From Deltaproteobacteria bacterium (GTDB lineage Bacteria; Desulfobacterota; B13-G15; RBG-16-54-18), in NCBI GenBank assembly GCA_019308925.1, contig JAFDHG010000005.1, positions 1-52,237 on the forward strand: a DNA stretch of 52,237 nucleotides, read 5' to 3'. Positions 1 to 52,237 of the stretch are shown piece by piece. The notes under the pieces are model-generated. The model ran no database searches. It worked only from the letters and a program-made list of their open reading frames with translations, and was not told where the DNA came from. The position numbers and the translations under genes are program-made. The stretch's first letter is position 1. Every line of letters begins with the position of its first letter.

Positions 1-18
1 TCGTAATACCCTCTTCAT
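1..18 (-). CDS. N-terminal stub of a gene running off the left edge
   Basis: Only six codons (MKRVLR) are visible on the minus strand. They are preceded by a good Shine-Dalgarno sequence (GGAGG, positions 31 to 27) with 8 bases before the ATG. A basic start of this kind fits many proteins, including secreted ones, so no function can be given. The support is only the ribosome site and its spacing. It could be a chance match. Confidence 0.4.
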
Positions 19-19
19 C

Positions 20-80
20 AGCGGCCCCTCCTTTCAAAAGTTTTTAACAAAATAAAATTGTTACCATTTTAGGGGCCGCT
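20..80 (-). promoter_or_regulatory. 10-bp inverted repeat partly covering a ribosome binding site
   Basis: AGCGGCCCCT at 20-29 is repeated in perfect inverted form at 71-80, with 41 AT-rich bases between. On the minus transcript the second arm overlaps the last three bases of the GGAGG of the edge gene. A folded RNA could therefore partly mask the ribosome site. It could equally be a protein-binding site. Function is inferred from position only. Confidence 0.35.
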
Positions 81-241
81 ACCCTAAATTTCAACTAACT
101 TTGACACACCCTCTAGTATTTCGAAAGGGCTTAAACACTATAATTCAGTTATGCCTTGCTTTAATCAATCTTCGGATACACCACTCCCCTTTAATTATCA
201 ATCATCTTTTACCAAGCCTTTTAAGGGCGGAATAGCAACTG

Positions 242-406
242 TTAAGCTGCCTTACTAAAAGGCAGACACCTGATCAATAGCCCCCTGAAGTTCCACATCA
301 GGACGCCAATGATGCCCAAAGAGGCGAAGATTTGGGGCATCACTCGGCAAATGCCAGTACAGCCGCCAGTCGCTCCTCCTGTTGTTACGCTAATCGGTGC
401 ACACAT
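242..406 (-). CDS. 54-residue Gly/Cys-containing putative membrane peptide
   Basis: This small gene lies 55 bases downstream of the FmdE-family gene on the same strand. An unusually strong ribosome site, GGAGGTGGAGGA, sits directly before its ATG. The product begins MCAPISVTTGG and has Cys at 2, 16, 20 and 47. The GGCTGIC segment gives a CxxxC pair. Residues about 26 to 45 form a hydrophobic stretch (IFASLGIIGVLMW) that could cross the membrane once. No family is recognised. The tandem arrangement suggests co-transcription with the FmdE-like protein, perhaps as a metal- or thiol-binding membrane partner, but that is inference. Confidence 0.6.
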   Translation of the reverse strand: MCAPISVTTGGATGGCTGICRVMPQIFASLGIIGVLMWNFRGLLIRCLPFSKAA

Positions 407-461
407 CTTCCTCCACCTCCTTTCTTATTGAGGCCCTTCAACAGCCTCTTTTTTTACTGTC

Positions 462-1691
462 CTAAGGCCTTGGCATAATGCCAAGCTCGACCAGAGGATT
501 TACTCCAGCAGCCTTGAGTTTTTCAATTTCAGCAGGGCTCTTAACCTCAAACTTTTTTATAGTTGAAACCAAAGCCTCTGGTCTATCCAGGTAGTCCATC
601 ATCCACACATCCATCTTTAGCCTCATCCACCACCATCTATAGGTGTCAAATGCCCTTAAGTCCGTCCTCTTTGTTCCGCTTCCTTTGAATGCCTTATCCC
701 AGTCAAATGCCACGACCAATCCCTCCCCCTTTTTCGCTCCTCTCTTCCATCTAATGACAATATTGGCCACATTCTTTGCCTCTTTGGGAAGTCTCTTCTT
801 TTGCTCCTTGGTTAGCCATTTTACAAACAGCCTCTTATGCCCAACATTGGTCTCAAAGATTTGTATCAGGGCATCGTCCTTGCACCAGGGAGGAATTGCA
901 ATGACGGTATATTCATGCCTGGGAGCTGAGGAGGGAAGGTTCTTTTTCAGGTATTCGGCTATTAGATAGCCGCTTGTCAGTCCGGGGCAGATATGGTCGT
1001 GAAGCTCAGCTACCTTGAGAAAGTCATTCGGCAAACCCATAACCCAGAGATTGGCTATGGTAAATAGGCTGAATTCGTTTCCACCAAATACCCTGGCAAT
1101 CATCTTCTTCTGCCATGATTCTGGGCTGCTGAGCAGCCTATCGGCATCGATATTCTCTTTGGCAATTTTGGCGAAGATTTCCTTGTCCTTTAGTTTCATG
1201 AAATCCCTTAAAGCGGCAACTCTTCCCCTCTTCTCCCTGTCCAGATAAATTTTGAGGACATCGCTTTTGGCTTCAAGGTAGATACAATCTTTGCTTGTTT
1301 TGTGGAAAAAGGCGAACCATAACGGGACATTATATGGTTTATGCACATTTACTAGATTTCCTTTGCCCCGAGAAGTGCCAGTAGTCATCATCACTCCATC
1401 AAGGGCTTTTTCCGTGGTATATTTACCAATTTTGGCTATATACCCAGCATCTGTGAAGACCAGAACGTTAGGATCACCTTTACTAAAAGGTAATTTTTTC
1501 ATCGCCACGGCTGAGGCTTTAAACCCCAGTAGATGCAGCACCGATAAATTCTTTTCCCCAACGAAGTCGACAACAGGCTTTAAGTCTGGATAATCATTAA
1601 CTATCGATTTCTGTGCCAGGGCAACCATAGCGAAAACAGTGCTTAACAGCATTACCAAACCCAGCATAATTGCGATTCTTTTTCTTTTCAT
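462..1691 (-). CDS. Exported FmdE-family protein
   Basis: The first 27 residues form a classical signal peptide: basic MKRKR, a hydrophobic core, then a VALAQ cleavage region. The protein is therefore probably periplasmic or outward-facing. Around residue 235 the segment HDHICPGL matches the conserved Cys/His metal-site motif of FmdE-type proteins, named after a subunit E gene near formylmethanofuran dehydrogenase. Many bacterial members are standalone and uncharacterised. The roughly 200 residues before this domain are unfamiliar. The ATG has a good SD (GGAGGTAGCT). A sigma-70-like promoter lies about 155 bases upstream, and a small Cys-containing gene follows. Substrate and reaction are unknown. 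The family call rests on the motif and the overall pattern. Confidence 0.8.
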   Translation of the reverse strand: MKRKRIAIMLGLVMLLSTVFAMVALAQKSIVNDYPDLKPVVDFVGEKNLSVLHLLGFKASAVAMKKLPFSKGDPNVLVFTDAGYIAKIGKYTTEKALDGVMMTTGTSRGKGNLVNVHKPYNVPLWFAFFHKTSKDCIYLEAKSDVLKIYLDREKRGRVAALRDFMKLKDKEIFAKIAKENIDADRLLSSPESWQKKMIARVFGGNEFSLFTIANLWVMGLPNDFLKVAELHDHICPGLTSGYLIAEYLKKNLPSSAPRHEYTVIAIPPWCKDDALIQIFETNVGHKRLFVKWLTKEQKKRLPKEAKNVANIVIRWKRGAKKGEGLVVAFDWDKAFKGSGTKRTDLRAFDTYRWWWMRLKMDVWMMDYLDRPEALVSTIKKFEVKSPAEIEKLKAAGVNPLVELGIMPRP

Positions 1692-1766
1692 AGCTACCTC
1701 CTTATCAGAATCAGTTAAGACCCTTAAACAAAAAGACCACTTTGGCCCCCTGCTTCTGCAGGTTCT

Positions 1767-1783
1767 AAGGCCTTCGTGGCCTT
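1767..1783. promoter_or_regulatory. Hairpin in the long leader of the FmdE-family gene
   Basis: AAGGCC (1767-1772) and GGCCTT (1778-1783) form a perfect 6-bp stem. On the plus strand a T-rich tract follows, but no plus-strand gene precedes it. The hairpin more likely belongs to the roughly 155-base 5' leader of the minus-strand FmdE-family gene. That leader also holds a CCTGC/GCAGG hairpin and a weak GGCCA/TGGTC stem followed by TTTTTG. Attenuation is possible but unproven. Confidence 0.3.
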
Positions 1784-1852
1784 TATTTTTATTGAAAAAC
1801 TGCTCCTAAAATCTAGTTATAGATCCTTCATGGACCCTGGTTTTCATTTTCG

Positions 1853-1881
1853 CTTATACAACACCACCTCCTTTTTGTCAA
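1853..1881 (-). promoter_or_regulatory. Sigma-70-type promoter of the FmdE-family gene
   Basis: On the minus strand TTGACA (1881-1876) is followed after exactly 17 bases by TATAAG (1858-1853). It faces the FmdE-family gene and would give a leader of about 155 bases. Confidence 0.6.
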
Positions 1882-1924
1882 CCCCCTTCTTAGCATGCCA
1901 GGTTTATCAAATGGGCTCCGGACA

Positions 1925-1953
1925 TTGACAAAGGACAGGGGGCGTGATATCTA
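1925..1953 (+). promoter_or_regulatory. Promoter of nadK, apparently leaderless
   Basis: TTGACA (1925-1930), 17 bases, TATCTA (1948-1953). The last base of the -10 box lies 7 bases before the A of the nadK ATG. Transcription should therefore begin at or next to the start codon. This agrees with the lack of any recognisable Shine-Dalgarno sequence there. Confidence 0.6.
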
Positions 1954-1959
1954 AAGGTC

Positions 1960-2826
1960 ATGGAGCGGATAGGAATTATAGCCAAAAGAAACAAACCTGA
2001 GGCCTTTAAGGTAGTCAAAGACCTGATCGAATGGTCAAAAGACAAGCGGGTAGAGTGCTTCATCGATCCTGAGATGGCGAAATTCATCCGCCACCCCTCG
2101 CTGGACAAAGAACAGATGCCCCTATCCGTGGACATGGTGGTGGTCTTGGGAGGGGATGGAACCCTGCTGGCTGCAGCCCGCACGATCCAGAAGAGGCGAG
2201 TTCCCATCCTCGGGGTAAACCTCGGGGGATTGGGGTTTTTAACCGCGATCACCTTGGACGAACTCTACCCCATGTTGGACAACATTCTGCGGGGTGATTA
2301 TAAAAGCGATGAACGTATGCTCCTAAAGGCCCGCATCTGGCGCAAAGAGAAGGTGATTGATGAGTTCACCGTCCTTAACGATGTAGTCATCAATAAGGGG
2401 GCCTTGGCCCGAATCATAGAATTGGAGACCAGTGTAGATCACGAATATCTTACCACCTTCCGAGCCGATGGCCTGATCATCTCTACACCCACCGGTTCTA
2501 CCGGGCATTCGCTGTCAGCCGGCGGCCCCATCGTCTACCCCTCCCTCCAATGCATCATCATCACCCCTATTTGCCCTCACACCCTGACCAACAGGCCCAT
2601 CATCGTCCCGGAGGAGGCCACCATCAGGGTAACCCTCTGCTCCAAGGGAGAGGAGGTCTTCCTCACCCTGGATGGTCAGGTGGGGTTCAAGATGGAGGTA
2701 AATGACAGGGTGGAGGTAAAGAAGGAGGAGGAGTTCATCACCCTCATCAAGTCCCCTTCCAAGGGCTATTTCGAAGTCCTGCGGACCAAGTTGATGTGGG
2801 GAGGGGATATCGTATCCAATCGTTAA
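1960..2826 (+). CDS. nadK: NAD kinase (ATP/polyphosphate)
   Basis: Phosphorylates NAD+ to NADP+ in the cytoplasm. The signature GGDGT is at residues 64-68 (LGGDGTLLAAA), followed by the NLGGLGFL segment. A TGST-x-x-SLSAGGP nucleotide-binding motif lies near residue 180. In the last motif GH replaces the more usual AY, a small deviation. At 288 residues it is of normal bacterial length. The ATG has no Shine-Dalgarno, but a promoter ends 7 bases upstream. The stop is followed 13 bases later by recN, and nadK-recN pairing is common in bacteria, so the two are probably co-transcribed. Confidence 0.93.
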   Translation: MERIGIIAKRNKPEAFKVVKDLIEWSKDKRVECFIDPEMAKFIRHPSLDKEQMPLSVDMVVVLGGDGTLLAAARTIQKRRVPILGVNLGGLGFLTAITLDELYPMLDNILRGDYKSDERMLLKARIWRKEKVIDEFTVLNDVVINKGALARIIELETSVDHEYLTTFRADGLIISTPTGSTGHSLSAGGPIVYPSLQCIIITPICPHTLTNRPIIVPEEATIRVTLCSKGEEVFLTLDGQVGFKMEVNDRVEVKKEEEFITLIKSPSKGYFEVLRTKLMWGGDIVSNR

Positions 2827-2839
2827 GGGAGGCGGTGAG

Positions 2840-4549
2840 ATGTTGGTGGAGCTGCACATCGAAAATCTCGCCATCATCGATCAGCTGCGCATCGACTTCA
2901 AGGAAGGCCTGAACATCCTCACCGGGGAGACCGGAGCGGGCAAGTCCATCATCCTCAATGCCCTCAACCTCATCTTGGGGGATAGGGTCAAGGATGACGT
3001 CATCAGATCTCACGAACAAGAAGGCCTGGTGGAGGCCCTCTTTGACATCTCCGTCAACCCTAAGATCCGTCAATGGCTGCGGGAGAAAGGTATAGAGGCG
3101 GAGGACAACCTCGTGATAAAGAGGATGCTGTTCAAGAAGGACAAAAGCAAAATTTATATCAACGGCCAACTCGCCACCCTGCAGATGGCCTCTCTTATCG
3201 GTGAGGAGCTCCTGAACATCTACGGCCAGCATCAACACCAGGTCCTGAGAAGGGTGGAAAACCACCTGGATATCTTGGATGAGTTCGGGGGGCTCCTTGT
3301 GCTGCGGTCCGAATTCCAGAGGGCGTACAGGGAGATCAAAGGGCTGGATAAACGCCTTCGGGAGCTGAGGGCACAGCAAGAAAGGGGGGAAAGGGAGAGG
3401 GAATTGTGGGCCTTTCAAGCCAAGGAGATCGAGGGCGCCACCTTAAGGCCAGGGGAAGAGGAGGAATTGAAAAGGGAGCGGCACCTCCTGAAAAACGCCC
3501 AAAGGTTGATTCAGCTGGCAGAGGCGTGTGAGCGAATATTGTACTCCGATGAGGAGTCTGTTGTAGAAAGATTGGGCAAGGTCGAAAAAGATCTGGAGAC
3601 CCTCACTGAGCTAGACCCCTCCCTCTCTCCCCTCAAAGGGATCATCTCCTCTGCCCTGCTACAACTGGAGGAGGCGTCAGGGGAGCTCAAAGGGTATATT
3701 AGTAAGATCGATCTGGACCCGAACCGCCTGGAGGAGACAGAATTGAGGTTCGAGCAGATTCAAAGCCTGAAGAGGAAGTATAAAGCCTCCTCGGTGGAGG
3801 AAATCCTCTCCTATAAGGATCAGATCGAACGAGGATTGCAGGGAACCGCCGATCTGGAAGCGGAGATAGCGCAACTGGAGAGAAAGAAGAAGGAAGGCGA
3901 GGGGGAGGCCCGGGAATTGGCCCAAAAGCTGTCTGTGGGGCGCAAGGAAGCGGCGCGCCAGTTAAAGAAGGAGATTGAGGCTGAGCTGGCCACCTTGGAG
4001 ATGAAGAGGACGACCTTTGAGGTGGAGATGAAGGAGGTGTCCTCGGTGGGAGATTCTTTAGTGATGGAAGGGGCGGTCATCGGACCTAGGGGAGGGGAGG
4101 AAATAGAGTTTCTCATCTCCCCCAATATAGGGGAGGAACCCCGGCCCTTGTCTAAGATCGCCTCAGGTGGAGAACTGTCTCGTATCATGTTGGCCATAAA
4201 GAAGATATTGACCAAGGAGGGAGAGGACCAGACCTTGGTCTTCGATGAGGTGGATGCAGGGATAGGGGGGGAGACTGCGGAGGTGGTGGGTAGCAAGTTG
4301 CGGGAGCTGGCCCGCTATCATCAGATCCTCTGTGTGACCCATCTGCCCCAGATCGCCTCCTTCGGCCAGGTCCATTACCGGGTGATCAAAAGGGAGATAG
4401 AGGGGAGGACAATTACCTCTGTGGAGAGGCTCCAGGGTGAGATGGTGGTGGAGGAGGTCGCCAGGATGTTAGGCGGGAAGGGAATCACCTCTACTACACG
4501 GTCCCATGCACATGAGATGTTGCAAAAGGCGAGGAGGGAGGAAAGTTGA
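2840..4549 (+). CDS. recN: DNA repair protein RecN
   Basis: An SMC-like ATPase for double-strand break repair that tethers DNA. The Walker A motif GETGAGKS is at residues 29-36. A long charged coiled-coil region (about 150-360) follows. The ABC signature ASGGELSRIMLA and Walker B LVFDEVDAGIGG lie near residues 430-475. At 569 residues it has the usual length. The ATG follows the SD GGAGGCGGTGAG. It lies between nadK and an acetyltransferase gene whose start overlaps the recN stop by four bases, indicating translational coupling. Confidence 0.95.
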   Translation: MLVELHIENLAIIDQLRIDFKEGLNILTGETGAGKSIILNALNLILGDRVKDDVIRSHEQEGLVEALFDISVNPKIRQWLREKGIEAEDNLVIKRMLFKKDKSKIYINGQLATLQMASLIGEELLNIYGQHQHQVLRRVENHLDILDEFGGLLVLRSEFQRAYREIKGLDKRLRELRAQQERGERERELWAFQAKEIEGATLRPGEEEELKRERHLLKNAQRLIQLAEACERILYSDEESVVERLGKVEKDLETLTELDPSLSPLKGIISSALLQLEEASGELKGYISKIDLDPNRLEETELRFEQIQSLKRKYKASSVEEILSYKDQIERGLQGTADLEAEIAQLERKKKEGEGEARELAQKLSVGRKEAARQLKKEIEAELATLEMKRTTFEVEMKEVSSVGDSLVMEGAVIGPRGGEEIEFLISPNIGEEPRPLSKIASGGELSRIMLAIKKILTKEGEDQTLVFDEVDAGIGGETAEVVGSKLRELARYHQILCVTHLPQIASFGQVHYRVIKREIEGRTITSVERLQGEMVVEEVARMLGGKGITSTTRSHAHEMLQKARREES

Positions 4550-4998
4550 TCCGCAAGGCCAAGATCTCTGATGCCGAAGAGGTCCAAAGGTTGATAAATC
4601 ACTTCGCCAAGGAGGGAAAGCTTCTCCCTCGCTCTCTGAGTGAGATCTATGATAACCTGCGCGACTTCTACATCTTTGAGGGGGAAGACCATCACATAGG
4701 GGGTGTGTGCGCCTTGCATATCTGCTGGGAGGACCTGGCGGAGATTCGCTCTCTTGCCGTGGCGGAGGAGGCGAGGGAAAGGGGTATAGGGGGAAAATTG
4801 GTCAAGGCATGTCTCGAGGAGGCGAGGCAACTTGGTGTCTCACGGGTCTTTCTCCTCACCTATATCCCCCCTTATTTCGAACGGGCCGGCTTCCAGGTGG
4901 TGGACAAATCCACCCTGCCTCATAAGATCTGGGCTGATTGTATCAGGTGTGTCAAGTTCCCCAACTGCGACGAGATCGCAATGATCCTCAATCTTTAG
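4546..4998 (+). CDS. GNAT acetyltransferase, N-acetylglutamate synthase-like
   Basis: A 150-residue single-domain GNAT protein. Motif A is visible in the segment SLAVAEEARERGIGGKL near residues 70-85, an acetyl-CoA-binding loop. The C-terminal KIWADCIRCVKFPNC is characteristic of the short ArgA-type acetyltransferases that make N-acetylglutamate, the first step of arginine synthesis. It starts at TTG, overlapping the recN stop, with SD GGAGGGAGG just upstream. The stop overlaps the convergent acyl-CoA synthetase gene by 4 bases. Whether it truly acetylates glutamate cannot be shown here; another small substrate is possible. Confidence 0.8.
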   Translation: MIRKAKISDAEEVQRLINHFAKEGKLLPRSLSEIYDNLRDFYIFEGEDHHIGGVCALHICWEDLAEIRSLAVAEEARERGIGGKLVKACLEEARQLGVSRVFLLTYIPPYFERAGFQVVDKSTLPHKIWADCIRCVKFPNCDEIAMILNL

Positions 4999-6689
4999 GC
5001 AGGAAGCCCCAACTCCCATGCCTTCAGCACCCTCCTGATCACCGTCCCTTCCTCTGATCTGGGGATCTCGGGGCGAAACTCTATCTCCTTGGGAACTATA
5101 CGAGGGGAGAAGTACTTCTTCATGAACTCTATTATCTCCTCCTTTAGTCCTTCGGAGGGAGAAAAACCTGGGTTCAGTGAGATAAAGGCCTTGATCACAC
5201 TCCCCTTTAAAGGGTCGGGTTTGCCGATGACCCCGGCATCGGCCACCGCCGGGTGCCCCTGCAGGGCTTCCTCCACCTCGGGGGGGCCCACCATCACTCC
5301 GGCCACCTTGATCAGGTCATCGTCCCTCCCCTGAAAGTAGAAATAACCGTCCTCATCCACATAGGCAGTATCCCCAGAGATATACCAGAGTTCAAAGGGG
5401 AAATATTCCCGATACCTCTTCTCGTCCCGCCAGATCCCCCTCATCATGGCCGGCCACCCCTCCTTTATGGCCAGCTCCCCTAAAGTCAGGGGGGGGGCTT
5501 CCTTTCCCTGAGGATTGATCACGCTTGCCGCAATACCGGGCAAGGGCTTCCCGATGGAACCTGGCTTAACCGGCATACTGGGGTAGTTGGCGATCATGAT
5601 CATTCCCGTCTCGGTCATCCACCAGGTGTCATGAATAGGGATTCCAAAGACCCTCCTGGCCCAATAGACGACATCCGGGGGCAAGGGTTCCCCCACACTG
5701 AGGATATGCCGCAGGCTGCGTAGATTACACCTATTTATTATTTCCTTTTCCTTCTTCATCAGCCTCCGGAAGACGGTGGGGGCGGTGTACAAGACCGTTA
5801 CCCGATGGGACTCAATCGAACGGCACCAAGCTTCTAGCTCAAACCTCCCCCCCCGGACAAAGTTGTCCACACCACAGAGCCAGGGGGCAAAGGCCCCATA
5901 TACCGTCCCTGTAATCCAACCTGGTTCCGCAGTGGTCCAAAGGACATCGTCATCCCTGAGATCCAGCACCCATCGGGCCGTGATCAGGTACCCGACCATG
6001 TCTTTATGGACGTGGAGGACCCCCTTGGGATTCCCGGTGGAGCCGGAGGTGTAGATCAGGTAGAGGGGGTCTTCCAGGTCCACCCATTCTATATCGAAGT
6101 CATAGGGGGCGCAGGACATCTCCTCCTCCCAACTCACCTCACCAGGCCTAAGCACGATGTTCCCTGCCCCCACCAGGATGATGTGTTGAAGGTCTGGTAG
6201 TTCGCTGAAGGGTACCCGGGCAGCCATTTTGGGGGTGGTCACCAGTACCTTGGCCCCGCTGTCCCTCAATCTCTCCCTGACTGCCACCTCCATTAAGGCC
6301 TCAAATAGGGGTCCGAAGATGGCACCGACCTTGGCACAACCGACCATGGCGATGTAATACTCGGGACAGCGAGGGAGAAATATGAAGACCCTGTCCCCCT
6401 TCTCCACCCCCAGCTTATTGAGGACGTTGGCGAATTTATTGGAGAGGTCCCTCATCTGATGGTATGTTATCCTCTCCCTCCTGTTCTTATCCTCATAGAT
6501 CAGACAGAACCTGTGACTGCGGGCTGGATCATCCGCATGTCGATCGATGGCCTCATAGGCGATATTTACCTTTTTAGTACGGTGCCAACTGAACTCCTGC
6601 TCCACCTCCTTCCAGTCGAAGGATTGATATACCTCGCTGTAATCCTGTAGATTGGCCTCCGGGTTAGCAGGGGGGAGAATGTTTTCCAT
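4995..6689 (-). CDS. AcsA-like acyl/acetyl-CoA synthetase lacking the C-terminal catalytic lysine
   Basis: An ANL-superfamily AMP-forming synthetase, most like Bacillus-type AcsA. The adenylation motifs are present: YTSGSTGNPKG, DTWWMTETG and GRDDDLIKVAGVMVGPPEVE. The C-terminal A10 motif normally reads [11 protein letters not shown], and its lysine completes the adenylate-forming reaction. Here it reads PRSEEGTVIRR: the codon at 5043-5045 (minus strand) is ACG, giving Thr about 15 residues from the end. The enzyme may be impaired in adenylation, work only in thioesterification, or be a regulator. A TTG (6695) and two ATGs (6692, 6689) are possible starts after SD GGAGG; 6689 has the best spacing. 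It heads away from acuC in an apparent three-gene operon. Confidence 0.85.
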   Translation of the reverse strand: MENILPPANPEANLQDYSEVYQSFDWKEVEQEFSWHRTKKVNIAYEAIDRHADDPARSHRFCLIYEDKNRRERITYHQMRDLSNKFANVLNKLGVEKGDRVFIFLPRCPEYYIAMVGCAKVGAIFGPLFEALMEVAVRERLRDSGAKVLVTTPKMAARVPFSELPDLQHIILVGAGNIVLRPGEVSWEEEMSCAPYDFDIEWVDLEDPLYLIYTSGSTGNPKGVLHVHKDMVGYLITARWVLDLRDDDVLWTTAEPGWITGTVYGAFAPWLCGVDNFVRGGRFELEAWCRSIESHRVTVLYTAPTVFRRLMKKEKEIINRCNLRSLRHILSVGEPLPPDVVYWARRVFGIPIHDTWWMTETGMIMIANYPSMPVKPGSIGKPLPGIAASVINPQGKEAPPLTLGELAIKEGWPAMMRGIWRDEKRYREYFPFELWYISGDTAYVDEDGYFYFQGRDDDLIKVAGVMVGPPEVEEALQGHPAVADAGVIGKPDPLKGSVIKAFISLNPGFSPSEGLKEEIIEFMKKYFSPRIVPKEIEFRPEIPRSEEGTVIRRVLKAWELGLPA

Positions 6690-6706
6690 CATCAACCTCC
6701 TAGAAA

Positions 6707-7006
6707 TTAAATGGGGCCATGCATGGGATCAAAGTATCCCTCTCCCGTCTCCACCTTTTCTCCCTCTTCGACCTCATAGATGGGGTATACCTCGTACTTG
6801 GACAAGCCTGAGAGCTCCGCCATCAACTTCGCCACCTCCTCGGCCTCCTCGGCCTCGATGATGGTGAAAGTAAGATCCCCGCTCAGGGTGACATATTGAT
6901 GTAGTACCCGTACGCCCAGGGGCGGATGGCTGAATACCCTCCCCGCCTTCTCCTTGATCTCCTTCCAACTCCGCATCTCATGTTCCCCAAGGATCAATAA
7001 AAGCAT
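6707..7006 (-). CDS. Small alpha/beta (DUF3303- or ACT-like) protein in the acuC operon
   Basis: A 99-residue protein beginning MLLLILGEHEM. It alternates beta and alpha segments in the manner of dimeric alpha/beta-barrel (DUF3303-like) or ACT folds. The most telling part is DLTFTIIEAEEAEEVAKLM, about residues 43-62. The ATG at 7006 has AGGAGGG 8 bases upstream; a longer upstream start would overlap acuC further and lacks support. It sits between acuC and the AcsA-like gene, the place where Bacillus has the CBS/ACT protein AcuB. A regulatory or ligand-sensing role is plausible but not shown. Confidence 0.65.
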   Translation of the reverse strand: MLLLILGEHEMRSWKEIKEKAGRVFSHPPLGVRVLHQYVTLSGDLTFTIIEAEEAEEVAKLMAELSGLSKYEVYPIYEVEEGEKVETGEGYFDPMHGPI

Positions 7007-7023
7007 CTCTCCACCCTCCTGGC

Positions 7024-8073
7024 CTAAAGATTCCAATAACGACTTTGAACCCCCTTGACCCGCTGAATGGCCTCGGCTATCTCCTCGTATTGGGCCTCTT
7101 CCACCTGCTGCATCTCCCCCTTATTGATCATTGAACTGTCGGTCAGTTCCCAAAGGACCATCTCCACCGAGTCCCGCAGGGCCTGGGGGTTGTATCCCCC
7201 CTCCAAAATGATGACCAGCCTCCCCTCACAAAGGTCAGCGGCCATCTCCATCAGAAGGGCGGTCATCCTGGCAAAACCTTCTGTGGTGACATTCATCGAT
7301 CTAATAGGATCGCTATAATGAATGTCGAACCCAGCGGCCACTAATAGTAACTCCGGTCTATACTGTCGGGCAATGGGCGAAAGGAGGTGGCGGAAGACAT
7401 TGCCGTAACACGCGTCAGAACAACCGGCCTCCAGGGGGATATTTACAGTGTAACCCTCACCTTCCCCCTCTCCCACCTCTTGTACCCCTCCACCCCAGGG
7501 ATAAAACGGGTGGCGGTGAACGGAAAAATAGAGGACATGGGGATCCTCATAGAAGATGTGCTGGATGCCATTGCCGTGGTGGAGGTCCCAGTCGACGATC
7601 AACACCTTCTCCAATCCGTGAGCCTTCAAGGCATACTTCGCTGCGATGGCCTCGTTGTTAAATATACAGAACCCCATGGCCCGATCCCTCTCAGCGTGAT
7701 GGCCTGGGGGCCTGATAAGGGCAAAGGCATTGCGTACTTCTCCCGTCAAAACACCTCTGACAGCCTCCATCACCCCCCCTGCTGCTAACCAGGCAGCCTT
7801 GTATGTCTTGGGTGAGGTTACCGTGTCAGGGTCAAACCTGACCTGGGCCTTCTCCGCACTGTCCAATATACGGTCCACATAACGGGAGTCGTGGACCCAG
7901 AGGAGTTCCTCCAATGTCGCATATCGGGGCTCAATATTCACCAGTGTATCACCAAAGTCCTTATTATCTAACATATTATAAATAGACTGAAGCCGCTGCG
8001 GACTCTCTGGGTGCAAGATCCCCGTTCTGTGCTCCAGATAAAGACGATGCCTCACGATCCCTGTCTTTTCCAC
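7024..8073 (-). CDS. acuC: AcuC-type class I histone-deacetylase-fold lysine deacetylase
   Basis: A zinc-dependent deacetylase of 349 residues. Visible catalytic elements include RPPGHHAERD (the paired His), VDWDLHHGNG (Asp/His zinc ligands and relay), AAGFDIHYSDP and LEGGYNP. In Bacillus, AcuC removes acetyl groups from the C-terminal lysine of AcsA and so reactivates it. The operon here holds an AcsA-like protein without that lysine, while the next gene cluster has an Acs with it, which is a likelier target. The start is GTG at 8073 with a weak SD. A TTGACA-17-TAAAAT promoter lies 45 bases upstream. An acetylpolyamine or other acyl-lysine substrate remains possible. Confidence 0.88.
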   Translation of the reverse strand: MEKTGIVRHRLYLEHRTGILHPESPQRLQSIYNMLDNKDFGDTLVNIEPRYATLEELLWVHDSRYVDRILDSAEKAQVRFDPDTVTSPKTYKAAWLAAGGVMEAVRGVLTGEVRNAFALIRPPGHHAERDRAMGFCIFNNEAIAAKYALKAHGLEKVLIVDWDLHHGNGIQHIFYEDPHVLYFSVHRHPFYPWGGGVQEVGEGEGEGYTVNIPLEAGCSDACYGNVFRHLLSPIARQYRPELLLVAAGFDIHYSDPIRSMNVTTEGFARMTALLMEMAADLCEGRLVIILEGGYNPQALRDSVEMVLWELTDSSMINKGEMQQVEEAQYEEIAEAIQRVKGVQSRYWNL

Positions 8074-8117
8074 GATTGAGATAAATCACCACAAAAAATA
8101 TGACATTTCTTGTTTAT

Positions 8118-8146
8118 ATTTTAATCTTTCTGCGATGCTTTGTCAA
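8118..8146 (-). promoter_or_regulatory. Promoter of the acuC operon
   Basis: On the minus strand TTGACA (8146-8141), 17 bases, TAAAAT (8123-8118). The predicted leader to the acuC GTG is about 38 bases. Confidence 0.65.
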
Positions 8147-8382
8147 CTGAAAGAAAGACCCTGTACCTGGGACACGGCAAGAACTCACTTTGGGATTGGG
8201 ATGAGGGGATGACACCTTAATGAGAAGCTAGAGTCCTTAAGTATCTTCGGGTTTCCCTGTTTTTCTCTTAGAGACCGCCTTTGGAGAAACAGGATCAGTT
8301 ATGCCCTGTTTGGCTAGAGGAGGTGGCAAAGGTTTCTTTGCCACGTGTCAAGAAAGATTCTATGATTTAAAAGGAGGAAGAA
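8147..8382. other. Intergenic region between acuC and acs
   Basis: No gene is supported here. The only clear structure is an imperfect inverted repeat, CCTGTTTTTCTC near 8258 against GAGAAACAGG near 8284. It may be a weak hairpin, but no adjacent gene end makes its role obvious. Confidence 0.4.
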
Positions 8383-8404
8383 GGAGGGGGTTGAAACCCC
8401 CTCC
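8383..8404 (-). terminator. Rho-independent terminator of acs
   Basis: GGAGGGGG (8383-8390) and CCCCCTCC (8397-8404) form a perfect 8-bp GC-rich stem with a 6-base loop. On the minus strand it is followed by TTCTTCCTCCTTTT. It begins 16 bases after the acs stop. Confidence 0.8.
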
Positions 8405-8419
8405 ACGGTTATTGCATTC

Positions 8420-10396
8420 TTACTTCCTTCCTGCGACGAGGTTATCGACCACTGAGGGGTCAGCCAGGGTAGAGGTATCGCCCAGCTCATCAATGGCGCC
8501 CTCGGCAATCTTGCGCAGGATTCGCCTCATGATCTTTCCGCTCCGTGTCTTGGGCAGACCGTCGGCAAACTGAAGCTTGTCGGGTGTGGCTATCGGTCCA
8601 ATGATCGTCCTCACATGGGTACGGAGTTCCTTGAGGAGGTCATCGCTCTTCTGAACACCGGTTTTCAACGTCACAAAGGCGTAGATACCCTGCCCCTTAA
8701 TCTCATGCGGATAGCCGATGACTGCCGCTTCAGCAACTTTATCATGGGCAACCAGGGCACTCTCGACCTCAGCAGTGCCGATTCTATGCCCTGAGACATT
8801 GATGACGTCGTCGATCCGGCCCAGGAGCCAGTGGTAGCCGTCGACATCGCGCCTGCAACCATCACCGGAGAAGTAGTAGCCCTTGAACATGCTGAAGTAG
8901 GTCTCTCTGAAGCGCTGCTTGTCAGGATCATTCCAGAAACCACGCAGCATCCCCGGCCACGGCCTTGCTATGCACAGGGAACCACCCTCATCGGCTTCAC
9001 ACTCGGAGCCATCTTCTCTGAGGATTTTCGTCTCTACACCGAAGAACGGGAAGGTAGCTGATCCGGGCTTCAGCGGTGTTACGGGCAACGGAGTGATAAG
9101 GAATCCACCGGTCTCGGTCTGCCACCAGGTATCGATGATCGGGCACTTTTCCTTTCCTACATTTTTGTAGTACCAGATCCATGCCTCGGGGTTGATGGGC
9201 TCGCCCACGGAGCCGAGGATCTTGAGAGAGGACATATCTCTCTTTTTCGTCCATTCCTCCCCCTCTCTCATCAGGGCCCGTATGGCGGTAGGTGCGGTGT
9301 AGAACTGGGTGACCTTCCACCGCTCAACGATTTCCCAGAACCTGTCGGGTTCGGGGTAGGTCGGAACACTCTCGAATTCCAGGCTGGTCGTACCCAAGGC
9401 GAGCGGTCCATAGACGATGTAGCTGTGCCCGGTGACCCATCCGATGTCAGCGGTACAGTACCATACGTCTTCTTCCTTGATGTCGAAACAATACTTAAGG
9501 GTTGACACGCAGTAAAGAAGATATCCTGCTGTCGTGTGGACGACCCCTTTCGGCTTGCCCGTGCTTCCACTGGTGTACAGAATAAAAAGCACATCCTCAG
9601 CATCCATCTGCTCGGGTTCGCAGACAGGAGTGATGTCATCTTTTGCCATTTCCTCGTGCCACCACACATCTCTGCCTTCCTTCATGGGCACATCGATCCC
9701 CATCCGGTTGACAACTATTGCCGTCTCCACCATGGGGCATTCTTCCATGGCCTTATCGGCGCTGGCCTTGCTGTTGACGGTCTTACCACTTCTCCAGTAG
9801 CCGTCACATGTAATGAGGACCCGTGATTCGCAATCCTGCACCCGGTCCCTCAGGGCCTCGGCACTGAACCCTCCAAACACTACGCTGTGGATAGCGCCGA
9901 TGCGTGCACAGGCCAGCATTGCAATGGGGAGCTCCGGAATCATCGGCAGATAGATGGAGACCCGATCTCCCTTCTTGACCCCATCCTTCTTGAGGACGTT
10001 GGCGAATTTGCAGACCTCTTCGTAGAGTTCCTTGTAGGTATAGGTCTTGCTGTCATCCAAGGGTTCACCCTGAAAAATGAGAGCGACTTTGTCACCACGC
10101 TTCTCGAGGTGTCGATCGAGACAGTTATAGGCAATGTTGAGTTTCCCTCCCTTGAACCACTGAATGTCCAACGTATCGAAACTCCATTCCCAGACCTTAT
10201 CCCACTTCTTGTACCAGTCGAGCATTTCCGCCTGCTCCGCCCAGAACCCCTCCGGATCGTCAAGGGACCGTTGGTACATCTTTTTGTACTCATCCATGCT
10301 CTTGATATACGCCCGGTCAACAATCCCTTTAGGCGGAGGAAATACACGTGTTTCCTCCAACATCGTTTTCATTCCTTTGCTCTTTTCTTCCGCCAT
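8420..10396 (-). CDS. acs: Acetyl-CoA synthetase (AMP-forming)
   Basis: Converts acetate, ATP and CoA to acetyl-CoA. The 658-residue protein has the usual Acs length. It shows the N-terminal Acs domain ([20 protein letters not shown]), [26 protein letters not shown] and [31 protein letters not shown] near residue 621 carries the intact catalytic and acetylatable lysine. The start is ATG 10396 with GGAGG 8 bases upstream. It has its own promoter (TTGACA-17-TATCTT) and a strong terminator, so it is a single-gene unit between acuC and an OFA transporter. It is a plausible AcuC target. Confidence 0.95.
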
Positions 10397-10438
10397 TACC
10401 AAAACCTCCTTTACTGTTCTAACATATTGTTTTTGTGA

Positions 10439-10467
10439 AAGATATTGCTTTTGCTCTTGCTTGTCAA
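10439..10467 (-). promoter_or_regulatory. Promoter of acs
   Basis: Minus strand TTGACA (10467-10462), 17 bases, TATCTT (10444-10439), about 43 bases before the acs ATG. Confidence 0.6.
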
Positions 10468-10503
10468 TGCTTGACCTCGTTGAGACATAACCTCTATGGC
10501 CCC

Positions 10504-11775
10504 CTACTTTTTAGTTTTAGCCGCAGACATTCTGGCTCCCAATATCAAGGCAAGGGCAGCCCCAACAAGGAGCATTATACCGGCTGTTATGAAAGAGGAG
10601 TTAAAACTGCCGGTACTGGCCTTTAGCATCTGGGATAAACGACCCATAACAAACCCACCAACACCCCAGGCGGTAAAAACTATTCCATAGTTGATGCCAA
10701 AGTTTTTTAGTCCCCAGAGATCCTTTGTGGCTGAGGGGAAGAGGGACAGATTTGTTCCATAATTGAAACCGATAAAGGTAGTCAGCAAAATGAGCATGAC
10801 GACAGCTGATTTCTCAACACCCATGCCCATAATAGGTATGGCAGCAAACATCAATACGGCTTGAAAAGTGAGCATAATGAAAAGGGTAAGAGTACGACCG
10901 ATTTTATCCGAGAGAATTCCAGCTATAACACGCCCACCGGCGTTTCCAATTGCCAAAATGGCAACAACCAGAAACGCCAACTCCCCCATGCTCTTTTTCG
11001 CCATCCCGGCAACACTTGCAATTACCATCAGCCCGGCACCTGCCCCAATAAAATAGGCAAACCACAACATATAAAATGTAGGGGTCGTCATCATCTGTAA
11101 AGGGGTGTACTCGTTCTGAACCGAAACCTTTTTTGCTACTTTGCCGCTACTTGGGTTTGCGCCTTTCGGCACATAGCCTGGAGGGGGATTGATGAGAATC
11201 ATTGAGAGTCCACCCACGACAATAAGGAAGGCAATTCCAAAAAACATCATCGTATTTTGTAGCCCCCAAACTCCAAGGAGGTAATTTGACAGGGGTGCAA
11301 TGTAGACGGATGCAAGACCAAAACCAGCAACGACCAATCCGGCAATCAGGCCTGTTTTCTCTGGGGGAAACCACTTAAGGGCAGGTGGGGTAGCGGAGGC
11401 GTAAGCGAAAGCTATACCGGTGCCCACTAGAAGACCAAACCCAAGGATCCAGATGATATAGCTTGTAGACTGAGATATCAAGATAAAGCCCAGGCCGACC
11501 ATAATGCCACCCATCAATGCTGTTGTCCTGGGGCCAATTTTATCCTGGATCTTTCCACCAAGAATCATCAGAAAGGCGAATACAAGGCAGCATACAGCGT
11601 AGGGGTCATTAAGGGATGCAATATCCCACTGGAAGCCCCCTTCTGCACCTGAATCGATGGACTCTTTGATTGCACCTTTAAAAATACTCCAGGTATAGAG
11701 GATCCCCAAGGCAAGGTTAATTCCTGTACCGGCAAAGGTGACAGACCAACCACGATTTTTTACTTGTTCAGCCAT
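10504..11775 (-). CDS. MFS transporter, OFA (oxalate/formate antiporter) family
   Basis: A 12-helix major facilitator protein of about 423 residues. The first helix [18 protein letters not shown] and the following segments are typical of the OFA family, which exchanges small carboxylates. An MFS-type GGxxxDKIGRT-like segment ([10 protein letters not shown]) lies in the second half. The ATG at 11775 is preceded by GAGGAGGAGG; a longer frame upstream lacks such a signal. It has its own promoter and lies just upstream of acs, so acetate, formate or another short carboxylate is a reasonable guess. The real substrate cannot be read from sequence. Confidence 0.85.
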
Positions 11776-11858
11776 TTTCCTCCTCCTCTCTATCTTATGA
11801 AAACTACAACTACTAGATATCGTGTTTGCTTGTCGGTAGTTTGTTACTAATTTCACAA

Positions 11859-11887
11859 TCTATAACATACCCATATATTGTTGTCAA
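11859..11887 (-). promoter_or_regulatory. Promoter of the OFA transporter gene
   Basis: Minus strand TTGACA (11887-11882), 17 bases, TATAGA (11864-11859). It gives a leader of about 75 bases. Confidence 0.6.
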
Positions 11888-12088
11888 GTACTTACAGGAC
11901 CTTCCCCATTTTTCCCAAAAAGGGGAGTTTGGGAGGGGCTACACTGTTTGGATGAAATAATGCCTATTTTAGAGTTCATAAAAATGCACCCTCCATCCTC
12001 ATCACCGACAAGGGGGCATTCGGCTAAAAATCTCCAAACCCAGGATCCGTTGACACAGCAAGGGGTTAATGATACTTTTGAGGACGTT

Positions 12089-13387
12089 ATGCGAGATCTC
12101 AGCTTGGACTTTCAGCTGGACCATCTGGCGAACGGTTTGAAGATCTTGACCCTGGAGGATCCATCTCATCCGATCGTATCCTACCAAATACACTTTGCCA
12201 CAGGTTCCAGGAACGAGAAGACCGGGATCACCGGCATCTCCCATCTCTTTGAACACATGATGTTCAGAGGCTCCAAGGAGTTAGGTCCCGAAGAGTTCGC
12301 GCGCATCATTCAGGCCAATGGTGGGACCCTCAATGCCTTCACCACTGTGGATAACACCACCTATTTCGAAAACCTCCCCGCCGATAAATTGGAGCTGGCC
12401 ATCAAGTTGGAGGCCGAGAGGCTTGAAAACCTCCGCCTAACCCAAGAAAACCTGGATGCTGAGAGGGAGGTAGTCAGAAGTGAGCGAAAGTTGCGGAGCG
12501 TCAACTCCCCCTTTGGTCTCCTAATAGAGCAACTCTTCGCCATCGCCTTTGACCTACACCCCTATCAATGGCCGGTGATCGGCTGGGATCACGACCTTAG
12601 GCGATTGACCTTGGATGACTGCCTGCAATATTACCGAAGGGGGTATGCCCCCAATAACGCAGTGGTGGTCATCATCGGTGATTTTCTAAGAGAAGAGGCC
12701 TTGACCTTGGTCGATAAGTACTACGGCCATCTCAAACCCCAAGCCCCTTTGGAGCAAGTCCCAGCTCAGGAGAGGCCCCAGAGGGGGGAGAGGCGCTCCA
12801 TATACAAAAAGGTATCTCAGCTGGAGGCCTTTTTCGCCGGGTTTCACGTCCCTGGGATCAAAGACCCCGACATCTTCCCCTTGCTCGCCCTCAGTAATAT
12901 CCTCTCCTATGGGAGATCTTCCCGTTTTTATCTGCGCTTTGTCAAGACCGGCAAGGCCGTGGAGGCCAAGGTGGAGGCAGAGCCCCCACCCTTTTGGCCC
13001 ATGGATCCGGGACTGCTGCAGGTATATGCCATAGCGGCGCCTGGAGTGGAGATAGAGGCCTTGGAGAAAGAGATATGGGGGGCCATCGAAGAGATAAAAA
13101 ATGGGGAATTTGAGGAAGAGGAGCTCGCCAAGGCCAAAAGGGGGCTGGAGGCCTCTTTCATCATGGGGCTGCAGTCCATCTTTTTCAGGGGTTTGGCAGG
13201 GGGGCTCTATGAGATAAAGGCAGGGGGCTGGGGGATGGTCAACAACTTGCTAAAAGAGTATAAAGGAGTAACTAAGGAAGATGTCCAGAGGGTGGCCCAG
13301 AGATATCTGAAGGAGGATAACAGGACGGTTGTCACATTGGAACCCATTACCCCGGAGGAGAACGAACTCTTAGGGGCGGTGGAATAG
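12089..13387 (+). CDS. M16 zinc peptidase, catalytic member
   Basis: An insulinase/processing-peptidase-like protein. The inverted zinc motif HxxEH is present as HLFEHMMFRGS about 54 residues from this start, and an ENLDAEREVVRSE segment downstream supplies the third zinc-ligand region. The chosen ATG (12089) has GAGG 5 bases upstream and gives a normal 432 residues. The frame stays open to a TTG at 11948 with GGAGG 11 bases upstream. The extra 47 residues there look non-conserved and Pro/Ser-rich, so the longer start is less likely. It pairs with the zinc-motif-less M16 protein downstream. No signal peptide is evident. Confidence 0.88.
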   Translation: MRDLSLDFQLDHLANGLKILTLEDPSHPIVSYQIHFATGSRNEKTGITGISHLFEHMMFRGSKELGPEEFARIIQANGGTLNAFTTVDNTTYFENLPADKLELAIKLEAERLENLRLTQENLDAEREVVRSERKLRSVNSPFGLLIEQLFAIAFDLHPYQWPVIGWDHDLRRLTLDDCLQYYRRGYAPNNAVVVIIGDFLREEALTLVDKYYGHLKPQAPLEQVPAQERPQRGERRSIYKKVSQLEAFFAGFHVPGIKDPDIFPLLALSNILSYGRSSRFYLRFVKTGKAVEAKVEAEPPPFWPMDPGLLQVYAIAAPGVEIEALEKEIWGAIEEIKNGEFEEEELAKAKRGLEASFIMGLQSIFFRGLAGGLYEIKAGGWGMVNNLLKEYKGVTKEDVQRVAQRYLKEDNRTVVTLEPITPEENELLGAVE

Positions 13388-13448
13388 AGGATGTTGCTCT
13401 TCTCCAATTTAGTTGGTGGTATTGAAAGGATTCAAGGGATCAAGGATT

Positions 13449-13598
13449 CAAGGGGTCAAGGATTCCAGTGGTCAAGTGAAATATACTCGAATCGCTCGGC
13501 TGTCTTCGACCCTGAGACTTCGGCGTGAGCTCAGTCGAACGCTCAGACCGAAGGGAGTTCGCCGCAAGCCCTTGAATCCTGGAATCCTAGAACCCTTC
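13449..13598. repeat. MITE-like nested inverted repeat
   Basis: The 231-base gap between the two M16 genes holds tandem GGATTCAAGG/GGGTCAAGG-type units. AGGATTCCAGTGGTCAAG (13459-13476) is matched in inverted form at 13571-13588 (15 of 18), and the similarity extends to about 28 bases per arm. Inside lies a second inverted pair, TTCGACCCTGAG against CTCAGTCGAA. Such nested palindromes without a gene resemble REP/MITE elements. Confidence 0.6.
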
Positions 13599-13618
13599 AT
13601 TTTGAATAGGAACGAAAA

Positions 13619-15016
13619 GTGTTTCCTTTGCAAGAATCGAACATAAAAAAGTTGCGTCTCCCCAATGGCCTAACGGTGATGAGCTTGGAATATCGCAGGT
13701 TACCTTTGGTCCATATCACATTGATGATAAAGAGGGGGGCTGAGAGGGATCCCGAGGGAAAAGAGGGTCTGGCTGACCTTACCGCCGAGATGTTGACCCT
13801 CGGCACAAAGGGGAGGGACAGCCAGGGGCTGGCCCTGGAGATGGAAAGGTTGGGGGCGAGGTATTCCGCCAGTTCTGGTTGGGACGCCTCTTTTTTGGAG
13901 ACCTTGGGGCTATCAGGGGATTTTACTACTTTGATGGACTTGTTGGGCGATATGCTCCTGAGGCCCGCCTTTTCGCAGCAGGAGATGGGGCAATCCCAGC
14001 AGAGGAGGATCTCCCGCTTGATCCAACAGCGGGACCAGACAGAGGTCATCGCCGACGAAATGATCATCCAGCACCTCCTAGTAGGGACCCCTTATGCACA
14101 TCCCACCTACGGTACCATCCCCTCCCTCCAGGGTTTGGAGGAAGGAGACCCCAGGTCTTTTTATCTCCGTCGTTATTCCCCTGGAGATACTGTACTGCTG
14201 GTGGTCGGCGATATCAGCCCAGAGGAGATATCAAAGGAGGCCGAGGGCCTCTTTGGGGGGTGGAAGGCCGAGGGGGGGGTTGACGATCAGATACCAACAC
14301 CTGCAAGACCCCAGGGGAGGAGGATAATCGTGGTGGACCGTCCTGACCTTACCCAGAGTCAGATAAGGCTGGGCCTGCTGGGGATCAATAGAAAAGATGA
14401 AGATTATATCCCTTTCAAGGTGATGAACTATATCTTCGGTGGGGGGGGATTCTCCTCCCGGCTAATGCAGCGGATAAGGGCCGAGAAGGGATACACCTAT
14501 GGTGTCACAAGCTCATTTAAGGCCGGCCGCATAGATGGGCCCTTTATCATCTCCACCTTTACCCCGACAGCCAATACCCTGTCAGTAATAGAGGAGATCC
14601 TAAAGATGATGGGGGAGTTTATCAAGGAGGGGACAAGGGCCCAGGAGCTTGAGGAAGCGAAGAACTATTTCATGGGGAGCTTCCCCTTGAAGTTGGAGAC
14701 CCCTGGGCAGATGGCCAAGGAGATCCTGGAACTGGAGCTTTACGATATCCCCTTCGATTATCTCTCCTGTTACCAGGAGGCCATCAAGCAGGTCACCCTA
14801 GAGGAGGTCAACAAGCTGGCCTGCACCTATCTCCATCCAGAAGACCTCATCATTGTAGTAGTGGGCAGGGCCGAGGACTTCCTGGAGCCACTGCGAAATT
14901 TTGGCGAGGTAGAGCTCATCGAATACTCTGAGGTGACAGGGGTTGGCCTTTCTCCAATACCTTCAAACAGACATCTACCACTTGCGGGTCGTATAGCCTT
15001 CCCCTCCCCTGGCTGA
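13619..15016 (+). CDS. M16 peptidase-like protein without the zinc motif
   Basis: A 465-residue M16-fold protein. The position of HxxEH reads GLADLTAEML, so the zinc ligands are missing. The substrate-binding R..Y segment RAEKGYTYGV near residue 290 is kept. This is the pattern of the non-catalytic partner in two-protein M16 peptidases, which would dimerise with the upstream gene product. The start is GTG with a modest SD (AGGA). The natural family end seems to be near ELIEY. Here the frame reads on about 27 residues and overlaps the convergent HD-GYP gene by 101 bases. Confidence 0.85.
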   Translation: MFPLQESNIKKLRLPNGLTVMSLEYRRLPLVHITLMIKRGAERDPEGKEGLADLTAEMLTLGTKGRDSQGLALEMERLGARYSASSGWDASFLETLGLSGDFTTLMDLLGDMLLRPAFSQQEMGQSQQRRISRLIQQRDQTEVIADEMIIQHLLVGTPYAHPTYGTIPSLQGLEEGDPRSFYLRRYSPGDTVLLVVGDISPEEISKEAEGLFGGWKAEGGVDDQIPTPARPQGRRIIVVDRPDLTQSQIRLGLLGINRKDEDYIPFKVMNYIFGGGGFSSRLMQRIRAEKGYTYGVTSSFKAGRIDGPFIISTFTPTANTLSVIEEILKMMGEFIKEGTRAQELEEAKNYFMGSFPLKLETPGQMAKEILELELYDIPFDYLSCYQEAIKQVTLEEVNKLACTYLHPEDLIIVVVGRAEDFLEPLRNFGEVELIEYSEVTGVGLSPIPSNRHLPLAGRIAFPSPG

Positions 15017-18000
15017 GTTCCTCCATGGTCTCTTCCAGGCTAAAGGCAGGACGGTAGGGACGATGGTGGGTCATCGCATCCACTACATCGGCCACTGCCA
15101 TGATACGGGCCTCAAGGGTGATCTCCTCCCCTTTCAAACCCTGCGGATAGCCCGAGCCATCCATCCGCTCATGGTGTTGGAGGGTGATCTGGGACACTGG
15201 CCAGGGGAAATCGATCTCCTTGAGGATATCGTAACCCTCTTGAGGGTGCATCCGTATCATGGTCATCTCCAGTTCAGTGAGCCTCCCGGGCTTGACCAAG
15301 ATCTCCACTGGTACGGCCATTTTGCCGATATCATGGAGGATGCCAGATATATAGATCCCCGTGACCTCCTCTTCGGGAAACCCCATCATGCGGGCCATGG
15401 CCGTCGCGAGTCTTGCCACCCCGGCCGAATGACCGCTGGTATAGGGATCCCTATTCTCAATGACCTTTGATAAGGCCTCAGCAGTGCCGAAGAAGCTCCT
15501 ATTCAATGCCTCTTCATACTCCAATAAGGCCTTTTGAGTCTCTTTCTCCTGGGTCATATCTTGATAGATGCCGAAGGCCCCCTGAATAACATTATCCTTA
15601 TTGCGGGAGGGGGTGCCGCTCACCAGCAAATAGTGTTTCTGGCCTGTCAAGTCCGTCAGCACGGTCTCATAGACGGTCCCCTTCCCCTTCCACCTCTGTT
15701 TAAGGTGTCGGGCCAAGATCTTTTGGTTCTCTTCATCATAAAATGCACTGATGGGTTTTCCCTCAGGATGTGGATCCGCGAGGATCTCCTTCATCCTATC
15801 GTTGACAAAGCGGATAACCCCATTCCGGTCCACATAGGTAAAGCCATCGCTGGCCCCCTGCAAGATGATGCGCAGACGCTCCTCTGTCTTCCGAAGGGCC
15901 TCCTCAGCCTCTTTCTCTTCGGTGATGTCCCGATAAATGTGGACTATATAATCGAGTTTGCCATCGGAAGCATATGAGGGATAGGCCGTGGCCCTTGCCC
16001 AGATGCCCAGAGAGGGAAATTCAAGCTCGCATGGGGTAAGGGCCTTTTTCATCTTAATTCTCCAGAGGTGACAACGTTCTGTTCCGGCATGACTACAAGA
16101 GAGGGCTTCCTGACAACTTTTCCCGATGAGGTCTCTCGGTTCGACTCCGATCTTTCTTGCCATGGCCCAATTGACCCTCTTGATCCGCTCCTCGGCATCG
16201 GTCAAAAAGATTATCTCCTCAATGGTGTCAAAGGTGGACTCCCACTCCCGCTTGGCCCGTACAATGGCCTCCTCGATCCGCTTGCGCTCGGTGATGTCCC
16301 GGATGATACCCTGGTATGTCAGAACGCTTCCATCATTGGCCCGCCGTACACCCACATTGAACAGGCAGTCCATCTCTGTCCCATCCTTCTTACGTAACTT
16401 TACCTCGTAGTCCCTAACAAATCCCTTTTGTTCTATCTCCTTCTGAAACCTGCGTCCGTCTTTAGGATCAAAATATATTTGTCGTGCGTTCAATCCTGTC
16501 ATCTCTTCTCTGGTATAGCCAAACAGATCCAACATAGATTGGTTGGCGTCAATGAACTTGCCCTCTCGGGTGGTAATATAGATCGCGTCCCTGGACTGCT
16601 CGAAGAGGGTACGGTATCTCTCCTCACTCTCTTGCAGCGCTTCCTCGGCCCGCTTGCGCTCGGTGATGTCAATGTCTGCGCCTCTGTATCCAAGAAGGTT
16701 TCCTTTCTCATCGAGCATGGGAACTCCGCTCGTCGAGAGCCAGACTATTTTGCCGTCCTTGCGCACGTTCCGGTTCATGAATTCACGGAAAGGCTGCTTT
16801 TTGGCGAACACCTCAAAGGCCGCCTTCTTCAGTTCTTCCCGATCTTCAGGAGGGAATAGGTCATAAAAATGTTTTTTAAGTATTTCCTTAGGCTTATACC
16901 CTAGAATTTTCTCGACAACAGGACTCGCGTAAGTGTATTTTCCTTTAGTGTCGACCTCCCAAATCCACTCCAAAGCATTCTCTACGATATCTTTAAACCT
17001 TCTCTCACTCTTCTGCAGTTCGTGTTCAGCTTGTCTGCGCTCGGTAATATCCCTGATGGTGGCTATATAACCCCTTATCGATCCATCAGGTGATTTTATG
17101 GCCGATGTGACCGTCTCCACAGGAAAGATTGTGCCATCCTGACGGACAAACTCCCACTCTCCCCTGAAGGAACCAACCCTCTCAATTACTGGATAGGCAC
17201 TGTCTCCAAAAGCACGGAAGCTTTTATCTGATCGATGGATGATCCTTATTGATTTACCTTCAATTTCTCTTTTCTTATAGCCAAATAGATGGAGGAAGGC
17301 CTGATTGCAGGTGAGTACATTCCTTTCCTTATCCATTATCAAGATGGCATCAGTAGAACTCTCCACTAGCGTCCGGTATCTTTCTTCAGACTCCTTAAGC
17401 GCCTCCTCGGCCCGCTTGCGGTCGGTGATGTCACGAGCAATGCCCTGAACACCTATCAATTCTCCATTTCTGTCATGAATCCCGGTGGCGGTTAATTCCA
17501 ATGTAACTCTATGGCCATCTTTATGCACGATTTCAAAGTCAAACGGTTGTCTTAAAGACTTAACTGCGATTCTCTCCTTCATTTGTCCGAACACGAATCG
17601 TTGATATTCTGGCGCTATCAACTCACTCATATTCATTTTGAGTAATTTATCAAGAGGATAGCCCGTTATCCATTCAGCAGCTTTATTCCCAAAGATATAG
17701 TTCCCTTCCAAGTCCATATGGAAAATAATATCCTGCGTATTGTTAATTAGGTATTGAAGTTTCTCCTCAGATTCCCTAAGTTCCTCTTCTGCCTTCTTGC
17801 GCTCGGTGATGTCTCTCGTAATCGCAACAACTCCCACAACCTTTTCTCCTTTTTTAAAAAGAGAACCGTGAATTTCAAGGTTCAGCTTTTCACCATTTTT
17901 GGTATAAACTTCCACTTCAAAAGGGGGAACCTGTTGACCTGAAATTGTCTTGGCAAAAACAGAGAGCATCTTTGCAATGCTTGGGGGAGTGAACATCTTT

Positions 18001-18266
18001 AAAAGTTTAAGTCGTTTTCCAACAATCTCTTCTTCGGTATACCCTCCGACCTCTACTACCCTTTTGTTAATTTTGATGACCTTACCCGTAATATCAAGTA
18101 AAGCTATGCCGTCTTTGACACCGTCAAAAATCGCTTTTAACTCTTCTTCGGCATTCAACAATGCATCATCAGCCCGCTTGCCTGCCTGTTCGGCAGACAG
18201 GCGTTCGGAGATGTCCCCTATGGTGCCTTGCCTACGTTTGTTTATCTTTTTGGCAGCAACTTTCAT
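14916..18266 (-). CDS. Seven-PAS HD-GYP c-di-GMP phosphodiesterase
   Basis: An 1,116-residue sensor without membrane segments. Seven PAS modules, each ending in a D-I-T-E/D-R/K linker, occupy about residues 40-900. A C-terminal HD-GYP domain follows with HDIGKMAVP near 979 and HHERMDGSGYP, so c-di-GMP hydrolysis is predicted. The sixth PAS has a Cys cluster (CQEALSCSHAGTERC) that could bind a metal or sense redox state. Residues 23-29 (LSAEQAG) interrupt the usual linker DISER-KRADDAL and are encoded by a 23-bp palindrome (18182-18204), apparently an in-frame insertion. It lies 46 bases after a GGDEF gene, probably in one transcript. Confidence 0.9.
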   Translation of the reverse strand: MKVAAKKINKRRQGTIGDISERLSAEQAGKRADDALLNAEEELKAIFDGVKDGIALLDITGKVIKINKRVVEVGGYTEEEIVGKRLKLLKMFTPPSIAKMLSVFAKTISGQQVPPFEVEVYTKNGEKLNLEIHGSLFKKGEKVVGVVAITRDITERKKAEEELRESEEKLQYLINNTQDIIFHMDLEGNYIFGNKAAEWITGYPLDKLLKMNMSELIAPEYQRFVFGQMKERIAVKSLRQPFDFEIVHKDGHRVTLELTATGIHDRNGELIGVQGIARDITDRKRAEEALKESEERYRTLVESSTDAILIMDKERNVLTCNQAFLHLFGYKKREIEGKSIRIIHRSDKSFRAFGDSAYPVIERVGSFRGEWEFVRQDGTIFPVETVTSAIKSPDGSIRGYIATIRDITERRQAEHELQKSERRFKDIVENALEWIWEVDTKGKYTYASPVVEKILGYKPKEILKKHFYDLFPPEDREELKKAAFEVFAKKQPFREFMNRNVRKDGKIVWLSTSGVPMLDEKGNLLGYRGADIDITERKRAEEALQESEERYRTLFEQSRDAIYITTREGKFIDANQSMLDLFGYTREEMTGLNARQIYFDPKDGRRFQKEIEQKGFVRDYEVKLRKKDGTEMDCLFNVGVRRANDGSVLTYQGIIRDITERKRIEEAIVRAKREWESTFDTIEEIIFLTDAEERIKRVNWAMARKIGVEPRDLIGKSCQEALSCSHAGTERCHLWRIKMKKALTPCELEFPSLGIWARATAYPSYASDGKLDYIVHIYRDITEEKEAEEALRKTEERLRIILQGASDGFTYVDRNGVIRFVNDRMKEILADPHPEGKPISAFYDEENQKILARHLKQRWKGKGTVYETVLTDLTGQKHYLLVSGTPSRNKDNVIQGAFGIYQDMTQEKETQKALLEYEEALNRSFFGTAEALSKVIENRDPYTSGHSAGVARLATAMARMMGFPEEEVTGIYISGILHDIGKMAVPVEILVKPGRLTELEMTMIRMHPQEGYDILKEIDFPWPVSQITLQHHERMDGSGYPQGLKGEEITLEARIMAVADVVDAMTHHRPYRPAFSLEETMEELSQGRGRLYDPQVVDVCLKVLEKGQPLSPQSIR

Positions 18267-18312
18267 TCTTTTTTCCCTAAACCCTAATGAGGGCCTAAAT
18301 AACCATTACCAC

Positions 18313-19518
18313 TCAATTCAAGGCCTCAGCGTTCATAGCCGGAGTGTAGCGTTGGTAGTTGTCACGGCCCTGTTCCTTGGCACGGTACATGGCGATATCG
18401 GCATTCTTCATTAAGATATCACCATCTTCACCATCATTGGGAAAGATGGCAACCCCAATGCTGGTGGTAATACGGAGTCCGTGGCCATTAAACACAAAGG
18501 GTTCATGAAAGGCTTCCAGAACCTTGCGAGCAACCTTAGACGAATCTTCCATCCGGGCTATTTCTGGTAACAACAGCAAAAATTCGTCGCCCCCCATGCG
18601 GGCAACAGTATCGCTCTTGCGCAGAAGGCTTTTTAGTCGATCGCCAACAGCTTGCAGCAGCTTGTCCCCTACGTTGTGCCCCAGCTTATCATTGATGTCC
18701 TTGAATCGATCCAGGTCGAGAAACATCACGACCAGCTTTTGTCGGTTACGCTGTGCTTGAGCGAGCGCCAGCGTGAGACGGTCATTGAACAGTATTCGGT
18801 TGGGCAGGCCGGTCAGCGGATCGTGGGTGGCCATAAAGGCGAGTTGTTGCTCCGCCTTTTTGCGCTCGGTGATGTCTTTTGAAATCACAGTTACGGCCGT
18901 TGTCCTTCCATCAGGTTCTTTAACAGGGCTTAACGTCCTGAGGAAATATCTACCGTCTCTGAGGCTTCTATGTTCATACTGGAGGGACTTGCCAGTTTCG
19001 AATACCTCTTCGACCTTCTTAGCAAACTCCTTCTCTTCTTCCGGCGAATGGAACTCACCGTATTTTCTACCTATGACTTTATCTATCGGCAGGCGAAGTC
19101 TTGATAGACATTTTTCGTTCATGAACAGATACCGGCAATTCCTGTCTACTAGATATACGGAATCTTCGGTAAACTCCACCAATGAGCGATACTTCTCCTC
19201 CGATTCCCGAAGCGCCTTCTCTGAGCGTTTGATGAAGAGAAAAAGGGGAGCAATCCAAGCCACTCCGGTCACCATGAGTACCGATGTGGCAAGCGCAACC
19301 AATTCGGCTGATAAGTCAGGTATGTGGGACAAGTCACCAGAGATCAACCGGAATAATGGGATGCAGCGCCGGACGGCCATAAAGGAAAGGGCGATCGCAA
19401 TTAATGCCCACGCTCTGCGTCTCCCGGTGATCCAGATCAACCTCAAAGCAAAAAACGCTGCTGCAAATTGAAGCAGAATAGAAATTACTAGAGCAATTAG
19501 AACAAATGTTACATCCAT
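18313..19518 (-). CDS. Membrane-bound PAS-GGDEF diguanylate cyclase
   Basis: A 401-residue protein that should make c-di-GMP. Three membrane helices are visible (about 5-30, 36-52 and 73-97), then one PAS domain (about 105-225) ending KDITERKKAEQQL, then GGDEF. The catalytic motif is intact (ARMGGDEF, about 309). A product-inhibition I-site RxxD (RKSD) sits exactly five residues before it. The ATG follows GGAGG with an 8-base gap. It directly precedes the HD-GYP phosphodiesterase, so synthesis and breakdown enzymes seem co-transcribed. Confidence 0.92.
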   Translation of the reverse strand: MDVTFVLIALVISILLQFAAAFFALRLIWITGRRRAWALIAIALSFMAVRRCIPLFRLISGDLSHIPDLSAELVALATSVLMVTGVAWIAPLFLFIKRSEKALRESEEKYRSLVEFTEDSVYLVDRNCRYLFMNEKCLSRLRLPIDKVIGRKYGEFHSPEEEKEFAKKVEEVFETGKSLQYEHRSLRDGRYFLRTLSPVKEPDGRTTAVTVISKDITERKKAEQQLAFMATHDPLTGLPNRILFNDRLTLALAQAQRNRQKLVVMFLDLDRFKDINDKLGHNVGDKLLQAVGDRLKSLLRKSDTVARMGGDEFLLLLPEIARMEDSSKVARKVLEAFHEPFVFNGHGLRITTSIGVAIFPNDGEDGDILMKNADIAMYRAKEQGRDNYQRYTPAMNAEALN

Positions 19519-19626
19519 GCATTCGTCCTCCTAGCGCTGGCAGCAACTCCCATCCCTTCCCCTTAAAAAACTAAAGATTTTAACTCATTAAATGTTAAAG
19601 AAAAAACAAAGGCTTCCTTAGATTTT

Positions 19627-19644
19627 CTGCACTTTTTATGCCAA
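19627..19644 (-). promoter_or_regulatory. Possible sigma-54 promoter of the GGDEF/HD-GYP pair
   Basis: Minus strand TTGGCATAAAAAGTGCAG has GG and GC ten bases apart as sigma-54 requires. The -12 part is GTGC rather than TTGC. It lies about 110 bases before the GGDEF ATG in a 331-base AT-rich gap. No activator gene is nearby. Confidence 0.35.
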
Positions 19645-19790
19645 ATTTGAGGATTTTTCTCCAAAGTAAAAATCTTTTAGAAATTAATAGGTTATAAAAT
19701 TAAGAGAAAAATAGCTTTATTATTATTCATCGGGGGGACATTTTTTGTCACCTGACAATTTTGTGTTCACAATCTGGAGAATAGTGAGGT

Positions 19791-19819
19791 TTGACTTTTC
19801 CCATTATTTGGTATAAAAG
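19791..19819 (+). promoter_or_regulatory. Probable promoter of hisS
   Basis: TTGACT (19791-19796) is followed by TATAAAAG at 19812-19819. Counting TAAAAG as the -10 gives a 17-base spacer; counting TATAAA gives 15. It lies about 30 bases before the hisS start. Confidence 0.45.
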
Positions 19820-19849
19820 GCTTAGAGATATTTGTAGAGGGGAGATTAG

Positions 19850-21112
19850 TTGGAGCTAAAGGCCATCAAGGGGTTCAGCGATATCCTTCCTCCTGAGACC
19901 GGGCGGTGGAGGGTGCTGGAGGAACGCGCCCGGGAGGTCCTGGAGGGGTTCGGCTTCTCCGAGATAAGGGTGCCCGTCCTGGAGGTGACAGAGCTCTTCT
20001 CACGGAGCATCGGTGAGGAGACGGATATCGTGGAGAAGGAGATGTATACCTTTACTGACCGCAGCGGAGATCTTATCACGCTGCGCCCTGAGGCCACTGC
20101 CTCCATGGCCAGGGCCTATATAGAGCACAAGATGTATGCCTTTGACCCGATGGCCAAGCTCTACTCTATCGGCCCCATGTTCAGGCATGAGAAGCCACAA
20201 ATGGGGAGATATCGCCAGTTTCACCAGATAAATGTGGAGGTCTTCGGGATCTCCCACCCCATGATAGATGCCGAGGTCATGGCCATATTGATGCACTATT
20301 TGTCCATCTTGGGGGTCAAGGGTTGCGAATTGCAGATCACCTCCCTTGGCTGTCCCCGCTGCCGCCTCCCCTACAAGGAGGACTTACGGGCCTTCCTCAG
20401 AGATCATCTCTCCCAGCTCTGTTCAGATTGCCAGAGGAGGATGGAGATAAACCCCCTGCGGTCATTCGACTGCAAGGTCCAGGGGTGCCAAGAGGTGATG
20501 TCAGAGGCCCCCCTCGTAGGGAGTTATCTTTGCCAGGAATGCGCCGAGCATTTCGCCGGGGTAAAGACATATATGGAGGCCCTAGATGTCCCCTATAGGG
20601 TAAACCCCAGGATGGTGCGGGGGTTGGACTATTACACCAAGACCGCCTTTGAGGTAGTGGCAGAGGGCCTGGGGGCACAAAACGCCGTCGCCGGCGGGGG
20701 AAGATATGACCACCTCATAGAGGAGTTGGGAGGGCCGAATATCCCCGGTATCGGCTTCTCCATCGGGATGGAGCGTCTTCTGCTTATCCTGCCTGAGAAG
20801 CCTTCCCCTTATGGCCCACCATTGTTCATCGCCGCCTTAGGAGAGGGGGCTCAAAGGGAAGCCTTCAGCTTGAGTTACAGGCTTAACTTGGCCGGGGTGA
20901 GGGCAATGATCGACTACGAAGGGCGAAGCCTCAAGGCGCAGATGCGCAGGGCGAATAAATTCGGCGCTTGCTATGTGCTGATTATCGGGGAGGACGAACT
21001 GCGCAGGGGGAAGGCGATCCTCAGGGACATGAAAGAAAGTAGCCAACAGGAGATCCCCCTCCCATCCGTCTTCGAGGAGGTGATCAGCCGAGTGGGAAGG
21101 GGATCTCTTTAA
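19850..21112 (+). CDS. hisS: Histidyl-tRNA synthetase
   Basis: A class II synthetase that charges tRNA-His. The N-terminal [10 protein letters not shown], motif 2 with [15 protein letters not shown], the histidine-binding [11 protein letters not shown] and motif 3 [11 protein letters not shown] are all present, followed by the C-terminal anticodon-binding domain. The length of 420 is normal. The start is TTG at 19850 with AGGGGAG 6 bases before. The central insert has four CxxC pairs (CPRC, CSDC, a CKVQGC pair, CQEC), a probable zinc-ribbon-like element seen in some lineages. The stop overlaps the convergent rpoD stop. Confidence 0.96.
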
Positions 21113-22788
21113 TGATCCGTAAAGCTCTTCAACTTTTTGCTCCTGCTGGGATGTCGCAGTTTGCGCAGGGCCTTGGCCTCAATCTGGCGGATCCTTTCCC
21201 TGGTGACGGAGAAATCCTGTCCCACCTCTTCTAAGGTGTGATCGTATTTCTCCCCAATGCCAAATCTCATTCTCAAGACCTTTTCCTCCCTAGGGGTGAG
21301 GGTGGTCAGGACATTCTTGACCTGATCAAGCAAGTTTTTGGTGACGGTGGCCTCACCAGGGGAGATGGCCTTTTTATCTTCGATGAAATCCCCTAGGTGG
21401 CTGTCTTCATCCTCCCCTATCGGGGTCTCCAAAGAGATAGGTTCTTTAGCTATCTTGAGGATCTTGCGCACCTTGTCCACGGGCATCTCCATCCTCTCGG
21501 CGATCTCTTCTGGGTTGGGCTCCTGCCCCAGTTCCTGAACGAGATAACGGGATGTCCTGATCAACTTGTTGATGGTTTCGATCATATGCACGGGGATCCT
21601 GATGGTCCTGGCTTGGTCGGCGATCGCCCTAGTGATTGCCTGCCGGATCCACCACGTGGCATAGGTGCTGAATTTGTAACCCCGGGTATACTCAAATTTG
21701 TCCACGGCCTTCATCAGACCGATGTTGCCCTCCTGGATGAGATCGAGAAATTGAAGACCTCGGTTGGTGTATTTTTTAGCGATGCTCACCACCAACCTCA
21801 GGTTGGCCTTGGCCAATTCATTCTTTGCCTCCTTGGCCATGGCCTCTCCGTGACGGATATCTCTAACAGCCTTTTGCAGATCCGCTGCAGAGAGGGCAGC
21901 CTCCTGTTCAATCCGCTGGATCTTCCGATAGGTATTCTTCACCCCCTTTTCCAGTTCCACGAACTCCTTTTCGTTTAGCCTCTTTTTCTTGAAGAGTGAC
22001 TTTTTCCTCCCGGGGTTCCTCTTCAGCTCTCGCAGAAAAGATCTCAACTTCTGTGGGGGCACCCCCAACCTTCTGCCCATCGTGGCCAGTTCTTCCTCTG
22101 CCTTCTCGATCCTGCGCACCAACCCCCTCAATTTATCTATGATGGCCTCTACCTGGCGCTCCTTGAGGTTTATCTGGGTGAGGAGCGTGACCATCTCCTC
22201 CCGTTTCCTCTGCAGTTCTTCCTCAGCAGCCTCCCCCCTTGTCTTCAACCTCTGAATTTCCTCATCGAGGAGGCTTACCTGATCCATGATCCTCAGAATC
22301 TTCTCTCTGTAAAGCTCCTCCTCGACGTAACCTTCGTCATCCTCGACGTCATTGGTGACGTCCTTGATGGCTATCCTCCCCTGACGGAGCCACTCGCCCA
22401 TGTTCAATACCTCCTTCACCGTCACAGGGCAATTAAGGATGACCCTGATTACCTCCTTCTTACCCTCCTCTATCCTCTTGGCAATGGCCACTTCCCCTTC
22501 TCTGGTCAAGAGCGGCACCCGCCCCATTTCCCGGAGGTATAACCTCACAGGATCACTGGTCCTGCCGATGAGATCAAAGTCCTCAACCTCCTTTCCTCCC
22601 TTCTCCTCTTCGATGAACTCCTCCTCCACCTTCTCCACGCCCACTTCCTTCTCATCGTCGATGACTTCGATATCCACCTCATTGAACACCGCCAACATAT
22701 CTTCCAATTGTTCAGAGGAGACATTATCCGAGGTCGTGATCTCATCAACCCCATAAAAATCGAGAAGCCCTTTATCCTTCAAGGTCAT
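21109..22788 (-). CDS. rpoD: Primary sigma factor (RpoD/SigA)
   Basis: The housekeeping sigma-70 factor. Region 1.2 is visible ([21 protein letters not shown]). A long charged non-conserved region (about 140-300) follows, then region 2 ([39 protein letters not shown]), region 3 and region 4 ([25 protein letters not shown]). The ATG at 22788 has AAGGAG 8 bases upstream. An ATG 33 bases earlier lacks any ribosome site and is rejected. The gene follows dnaG on the same strand, the classical macromolecular-synthesis arrangement. The tail-to-tail overlap with hisS is only 4 bases. Confidence 0.96.
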
Positions 22789-22853
22789 GATCTTTTTCTC
22801 CTTTTTTAATCTTTTCTTCATATTTTACCATAATTTTTAATTAAAATTTGCAA

Positions 22854-24617
22854 TTAAGATCTATCTAACCCCTTTTCCTGAAGTTTTAGGGTTTGTTTGC
22901 GCAACAACAAAGAGTCCAACAGGGCCTCATCCCCCTTTGCCTGTGCCTCTTCGATCCTTTTAGTGAGTCCCTCTAGCTCTTTTTTAAGCACCTTCGCCTT
23001 GATTTTGTGAAGGCAGTCCACAACGATCCTTTCTGCCATTCCTTCCTCCATCTCCTCTTCCTGAAAGGCCAGATTGAAGGCCATTTCACTCACCCCCTTC
23101 TCCTCCAATTGAGGAGATAATCTGTCCAGGGATAGGTCGCTGTGGAGTTGGAAATCATGGATCACCAAGTCGGCTATGGCCCGGAGATTTTGGTCCTCTA
23201 GCCCATCCACTACCCCCTCTTGGGCCACCATGGGGATAAACTCCGGGTGTTGGATCATCATCTGCACCAACTTTTTCCCCGTCGATATGTGTATCCTGGT
23301 GATCAACCCCTTATCTGTGTCCTCTTTCCTCCCTTTGTGCATTTTGAGGGCAGCATCTCGAATTTCCCTCTCCTCCACCCTCACCACCTTGGCCAGGCGC
23401 TTGAGATAGAGGTCCCTGCGCACCCCATCCTTGATCTGGAGGAGAAAAGGGAGGGTGGCCTCTACTGCCTTGGCCCTGCCTTCTACTTCGCCCAGGTCAT
23501 ACCCCTCCATCAAGGCCTCCATGGCGTATTCCACCCCCGGAACTGCCCTTTCCCATAGGGCCTGGGGGGAAAGCCCTTTTTGAAAATAGCCATCTGGGTC
23601 CAGTCCATCAGGTAAAGGGATAACCGTTGGAAATGCATCCTCCTGGATGAAAATCTCCAAGGCCCTGAGGGTTGCCTTTCTGCCGGCTTCATCGGGGTCG
23701 AAGAGGAGGGAAAACTCCTTCCCAAATCTTCGCAACAACCTTACCTGCCTAGGGGTGAGGGCAGTCCCCAAGGTAGCCACCACGTTCTTTACACCTCTCT
23801 GCGACATACTGAGCAGGTCAAAATATCCCTCCACGATGAAGACCCTTTCTCCCTCTTTCTGGACGTACTTTCTGGCGATATTCAGTCCGTAATAGTTTTC
23901 CCCCTTCTTATAGAGGGACGATTCCGGGGAGTTAAGGTATTTAGGTTCCCCTTTTTCATCCAGGACCCGGCCCCCGAACCCGATCACCCTGTCCCGCAGG
24001 TCAAAGATGGGAAAGATGATCCTCCCGCGAAACCTATCATACCACCCCTCTTTCTTGGGGATGATGAGACCTAGGGTCTCTGCCTCTTTTAAATTCACCC
24101 CTTTCCCCTTGAGATGGGTCACGAGGGCATCCCATCGGGAGGGTGCATATCCGATTACGTACTCCTTCCGGACACCTCTATCTATCCCTCTGCGCTCCAG
24201 ATAGTCTCTGGCGATTTTGCCCTCCCTCCCCTCCATTATTTGGTGGACGTAAAACTCCAAGGCCAAGGCGTTGATCTTAAATAGATTCTCCCTCCTCTCA
24301 TCCCTTGCCGTCATCCTGCCCTCGGGTATTTTTACCCCATACCTTTGGGCCAGGGCCTTGGCCGCCTCCGCAAAGGAGATCTGCTCGTACTTCATGAGGA
24401 AAGTGAAGACATTCCCTCCGACTCCACACCCGAAACAATGGAATAGCTGTTTCTCTTCATTCACCATAAAAGAAGGGGTCTTTTCCTGGTGAAAGGGACA
24501 AAGCCCTTTATGGTTCCTTCCTGCCTTTTTTAGAGCCACATAATCGGAGATCACCTCCACGATATTCGCCCGCTCCCTGATCACCTCCAGGACCTCATCG
24601 GGGATTAACCCACCCAT
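22854..24617 (-). CDS. dnaG: DNA primase
   Basis: Makes RNA primers for replication. The N-terminal CHC2 zinc finger (CPFHQEKTPSF, then CFGCG) lies at residues about 41-65. The TOPRIM core has EGYFDLLSM and the acidic LLFDPDEAG motif. The C-terminal third is the helical DnaB-interaction region. At 587 residues it is of usual size. The ATG has SD GAGGTAAGGGG and lies 4 bases after the mutS2 stop, so translation is likely coupled; rpoD follows after 65 bases. Confidence 0.95.
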   Translation of the reverse strand: MGGLIPDEVLEVIRERANIVEVISDYVALKKAGRNHKGLCPFHQEKTPSFMVNEEKQLFHCFGCGVGGNVFTFLMKYEQISFAEAAKALAQRYGVKIPEGRMTARDERRENLFKINALALEFYVHQIMEGREGKIARDYLERRGIDRGVRKEYVIGYAPSRWDALVTHLKGKGVNLKEAETLGLIIPKKEGWYDRFRGRIIFPIFDLRDRVIGFGGRVLDEKGEPKYLNSPESSLYKKGENYYGLNIARKYVQKEGERVFIVEGYFDLLSMSQRGVKNVVATLGTALTPRQVRLLRRFGKEFSLLFDPDEAGRKATLRALEIFIQEDAFPTVIPLPDGLDPDGYFQKGLSPQALWERAVPGVEYAMEALMEGYDLGEVEGRAKAVEATLPFLLQIKDGVRRDLYLKRLAKVVRVEEREIRDAALKMHKGRKEDTDKGLITRIHISTGKKLVQMMIQHPEFIPMVAQEGVVDGLEDQNLRAIADLVIHDFQLHSDLSLDRLSPQLEEKGVSEMAFNLAFQEEEMEEGMAERIVVDCLHKIKAKVLKKELEGLTKRIEEAQAKGDEALLDSLLLRKQTLKLQEKGLDRS

Positions 24618-24621
24618 CCCC

Positions 24622-26973
24622 TTACCTCAACTCTACTACGGTGACCCCCACGCCACCTTCTCTCAATTCCGCTGCCCTGAACCCCTTCACCCACCTATGC
24701 CCCTTCAGATGCCCTTGTATCGCCTCCCTCAATCTCCCTGATCCAATTCCATGGATGATATGGACCCTTTGCCATCCCTTTAAGAGGGCGTCATCCAAAA
24801 ATTTGTCCACCTTGGGGAGGGTTTCATCCACCCTCAAACCGATCACGTTCAACTCCCCATAGGGAGGGAGATCCAAGGACTCCAGGGCGAGTTGATAACC
24901 TACCTCCTGCTGCCTTGCCTCCTCCCCCCGGGAGACGAACCTCAGCTCCTCTAGGGGGGCCTTGACCCGTATCCCGCCAATCGATACTTCTGCCCGGGAG
25001 GGATCATGGGAAAGCTCCACCACCACCCCCTCCTTGCACAGGTATATGACCTCCACCCGGTCCCCCTCTCTGATCTCTTCACCCCCTCCCCTTCGCCTCC
25101 TCTTGGGGAAGTGGCCCATGAAGTCCTCTTTTATACGCTTAGCCCGCCCCTTTAACTCCGGTACCCTCTCCTTCCTCTCCTCGGCCTTCTTTAAGACCTC
25201 CCTGAGACGCGCCTCCAGTGAACTAATGATCCTCTTTCCCTCTTCCTTGGTTTTATTGATGATCTTCTTTCTCCTCTCCTGGATCTCCTCTGCCGCCCGG
25301 CGCAACCGCTCTCGTTCCTGCATAGCCTCCTCTCTGGCTCGGGTCGCCTCTGCCCTCTCCCTCTCCAGGCCCCGGTGCAGGTGTTCCAGCTCCCCCATGA
25401 GATGTTCCAGATCGCCTTGTACCCCTTCCTGATAACCTCTTGCCCTATCCAAGACCTCTCCCTTTAGACCCAGCCTCTCTGCTATGAGGAAGGTCTGACT
25501 CGTCCCTGGTCTCCCGTATAGAAGACGATAGGTGGGTTTGAGGGTATCCTGATCAAACTCTACGGCCACGTTCGCCACATCCCCATGGCGATAGGCATAG
25601 GCCTTCAGGGGGTTGAAGTGACTGGTGACCACGGCATATCCACCTTTCTGCCGGATGTAATCCAATAGTCCCATGGCCAGGGCCGCCCCCTGGGAGTACT
25701 CTGTCCCGACCCCGATTTCATCTATGAACAGTAAGGAGCTGTCATCTATACTATCCAAGACTCGATTCAACCACAGGATAAAGGAGGAAAAGGTACTGAG
25801 ATGTTCTTGTAGATTCTGTTCATCCCCAATATAGGCGAATATGTCTTGGAATAGATTCACCTCACTGTCTGGGGCAGCGGGGATGTGCAACCCCGCTTGG
25901 ACCATAAGGGACAGAAGGCCTAAGGTCTTCAGGGCCACGGTCTTCCCCCCCGTATTGGCCCCACTGATCACCAGGATCCTCTGACCTTGGTCCAGGTGCA
26001 GATCTATGGGGACTACCTGGCCCCCCTCCTGCTGGGCCTGGATCAACAAGGGGTGCCTCGCGGCCATCAGTTTCACCCGTCCCTCTGTGTTTAAGGCGGG
26101 CTGGGTACCATGGAGATAGATGCTAAATCTGGCCTTGGCATAGATAGCATCCACCCTCCCCTGCATGGCCAGATCGTGGAGGAGCTCCTCCCTGTGCTCT
26201 CGGGCCAAAGCGGTCAGCCTCCTGAGGACCTTTTCCTCCTCTTCTTCCTCCTCTCTTTGCAGGACGTTTAACTCGTTGTTGAACTCCACCACCCCCATAG
26301 GCTCCACGTAGAGGCTCATCCTGGAGTGGGAGTAGTCGTGCACGATCCCCTTCACCCTCCCCTTGAAATCGGCCCTTATCAGGATCAAATAGCGGCCGTT
26401 CCGTTGGGTGATTACCTCATCCTGAAGGGCCCCCTTTAACTCCTTGCGTCGTAAAAGGAGCTCCAACCTCTCCTGAATGACCCCACGGACCCTTTTTATC
26501 CTCCCCCTGACCTCTTTCAGATGGGGGCTGGCCTCATCATATATCTCACCCCCTGGGCCAATGGCCCCCTCTATCTCTTGGGCCAGTTGCCCAGGGGCAA
26601 AGAACTCCTCCCCTATGCCCTTCAACCTAGCAAAGCGCTCCCCTAGATGTCGGAGAAATCCCTTCAGAGAGTTGGACGTCTTAACTGAAGCGGCTACCTT
26701 CCAGAGCTCTTGGGTTGTGAGAATTGCCCCCTCAACTCGGGTGCGCTGGAGGATGGGTTCGATGTCTTCCATTCCGTGCAGGGGAAGATCCGCCCCTCCT
26801 TCTAGGACTTCTTTGAGCTCCGTTACCTCCGTAAGTAGCCCCTCTACCTGCTGGGGATTATAGAGGGGACAGATCCCCTCGCACTCCCTCCTGCCCAGCT
26901 CAGAGGAGGCAAAACCTTTTAGGATACTCACTATCTCGTAAAACTCCAGAGAGAATAGAGTGTGGGCGTCCAT
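24622..26973 (-). CDS. mutS2: Endonuclease MutS2
   Basis: A MutS-like ATPase without the mismatch-recognition domain, linked to suppression of homologous recombination and to rescue of collided ribosomes. Walker A SGANTGGKTVALKTLG is near residue 340, Walker B LLFIDEIGVGTE follows, and a long coiled coil lies at about 510-630. A C-terminal Smr nuclease domain contains HIIHGIGSGRLREAI. The ATG at 26973 gives MDAHTLFSLEFYEI, matching the family N-terminus. A TTG six codons upstream is possible but no better supported; neither has a strong SD. Confidence 0.93.
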   Translation of the reverse strand: MDAHTLFSLEFYEIVSILKGFASSELGRRECEGICPLYNPQQVEGLLTEVTELKEVLEGGADLPLHGMEDIEPILQRTRVEGAILTTQELWKVAASVKTSNSLKGFLRHLGERFARLKGIGEEFFAPGQLAQEIEGAIGPGGEIYDEASPHLKEVRGRIKRVRGVIQERLELLLRRKELKGALQDEVITQRNGRYLILIRADFKGRVKGIVHDYSHSRMSLYVEPMGVVEFNNELNVLQREEEEEEEKVLRRLTALAREHREELLHDLAMQGRVDAIYAKARFSIYLHGTQPALNTEGRVKLMAARHPLLIQAQQEGGQVVPIDLHLDQGQRILVISGANTGGKTVALKTLGLLSLMVQAGLHIPAAPDSEVNLFQDIFAYIGDEQNLQEHLSTFSSFILWLNRVLDSIDDSSLLFIDEIGVGTEYSQGAALAMGLLDYIRQKGGYAVVTSHFNPLKAYAYRHGDVANVAVEFDQDTLKPTYRLLYGRPGTSQTFLIAERLGLKGEVLDRARGYQEGVQGDLEHLMGELEHLHRGLERERAEATRAREEAMQERERLRRAAEEIQERRKKIINKTKEEGKRIISSLEARLREVLKKAEERKERVPELKGRAKRIKEDFMGHFPKRRRRGGGEEIREGDRVEVIYLCKEGVVVELSHDPSRAEVSIGGIRVKAPLEELRFVSRGEEARQQEVGYQLALESLDLPPYGELNVIGLRVDETLPKVDKFLDDALLKGWQRVHIIHGIGSGRLREAIQGHLKGHRWVKGFRAAELREGGVGVTVVELR

Positions 26974-27101
26974 CTCTTGGATACTTTCCAAGGGGACAAT
27001 GAGGTACCACCCCCCTTGGGAAAATAGGTTTTAATTACCCTCCTTGAGTTTTTTTGGGTCACCTGATCGGATTAAATAAGCAAGAAATTGGGGTCTCCTG
27101 A

Positions 27102-27548
27102 TTACCCCGAAAGCCTCTTTCGAACCAACTCGTTGACTACCCTTCCCTCAGCCCTGCCGGCAATCCGGGACATCAAGATCTTCATAACCTTCCCCAGGTC
27201 CTTAGTTGTAGAGGCCCCTGTCTCCTCCAATGCCTTGGAGATCTCCACATCCAGTTCTTCAGGAGTGAGTTGTTTGGGTAAAAAGGACTGGAGGATTTCT
27301 ATTTCCTTCTCTTCTTTGGTCACCAGGTCGTCCCTTTGCCCAGCTTTAAACTGCTCTATGGACTCCCTGCCCTTCTTTACCAATCCGGATATTACCTGTA
27401 TTATCTCCTCCTCGGATAGTTCCCTAAGGAACTCCTTCTCCTTGTTCTGCAAGGCCGCTAGGGCCAACCTGATAATCGAGAGTCTCGATTTGTTCTTTTC
27501 TTTGAGGGTCCTTTTCATATCTTCCATCAATCTTTCTTTAATCCCCAT
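27102..27548 (-). CDS. yqeY: GatB/YqeY domain protein
   Basis: A 148-residue helical protein of the YqeY family, related to the tRNA-binding tail domain of GatB. Typical features are the N-terminal LMEDMKRTLKEKNKSRLSIIRL and the central FLPKQLTPEEL. Its exact job is unclear. It heads the yqeY-mutS2-dnaG-rpoD block. In many deltaproteobacteria rpsU stands before yqeY, but none is seen here. The ATG has AAAGGGG upstream and the gene has a strong promoter. Confidence 0.93.
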   Translation of the reverse strand: MGIKERLMEDMKRTLKEKNKSRLSIIRLALAALQNKEKEFLRELSEEEIIQVISGLVKKGRESIEQFKAGQRDDLVTKEEKEIEILQSFLPKQLTPEELDVEISKALEETGASTTKDLGKVMKILMSRIAGRAEGRVVNELVRKRLSG

Positions 27549-27587
27549 ACAGACCCCTTTAGAAAATTTTATTTATTTAAACTATTA

Positions 27588-27615
27588 ATTATAACATCAT
27601 AAACAAAAAAGTCAA
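27588..27615 (-). promoter_or_regulatory. Promoter of the yqeY-mutS2-dnaG-rpoD operon
   Basis: Minus strand TTGACT (27615-27610), 16 bases, TATAAT (27593-27588), about 40 bases before the yqeY ATG. The -10 box is a perfect consensus. Confidence 0.65.
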
Positions 27616-27768
27616 GATTTTGACATATAAAAATTTTGTGCATTTTTTAAGGTTTTAATAGGCTATTCCATAATATTGTTGTTTTTGTATTATAGATAAT
27701 ATTATATTGTTCAATGTCAAGGCTGGTTTTTTAAGGGGATTCCGGAGATGTGCCATAGGTACATCTTT

Positions 27769-27813
27769 CTGGGGGCGTTGGCCCCCAGACCCCCAATAAG
27801 GAAAATACCTTAT
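27769..27813. repeat. Dispersed palindromic repeat, copy 1
   Basis: A hairpin CTGGGGGC-GTTG-GCCCCCAG (27769-27788) is followed by ACCCCCAATAAGG and a small ATAAGG/CCTTAT palindrome ending at 27813. The reverse complement matches a second copy at 46223-46264 between gatC and gatA. It lies in the leader of the HAD gene. Confidence 0.6.
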
Positions 27814-27827
27814 CGACGGAGGAAAGT

Positions 27828-28298
27828 ATGCTGCATATGGAGATACCGGGCAGGGGGGAGTATGAGATAGAGTTTTTGGTCTTGGATTTGAACGGGACCA
27901 TCTCCATCGACGGGAGAATCTCCGCCAAGGTCAAAGACAAGATCAACCTCCTGGCCAAGAGGCTGAGGGTATATATCCTCAGCGCCGATACACGGGGAGA
28001 TGCCCAGGAAAGATTGGGTCGCACCAAGGCAGAACTGGTGAGGCTTGATAAAGGCCAAGAGGCCTCTCAGAAGGGGAGGTTTATAAGGGAGATAGGGGCA
28101 CAAAGGACCATCGCCGTTGGAAACGGATATAACGACCACCTAATGGTGAAGGAAGCGGCCCTGGGCATAGCCGTCATTGGCAGGGAGGGGGCGGCCAAGG
28201 AGACTATCTCCAACGCCGATGCGGTGGTCAATGATGTCTTGGACGCCTTGGACCTCATATTGAAGCCACTCAGGCAGCGGGCGACTCTCAGGGGATAG
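27828..28298 (+). CDS. HAD-family protein of the soluble P-type-ATPase-like group
   Basis: A 156-residue compact HAD fold. Motif I reads VLDLNGT: the nucleophile Asp is present but the usual second Asp is Asn, as in the P-type-ATPase-like HAD group (COG4087 type). Motif IV-like GNGYNDHLMVKEA lies near residue 105, where the usual D-D pair also contains Asn/Asp. A phosphatase role on a small substrate is possible. The ATG has SD GGAGG with 5 bases between. It precedes lysA by 69 bases, but lysA seems to have its own promoter. Confidence 0.8.
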   Translation: MLHMEIPGRGEYEIEFLVLDLNGTISIDGRISAKVKDKINLLAKRLRVYILSADTRGDAQERLGRTKAELVRLDKGQEASQKGRFIREIGAQRTIAVGNGYNDHLMVKEAALGIAVIGREGAAKETISNADAVVNDVLDALDLILKPLRQRATLRG

Positions 28299-28309
28299 AA
28301 GGGGAAAGT

Positions 28310-28338
28310 TTGATTTTGACCCTTTATATGTTATCATG
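28310..28338 (+). promoter_or_regulatory. Probable lysA promoter
   Basis: TTGATT (28310-28315), 17 bases, TATCAT (28333-28338), about 22 bases upstream of the lysA ribosome site and just after the HAD gene stop. Confidence 0.5.
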
Positions 28339-28367
28339 AAAAGATAATTCTAAAGGTGATGTAGCAA

Positions 28368-29624
28368 ATGCACTTTTTTCAACACAAAGACGGTCTCCTC
28401 TACTGCGAAGAGGTATCAGTGGAAGAGATAGCCCATGAGGTAAGGACCCCCTTCTATCTCTACAGTTACCGGACCCTGGTCCGCCACTTCCGGGCCTTTG
28501 ACTCGGCCTTCAGAGAACTTCCCCACCTGATCTGCTACTCGGCCAAGGCCAATTCCAATTTGGCCGTGCTCAAAACCTTTATCAACTTGGGAGGTGGGGT
28601 GGATGTAGTCTCTGCTGGAGAGCTCTTCCGAGCCCTGCGTGCCGGGGCCGATCCTTCCAAGATCGTCTATTCCGGGGTGGGAAAACGGGAGGATGAGATC
28701 AGGTATGCCCTGCAGGAGGGGATCTTGATGCTCAATGTGGAGTCCTATCAGGAATTCCATCTCATCAACGGCATCGCATCCAAATTGGGGACCAAGGCCC
28801 CGATTTCCTTCCGAGTCAATCCCGAGATCGACCCTCAAACCCACCCCTACATCGCCACCGGTATAAAGCAGGCCAAGTTTGGGGTCTATATCGACCAGGC
28901 CCTGGAATGGTACAGGGAGGCCAATGAATTGCCTCACCTAGCGATAAAGGGGGTGAGTTGCCACATAGGCTCTCAGCTCACCGAGGTAGGACCTTTTGTA
29001 GAGGCCCTCAGGCGGGTAAAAGAGCTGGCCCTGAGACTGGGCCAAGAGGGAATAGAGGTGGAATACGTGGATCTGGGAGGGGGGTTAGGGATCACTTATC
29101 ACCAAGAGGAACCACCACATCCGCAGGAATATGCCCAGGCCATCATTGGGGAGGGGAAAGATTTGCCCTGCACCTACATCTTTGAGCCCGGCAGGGTGAT
29201 CGTGGGCAACGCCGGGATTCTGGTTACGCGTGTCCTCTATAACAAAGAGGGGGAGAAGAACTTTGTTGTTGTCGATGCGGCCATGAACGACCTCGTCCGA
29301 CCTACCCTATATGGGGCCTATCAAGAGATCGTCTCGGTAAGGGAAAAAGCAGGGGATGAGATGGTGGCTGACATGGTAGGGCCTATCTGCGAATCGGGCG
29401 ACTTTCTGGCCCAGGACAGATTGATGCCCCGTTTCGAGCCAGGGGACCTGGTGGCAGTGATGAGCGCTGGGGCCTATGGGTTCTCCATGTCCTCTAACTA
29501 TAACTCCCGTCTCAGGGTGCCGGAGGTCTTGGTAAGGGATGGTGCATTCTATCTGATCAGGGAACGGGAGTCCTATGAAGATCTAATACAGGGGGAAAGG
29601 ATCCCTCCTTTTTTGGAGGGGTGA
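28368..29624 (+). CDS. lysA: Diaminopimelate decarboxylase
   Basis: A PLP enzyme that decarboxylates meso-diaminopimelate to lysine. The PLP lysine is in CYSAKANSNLAVL near residue 60. A Gly-rich phosphate site, DLGGGLGITY, is near 230. The catalytic ICESGDFLAQD segment contributed by the partner subunit is near 342. Length 418 is normal. The ATG has SD AAGGTGAT. It is followed by a cysteine-synthase-like gene and dapB, forming a lysine/cell-wall block without dapA or dapF. Confidence 0.96.
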   Translation: MHFFQHKDGLLYCEEVSVEEIAHEVRTPFYLYSYRTLVRHFRAFDSAFRELPHLICYSAKANSNLAVLKTFINLGGGVDVVSAGELFRALRAGADPSKIVYSGVGKREDEIRYALQEGILMLNVESYQEFHLINGIASKLGTKAPISFRVNPEIDPQTHPYIATGIKQAKFGVYIDQALEWYREANELPHLAIKGVSCHIGSQLTEVGPFVEALRRVKELALRLGQEGIEVEYVDLGGGLGITYHQEEPPHPQEYAQAIIGEGKDLPCTYIFEPGRVIVGNAGILVTRVLYNKEGEKNFVVVDAAMNDLVRPTLYGAYQEIVSVREKAGDEMVADMVGPICESGDFLAQDRLMPRFEPGDLVAVMSAGAYGFSMSSNYNSRLRVPEVLVRDGAFYLIRERESYEDLIQGERIPPFLEG

Positions 29625-29683
29625 TTGGAGATGGGGGCAGTTAGAATGGTCTATCAAGGGTGGCTTTGGGAGGAAGGTATATC

Positions 29684-30583
29684 TTGAAGGTCTTAGATAC
29701 TATCTTAGATGCTGTGGGTAATACCCCCATGGTGAGGCTGAAGAGGATGACGCAATACGATGTATTCGCCAAGGCGGAGTACCTCAGCCCGGGAGGCAGC
29801 ATCAAGGAACGGGTGGCCAAATACCTCATTGAGGAGGCGGAGAAAGAGGGAAAACTGAGGAAAAGTTCCATCATCATGGAGCCGTCTTCGGGGAATACGG
29901 GCATCGGGATAACCTTGGTGGGGGTACAGAAGGGGTATCGGGTTATCATCGTTATGCCGGAGAACATGAGCGAGGAACGTAAGAAGATCATCCGGGCCTT
30001 CGGGGGGGAGCTGATCCTGACCCCTGCAGAAGCAGGGATCCAAGGGGCGGTGGAAAAGACCATGGAACTGGCTGCCAAAGATCCTGATATCTACGTCGCC
30101 CAGCAGTTCGAAAACCCCAAGAACCCGGAGATCCACTACCTCAGCACAGCTCCGGAGATATGGGAACAGATGGAGGGGAAGGTGGACTTCTTTGTTGCCG
30201 GAGTGGGAAGTGGCGGCACCCTAGGAGGAGTGGGTAAATTTCTCAAGGAGATGAACCGCCGGATTAAGATTATCGCTGTAGAGCCCCAGAACAGCGCCGC
30301 CCTGCTCGGCCATGAGCCAGGCCTTCATCAGATCCAGGGCATCGGCGACGGCTTCGTCCCTTCCGTCCTGGACACTTCACTTATTGATGGGGTAGTCACG
30401 GTAACCGATGAGGATGCCATTGAGACCACACGCCGGCTGGCCAGAGAGGAGGGGCTCCTGGTGGGGACCTCTTCCGGAGCCAATGTCTGGGCCGCGATAA
30501 GATTGGCTGAAAGGGGAGGGGGGAATATCGTCACCGTCCTGCCGGACAGGGCAGAGAGGTACTTCAGCACCAGCCTCATATAA
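29684..30583 (+). CDS. Cysteine synthase-family PLP enzyme
   Basis: A 299-residue fold-type II PLP enzyme. The start pattern LDAVGNTPMVRL, the PLP-lysine segment PGGSIKERVA (more often S-V-K-D-R), the asparagine loop PSSGNTGIG, the phosphate cup GVGSGGTLGG and the late GTSSGANVWAA match O-acetylserine sulfhydrylase/CysK. The TTG at 29684 is preferred because GGGAGGAAGG precedes it and it aligns with the family N-terminus; a GTG 24 bases earlier is possible. Its place between lysA and dapB is unusual. Cystathionine beta-synthase or another beta-replacing activity cannot be ruled out. Confidence 0.88.
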   Translation: MKVLDTILDAVGNTPMVRLKRMTQYDVFAKAEYLSPGGSIKERVAKYLIEEAEKEGKLRKSSIIMEPSSGNTGIGITLVGVQKGYRVIIVMPENMSEERKKIIRAFGGELILTPAEAGIQGAVEKTMELAAKDPDIYVAQQFENPKNPEIHYLSTAPEIWEQMEGKVDFFVAGVGSGGTLGGVGKFLKEMNRRIKIIAVEPQNSAALLGHEPGLHQIQGIGDGFVPSVLDTSLIDGVVTVTDEDAIETTRRLAREEGLLVGTSSGANVWAAIRLAERGGGNIVTVLPDRAERYFSTSLI

Positions 30584-30612
30584 AAGCTGAAAGCTGCTAG
30601 CAATCAGCTTTT
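30582..30612 (+). terminator. Possible hairpin after the cysteine-synthase-like gene
   Basis: AAAAGCTGA (30582-30590, overlapping the stop) pairs perfectly with TCAGCTTTT (30604-30612). The T run at the end of the arm is short, so termination would be weak. It could instead be a small intergenic repeat. Confidence 0.35.
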
Positions 30613-30658
30613 AGCCAAAAATACGATTTTTTCCAAAAAAAACTTCTGAGGTGGGGAG

Positions 30659-31474
30659 ATGATTAACGCAATCATAGTGGGGGCGGGCGGCCGCATGGGG
30701 CGTATGGTCGTGAACGCCATCCAAAACTCCGGAGGTATAACCTGCCAGGGGGCAGTGGAGGCCGCCGGGCACCCCTTTCTGGGACAGGATGTGGGAGTGG
30801 TGGCCGGTTCAGGCGAGCTGGGAGTGAGGATAGAGGATAACCTGAAATCGGTGATCCAGCATGGTGACGTCATCATAGACTTTACCTCTGCTGAGGCCTC
30901 CTTGGGGAACATGGAGGTCGCCGCCCAGTATCAAAAGCCCATGGTGGTGGGCAGTACTGGTTTCTCACCTGAACAAATGGAAGAGGTCCGGAGGCTTACG
31001 AAAGAGATGCCCTGCGTGCTCTCCCCCAATATGAGCGTGGGGGTAAATCTGATGTTCAGGATAGTGGAGGAGGTTGCCCGGGTCTTGGGACAAGACTACG
31101 ATGTCGAGATCGTCGAGGCCCACCATCGCCTGAAAAAGGACGCCCCCAGCGGGACCGCCATGCGTTTGGGGGAGGTGATCGCCCGGGCCCTGGGAAGGGA
31201 TTTAGAAAAGGTAGGGGTTTATGCCAGGAAGGGGATGATCGGGGAACGCACTAATGAGGAGATCGGGATTCAGACAATCAGGGCTGGGGATATTGTAGGG
31301 GAGCACACGGTGATCTTCGGGGGAATAGGGGAGAGGATGGAGGTAGTTCACCGTGCACATACCAGGGATACCTTTGCCAGGGGGGCGGTCCGCGCCGCCA
31401 AGTGGGTAGTAGGGCAGAAGCCCGGTCTCTATGATATGGGGGATGTCTTGGGGTTTAAAGGTGCTGGCAGCTGA
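30659..31474 (+). CDS. dapB: 4-hydroxy-tetrahydrodipicolinate reductase
   Basis: Reduces the product of DapA with NAD(P)H on the way to diaminopimelate. The dinucleotide motif GAGGRMG is at residues 9-15. The catalytic region EAHHRLKKDAPSGTAM near 160 and the following GMIGERTNEEIGIQTIRAGDIVGEH match the family closely. Length 271 is normal. The ATG follows GAGGTGGGGAG. It ends the conserved lysine block; the accessory island begins about 190 bases downstream. Confidence 0.96.
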   Translation: MINAIIVGAGGRMGRMVVNAIQNSGGITCQGAVEAAGHPFLGQDVGVVAGSGELGVRIEDNLKSVIQHGDVIIDFTSAEASLGNMEVAAQYQKPMVVGSTGFSPEQMEEVRRLTKEMPCVLSPNMSVGVNLMFRIVEEVARVLGQDYDVEIVEAHHRLKKDAPSGTAMRLGEVIARALGRDLEKVGVYARKGMIGERTNEEIGIQTIRAGDIVGEHTVIFGGIGERMEVVHRAHTRDTFARGAVRAAKWVVGQKPGLYDMGDVLGFKGAGS

Positions 31475-31665
31475 TAAACCTTGATAGGTGAACCCGTAGA
31501 CAATTCTTAATTTCGCTTTCAGTATTTTCCGATTTGAATATATCGGCAACCCTTAAAATAGGTTACGCAATTTATTACATAATTCCAATCTGAATTTCAT
31601 CATGCAGTAATATAAAGCTGCATATAGGCAGTATAATCTAAGGTTCACGCAAATTTGGGGACGAC

Positions 31666-32187
31666 ATGACGAAGAAAGAGTTTATAAACGCTGTAGCAAA
31701 CGGAAAGACGGATGTCCTTCAAGTATTCCTTGACACAATATCCCAACTTGGTGCGGACTACTGTGTCATCGGTGGACTCGCCGTCAACGCATATGCCGAG
31801 CCTGTCGTCAGCTTGGACTTAGATATCGTAGTCGCCGCAGCTGACATTGAGGCGGTCTGCGCGGCTGTGACAAAGCATTTCAAAATTGAGCGTTTTGCCC
31901 ACAGCGTAAATCTGAGCAGTAGCGAGTCTGATCTCCGGATACAATTGCAGACTGACTCCCGATATCAGGAGTTCATTCGCAACGCAACAATCATAAACGT
32001 ATTGGGATATGAGATGAAGGTGGCAACGGTGGAGGATGTGCTCAAGGGTAAGATTTGGGCGTATTCTGATGAGCAGCGACGGATGAGCAAGAGACAGAAG
32101 GATTTGGCAGATATAGCGCGTTTGGTTGAAGTGTATCCGGACCTGGCCGATAAGGTCCCATCGGAGATACGTGACAGACTGAGATAG
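31666..32187 (+). CDS. Standalone nucleotidyltransferase-fold protein
   Basis: A 173-residue protein with the minimal NTase signature GGLAVNAYAEP near 37 followed by SLDLDIVV, a D-x-D metal pair. The C-terminal part (TVEDVLKGKIWAYSDEQRR, KRQKDLADIARL) matches the helical half of DUF6036/AbiEii-like proteins. Relatives occur as toxins, antitoxins or orphan genes in mobile regions. No partner is evident next to it. The ATG has GGGGA 4 bases upstream. It is the first gene of the accessory island after dapB. Confidence 0.75.
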   Translation: MTKKEFINAVANGKTDVLQVFLDTISQLGADYCVIGGLAVNAYAEPVVSLDLDIVVAAADIEAVCAAVTKHFKIERFAHSVNLSSSESDLRIQLQTDSRYQEFIRNATIINVLGYEMKVATVEDVLKGKIWAYSDEQRRMSKRQKDLADIARLVEVYPDLADKVPSEIRDRLR

Positions 32188-32198
32188 GGGAAAAAGTT

Positions 32199-32258
32199 GG
32201 GGACATAATACTAATTTTGGCCTTCGGCCAATTGTTTTAAAATTGGTATTATGTCCCC
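32199..32258. repeat. Palindromic GGGGACATAATAC element, copy 1
   Basis: Twenty-base arms (32199-32218 and 32239-32258) are inverted with one mismatch and begin with GGGGACATAATA. The loop holds its own GGCC-TTCG-GGCC hairpin. A related copy is at 37735-37790. Both lie just after nucleotidyltransferase genes. Confidence 0.7.
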
Positions 32259-32484
32259 GGAACACTCCAAAGCATAATTTTAACCCTTCTGATGCAAGCT
32301 ATGAGGAGAGATTACTAGTAAGGTAGCGAAATAGGTCATTAAAGCTGGCAAAAATTGTCACATGCACTGAAGGGTAACCTACCCGCTCCCCTCCAAACAA
32401 GAAATTCCATGGATTTTTTGGAACCGCTACTGTGGCACAAATTATGCTTAAAAACTATTAGAATGGGGAAAAAGGAGGAAAAAA

Positions 32485-33540
32485 ATGAAAAAGGTTAGAA
32501 TTTTATGCTTTTTGTTAGTTTTCCTTTTAATAGGGAGTTTGGTTTTTGCTAATAACTTCCCATTTAAACCTGGTTCAGAACCAAAAGGATTTAGAGGTAT
32601 TAAATGGGGTGCTAATATATCTACTTTGAGTGGTATGGAGTATTTAGAAACTGAATATACTAAAGAGGGACAAGTAAAATGGTATTTGAGGCAAGGTGAT
32701 GGGTTAAAGATAGGTGATGCTGAAGTTGAAAGTATTGAATATGGTTTTTGGGAAGGGAAATTGTTGGCGGTTACTATCACTACCAAAGGGTTGCATAATT
32801 TTATGAAAGTTAAAAATGCAGTCTTTGCGAAATTTGGAGTAGGTCATAAGACAAAGCCGCCTAAAGAAATTTATGCCTGGCTCGGTTTTGAAAGCAACAT
32901 AATTCTAAAGTATGACAAAAATACAAAAACAGGAAAGCTATACATGATTTCCAAAAGCATGCGTATCCAAATGAAGAAACCAAAGAAACAACACGTCTAC
33001 TCTGCTATGGTTGCTTCACCGCTTGGTTTTACTATTGGTAAAGCGACCGTAAATGAAGTTAGAGCTTTGCTTCGAAGTAAAAAAGTGCCTTACGATGAAT
33101 ATAAATCATCAGTTTCGCATGGCCCTGGAATTTATACTAAAACATATATGGGTCTTCCAGCAGATAATATTGATAGTTTAGGTATTAAAGGGCTTGAGAA
33201 TATTGATTTTATTTTTGATGCCGAAGGAATTCTTATTTATGTTGAAATGAGATTGAGTATTATTTTTACTACCCGCAAAATAATTTTTGATCATCTAAGC
33301 AAAAAATATCACCTTGTAAAAAAGAAGCTTAACCTAATCGGAGACATAATCTATGCTGAGTTTAAAGCAGATAATGCAACTATAATAGCAGGTTATTTTC
33401 ATGACAAAGACGGCACTGACAATGCTTGGTATTATGTTGAATACATGCACAAAAGGTATATAAAAATGAAGACCGCGGCAGAACGAGCTGAAGCTGAGCG
33501 GGAGAAAAAGCGGATTAAAAAGGAACGTCGTCAGTTTTAG
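32485..33540 (+). CDS. Secreted protein of unknown function
   Basis: A signal peptide (MKKVRILCFLLVFLLIGSLVFA) ends near residue 22, so the protein is exported. Two similar-sized alpha/beta modules seem to follow, about 36-160 (starting FRGIKWGANISTL) and about 175-330 (starting LGFTIGKATVNEVRALL). This hints at an internal duplication. The last 30 residues are highly charged and helical. The ATG has a strong SD (AAAGGAGG). The gene is visibly more AT-rich than its neighbours and probably acquired. No family is named. Confidence 0.75.
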   Translation: MKKVRILCFLLVFLLIGSLVFANNFPFKPGSEPKGFRGIKWGANISTLSGMEYLETEYTKEGQVKWYLRQGDGLKIGDAEVESIEYGFWEGKLLAVTITTKGLHNFMKVKNAVFAKFGVGHKTKPPKEIYAWLGFESNIILKYDKNTKTGKLYMISKSMRIQMKKPKKQHVYSAMVASPLGFTIGKATVNEVRALLRSKKVPYDEYKSSVSHGPGIYTKTYMGLPADNIDSLGIKGLENIDFIFDAEGILIYVEMRLSIIFTTRKIIFDHLSKKYHLVKKKLNLIGDIIYAEFKADNATIIAGYFHDKDGTDNAWYYVEYMHKRYIKMKTAAERAEAEREKKRIKKERRQF

Positions 33541-33580
33541 CCATTAGGATTTGCATAACTATGGAGAAAAGAGGATAAGA

Positions 33581-34750
33581 ATGGAAGAGCATCCAAAAAA
33601 GCAAGGGAAAGTGTTTGCTAAGACTGGTCGAAAAACTCATGAGGTTGAGAAAAAATCATATAAAAGCATATCGAAGAAAACAGAAGCTTTTATAAGATCT
33701 ACTAGTGAAATGATTATATTTACTCCGAAAACAGCCTGGGATGCTCGGAAAATGATAGTTTCCTGGGGTAACCAACAAATTCCAGGATGGTATGCCTTAT
33801 TGACCAAGGCGATAAAATCATCAAAATTAATAGGAACATCAACAGGCAAAGCAATTTTGGAATATGTCTCGTCTGCCCATGAATCCGCAGGAAGGGGTGG
33901 TAAGAAGGTAATAAACCACACCGCTATTTTCACTAATGCAATATTGGCATCAGATTTCTCCCGAAATATGGAGTCTTGGCTTGGTCACATGTTCAATGAA
34001 GGAATTCCATCTATTTATGATAAAGCTGCTGATGCAGTTTATATTGCTACCCACATTGGTGGAGGTCATCTTCATAGGCTTTTCGATAGCAGTCACACCC
34101 TTTGGGGAATGTGGGACAAGGTAAAGGATGCCTCACCTGACGATTCTTTTTTGCAAGAGATCGTGGGATATACAACTGCATTAGGAAAAGATTTGTCTTC
34201 TTCTGTAGGTATTCCTTTATTTGATTGGTCCAAGTCGTCCTATGATCAGGTGGCTAGTGCCTTGAACAGCACATTCCATATTCCAAAGTCTTGGTTTTCA
34301 GACCTTCTTCATGTCAATACAACCGAACTTATTGGTACTTCTATTGGCACTATCGCAGTTGCATTGAATTGGAACAAAAAGCAGGTCAGAGAATTTTCAA
34401 GTCTTGCCGGCAGCTTGGGAATTTCATCCATTGCGAGTGCAAACCCAGTCTTGGCCGTTGTCGCCCTTACCGCTTTGGCTAAATCTTTTGCTGATGCCAA
34501 ACAAAAAGGAGATTATTCTGAATTTGTTAATGGCTTGGCTAAAGGGGGAGTGGGTACTGGTGCCTTTTTGGCTACAGCATCAGCAATTGGTGGACCGGTA
34601 TGGGTTGGGCTTCTTGCAGGTACTTGTGTTGGAGCAGTTGTTCACAAAACAATGGGCACCGTTCAAGTATCTCAAATTAGTACCTTTATAGAAAATTCAA
34701 TGAGAAGAGGAATAACAGAAAAATCTAGCATGTTGCTACAAACCTCATAG
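33581..34750 (+). CDS. Large protein of unknown function with His-rich motif and glycine-rich hydrophobic tail
   Basis: A 389-residue protein with no signal peptide. The N-terminal 40 residues are very basic. Near residues 150-170 lies GGGHLHRLFDSSHTLWG, whose His/Asp spacing could bind a metal. The C-terminal 120 residues hold three hydrophobic Gly/Ala-rich stretches (IGTSIGTIAVALNW, SANPVLAVVALTALA, GGPVWVGLLAGTCVGAVV) that could insert in a membrane. The start is ATG 33581 with SD GAGG; a TTG 30 bases earlier is less likely. It follows the secreted-protein gene by 40 bases and shares its AT-rich composition, so the two may form a unit. Confidence 0.7.
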   Translation: MEEHPKKQGKVFAKTGRKTHEVEKKSYKSISKKTEAFIRSTSEMIIFTPKTAWDARKMIVSWGNQQIPGWYALLTKAIKSSKLIGTSTGKAILEYVSSAHESAGRGGKKVINHTAIFTNAILASDFSRNMESWLGHMFNEGIPSIYDKAADAVYIATHIGGGHLHRLFDSSHTLWGMWDKVKDASPDDSFLQEIVGYTTALGKDLSSSVGIPLFDWSKSSYDQVASALNSTFHIPKSWFSDLLHVNTTELIGTSIGTIAVALNWNKKQVREFSSLAGSLGISSIASANPVLAVVALTALAKSFADAKQKGDYSEFVNGLAKGGVGTGAFLATASAIGGPVWVGLLAGTCVGAVVHKTMGTVQVSQISTFIENSMRRGITEKSSMLLQTS

Positions 34751-34908
34751 GAGGAAAAGGGGGCAGATTTATTTATTGATTTTGGCAAATATAAAGCAGG
34801 ATTTTTGTCGCAAACTACCTAAATAAAAATCCACCATTTTTCCTAAGTCGAGAGTACAGCTTATCTCATGCCCCATTAACTTCCCAAGGAGTTGAATCCA
34901 TTTTCCCC

Positions 34909-34937
34909 TTGCCAAAAGTTCACCAGTGTACTATATT
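34909..34937 (+). promoter_or_regulatory. Promoter of the AbrB-PIN module
   Basis: TTGCCA (34909-34914), 17 bases, TATATT (34932-34937). It gives a leader of about 30 bases before the SD TTAGGAG of the antitoxin gene. Confidence 0.55.
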
Positions 34938-34974
34938 CTTATTGGTAAGATCAAACAATTCTTAGGAGTGAAAA

Positions 34975-35238
34975 ATGGCGGGATTAGCAACCACAAAGAT
35001 GTCCTCCAGGGGTCAAGTGGTTATTCCGGAGAAGATCCGAAAGCGGCTCGGTTTGAAGCCCGGCTCCCAATTCGTTGTGGTGGGTGAGAAGGGTACAGTG
35101 ATCCTCAAGGCAATTTCACCGCCTTCTATGGAGGAATTCGACGAGCTTATTGCTGAAGCCCGGAAACAGGCCAGACTGGCTGGTATGAAACGATCTGACA
35201 TTGGAGCGGCAATTGCTAAGGCCCGAGAGGCTAAGTGA
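34975..35238 (+). CDS. AbrB/SpoVT-family antitoxin
   Basis: An 87-residue protein with the swapped-hairpin DNA-binding domain (TTKMSSRGQVVIPEKIRKRL) at residues 6-25 and a helical C-terminal tail rich in Ala/Lys/Arg for toxin contact. It should bind its own promoter and neutralise the PIN nuclease encoded next. The stop overlaps the toxin start in GTGA. The SD is clear (TTAGGAG). Confidence 0.88.
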   Translation: MAGLATTKMSSRGQVVIPEKIRKRLGLKPGSQFVVVGEKGTVILKAISPPSMEEFDELIAEARKQARLAGMKRSDIGAAIAKAREAK

Positions 35239-35654
35239 AGGTAATACTCGACACGAATGTCTTCATTTCCGGTGTTTTCTTCACTGGGCCTCCCTATCAG
35301 ATCCTTAAAGCCTGGCGTGAGGGCGAGGTTAAATTGGTGGTCTCGCAGGAAATACTTGAGGAATATCTGCGGGTTGGTGAAACTTTGGCGGCCCAATTTT
35401 CAGGAGTCGAGTTAGCCCCAATCCTTGAGCTTCTCACTGTCGAGGCAGAACTGACTCTGGCTCCAAGCTTGCCTGAACCGGTTTGTGTCGACCCTGATGA
35501 CGACAAGTTTTTGGCTTGTGCCCTGGCGAGCAAGACCAAGCTCATTATTAGTGGCGATAAGCAACTCTTAAAGGTATCCGGCTATCGCGGCATAGAGGTT
35601 GTAAGGCCTCGGAAGTTTGTCGACGATTATCTTGGGGAGAGAAGGGGAAGCTAA
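35235..35654 (+). CDS. PIN-domain toxin (TIGR00305-like)
   Basis: A 139-residue putative RNase. The N-terminal VILDTNVFISG gives the first acidic residue, a Glu lies in SQEILEEYLRV, and VDPDDDKFLACALAS supplies the late acidic cluster, so the metal site seems intact. It starts at GTG, overlapping the antitoxin stop by 4 bases. The stop codon TAA lies inside a CTAACCACTCGCT sequence that resembles the left half of an attC site. Confidence 0.9.
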   Translation: MKVILDTNVFISGVFFTGPPYQILKAWREGEVKLVVSQEILEEYLRVGETLAAQFSGVELAPILELLTVEAELTLAPSLPEPVCVDPDDDKFLACALASKTKLIISGDKQLLKVSGYRGIEVVRPRKFVDDYLGERRGS

Positions 35655-35711
35655 CCACTCGCTCAACTCGGGATATTCCCCAGGGACACTTCCCATATTT
35701 CTAAGTTGAGA
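35650..35711 (+). other. attC-like sequence after the PIN toxin
   Basis: CTAACCACTCGCTCAAC begins in the toxin stop codon. CTCAAC (35662-35667) can pair with GTTGAG (35705-35710). Between them lies the 21-base AGGGACACTTCCC repeat (35682-35702) that also flanks both hom copies. The resemblance to an integron recombination site is partial. Confidence 0.35.
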
Positions 35712-35716
35712 AGATT

Positions 35717-36094
35717 ATGGAAAGACTTTTGTATGTAATAAGTGCGGGGGCTGTCGGAATATTTGTTCTTCTATTTTTATACCTTACGTTAAAGAAGCTT
35801 CAGAAATTAAATACTGAATACAAAAGCTATGGTGAAATAGATAGTTACATTACATACAAATGCCCAAGGTGTGGCAAGGTGATAGAGAATGGCTTTGTTA
35901 TGGCTGGTAAAGGAATCTGTTATCGGGCCAATGAGGAGAAACCTCTGAGTCAATTCATAGGGCCTAAGACGTTACTGAAGAATACGATGAACATGACGAT
36001 GTCAGCTAAGGAAAACTTGGCATGGAGATGCGAGGATTATAATTATATTCTCGTGGATCACAGTTATTTAATCGGAAAGAAAAAACCCACCTAA
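35717..36094 (+). CDS. Membrane-anchored zinc-ribbon-like protein
   Basis: A 125-residue protein with one N-terminal membrane helix (about 4-26, VISAGAVGIFVLLFLYLTL) and a C-terminal domain with CPRC near residue 50 and a late WRCEDYNYILV. This resembles DUF6487-type zinc-ribbon proteins, although the second CxxC is reduced to a single Cys. The SD is weak (GAGAAG). The gene lies alone between the PIN and HigBA modules, and its stop also falls inside a CTAAC..CTCGCT sequence. Function is unknown. Confidence 0.7.
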   Translation: MERLLYVISAGAVGIFVLLFLYLTLKKLQKLNTEYKSYGEIDSYITYKCPRCGKVIENGFVMAGKGICYRANEEKPLSQFIGPKTLLKNTMNMTMSAKENLAWRCEDYNYILVDHSYLIGKKKPT

Positions 36095-36132
36095 CTCCTC
36101 GCTACGCCTGCTTTTCTCGCGCCCCGTTAGCC
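36089..36132 (+). other. attC-like sequence after the zinc-ribbon gene
   Basis: ACCTAAC (36089-36095) fits the RYYYAAC right-box consensus, and GTTAGCC (36126-36132) is one base off GTTRRRY. CTAAC/GTTAG and CGC/GCG pair across it. At 44 bases it is shorter than usual attC sites. Confidence 0.4.
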
Positions 36133-36183
36133 GAGGCAATAGCGGCGTAAGCGGTGAGGATAGATAAAGGTTGATAATAACGC

Positions 36184-36212
36184 TTGACAGTAATAGCGCG
36201 ATGCGCTATTAT
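36184..36212 (+). promoter_or_regulatory. higBA promoter with operator palindrome
   Basis: TTGACA (36184-36189), 17 bases, TATTAT (36207-36212). A perfect palindrome TAATAGCGC-GAT-GCGCTATTA (36191-36211) fills the spacer and part of the -10, well placed for HigA autorepression. The -10 ends 7 bases before the higB GTG, and no ribosome site is present, so the transcript looks leaderless. Confidence 0.75.
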
Positions 36213-36218
36213 TAATTT

Positions 36219-36500
36219 GTGATAAAGAGTTTTCGTGACAAAGAAACGGAGCGGCTCTTTTCACGACATTTCTCGCGGCGATTTCCCGCGAATCTACACC
36301 GCATAGCATGGCGAAAACTTGCGATACTGGATGCCGCAGAACGGTTAGACGATCTAAGTGTTCCTCCTGGGAACCGTCTTGAGAAGCTCTCTGGGGACCG
36401 TGAGGGAGAGTATAGTATTCGTATCAATGACCAGTGGCGTGTGTGTTTTCAGTGGAAGGAGGGAAACGCCTACGAGGTTGAGATTGCGGATTACCATTAG
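36219..36500 (+). CDS. higB: HigB-type toxin (RelE/ParE superfamily)
   Basis: A 93-residue mRNA interferase-like toxin. The start MIKSFRDKETERLF, the internal RLEKLSGDREGEYSIRINDQWRVCF and the final DYH are typical of HigB. It begins at GTG. The lack of a Shine-Dalgarno and the promoter position imply leaderless translation. The toxin precedes its antitoxin by 11 bases, the usual hig order. Confidence 0.93.
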   Translation: MIKSFRDKETERLFSRHFSRRFPANLHRIAWRKLAILDAAERLDDLSVPPGNRLEKLSGDREGEYSIRINDQWRVCFQWKEGNAYEVEIADYH

Positions 36501-36511
36501 GAGGGCAGCGA

Positions 36512-36835
36512 ATGGGCGAGAGTAAGTTTGAAGCAGTACATCCTGGAGAAATTTTACTTGAAGAGTTTCTAAAGCCAATGGGCATCAGCCAGTACAGGTT
36601 GGCCAAGGATATTAGTGTGTATCCACGCCGTATCAACGAAATTATTCAAGGGAAACGTTCAATCACGGCCGATACGGCCCTTAGATTGTCGCGGTATTTC
36701 GGTATGTCAGAGCGTTTTTGGCTGAATCTTCAGGCACGTTATGATCTTGAAGTGGAGAAGGACCGGCTTGAAGGACGGCTTGAAAATGAGGTGAAGGTGT
36801 TGGCAGTAAGCCCAACGGCTCAAATCCGCGGCTAA
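36512..36835 (+). CDS. higA: HigA antitoxin, XRE-type HTH
   Basis: A 107-residue protein with the HigA signature VHPGEILLEEFLKPMGIS, a helix-turn-helix at about 28-58 (QYRLAKDISVYPRRINEII) and SERFWLNLQARYDLE. It should neutralise HigB and bind the palindrome in the promoter. The ATG has SD AGGAGGG. The stop lies in GCTAACACTCGCT. Confidence 0.94.
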   Translation: MGESKFEAVHPGEILLEEFLKPMGISQYRLAKDISVYPRRINEIIQGKRSITADTALRLSRYFGMSERFWLNLQARYDLEVEKDRLEGRLENEVKVLAVSPTAQIRG

Positions 36836-36865
36836 CACTCGCTACAGCCGACGCCTACCGTCGCA
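36830..36865 (+). other. attC-like left half after higA
   Basis: GGCTAACACTCGCTACAGCC starts in the higA stop codon and is followed by GACGCC and a CGACG/CGTCG stem. This layout resembles the R''-L'' side of attC sites. No matching right box (GTTRRRY) is seen before the hom-derived repeat begins at 36900. Confidence 0.35.
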
Positions 36866-36899
36866 TGTTCGGGTCGTTCTGAGGAGACGATATACAGAC

Positions 36900-37038
36900 G
36901 AGGGACACTTCCCATATTTCTTCCCTACGCCACATCTCCTTCCACCCTGATCAGGGTAGTCTTTGCCTGGATGATCTCAAGCCTGTTTATCTCCTGAAGG
37001 GCTTGACGCATATTTTTCTCCTTGGCCTCATGGGTCAT
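36900..37038. repeat. 139-bp direct repeat, copy A (hom 3' end)
   Basis: It aligns without gaps to 38036-38174 (offset 1,136 bp) with 8 mismatches, about 94% identity. It contains the end of hom plus 25 bases beyond its stop, including GAGGGACACTTCCC. Confidence 0.9.
36925..37038 (-). pseudogene. Fragment of homoserine dehydrogenase (last 37 residues)
   Basis: On the minus strand it reads from ATG ([10 protein letters not shown]) to the stop (LIRVEGDVA). It differs from the C-terminus of the full hom gene at only three of 37 residues, all conservative (I/M, R/Q, D/E). The upstream sequence is unrelated. It is a duplicated 3' end without the catalytic part, so it is non-functional. The mild substitution pattern suggests a related rather than a very recent copy. 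Confidence 0.85.
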
Positions 37039-37131
37039 TTAAGAAAAAGGGCTCTTCCTACAGATTTGCTCGGCAAGCTTACGCACGATTAGTTCCTTCC
37101 AATAGTTTTTGAAGTGTGATAAGATATTGAT

Positions 37132-37329
37132 ATGAAACATGTCCGAACAATCCGCATCTCGAGTTTAGCTGACCAGGGCAAAGAGCTAGACCTCCGTGAT
37201 ACTACGCCTTCGGAGCGCCTCGGGATGATGTGGCAGCTCTCGCTCGATGCATGGGCTTTTAAGGGAGAACCTCTTGCTGAACCCCGACTTCCGAGACATA
37301 TTGTCACTATTTATCGAGGAAGACGTTGA
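37132..37329 (+). CDS. Small protein paired with a nucleotidyltransferase
   Basis: A 65-residue protein. The segment TPSERLGMMWQLSLDAWAFKGEP followed by EPRLPRHIVTI is a pattern I recognise from small genes that precede DUF6036-like nucleotidyltransferases. It overlaps the next gene by 56 bases in another frame. There is no Shine-Dalgarno. A weak promoter, TTCCAA-17-TAAGAT, would again put the transcript start at the ATG. Function is unknown; an antitoxin-like role is conceivable. Confidence 0.65.
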   Translation: MKHVRTIRISSLADQGKELDLRDTTPSERLGMMWQLSLDAWAFKGEPLAEPRLPRHIVTIYRGRR

Positions 37330-37723
37330 GTTTCTCGTTGTTGGTGCTTATGCCTTGGCTGCCCATGGCTACCCACGGGCCACCGGCGACATAGACCTTT
37401 GGGTTCGCTGTTCCGATGAAAACGCTCAGTGCGTTTGGAGATCTCTTGCAAAGTTTGGTGCACCACTGCAAGACCTGAAGGTGGAAGATCTGGCAAAGCC
37501 TGATATCGTCTTTCAGATCGGGGTTGCCCCTAGAAGGATCGACATTATGACTATACTTGATGGGGTTGGCTTTGACGAAGCCTGGCCTCATCGTAAAGAA
37601 GTCGAAGTAGAAGGTCTAAAACTCCCCATCATAAGCAAAGCCCATCTTCTTCAAAATAAAAAAGCTTCCGGTCGGCCGAGGGATTTAGCCGATGTTGCAT
37701 GGCTGGAAGAAAATGATAATTGA
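37274..37723 (+). CDS. DUF6036-like nucleotidyltransferase
   Basis: About 149 residues with the NTase core VVGAYALAAHGYPRATGDIDLWV, a D-x-D metal pair, and the C-terminal KAHLLQNKKASGRPRDLADVAWL. The TTG at 37274 is preferred because GGGAG lies 6 bases upstream and LNPDFRDIL matches the family start; an ATG at 37247 is also open. It overlaps the small partner gene, which suggests coupled translation. Related pairs behave as toxin-antitoxin or defence modules, but the role here is inferred only. Confidence 0.78.
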   Translation: MLNPDFRDILSLFIEEDVEFLVVGAYALAAHGYPRATGDIDLWVRCSDENAQCVWRSLAKFGAPLQDLKVEDLAKPDIVFQIGVAPRRIDIMTILDGVGFDEAWPHRKEVEVEGLKLPIISKAHLLQNKKASGRPRDLADVAWLEENDN

Positions 37724-37734
37724 AACAAAAAGTC

Positions 37735-37790
37735 GGAGACATAATACTAATTTTAAATTGCTTTACTCAAAAGATTGGTATTATGTCCCT
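37735..37790. repeat. Palindromic GACATAATAC element, copy 2
   Basis: GGAGACATAATACTAATTTT (37735-37754) is inverted, with a few mismatches, at 37771-37790. It matches the arms of the copy at 32199-32258, but the loop differs. Confidence 0.65.
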
Positions 37791-37822
37791 GGAGTATTGT
37801 CCAGGTAATGGAGATATGACCG

Positions 37823-38023
37823 ATGATTGTAGAGGTTGAACTTGAGGAAGACGGCCGTTGGATTGCCGAGGTGCCAGATTTGCCCGGTGTCATGACGTAT
37901 GGTCAAAGCCGTGAGGAAGCCATTTCAAAGGTCAAGGCCTTGGCTCTGCGTGTTTTGGCTGATCGGTTAGAACATGGCGAGGAAATACCAGAACTACGTG
38001 AAGTTTTTGCGGTATCTGCATGA
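37823..38023 (+). CDS. Orphan HicB-family antitoxin
   Basis: A 66-residue protein. EVELEEDGRWIAEVPDLPGV with TYGQSREEAISKVKALAL is the compact HicB partial RNase-H fold. The ATG has GGAG upstream. The normal hicA partner is missing: only ATGAGTCAG remains, overlapping the stop, before the hom-flanking repeat begins. It may be a stranded antitoxin or regulator. Confidence 0.85.
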   Translation: MIVEVELEEDGRWIAEVPDLPGVMTYGQSREEAISKVKALALRVLADRLEHGEEIPELREVFAVSA

Positions 38024-38034
38024 GTCAGGGATGA
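38020..38034 (+). pseudogene. Start of a truncated hicA
   Basis: ATGAGTCAGGGATGA reads M-S-Q-G-stop and overlaps the hicB stop in ATGA, the usual hicB/hicA junction. From memory, HicA proteins of this subtype begin MSQ or similar. The gene is then cut by the repeat that starts at 38036. The call depends on family knowledge, since three codons alone prove little. Confidence 0.4.
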
Positions 38035-38035
38035 T

Positions 38036-38174
38036 GAGGGACACTTCCCGCATTTCTTTCCTACGCCACATCTCCTTCCACCCTGATCAAGGTAGTCTTT
38101 GCCTGGATGATGTCAAGCCTGTTTATCTCCCGGAGGGCTTGACGTATATTTTTCTCCTTGGCCTCATGGGTCAT
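38036..38174. repeat. 139-bp direct repeat, copy B (native hom 3' end)
   Basis: This is the copy at the end of the intact hom gene. It matches 36900-37038 without gaps, at about 94% identity. Confidence 0.9.
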
Positions 38175-39368
38175 CATGACGATGGGTACTGCCCCCTTTA
38201 CCCTCCTGCCCTTCTGTATCACTGAGGCGATGCTGATCTCATGCTCCCCCAGAATGCCCGAGATCTTGGAGAGGACCCCGGGGCGGTCCAGGGCGGTAAA
38301 TCGGAGATAGTAAGGGGTTACCACCTCCTCCATATCCTTAATCTCGCCACCCTGAGACGACCAAAAGGGGGTAACCATCGGCCCCTGTTCCTTGACGCCT
38401 TTGATTATATCTTGGCAAAGATCCACCAGGTCGCTCACCACCGCGCTCCCGGTGGGCAGCGCCCCTGCCCCCTGCCCGTAAAACATGGTGGGCCCTACGG
38501 CGTCCCCGGAGACATAGATGGCGTTGAAAACACCCTCCACTGTGGACAGCAGGTGATGGGCCGGTAGCATGGTGGGATGGACCCTGAGTTCCACCCTCTC
38601 CCCATCCCACTTCCCTATGGCCAGGAGTTTCACCCGATAGCCGAACTCCAGGCTGTACTGGATATCCAGTGGGGTGATGCGTGATATCCCCTCCGCAAAG
38701 ATATCTTGAAAGTTCACCCTGATGCCAAAGGCCATAGAGGCAAGAATGGAGAGCTTATGGGCGGCATCTGTCCCCTCCACATCGAGGGTGGGGTCTGCCT
38801 CGGCATAGCCCAATCGCTGCGCCTCTCTCAAGGTCTCGCGGAACCCCTTTTCCTCCTGGGTCATTCTGGTCAAGATGTAATTGGAGGTGCCGTTGAGGAT
38901 TCCAAAGATGGAGATGATCCGATTGGCCACCAGCCCCTCCCTGAGGGAGCGGATGATGGGGATACCCCCTCCCACACTCGCCTCAAAGCAGATCCTCACC
39001 CCATATCTTTGGGCGGTGGCAAATATCTCCCCCCCATGGAGGGCCAGCAAGGCCTTGTTGGCCGTGACCACATGTTTGCCCGCCTCCATGGCCTTCAGGA
39101 TAAAGGTGCGTGCCGGCTCAATCCCCCCCATTAACTCCATGATGATGGCTATCTCCGGGTCCTTGATCACCTCCTGGGCGTCTGATGTCAGCACCTCTCT
39201 CGAAACCTCTACCCCCCGGTCCCTATCTAGGTCTATGTCGGCGATCTTGTGCAGGCAGATCCTCCCCCCCAGGCGCCCCTCTATCAAGGAGGCATTCTCC
39301 TGAAATATCTTCACCACCCCTGTGCCCACAGTGCCGAAGCCGATGAGCCCTATCTTGATCTCCTTCAC
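38061..39368 (-). CDS. hom: Homoserine dehydrogenase
   Basis: Reduces aspartate semialdehyde to homoserine for threonine and methionine. The dinucleotide motif GFGTVGTGV is at residues 10-18. The catalytic region has VTANKALLA near 104 and [23 protein letters not shown] and [19 protein letters not shown] further on. A C-terminal ACT domain ([24 protein letters not shown]) gives probable feedback control. The 435-residue length is typical of this class. Its start overlaps the alaC stop in ATGA. The last 37 codons are duplicated at 36925-37038. Confidence 0.96.
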
Positions 39369-40537
39369 CCCTGCAGCGCCCTCCTTATCCCGCGGATGGC
39401 CTGTCTTATGCGATGCTCGTTCTCCACTAGGGCAAACCGCACGTAGCCCTCTCCAAATTCACCAAAGCCGATCCCTGGAGACACAGCCACCTTTGCCTCC
39501 CTCAGGAGGAACTTGGAGAACTCCAGGGAGCCCATCCTCTGAAAGGCCTGCGGGATCTCGGCCCAGACAAACATAGTGGCCTTAGGTTTGGTTACCCGCC
39601 ATCCAGCCCTGTTCAACCCCTCTACCAAGATGTCCCTGCGCGACCTGTAGGTCTCGGCGATTTCTTGCACGCAGTCTTGCTCGGAGTTGAGGGCGATGAT
39701 GGCCGCTATTTGGATGGGTTGAAACATCCCGTAGTCGAAATAGCTCTTGAGCCTGGCTAGGGCGTTGACCATCCTCCTGTTACCTATAGCAAAGCCCACC
39801 CGCCAACCAGGCATGCTATAGCTCTTGGACAGGGTGAAGAACTCCACTGCCAGGTCCTTTGCCCCGGGGATCTGAAGGATGCTGGGGGCCCGATACCCAT
39901 CAAAGACCAGATTGGCGTAGGCCAGGTCATGGACCACAAGAAGGTGATGCTCTTTGGCGAACTGGACAATCTTCTCGAAGAAGGAGCGATCCACCACCAT
40001 GGTGGTGGGGTTGTGGGGGAAATTGATGATTAGCATCTTGGGCTTAGGCCATGTGAGTTTGGTGGCGGCCTGCAGGCGCTCAAAGAAGTCCTCATCATTG
40101 CTCAAGGGGATGCTGCGGAGATCTCCCCCGGCAATGACCACACAATAGCTGTGGATGGGGTAGGTGGGGTTAGGGACGAAGACCACGTCTCCGGGACCCA
40201 GGGTGGCCAGGGCGAGATGGGCAATGCCATCCTTAGAGCCAATGGTGGCGATAGCCTCGGTATCAGGATCGAGGTCTACATCGTAGTGGCGTTGATACCA
40301 ATCGGTGATGGCTAGCCGCAGCTTATAGATCCCCTTGGAGGCGGAATACCTATAGTTGCGGGGGTTGCGGACCGCCTCCATCAACTTATCCACGATATGT
40401 TTGGGGGTGGGGATATCCGGATTCCCCATCCCGAGGTCGATGATGTCCTCCCCCCTCCTGCGGGCGGCGATCTTCAGCTCATCCACCTGGGCGAAGACAT
40501 AAGGTGGCAACCTCTGTATCCGATGGAACTCCTCCAT
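39365..40537 (-). CDS. alaC: AlaC-type aminotransferase
   Basis: A class I PLP aminotransferase of 390 residues. The PLP lysine is in [15 protein letters not shown] near 230. The N-terminal [29 protein letters not shown] and [11 protein letters not shown] match the glutamate-pyruvate (alanine) transaminase AlaC better than LL-diaminopimelate aminotransferase, though the two are related. The ATG at 40537 is directly preceded by GGAGGAGGG. It is coupled to hom by a 4-base overlap, so a role around aspartate-family amino acids is possible. Confidence 0.87.
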
Positions 40538-40638
40538 CCCTCCTCCGGTTGACAAGTTTTGCTACTTTTTATTAGAGTAGCTAGGTCTTTTATTATAAAA
40601 AACTATCACAAAGCGATTGATGGGGTCAAGGAGGAAGT

Positions 40639-41022
40639 ATGTGGGAGACCAGGATCTATTATGGCGATACCGATGCTGGGGGAGTGGTATATTACGCCAA
40701 CTACCTTCAGTATTTTGAGAAGTCGTGGTTCGAGTATTTGGCTACCAGGGGGCTCTCCCTGGCGGATTGGGAAAAGGAGGGGATCTACTTCATCGTCAAG
40801 AGGGTGGAGATAGATTATTACTCCTCGGCCAGGTACGGGGAGGTTATACAGATACAGACAGAGGTCTCCGAGCTGACCAAGGCCTCCTTTACCTTCCACC
40901 ATCGGGTGATCGTAAAAGATACCGTGAGGCTCATCGCCGAGGGAAAGAACCAGATGGTCTGTATTACTGCGGAGGGTAAGCCGAGGAGGCTGCCTGACGA
41001 GTTTATCCAGGGGTTGCGATAG
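40639..41022 (+). CDS. Acyl-CoA thioesterase, YbgC/4HBT family
   Basis: A 127-residue hotdog-fold protein. The active-site motif IYYGDTDAGGVVYYANYL at residues 6-23 holds the catalytic Asp, and FEKSWFEYL follows. It hydrolyses acyl- or aryl-CoA thioesters; in many Gram-negatives YbgC travels with tol-pal, which is absent here. The ATG has SD AAGGAGG. It is divergent from alaC across a 101-base gap. Confidence 0.88.
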   Translation: MWETRIYYGDTDAGGVVYYANYLQYFEKSWFEYLATRGLSLADWEKEGIYFIVKRVEIDYYSSARYGEVIQIQTEVSELTKASFTFHHRVIVKDTVRLIAEGKNQMVCITAEGKPRRLPDEFIQGLR

Positions 41023-41114
41023 TTCGGGGAAGAGGGAAGCAGGGCTTGAACTATGAGTTTTTGTGGGATGCTATTTGTTATGGCCAGGCACGTAATGATG
41101 GAACGGTCTGGCTA

Positions 41115-41143
41115 TTGGCATGTGAGCTTTATTATGCTATTCT
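41115..41143 (+). promoter_or_regulatory. hicAB promoter, apparently leaderless
   Basis: TTGGCA (41115-41120), 17 bases, TATTCT (41138-41143). The -10 ends 7 bases before the hicA GTG, which lacks a Shine-Dalgarno. Confidence 0.55.
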
Positions 41144-41149
41144 TATGTT

Positions 41150-41404
41150 GTGGGGAAATACGAGAGGCTTTACCAGCACATCCTATTGCGCCGTTCAGAC
41201 GCGAATGTCCCCTTCTCGGAGCTCTGTCAACTGATGAAACAGCTCGGCTTTAGGGAAAGGATAAAGGGTGACCATCACATTTTCACGAAGGAGGGAGTGG
41301 AAGAAATTCTCAACCTTCAACCCAAAGGCGCAAATGCAAAGCCTTATCAGGTCAAGCAGGTCAGAAATATCATTCTCAAGTATGAGTTAACTTTAGGTAA
41401 TTAA
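41150..41404 (+). CDS. hicA: HicA toxin
   Basis: An 84-residue mRNA interferase with the dsRBD-like fold. SDANVPFSELCQLMKQLGF precedes the catalytic His region KGDHHIFTKEGV, and PYQVKQVRNIILKY closes the domain. It starts at GTG without a ribosome site, and promoter spacing suggests a leaderless mRNA. hicB follows after 2 bases. Confidence 0.92.
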   Translation: MGKYERLYQHILLRRSDANVPFSELCQLMKQLGFRERIKGDHHIFTKEGVEEILNLQPKGANAKPYQVKQVRNIILKYELTLGN

Positions 41405-41406
41405 CA

Positions 41407-41619
41407 ATGGACAGCAAGTATGAGATCATCATTTTTTGGAGCGAGGAAGACAATGCCTTCGTAGCGGAGGTCCCTGAACTGCCAGGCTGCATGGCCGATG
41501 GTAAGACATATCAAGAGGCCCTTGAGAATGCAGAACAAATCATTGACGAATGGATCGAAACCGCTCAGGAAGAAGGCAGACCGATTCCCCAGCCTAAGGG
41601 CCGCCTGATGTACGCGTGA
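41407..41619 (+). CDS. hicB: HicB antitoxin
   Basis: A 70-residue protein with the HicB core IIIFWSEEDNAFVAEVPELPGCMADGKT and EALENAEQIIDEWI. It should block HicA. It has no separate DNA-binding tail, so promoter control, if any, must use the complex or another factor. Confidence 0.92.
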   Translation: MDSKYEIIIFWSEEDNAFVAEVPELPGCMADGKTYQEALENAEQIIDEWIETAQEEGRPIPQPKGRLMYA

Positions 41620-41794
41620 CGCATCTCAGAGACTCAGCCTAACCCCGCCGCCTGCTGTATAAGAAGGGTTGCGCTTGACACACCCTTTGGATTTACTTGT
41701 TGGCGATTCTGTGCTATAAACCCCATAACGTGTCTCGATGCAAAGGGCGGATAAGAAAAAAGAGCTATCGACAACGCGCATTTAATACCTTCAC

Positions 41795-41869
41795 GGCCTT
41801 GAGGGGGTCACGAGGTATGGCGCAGCAAGGAAGGGGAGGAAAAGAGAAGTAGAAAGGTTTTAAGGGGCT
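41795..41869 (+). repeat. Direct repeat bracketing the MNT-HEPN module, copy 1
   Basis: It runs from GGCCTTGAGGGGG to AAGGGGCT and matches 42806-42880, 1,011 bases downstream. Read from GCC the frame is ALRGSRGMAQQGRGGKEK-stop; the other copy reads ALRGARDMTQQGRGGKER-stop. Several of the base changes are silent, as if a coding end had been duplicated. Confidence 0.7.
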
Positions 41870-41886
41870 TCAAAGGCCCTTTTTTG
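41862..41886 (+). terminator. Rho-independent terminator
   Basis: AAGGGGC and GGCCCTT pair (about 8 bp including a G-T) around a TCAAA loop, followed by six T. It lies 240 bases after hicB and directly before the MNT gene. Confidence 0.65.
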
Positions 41887-41956
41887 TTTGGAGCGAATAA
41901 AGCAGTAAAGGGAGTAAGTGACAAATGAAGATGTGGCCCCTAAAGGAGGTGACACT

Positions 41957-42277
41957 TTGATATCTCAGGGAGATAGAAACATCTTAAATGAATTCAGTTC
42001 ACGAATACGTAAGCATTTCCCGGAAGCAAGGATTTGGGCCTTTGGTTCCCGGGTCCGCGGGGTTGCAACATGGGAGTCGGATCTTGATATCTGTATTGTC
42101 CTTGACCGCGTCGATAACGAGATCGACCGCCGAATTCGGGATATTGCCTGGGAGGTAGGATTTGAAAACGATCGCGTGATTACGACCATAGTATTCGATT
42201 CCGACCAGTTCGAGAAGGGACCCATGTCTGAAAGCACCCTCATTGACAATATCCTTCAGGAAGGTGTGGCCGCATGA
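41957..42277 (+). CDS. MNT-type nucleotidyltransferase antitoxin
   Basis: About 106 residues with the minimal nucleotidyltransferase motif FGSRVRGVATWESDLDICI, in which GSR is followed by the D-x-D metal pair. MntA-type antitoxins adenylylate their HEPN partner. TTG 41957 is preferred: a near-perfect AAAGGAGGTGA lies 7 bases upstream and would otherwise be inside the coding frame. An earlier GTG (41918) adds 13 residues. The stop overlaps the HEPN start in ATGA. Confidence 0.87.
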   Translation: MISQGDRNILNEFSSRIRKHFPEARIWAFGSRVRGVATWESDLDICIVLDRVDNEIDRRIRDIAWEVGFENDRVITTIVFDSDQFEKGPMSESTLIDNILQEGVAA

Positions 42278-42678
42278 CGACTACCAATGTAAAGGTTTTG
42301 GTCTCCTATCGTCTTGAGCAGGCTCGGGAGTCTCTTGATGCTGCACAGGTGTTGCTGGATCAGGGACTCACTAGGCCATCTGTAAATCGGTCCTATTACG
42401 CCATGTTCTATTCTGTTCTCGCCCTTCTGGCAACCAGAAAACAGGAGACCTCAAAGCATAGTGGCGCCATATCACTCTTTGATAAAGAGTTTGTTAAAAC
42501 AGGGGCGTTCAAGAAGGAGCTGTCGCGGCGGCTCCACAATGCCTTCGATTTGAGGCAACGCTCCGACTATGCAGCGCAAATTCAGGTGAGCGATAGAGAA
42601 GCAGGTCAGGTTCTGGAAGAGGCGCAGAAATTCGTCGATGAGGTGAAGGCACACCTCGTAGAACATGGATTCCTGTAA
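42274..42678 (+). CDS. HEPN-domain toxin (UPF0332 type)
   Basis: A 134-residue helical protein. NRSYYAMFYSVLALL near residue 38 and KHSGAISLFDKEFVKTG are typical of UPF0332/HEPN proteins, many of which are RNases. A canonical R-x4-6-H motif is not obvious, so catalytic competence is unsure. It is coupled to the MNT gene by a 4-base overlap; direct repeats of about 75 bases lie on both sides of the pair. Confidence 0.88.
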   Translation: MTTTNVKVLVSYRLEQARESLDAAQVLLDQGLTRPSVNRSYYAMFYSVLALLATRKQETSKHSGAISLFDKEFVKTGAFKKELSRRLHNAFDLRQRSDYAAQIQVSDREAGQVLEEAQKFVDEVKAHLVEHGFL

Positions 42679-42805
42679 TCGGACATCGTTTGCTCTATCA
42701 GAAGCAAAGAGACAAGGCAGAGGCAGGAACGAATCAATACGAGGACATGAGTTTGTCCGAAATCTCCGTGCAAGAAAACAGACCCGGCCCCATCGACGAG
42801 CGCAC

Positions 42806-42880
42806 AGCCTTGAGGGGGGCACGAGACATGACGCAGCAGGGAAGGGGTGGAAAAGAAAGGTAGAAAGGTTTCAAGGGGCT
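42806..42880 (+). repeat. Direct repeat bracketing the MNT-HEPN module, copy 2
   Basis: It is the counterpart of 41795-41869. Here the open frame extends upstream to an ATG at 42747 (MSLSEISVQENRPGP...), preceded by GAGG, so a 40-codon reading frame exists. The IS4-family element begins 5 bases downstream. Confidence 0.7.
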
Positions 42881-43012
42881 TATAACAGGAGTTTCCCCAA
42901 AAATCCTCTATCAAATTGAAATAGGCTATTGATATTAATAGCTTAGGAAGGATCGCATGTGGAAAGGTATGTTCTTGATGAAAAAATGGGGAAACTTTTT
43001 TCTTAAAAAATA

Positions 43013-43077
43013 GCCTCCTTTTGGTATGATGCAGGGTGTGGATTTATCAGTAAAATCCACAACATACCACAGGAGGC
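43013..43077 (+). promoter_or_regulatory. Leader hairpin that hides the transposase ribosome site
   Basis: GCCTCC (43013-43018) pairs with GGAGGC (43072-43077), GGTATG (43023-43028) with CATACC (43063-43068), and TGTGGATTT (43037-43045) with AAATCCACA (43053-43061). The outer arm contains the Shine-Dalgarno. A -10-like TATGAT (43025-43030) lies inside the left arm, so only read-through RNA would carry the full hairpin, as known for IS10 and IS50. Confidence 0.6.
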
Positions 43078-43081
43078 CGTT

Positions 43082-44353
43082 ATGAATATAACACAGGTAT
43101 GTGCCAAATTGCGAGCTCAGATGGTGCTTTTTTCGGGGAAACTTTCTGATGGATTGCCTAAGGTGATGCGGCGGTTTGTGGCCGAGGCGGTGTATGGGAT
43201 TGCTGCCAGGGGTTCTGTGCGTCTGAGTGAGATTGCCCGGGCGCTGCAGGAGGAGATATCTCTGAAGAAGACCATAGATCGTCTGTGTGTCCGATTGGCT
43301 TATCCTGGGCTGCGCAGCCATTTGACTGAGGCCATAATCAGGGATGCCTCTTCAAGGGTCGGGGAGGATACCCTTTTGATCATAGACACATCCGAGGTAG
43401 TTAAAAAGTATGCGAAAAAGATGGAGTATCTGTGTCGGGTGCGAGATGGCAGTGAGGGGGTATTGGCCGATGGTTATTGGACATGTGATATGGTGGGGGT
43501 TGAGGTGGGCGAGGCTGAGATAGTTCCGTTGTATCATGAGCTTTACTCTCCGCTTGCTCCTGGTTTCAGGAGTGAGAATGATGAGATCCTTAAGGCCGTT
43601 GGTGTGGTCTGCAGGCATATAGGTAGCCGTGGCATCTGGGTATTGGATCGGGGAGGGGATAGGCGTAGCTTGTTTTATCCCTTTTTGGAGGAGGGGAGGC
43701 GTTTTTTGGTTCGGCTTGTGGGTGATCGGAATCTGCTGTATCGGGGCAGGGTTATGAGGGCGAGTGTGTTGGCCCAGGGTTGTCCGTTGCCGTATGAAGA
43801 GGTGGTAGTGAGGCAGGATGGTGCTCGGGAGCGGTTGTATCGGGTGTCGTACCCGCCTGCCGGACGGGCAGGTGGGGTTCGGAGGGTGCGGTTACCAGGC
43901 AGGGCTGAGGAGTTATTTGTTGTAGTGGTGAAGGGGTTTGGGGCTGAGCCGATGATGTTACTCACCAATGTTCAGATAGGAAAGGGGCGGGAGGGACTTT
44001 GGTGGGTGGTGGATGCCTATGTGACTCGCTGGAAGGTGGAGGAGACGATTCGTTTTATCAAGCAGAGTTATGACTTAGAGGACATCCGGGTGCTTACCTA
44101 TGAGAGGTTGAGGAATTTGGCAGCTTTGGTGTTGGTGGTGGCATATTTCACTGCGGTGCATTTGGGGCTAAGGGCGAGGCTTGAGATCTTGGCCCGTTAT
44201 GCCTTGAGGGCTGCCAGGAGGATCTTTGGGATACCTGATTTTCGCTACTATGCCTTAGCCGATGGGATCAGAGAAATACTTTGCAGGGTGGGTAAAGGCC
44301 TTTGGGTCAGAAACACCAAAGATCCGCCCCTTCCCCAACTCTCCCTTTTCTGA
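43082..44353 (+). CDS. IS4-family transposase
   Basis: A 423-residue DDE transposase. The first Asp is in LLIIDTSEV, the second in WVLDRGGDRRSL, and the third element is an exact Y-2-R-3-E-6-K signature, YVTRWKVEETIRFIK, near residues 313-327. This defines the IS4 family. The frame is intact, so it may be active. A GC-rich palindrome (43854-43875, encoding the PPAGRAGG segment) could be a small in-frame insertion. The ATG has GGAGG 5 bases upstream. Confidence 0.93.
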   Translation: MNITQVCAKLRAQMVLFSGKLSDGLPKVMRRFVAEAVYGIAARGSVRLSEIARALQEEISLKKTIDRLCVRLAYPGLRSHLTEAIIRDASSRVGEDTLLIIDTSEVVKKYAKKMEYLCRVRDGSEGVLADGYWTCDMVGVEVGEAEIVPLYHELYSPLAPGFRSENDEILKAVGVVCRHIGSRGIWVLDRGGDRRSLFYPFLEEGRRFLVRLVGDRNLLYRGRVMRASVLAQGCPLPYEEVVVRQDGARERLYRVSYPPAGRAGGVRRVRLPGRAEELFVVVVKGFGAEPMMLLTNVQIGKGREGLWWVVDAYVTRWKVEETIRFIKQSYDLEDIRVLTYERLRNLAALVLVVAYFTAVHLGLRARLEILARYALRAARRIFGIPDFRYYALADGIREILCRVGKGLWVRNTKDPPLPQLSLF

Positions 44354-44484
44354 AAAATGGGGAAAGTCCTGATATCCTTATATCTTGACAATTCATGGCA
44401 ATTTATGTTCAACTTGATGCTATATCCATTTAATTTGTCAAAGAGCATGGCCTGATGGCCTGAAAATAGAAAATCTATATATAA

Positions 44485-44655
44485 GGTTTCTGCAGTAGAC
44501 TCAAGATTAAAAAGACTCTACGTGAAAAGGCCTCCCCCCGACATGTTCCAGCTAAGATCATAGAAACCCCGGATATCCCTTATACCCTGAATATGAAGAA
44601 GGTTGAAAGCGCGGTCACGAATAACATCTCATCCTTCAGGAGAAGCCTAATTTGA
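44485..44655 (+). pseudogene. 3' fragment of an acetoacetyl-CoA synthetase gene
   Basis: Fifty-six codons remain open before TGA. The segment [20 protein letters not shown] followed by [10 protein letters not shown] matches the C-terminal end of AacS-type ligases, which activate acetoacetate. An in-frame stop lies just upstream (44482-44484), and no other part of the gene is present. The last dozen residues look shifted away from the family. The fragment starts about 115 bases after the IS and its end overlaps the convergent gatA stop. It is a remnant left by IS-linked deletion or rearrangement. Confidence 0.7.
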
Positions 44656-46110
44656 CGGCGGCAAGGAGGGTCTCCTTCTACGATGCCCGGTATTCTGCTC
44701 AAAGGTGTAGGCGACCTGGATTATTTTATCCTCCTCAAAGGGCCTTCCGATGATCTGGAGCCCTATGGGGAGTCCCCTACTGCTGAAGCCGCAGGGTATA
44801 GATATGGCTGGCACCCCGGCCAGGTTCACAGAGATAGTGAAGATGTCCGAGAGGTACATCTGTAGAGGGTCCTGCGCCTTCTCCCCTATAAGAAAGGCGG
44901 GGGTGGGGGATGTGGGGGTGATGATTGCATCACACTCACCAAAGACCTCCTCGAAGTCCCCCTTGATGAGGGTCCTCACCTGGGAGGCCTTTCGGTAGTA
45001 GGCATCATAATATCCTGAGGACAGGACATAGGTCCCCAACATGATCCTCCTCTTCACCTCGGGTCCGAAACCCTGGGAGCGGGTCTCCAGGTACATCTCC
45101 ATGAGGTCCCTGGATCCCGGTGCCCGGAGACCGTATTTCACCCCGTCATATCTGGCAAGGTTGGAGCTGGCCTCAGCAGTACAGATGATGTAGTATGCCG
45201 CCACAGCGTAAGGGGTATGGGGGAGGGATATCTCCTTTGCCACCGCCCCTAGATCCTCCAAGACCTTGATTCCCTCCCACACCCTCTCTTCCACCTCTGG
45301 ATCCATGCCCTCCACAAAGAACTCCTTAGGGACCCCCAAGACCCATCCCCTTATATCCTTCACAAGGGCCCTTCTGTAATCAGGGGTGGGGAGATCGGCC
45401 GATGTGGAATCGAGGGGATCGTACCCGGCGATGGCGTTCAGCAAGATGGCACAGTCCTCCACGTCCTTGGTGATGGGGCCTATCTGGTCCAAGGACGAGG
45501 CGAAGGCCACCAGACCATAGCGGGAGACCCTTCCGTAGGTCGGCTTCATCCCCACTACCCCACAACAGGCGGCAGGTTGCCGGATAGAGCCCCCGGTGTC
45601 GGATCCCAGGGAGGCGATACACTCATCGGCGGCCACCGCAGCGGCCGAGCCGCCGCTCGATCCCCCGGGGATGGCATCCAGGTTCCATGGATTGCGGGTG
45701 ATGGTAAAACTGGAGTTCTCTGTGGAGGACCCCATGGCGAACTCGTCCATATTTACCTTACCGAGGATGACCCCCCCCTCACCTTTAAGCCTCTTGACGA
45801 CCGTGGCGTCATAGGGCGGCACGAAGTCCTCCAATATCTTCGAGGCACAGGTGGTCTTGATCCCCTGGGTGCACATGTTGTCCTTTATCGCCAGGGGGAC
45901 ACCTGTCAGTGGGGAGATCTTTCCTGCGGCTATCCTCCGATCGGCCTCTTGAGCCCCCCTCATCGCCTCCTGTTGTGCTACCGTGAGGTAGGCCTTTATC
46001 TGTGGATTGATCTCACGAATCCTCTCCAAGAGGACAGCGGTGACCTCCTGGGAGGAAACCTCTCCCTTGCTCAATCTCTCATAGAGCTCATGGATGGTAA
46101 GACTGTACAA
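44647..46110 (-). CDS. gatA: Glutamyl-tRNA(Gln)/aspartyl-tRNA(Asn) amidotransferase subunit A
   Basis: The amidase subunit of GatCAB, which converts misacylated Glu-tRNA-Gln or Asp-tRNA-Asn. The catalytic Lys is in [10 protein letters not shown]. The amidase signature [20 protein letters not shown] and [16 protein letters not shown] supply the cis-Ser and Ser nucleophile. TTG 46110 ([12 protein letters not shown]) is chosen because GGGAGGGGAG precedes it and the 487 residues match the family; the frame is open about 37 codons further upstream but without similarity. gatC is separated from it by 245 bases that hold repeats. Confidence 0.93.
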
Positions 46111-46222
46111 CCTCTCCCCTCCCAAACCCTTACGAGGGTTTGCCCTCACCTCCGCTGATGAAAATACCTCGGTCTTTCCTTCGGCCTCCCGTTGAGGGGT
46201 TACTCCCCTCAAACTCCCCAAA

Positions 46223-46264
46223 AAGGAAATTCCTTATTGGGGTTTCAGGGGGCATAGCCCCCTG
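46223..46264. repeat. Dispersed palindromic repeat, copy 2
   Basis: A small AAGGAAATTCCTTATTGGGG part is followed by the CAGGGGGC-ATA-GCCCCCTG hairpin (46246-46264). It matches copy 1 at 27769-27813 in the opposite orientation. Confidence 0.6.
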
Positions 46265-46314
46265 GCGTAGTGTTGAAAAAATCTAAAGGTTCGAGGTGAC
46301 CTTTGACTCCAAAA

Positions 46315-46341
46315 TTTACCGTGAAGTATTTTCACGGTAAA
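46315..46341. promoter_or_regulatory. Perfect 11-bp inverted repeat between gatC and gatA
   Basis: TTTACCGTGAA-GTATT-TTCACGGTAAA. No T run follows on the minus strand. It could be an operator, an mRNA stability hairpin or part of the neighbouring repeat element. Confidence 0.4.
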
Positions 46342-46355
46342 GATCCCCCTGACCT

Positions 46356-46640
46356 TTAGATGATCTTGGGTACTCTGAAGCAGCCCTTGGTCCTGTCCGG
46401 TGCATTCTCCAGGGAGGCCTCCTGAGGGTAAGACTCCCCCACCTCATCCTCCTGCATGGCGTTACGGTGAGATACCACGTGAAAGGTGGGTTCTATTGCC
46501 CTGGTGTCCATCTCATTGAGCTTTTCCATATAGTCCAAGATGGCGTTCAACTGGACTGTGAAGAGCTCCTTTTCTTCCTCGGAGAGCTTCAACCTTGCCA
46601 GACGCGCCACATACTCAACCTCTCCTATCTCTATCTTCAT
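46356..46640 (-). CDS. gatC: Glutamyl-tRNA(Gln)/aspartyl-tRNA(Asn) amidotransferase subunit C
   Basis: The 94-residue small subunit that stabilises GatA. VEYVARLARLKLSEEEKELF and NAILDYMEKLNEMDT followed by EPTFHV are typical. It lies 8 bases after the CBS gene and ahead of gatA; gatB is not in this window. Confidence 0.93.
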   Translation of the reverse strand: MKIEIGEVEYVARLARLKLSEEEKELFTVQLNAILDYMEKLNEMDTRAIEPTFHVVSHRNAMQEDEVGESYPQEASLENAPDRTKGCFRVPKII

Positions 46641-46648
46641 CTGCTACC

Positions 46649-47059
46649 TCACATACACTCCTCAGCCAGGGCCTTGACAATATCCCCCCGGGTCAAGATC
46701 CCGACGACCTGATCTTCTTGGATCACCGGAAGCATATTTATATCATGCTCCACCATCACCTTCGCCGCCTCTTCTACAGTGAAGGAAGGATCCACGGTAA
46801 TCACCTCCTTGATCATGATTTCTTCGGTGTAGGTGTTGTACTTTATCAACAACTCCTTTTTGTCTATCTTCTCCACCTCCATCCCCATGCTCAGATAATT
46901 GAGGATGTCTGTCCGGGAAATCAGTCCCATCAGTCTCCCCTTTAAGACCACCGGCATGCCGCTTATATTTAAGAGTTTTAATTTGTTCAGGATGGCCGAT
47001 ACCTTCTCCTCAGGATGACAAGTAATCACCTTTTTGTTCATCACCTCGTTCACCTTCAT
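46649..47059 (-). CDS. Two-CBS-domain protein
   Basis: 136 residues made of two CBS motifs (about 1-60 and 78-136: GMPVVLKGRLMGLISRTDIL and NMLPVIQEDQVVGILTRGDI). Such Bateman modules bind adenine nucleotides or related ligands. Its start overlaps the end of the DUF294 gene by 4 bases. In many bacteria CBS and DUF294 domains are fused in one protein, so these two products probably work together as sensor and nucleotidyltransferase. Confidence 0.9.
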   Translation of the reverse strand: MKVNEVMNKKVITCHPEEKVSAILNKLKLLNISGMPVVLKGRLMGLISRTDILNYLSMGMEVEKIDKKELLIKYNTYTEEIMIKEVITVDPSFTVEEAAKVMVEHDINMLPVIQEDQVVGILTRGDIVKALAEECM

Positions 47060-48348
47060 CCCATAACCCCTCCCGCAAGAAAGATGTTGTGGGCCCGCTT
47101 CTGCAGGGCCTCTACCCTTCGCAAGGAATCCTTGAGTTCTGCCTGTTCCTCGTCCGACAGACTGTAGGGGTCTATATAGTTATCGTTCCCCATCCCCTCG
47201 CGGATCAGCTCCACCTGATGGAGGATGCGGTGTTTTACCAATACGTAATAGGCCTCCTGTAGTTCTGCGGCAAACTTTGCGGTGAAGACATCCAGCTCCC
47301 TCAGCTCCTTTATCCTCTGCATGGTGTTAGTAGGGGACAACCTGTGTCTCCTGGCCAGGATCCTCACGATGAGGACTAGCGGTGCCCATCCCCCCAACTT
47401 CAAGTTTAGCTTCCCTTTATGCTCCCCTGAGCGCTCCGTGATGAACCGATTGAAAAGCCCCAGGGGGATGGGCATGAAGATGGCAGAACGAACCATCTCA
47501 TTCAAGAGGGCCTGGTTCTCCTCTATATGTTCGTTTACGGAGGAGATCAACTCCTCAGCCAACCCTTGGTCCCCCCCCACATACCTTAAGTCCATGAGGA
47601 TGATGAGGTCCAAGGTAGTGAGGATCCCGGTGTCATAGTTGACCTTCCCCTCCACCCTCTCCTTCCAATCCATAAGGCTTCCCCGCCACTTCTCATTGCT
47701 GGGCATAACTCCTCCCTTACACTTCTCGATTCCGATCTCATCCAGCCGCTGCACCATCTTTCGGGAGAAGATCTCATAATATCCATTCAGGATGTCCCTC
47801 TTCTTCGGCGGGGTGGGGGTCTCCCCTATATCTATCTTGACTAATTTCCCCCTTATTCCCTCCTCTAATTTCCAGAGCTGCTCAACCCCTCTTTCCTCAT
47901 ATCTATAGACCAGGAGATCGTCCTGGTCGGTGAAGAGGACTTGTTCCCTCCTGCCGTTGCTCCCCATGGTCAACCACGCATAGGGGGTAGGTAGGGGGCC
48001 GAACCCCTCTTGCACCATCTCCTCCTGTACCAGCACCAACAACCTCTCCGTGATCTTGTCCCTGTATGCGGAGCAGAGTTCATGGGTTCCCCTTACCGAG
48101 TAACTCTCCAGAAAGCCCTTCAGGGTCAACTGATTGAGGTCCTGGTGTAGCTCCTTTAACTCCCCCACGGTCCCGGCGGAGGCGACCGTGGCCAATCTAT
48201 CGTGATACTTTGTTTGAAACTCTTCGATCCGCCCGATCTCCTCAGACACCCTTTGCTGGAGCCCCTGCAGGAGATCGAGCCTCTCCTCCCAGGTGAGATA
48301 GCGGGGGCAATACTCTTCACTGAATTTCCCAATTATCTTCTGGCCCAT
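47056..48348 (-). CDS. DUF294-type putative nucleotidyltransferase
   Basis: A 430-residue protein. The central domain has the GlnD-like motif MGSNGRREQVLFTDQDDLLVY near residue 130 (GS followed by a D-x-D-type acidic pair), then the DUF294 C-terminal helical domain. The target is unknown. It lies 10 bases downstream of valS and overlaps the CBS gene, so it is in the operon valS-DUF294-CBS-gatC. Confidence 0.88.
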   Translation of the reverse strand: MGQKIIGKFSEEYCPRYLTWEERLDLLQGLQQRVSEEIGRIEEFQTKYHDRLATVASAGTVGELKELHQDLNQLTLKGFLESYSVRGTHELCSAYRDKITERLLVLVQEEMVQEGFGPLPTPYAWLTMGSNGRREQVLFTDQDDLLVYRYEERGVEQLWKLEEGIRGKLVKIDIGETPTPPKKRDILNGYYEIFSRKMVQRLDEIGIEKCKGGVMPSNEKWRGSLMDWKERVEGKVNYDTGILTTLDLIILMDLRYVGGDQGLAEELISSVNEHIEENQALLNEMVRSAIFMPIPLGLFNRFITERSGEHKGKLNLKLGGWAPLVLIVRILARRHRLSPTNTMQRIKELRELDVFTAKFAAELQEAYYVLVKHRILHQVELIREGMGNDNYIDPYSLSDEEQAELKDSLRRVEALQKRAHNIFLAGGVMG

Positions 48349-48358
48349 ACCTGCGGTC

Positions 48359-51022
48359 TCAACCGCCCCCTGCCAGCTCCTTGAAGATATTCAATCTCCC
48401 CTTCAGCTTCTCCTTGAGGGAGGAAAACTCCTGAAGCCTCTCCCGCTCCTTATTCACCACCTCAGGAGGGGCCTTTGTGAGGAAGGATTCGTTGGCCAGT
48501 TTCCTCTGGGTGAGTTCTAGCTCGTCTAGGAGTCTGCGCAGCTCCTTGGTAAGCCTCCTCTGCTCCCTCTGTGGGTCTTCGACCACCCCCTGAAGGGGGA
48601 CAAACACCTCCACCCCATCCGCTAGGGCAGTGGCAGCTGCCCGGGGACGCTCACCCCTTGTCAGGATCATCACCTCCCTGACCCTGGCCAGATCCTTGAC
48701 AAAGTCCAGGTACTTCCCAAGGCTAAAGGCGATCTCCTCATCTTCAGTGACCAGGATCACATCCACGAAGGTGAGGGGGGGTATGCCCATCTCCCCCCGG
48801 ATATTTCGCACCCCAGTGATCACCCCCATAATGCGTTCCATTTCCTTCACCGCCCCTTCATCAACCAACTCTGGCTTCACCTCAGGGTAATCGGCCACCA
48901 TGATGCTTTCGCCGTCATGGGGCAACCTCTGCCAGATCTCCTCCGTGATAAAGGGCATATAGGGATGGAGCAATGTGAGGGTCTTATCCAGAACATAGAC
49001 CAAGGTCTTCTGAGTGATGGTCTTCCGGCTTCCATCGCTCCCCTGATAGAGATAGGGCTTGATCAGCTCCAGGTACCAGTCACACAGCTCATGCCAGACG
49101 AAGTGGTAGAGGACCTGGGCCCCTTCGTTAAATCGATATTCCTCCAGGGCCCGGGTGGCCTCGGCGATGGCCTGGTTGAGCTTGGCCAAGATCCATTTAT
49201 CAGGGGTGCTACAAACTGCAAGGTCCATCCCTTCATGGTCATCTTGGTAGTCCCTCAGATTCATCGAGGAGAATCTCGCCGCATTCCAGATCTTATTGGC
49301 GAAGTTTCTATACCCCTCAATCCTCTCCTCGGAGAGGCGGATATCCCTCCCCTGGGCTGCGAAGGCGGCGAGGCTGAAGCGGAAGGCATCGGTGCCATAT
49401 TTTTCGATCATCACCAGGGGATCGATGACGTTCCCCCTGGTCTTGCTCATCTTTTGCCCCTCAATGTCCCTCACCAAGGCATGGATATATATATCTCGGA
49501 AGGGGACATTTCCCATAAATTTGAGCCCCATCATCATCATCCGCGCCACCCAGAAGAAGAGGATGTCAAAACCGGTGACCAAGACTGAGGTGGGATAAAA
49601 GAGCTTCAATTCCACTGTCTCGTCCGGCCATCCCATAGTGGAGAAGGGCCACAGGGCTGAGCTGAACCAGGTGTCCAGGACATCGGTCTCCTGCCTGAGC
49701 CTAGGGGAGCCGCAGTGGGAACATATCTCGGGCTCATCCCTGGCCACCGTGGCCTGGCCACAATCCTCACAATACCAGGCGGGGATTCGGTGTCCCCACC
49801 ATATCTGTCGGGAGATACACCAGTCGCGGATGTTGCGCATCCAATCAAAATAGGTCCGCTCCCACATGGGGGGGATGATCCTGGTCTGTTTCTCCTCCAC
49901 GGCCTTGAGGGCAGGTTCGGCCAAGGGCTTGGTACGGACAAACCACTGTTTGGAGAGGAAGGGTTCCACCATGGTCTTGCAGCGGTAACAGTGCCCCACA
50001 CTGTGATGGTAGTCCTCTATCTTCAAGAGGGTCCCATCCCTCTGGAAGTCTTCGACGATCCTCTCCCGGCACTGGAACCTATCCAGGCCTTTGTAGGGGC
50101 CGGACTCAGCGGTCATCATCCCTTCATCGTCGATGACCTTTACTGCCTCCAGGTTGTGTCTTTGCCCAATCTCAAAATCGTAGGGGTCATGGGCTGGGGT
50201 GATCTTCAAGGCCCCGGAGCCAAATTCAGAATCGACATAGTCATCGGCAATGATGGGGATCTTCCTGTTCAGCACTGGCAAGATCACATACTTGCCGATG
50301 AGGTCTTTATAGCGTTCATCCTGGGGGTTAACGGCCACCGCCGTATCCCCCATCATGGTCTCGGGACGGGTGGTGACCACCACGATATATCCCCCTTCCT
50401 CCAGGGGGTAGCGCAGGTGATAGAGGTGGGCGGGAACCTCATGATGATCCACCTCCAGATCGGAGAGGGCGGTGCGACACCTCGGGCACCAATTGATGAT
50501 ATAGTCCCCTTGATAGATGAGTCCCTCTTCATAGAGGCGCACAAAGACCTCCCTGACTGCCCGGGAGAGGCCCTCATCCATGGTAAAGCGCTCCCTGCTC
50601 CAGTCACAGGAAGAGCCCAATTTCTTCAATTGGTTAATGATCACCCCGCCATATTTCTTTTTCCATTTCCAGACCTGTCTGATGAACTCCTCCCTGCCCA
50701 GCTGGTAACGGTCCAACCCCTCTTTGGCCAATTCCCTCTCCACCACATTTTGGGTGGCGATCCCCGCATGGTCTGTACCGGGCATCCAGAGACAACTATA
50801 GCCCTTCATCCTCTTATAACGCACAAGGATGTCCTGCAAGGTGTTGTTGAGGGCATGCCCCATATGGAGGGAACCGGTGATGTTCGGTGGCGGAATGACA
50901 ATGGAAAAGGGTTCCTTCGGGGAGTCCACCTCCGCCCGAAAGTACCCCTTCTCCAACCAAAATCTATACCACTTCTCTTCTACCTTTTTCGGATCATAGA
51001 TCTTCTCCGATATATCGGCCAT
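48359..51022 (-). CDS. valS: Valyl-tRNA synthetase
   Basis: A class Ia synthetase of 887 residues. The HIGH-type motif PNITGSLHMGHALNN is near 47-61 and KMSKTRGNVIDP near 525. The editing domain has TTRPETMMGDTAVAV, and the C-terminal coiled coil follows a helical anticodon domain. A pair of CxxC motifs (YCEDCG, CSHCG) marks a zinc-binding insert. The ATG has AAGG 8 bases upstream, and the gene follows the receiver-protein gene after 24 bases. Confidence 0.96.
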   Translation of the reverse strand: MADISEKIYDPKKVEEKWYRFWLEKGYFRAEVDSPKEPFSIVIPPPNITGSLHMGHALNNTLQDILVRYKRMKGYSCLWMPGTDHAGIATQNVVERELAKEGLDRYQLGREEFIRQVWKWKKKYGGVIINQLKKLGSSCDWSRERFTMDEGLSRAVREVFVRLYEEGLIYQGDYIINWCPRCRTALSDLEVDHHEVPAHLYHLRYPLEEGGYIVVVTTRPETMMGDTAVAVNPQDERYKDLIGKYVILPVLNRKIPIIADDYVDSEFGSGALKITPAHDPYDFEIGQRHNLEAVKVIDDEGMMTAESGPYKGLDRFQCRERIVEDFQRDGTLLKIEDYHHSVGHCYRCKTMVEPFLSKQWFVRTKPLAEPALKAVEEKQTRIIPPMWERTYFDWMRNIRDWCISRQIWWGHRIPAWYCEDCGQATVARDEPEICSHCGSPRLRQETDVLDTWFSSALWPFSTMGWPDETVELKLFYPTSVLVTGFDILFFWVARMMMMGLKFMGNVPFRDIYIHALVRDIEGQKMSKTRGNVIDPLVMIEKYGTDAFRFSLAAFAAQGRDIRLSEERIEGYRNFANKIWNAARFSSMNLRDYQDDHEGMDLAVCSTPDKWILAKLNQAIAEATRALEEYRFNEGAQVLYHFVWHELCDWYLELIKPYLYQGSDGSRKTITQKTLVYVLDKTLTLLHPYMPFITEEIWQRLPHDGESIMVADYPEVKPELVDEGAVKEMERIMGVITGVRNIRGEMGIPPLTFVDVILVTEDEEIAFSLGKYLDFVKDLARVREVMILTRGERPRAAATALADGVEVFVPLQGVVEDPQREQRRLTKELRRLLDELELTQRKLANESFLTKAPPEVVNKERERLQEFSSLKEKLKGRLNIFKELAGGG

Positions 51023-51046
51023 GATGATAGCCTTCCATCCTCCTCC

Positions 51047-52099
51047 TTACCCTTTTCTCGATCTCTCTATCTCCTGGCGCACCAATTTGGGGACCGTCTC
51101 CTTGAGTACCTCTTTCACGGTCTCCCTCAACTCTTGGCCCAGCGCCGCTGCCAATTTCTCCGCTAGTCCTCCCATGGCCTCCTTCAGGACCTCTTCCAGA
51201 CCCTTTTCAGGGACGCCGACCTTTTTGAGACCCTCTTCCTTTGCCTCGAAGACGGGCTCAAAGGCCTCCGCGAACCTCTCCTCGAACTCCTCCTTTTCTT
51301 CCTTCGGGGCAAGACCTTCAATCCTCTCCAGTTCTGTGGCGCTCTCACCGAGGATGGTCTCCAGCCTCTCGGCCTTGGTCTCCTTTTCTGCCTCTTCTAC
51401 CCCTAAATCACCGAACAGACTTGGCCCCTCCGCACCCTCTACTATAGGCTCGGACTCCATCGCATCTAAGGGGAGGTCCAAACTCAAGGGTTCTTCCTTT
51501 TCCTCCTCTTCCTCCCCAGGAAACTCCTGTTGTAACTCTGCCTCCAGCTCCTTCAGGGGGGTCTCCAGGATAACCCCCTCCTCTGGTTTCTCTTGAGGAG
51601 GTGGTGCTGCGGCAGCAGCAGGCTCCTCCACTACCTCTTCTAGCTCCAACACCTCTTCTTCCTTCCCTACCACTACCTCTTCCAGAGGGAGGGCTTCTTC
51701 CACTGCCTCTTCCAAGGGGGGAGCTTCTGCCCTTTTGGTTAGGGCCTCCTGCACTTTAGTGATGGCAGCATTGGCCTCAAAGGGCTTTACGATAAAGCCA
51801 TCCGCTCCCACTCGGTGGCTCTCATCCTCATCAAAATCATCTAAGATTCCGATCAACAACAGCACAGGGGTGCCCTTCAGGAGGGGATCCTTCTTCACTT
51901 CCTCACATACCTCAAATCCGTTCTTCAAGGGCATATTGATGTCAGCAATGACCAGGTCTGGTTTATCTTTTCTCGCCTTGTCCAAGGCCTCCTCGCCGTT
52001 GTTGGCAAAGGTGAGGGCAAACTCCTCGGGAGGAAAGGTCCTCTCGAAGACCTTTTGAATGGTGGTGCTATCATCCGCAATAAGGAGTCTCGTTGGCAT
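51047..52099 (-). CDS. Response-regulator receiver protein with acidic linker
   Basis: 350 residues. The receiver domain (1-125) has the phosphoacceptor Asp53 in LVIADINMP, the acidic pair at 9-10 (ADD) and the Lys of FIVKPFEA. A long Glu/Pro/Ala-rich low-complexity stretch (about 128-300) follows. The C-terminal amphipathic helix ends in VKEVLKETVPKLVRQEIER, a tail I associate with deltaproteobacterial receiver proteins of motility or development type. No DNA-binding or enzymatic output domain is present, so it likely acts by protein contact. The ATG has AAGGAG upstream and its own promoter. Confidence 0.88.
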   Translation of the reverse strand: MPTRLLIADDSTTIQKVFERTFPPEEFALTFANNGEEALDKARKDKPDLVIADINMPLKNGFEVCEEVKKDPLLKGTPVLLLIGILDDFDEDESHRVGADGFIVKPFEANAAITKVQEALTKRAEAPPLEEAVEEALPLEEVVVGKEEEVLELEEVVEEPAAAAAPPPQEKPEEGVILETPLKELEAELQQEFPGEEEEEKEEPLSLDLPLDAMESEPIVEGAEGPSLFGDLGVEEAEKETKAERLETILGESATELERIEGLAPKEEKEEFEERFAEAFEPVFEAKEEGLKKVGVPEKGLEEVLKEAMGGLAEKLAAALGQELRETVKEVLKETVPKLVRQEIERSRKG

Positions 52100-52154
52100 T
52101 TTTTTGCTCCTTCTTTCTGTTTATTTGTTTTTCTTTTTATCTAATATATAGAAA

Positions 52155-52183
52155 ATTTAAACATAAATAATTAGTAGTGTCAA
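52155..52183 (-). promoter_or_regulatory. Promoter of the receiver-valS operon
   Basis: Minus strand TTGACA (52183-52178), 17 bases, TTAAAT (52160-52155), about 55 bases before the start codon. Confidence 0.55.
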
Positions 52184-52237
52184 GTATTTATCTTACTGGA
52201 GTTTCCTGAGTTTTTCATGATTATAGGAGTTTCTATA

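Follow-up and report, generated by a model that had tools for sequence, protein, structure and literature searches.

What does a 54-residue ORF encode that lies 55 bases downstream of the ORF for an FmdE-family protein, and with which neighbour does its product belong? The window analysed here, 52,237 nucleotides of a deltaproteobacterial genome (G000), carries both genes near its left end (Table 1). An initial annotation, made from the letters of the window, took the short ORF for a gene with one of the strongest ribosome sites present, and took its product for a small membrane partner of the FmdE protein, serving metal or thiol chemistry.

Table 1. Coordinates of the features discussed; positions are those of the window unless a contig is named.
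Feature	Position	Strand	Remarks
End of insertion-sequence-like repeat	1..113	.	Breaks the operon; ends the contig
Start of radical SAM/SPASM gene	114..138	(-)	About 8 codons, GTG start, VFKPFRNT...; cut off by the insertion element
Remainder of enzyme gene	G000:C16:31796-32620	(-)	Outside the window
Small membrane peptide gene	242..406	(-)	54 aa, ATG ORF; translation MCAPISVTTGGATGGCTGICRVMPQIFASLGIIGVLMWNFRGLLIRCLPFSKAA
Strong ribosome-binding site of peptide gene	407..422	(-)	AAAGGAGGTGGAGGAAG
Exported tandem FmdE-family protein	462..1691	(-)	409 aa; Pfam PF02663

The peptide gene and its family

The ORF is a real small membrane-peptide gene, because it combines the strongest ribosome site tested in the window with purifying selection and membership in a family. 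The site pairs with the anti-SD sequence at a duplex energy of -16.6 kcal/mol. None of the 32 long-ORF gene proxies in the window attains this strength (the best proxy reaches -15.0), and equal pairing occurs at 2 of 1731 ATGs on both strands, a count that includes the ORF's own; the site was rightly singled out. The encoded peptide consists of a conserved N-terminal segment, MCAPISVTTGGATGGCTGIC, then one hydrophobic span, then a basic tail, and so agrees with the single span described at the outset. The CxxxC motif described with it is formed by C16 and C20; a third cysteine, C2, lies near the N-terminus outside the motif. The peptide matched no family in Pfam or NCBIfam.

Searching with the 54-aa sequence identified a paralogue in the window's own genome (contig C33; 52% over 44 aa) as well as relatives in further genomes. 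Across 395 genomes from the window's phylum, a peptide profile located nine places in seven genomes (E<1e-18; next match E=1.5e-3). A pattern scan of 84,980 species returned seven peptide loci: four in genomes already seen (L038, L039, L042, L044), and three in Dehalococcoidia (L040, L041, L043). Altogether the family comprises 12 genes in 10 genomes of anaerobic bacteria from two phyla. Several weak matches were dropped: L010 (G055, E 0.005), which has an internal stop and looks unlike the family by eye; and those in G294, G236, G331, G131, G013, and G078 (E 1e-3 to 1e-2), excluded on the score gap alone. Neither the peptide nor a peptide-radical SAM-FmdE operon was found in the open-licence PMC literature, which is not proof that they are unpublished.

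The family consensus is MC[AV]P[IV][ST]VxTxGxxxGC, mostly continued by GxC, with one hydrophobic span and a basic tail to follow. Conservation in the 12-copy alignment is concentrated in the N-terminal Cys segment: every copy has M1, C2, P4, V7, T9, G11, G15, C16, G18, and I26; C20 is retained in 11 of the 12. For four close peptide pairs, dN/dS is about 0.15, 0.11, 0.22, and 0.14, rough values from some 50 codons each with few changes. A purine-rich ribosome site precedes the peptide at 11 of 12 loci or their duplicates, by a pattern that missed the G192 copy; ribosome sites of the L040, L041, and L043 copies were left out of scoring. In nine peptide sequences, three to six Lys/Arg residues follow the hydrophobic stretch, and zero to two precede it. 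Because the positive charge lies after the span, the N-terminus is predicted to face outside.

The copy without C20 is L043:1671-1841, from Dehalococcoidia UBA2777. It keeps C2 and C16 and has lost the GxC cysteine (GCLVGGNHGI); the adjoining frame for a membrane protein, described below, is also short. This variant may reflect decay or a sequencing error.

The constant neighbour, a radical SAM/SPASM enzyme

The constant partner of the peptide is a radical SAM/SPASM enzyme, not FmdE. In 9 of the 12 loci (G003, G007, G031, G141 twice, G192, L040, L041, and L043) the next gene downstream of the peptide encodes an enzyme of 280-287 aa, or of 300 aa in G031 if an upstream start is used. Three copies remain: that in the window, split from its enzyme by an insertion; that in G163, at a contig edge; and the orphan paralogue on G000:C33, flanked by genes for a TPR and a DUF4198-like protein. 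The G000 genome does encode the enzyme at another place.

The initial annotation stopped short of this gene. The enzyme was hidden because an insertion-sequence-like element splits it and places the remainder on another contig; with the operon broken over contigs C5 and C16, only half of it was in view. The window retains the enzyme start, VFKPFRNT, which matches the start of the G003 enzyme. On C16 the remainder abuts the opposite end of an element of this kind, and the eight bases aaatacta recur at that junction. Genes for a 190-aa membrane protein and for a TonB-receptor-like protein lie downstream of it, matching G003. The repeat at the window's left end has four full or near-full matches and one partial match elsewhere in the genome, some of them at contig starts. 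It is insertion-sequence-like, probably of the IS256 type, to judge from aaatacta flanking it on either side as a direct repeat and from a C-terminus that by eye resembles a transposase. Judged from the two contigs, and not from a read spanning the gap between them, the enzyme gene is probably interrupted here; a near-complete enzyme could still arise from an in-frame ATG within the element end.

The Pfam scan of the G003 enzyme lists Radical_SAM (43.7 bits; cut-off 29.5) and SPASM (40 bits, E=4.9e-10; cut-off 21.5) alone. The enzyme carries a CxxxCxxC motif, and residues C18, C22, C25, C220, C238, C276, and C279 are invariant in all nine sequences. An enzyme profile found seven members above 470 bits in six of the phylum's 395 genomes (next best, 143 bits), and three above 517 bits in three of 343 Dehalococcoidia-class genomes (next best, 118 bits). 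Since this profile was built from nine of the same peptide loci, their high scores are unsurprising; what matters is that the search brought up no member lacking a peptide. All ten members in these 738 genomes adjoin a peptide gene, nine directly and one across the insertion element. Conversely, six of the seven peptide genomes in the 395-genome search have the enzyme, and the seventh has its peptide copy at a contig end. The peptide belongs with the enzyme because every subfamily member found lies beside it, and because distant FmdE loci, treated below, do without it.

The subfamily stands apart from its relatives. Its best NCBIfam matches are metalloenzyme maturase families, far below cut-off. 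The nearest is TIGR04317, a tungsten-enzyme maturase, with 121.5, 111.7, and 117 bits for three enzymes (cut-off 380); TIGR04311 (rSAM_Geo_metal) gives 79 bits for the G003 enzyme (cut-off 400). The enzyme falls under the cut-off of every named NCBIfam family compared, so its chemistry is not readable from homology. The NCBIfam comparison also gave a weak similarity to two enzymes of tetrapyrrole chemistry, AhbD and NirJ. Solved relatives, all distant, include MoaA, PqqE, BtrN, and anSME. An enzyme tree was set aside: most inner branches were unsupported, and the intended outgroup row, taken as the longest ORF at its locus, proved to lie in a wrong frame.

In both G141 copies the peptide stop codon and the enzyme start codon overlap by 4 nt. 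Such an overlap, like the shortness of the ORF and its very strong ribosome site, would suit a regulatory leader, whose translation controls the downstream genes and whose product is inert. That interpretation is highly improbable: the amino-acid sequence is kept over two phyla with low dN/dS, the C33 copy is an orphan, and no Rfam element was found in positions 1-9000 of the window or in any of the 12 related loci searched.

The FmdE protein and the metal setting

The larger gene was correctly assigned to the FmdE family: its product scores 66.2 bits against the Pfam model (E=4.1e-18; cut-off 22.9). It is presumably exported, judging by eye from a signal-like hydrophobic stretch at its start. 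The C-terminal FmdE domain (residues 230-342 in Pfam) contains H231, H233, C235, and C270, invariant in five of five FmdE sequences. In an AF2 model of moderate quality (pLDDT 74.7, pTM 0.70), residues 31-226 superpose on FmdE structures (2gvi, Z 14.2; 2glz, Z 13.3); a sequence profile matches 2glz at residues 227-291; and fold searches ranked FmdE structures first. Thus the protein resembles 2glz, 2gvi, and 3d00 in fold and metal ligands, and differs from them in its predicted export and in having two FmdE-like domains per chain, of which the N-terminal one is a degenerate FmdE fold. According to the available text of PMC2954224, the Desulfitobacterium FmdE protein has ligands His15, His17, Cys19, and Cys55 and held Zn/Ni, and most PF02663 genes adjoin metal-ion transporter genes. 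This ligand set, HxHxC plus a later Cys, is present in the core FmdE domain here, and we read H231, H233, C235, and C270 as the probable counterparts of the four ligands given in that text.

How closely do FmdE and the peptide travel together? The FmdE profile made 20 matches in 19 of the 395 genomes. Four reach at least 497 bits, and all four lie beside a peptide gene, so that the short ORF is conserved next to every close homologue of this FmdE protein in the 395 genomes; in the Dehalococcoidia loci L040 and L041 the FmdE proteins likewise adjoin the peptide. The other 16 matches (106-271 bits, 15 genomes) have no peptide. A role as small membrane partner of FmdE, with outward cysteines passing metal to or from that protein and the enzyme incidental, would agree with this adjacency, which spans two phyla and involves an FmdE protein that keeps its ligands and is predicted to be exported. 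It is nevertheless improbable: half of the 12 peptide loci show no FmdE neighbour, although some of these are short contigs, and the more distant tandem-FmdE loci manage without the peptide. Of the original proposal, then, the membrane-peptide gene stands and FmdE as its main partner does not; metal or thiol chemistry is plausible, with the enzyme as the partner to name.

FmdE itself belongs to a wider receptor-linked group in the phylum, because TonB-receptor barrels occur near the distant, peptide-less FmdE genes. Such a barrel lies within about 1.5 kb of 9 of these 16 genes (L071-L073, L075, L076, L078-L081). At the other seven loci the ORF listing contains no barrel; Pfam was applied to nine barrel-like proteins and one ATPase only.

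The 190-aa membrane protein next to the enzyme is confined to one kind of locus. Its profile was found in 4 of 355 genomes, exactly those with a close FmdE protein. An AF2 model (pLDDT 74.4) resembles ECF S-components (5edl, Z 15.3; ThiT, 12.5; FolT, 12.4; NikM, 10.6), but chains of particulate methane monooxygenase (pMMO/AMO) also score 12-13, which calls for caution, and the Foldseek E-value is only 0.019. No Pfam family matched at E<=0.01, NCBIfam gave a weak sub-cut-off YniD match only, and neither collection gave an ECF_trnsprt, CbiM, or NikM match; no ECF T or A gene was recognised beside it in the loci read. On the strength of the model, a protein with a predicted S-component-like fold completes the FmdE-type operon.

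Two layouts can be distinguished. The FmdE-type (the window plus C16, G003, G007, G031, L040, and L041) has the order FmdE, a TPR protein in Dehalococcoidia, peptide, enzyme, and S-like protein. L043 shares it on a contig that stops short of any FmdE gene, with a short S-like frame. The S-like gene is followed in G003 and G000 by one for a TonB receptor, and in G007 by genes for a CooC-like ATPase and an ECF_trnsprt protein; a gene for a Fur-family regulator lies upstream of FmdE in L040 (E 4.8e-30). The TPR-type (G141 twice, G163, G192, and the orphan C33 locus) places a TPR protein, peptide, and enzyme amid TonB receptors, FeoA, FeoB, and DUF4198 proteins. FeoA and FeoB occur in the G141 neighbourhood; in G192 the TPR gene comes after the enzyme; and the receptor labels in G141, G163, and G192 are presumptive. 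Since the S-like gene does not occur in TPR-type loci, the link to transport does not hold throughout.

Together these neighbourhoods point to metal uptake, most often of iron, as far as gene content can tell. The absence of a known riboswitch from the loci searched leaves the metal without an RNA-based clue.

Several side observations concern the same surroundings. CooC/MinD-like ATPase genes adjoin the S-like gene in G007 (L012:2-1158, contig C155) and a distant FmdE gene in G045 (L077:499-1284), hints of nickel as an alternative metal. The G141:C38 peptide locus encodes, by a triple FeoA protein, a Nitro_FeMo-Co domain protein with a Cys-rich tail (L030:6427-6912). The orphan peptide lies in a larger cluster (L014, G000:C33:1-20000) with ExbB/ExbD/TonB-like genes, a TonB receptor, DUF4198 proteins, a TPR protein, a NapH-like polyferredoxin, a BcrAD ATPase with its HGD-D partner, the haem-degrading radical SAM enzyme HutW (534 bits; cut-off 400), DUF454, and a Peripla_BP_2 protein. 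It is a candidate anaerobic haem or metallo-cofactor uptake system. The ExbB/ExbD/TonB, CcdA-like, flavodoxin-like, and lipoprotein-box labels are our presumptive assignments.

A peptide and its putative maturase

What, then, might the enzyme do to the peptide? We give about equal weight, for and against, to the reading that the two form a precursor-maturase pair, and that the modified, membrane-anchored peptide handles metal in an uptake system. Modification by the enzyme is suggested because mycofactocin was recognised, according to PMC3023750, from the same kind of co-occurrence between a strictly conserved short peptide and a single SPASM enzyme. The pair is further favoured by the overlapping frames in G141, the invariant cysteines of the enzyme, the conserved Cys segment of the peptide with positive charge beyond its span, the FmdE ligands, and the uptake genes nearby. 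A role in handling metals is probable because the peptide lies beside its own radical enzyme in metal-uptake-like clusters.

For this pair we infer modification, bond type, topology, metal, and direct contact among the parts along the following lines. The peptide would be the dedicated substrate of the enzyme encoded beside it. In the cytoplasm its N-terminal Cys segment (MCxPxxVxTxGxxxGCxGxC) would be modified, and a Cys-centred cross-link is the most plausible outcome. The product would then be anchored by its single helix, N-terminus outside and basic tail inside, and the modified segment would bind or pass on metal on the outer side of the inner membrane. The likeliest metal is iron, with nickel/cobalt or a metal complex as alternatives. 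Likely partners in the FmdE-type operon would be the exported FmdE metal-binding protein, the S-component-like membrane protein, and, where an outer membrane exists, a TonB-dependent receptor. Dehalococcoidia are not known to have an outer membrane.

The kind of system, a peptide with a radical SAM maturase, is already known; the peptide family and its unusual layout are new here. As with MftA/MftC (mycofactocin) and PqqA/PqqE (PQQ), a short conserved peptide has a SPASM radical SAM enzyme of its own encoded alongside. Unlike in those systems, the conserved part is N-terminal, with three cysteines followed by a membrane-spanning helix, and the setting is metal uptake rather than nicotinoproteins or PQQ enzymes; no sequence relation was found between this family and the MftA/PqqA peptides. 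Sactipeptides and ranthipeptides, whose Cys thioether bonds are installed by SPASM radical SAM enzymes, share with the present family a Cys-containing peptide beside such an enzyme. They differ in that a membrane anchor is present here, no adjacent protease or exporter was seen by eye, and the known maturase families match the enzyme weakly, far below cut-off. Thioether bonds in this family are a guess.

Some features count against the precursor-maturase reading: C20 is lost in L043; the C33 copy has no subfamily enzyme nearby; the S-like gene is confined to one layout; the enzyme reaches no named family's cut-off; modified-peptide precursors do not usually carry a hydrophobic anchor towards the C-terminus; and the Pfam scan of the enzyme lists no leader-binding domain. 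In the main rival the peptide would serve the uptake system as a small membrane subunit without modification, like CbiN/NikN in ECF metal importers, and the enzyme would produce a small molecule (metal ligand, tetrapyrrole, or cofactor) for the same system. The uptake-type neighbourhood, the S-component-like fold of the adjoining membrane protein, HutW in the C33 cluster, and the weak similarity to AhbD and NirJ are all consistent with this possibility. Yet it is with the enzyme, rather than with the S-like protein, that the peptide co-occurs, and a structural role would not need so strict a Cys/Gly/Thr segment at the N-terminus. We consider the unmodified subunit possible, though on the unlikely side.

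If the precursor-maturase reading is true, the pair would add a new peptide-maturase family to the radical SAM systems, one whose modified product remains in the membrane for metal uptake, unlike secreted antibiotics or diffusible redox cofactors. FmdE proteins, widespread and with no known job, would gain a setting as exported metal binders beside TonB receptors, and a subgroup of them would also be set beside a peptide-modifying enzyme. The case would illustrate once more that standard gene callers may miss the substrate of such an enzyme because it is so short; no public annotation of these peptides came to light.

The NikM and CbiM proteins of ECF metal importers carry an N-terminal metal site, on a His-bearing N-terminus. 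Like these importers, which come with NikN/CbiN or NikK/NikL, the FmdE-type operon includes a membrane protein with a predicted S-component-like fold; unlike NikM/CbiM, its peptide carries Cys in place of such an N-terminus. Metal importers can be accompanied by additional small membrane proteins and proteins of the DUF4198 type, as the available text of PMC2667541 describes, and BtuM is an S-like protein able to act alone, according to that of PMC6072759. A bolder picture has the outward peptide tip and the six-helix S-like protein mimicking the NikM metal site. It would fit the FmdE-type operon only, because TPR-type loci have no S-like gene. That the outward N-terminal segment, as an enzyme-made metal ligand, forms the capturing tip of an S-component-type importer working with exported FmdE is a rather unlikely reading. 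Should it be right, deep-sediment anaerobes of two phyla would possess a ribosomally made, radical-modified metal receptor for nutrient uptake.
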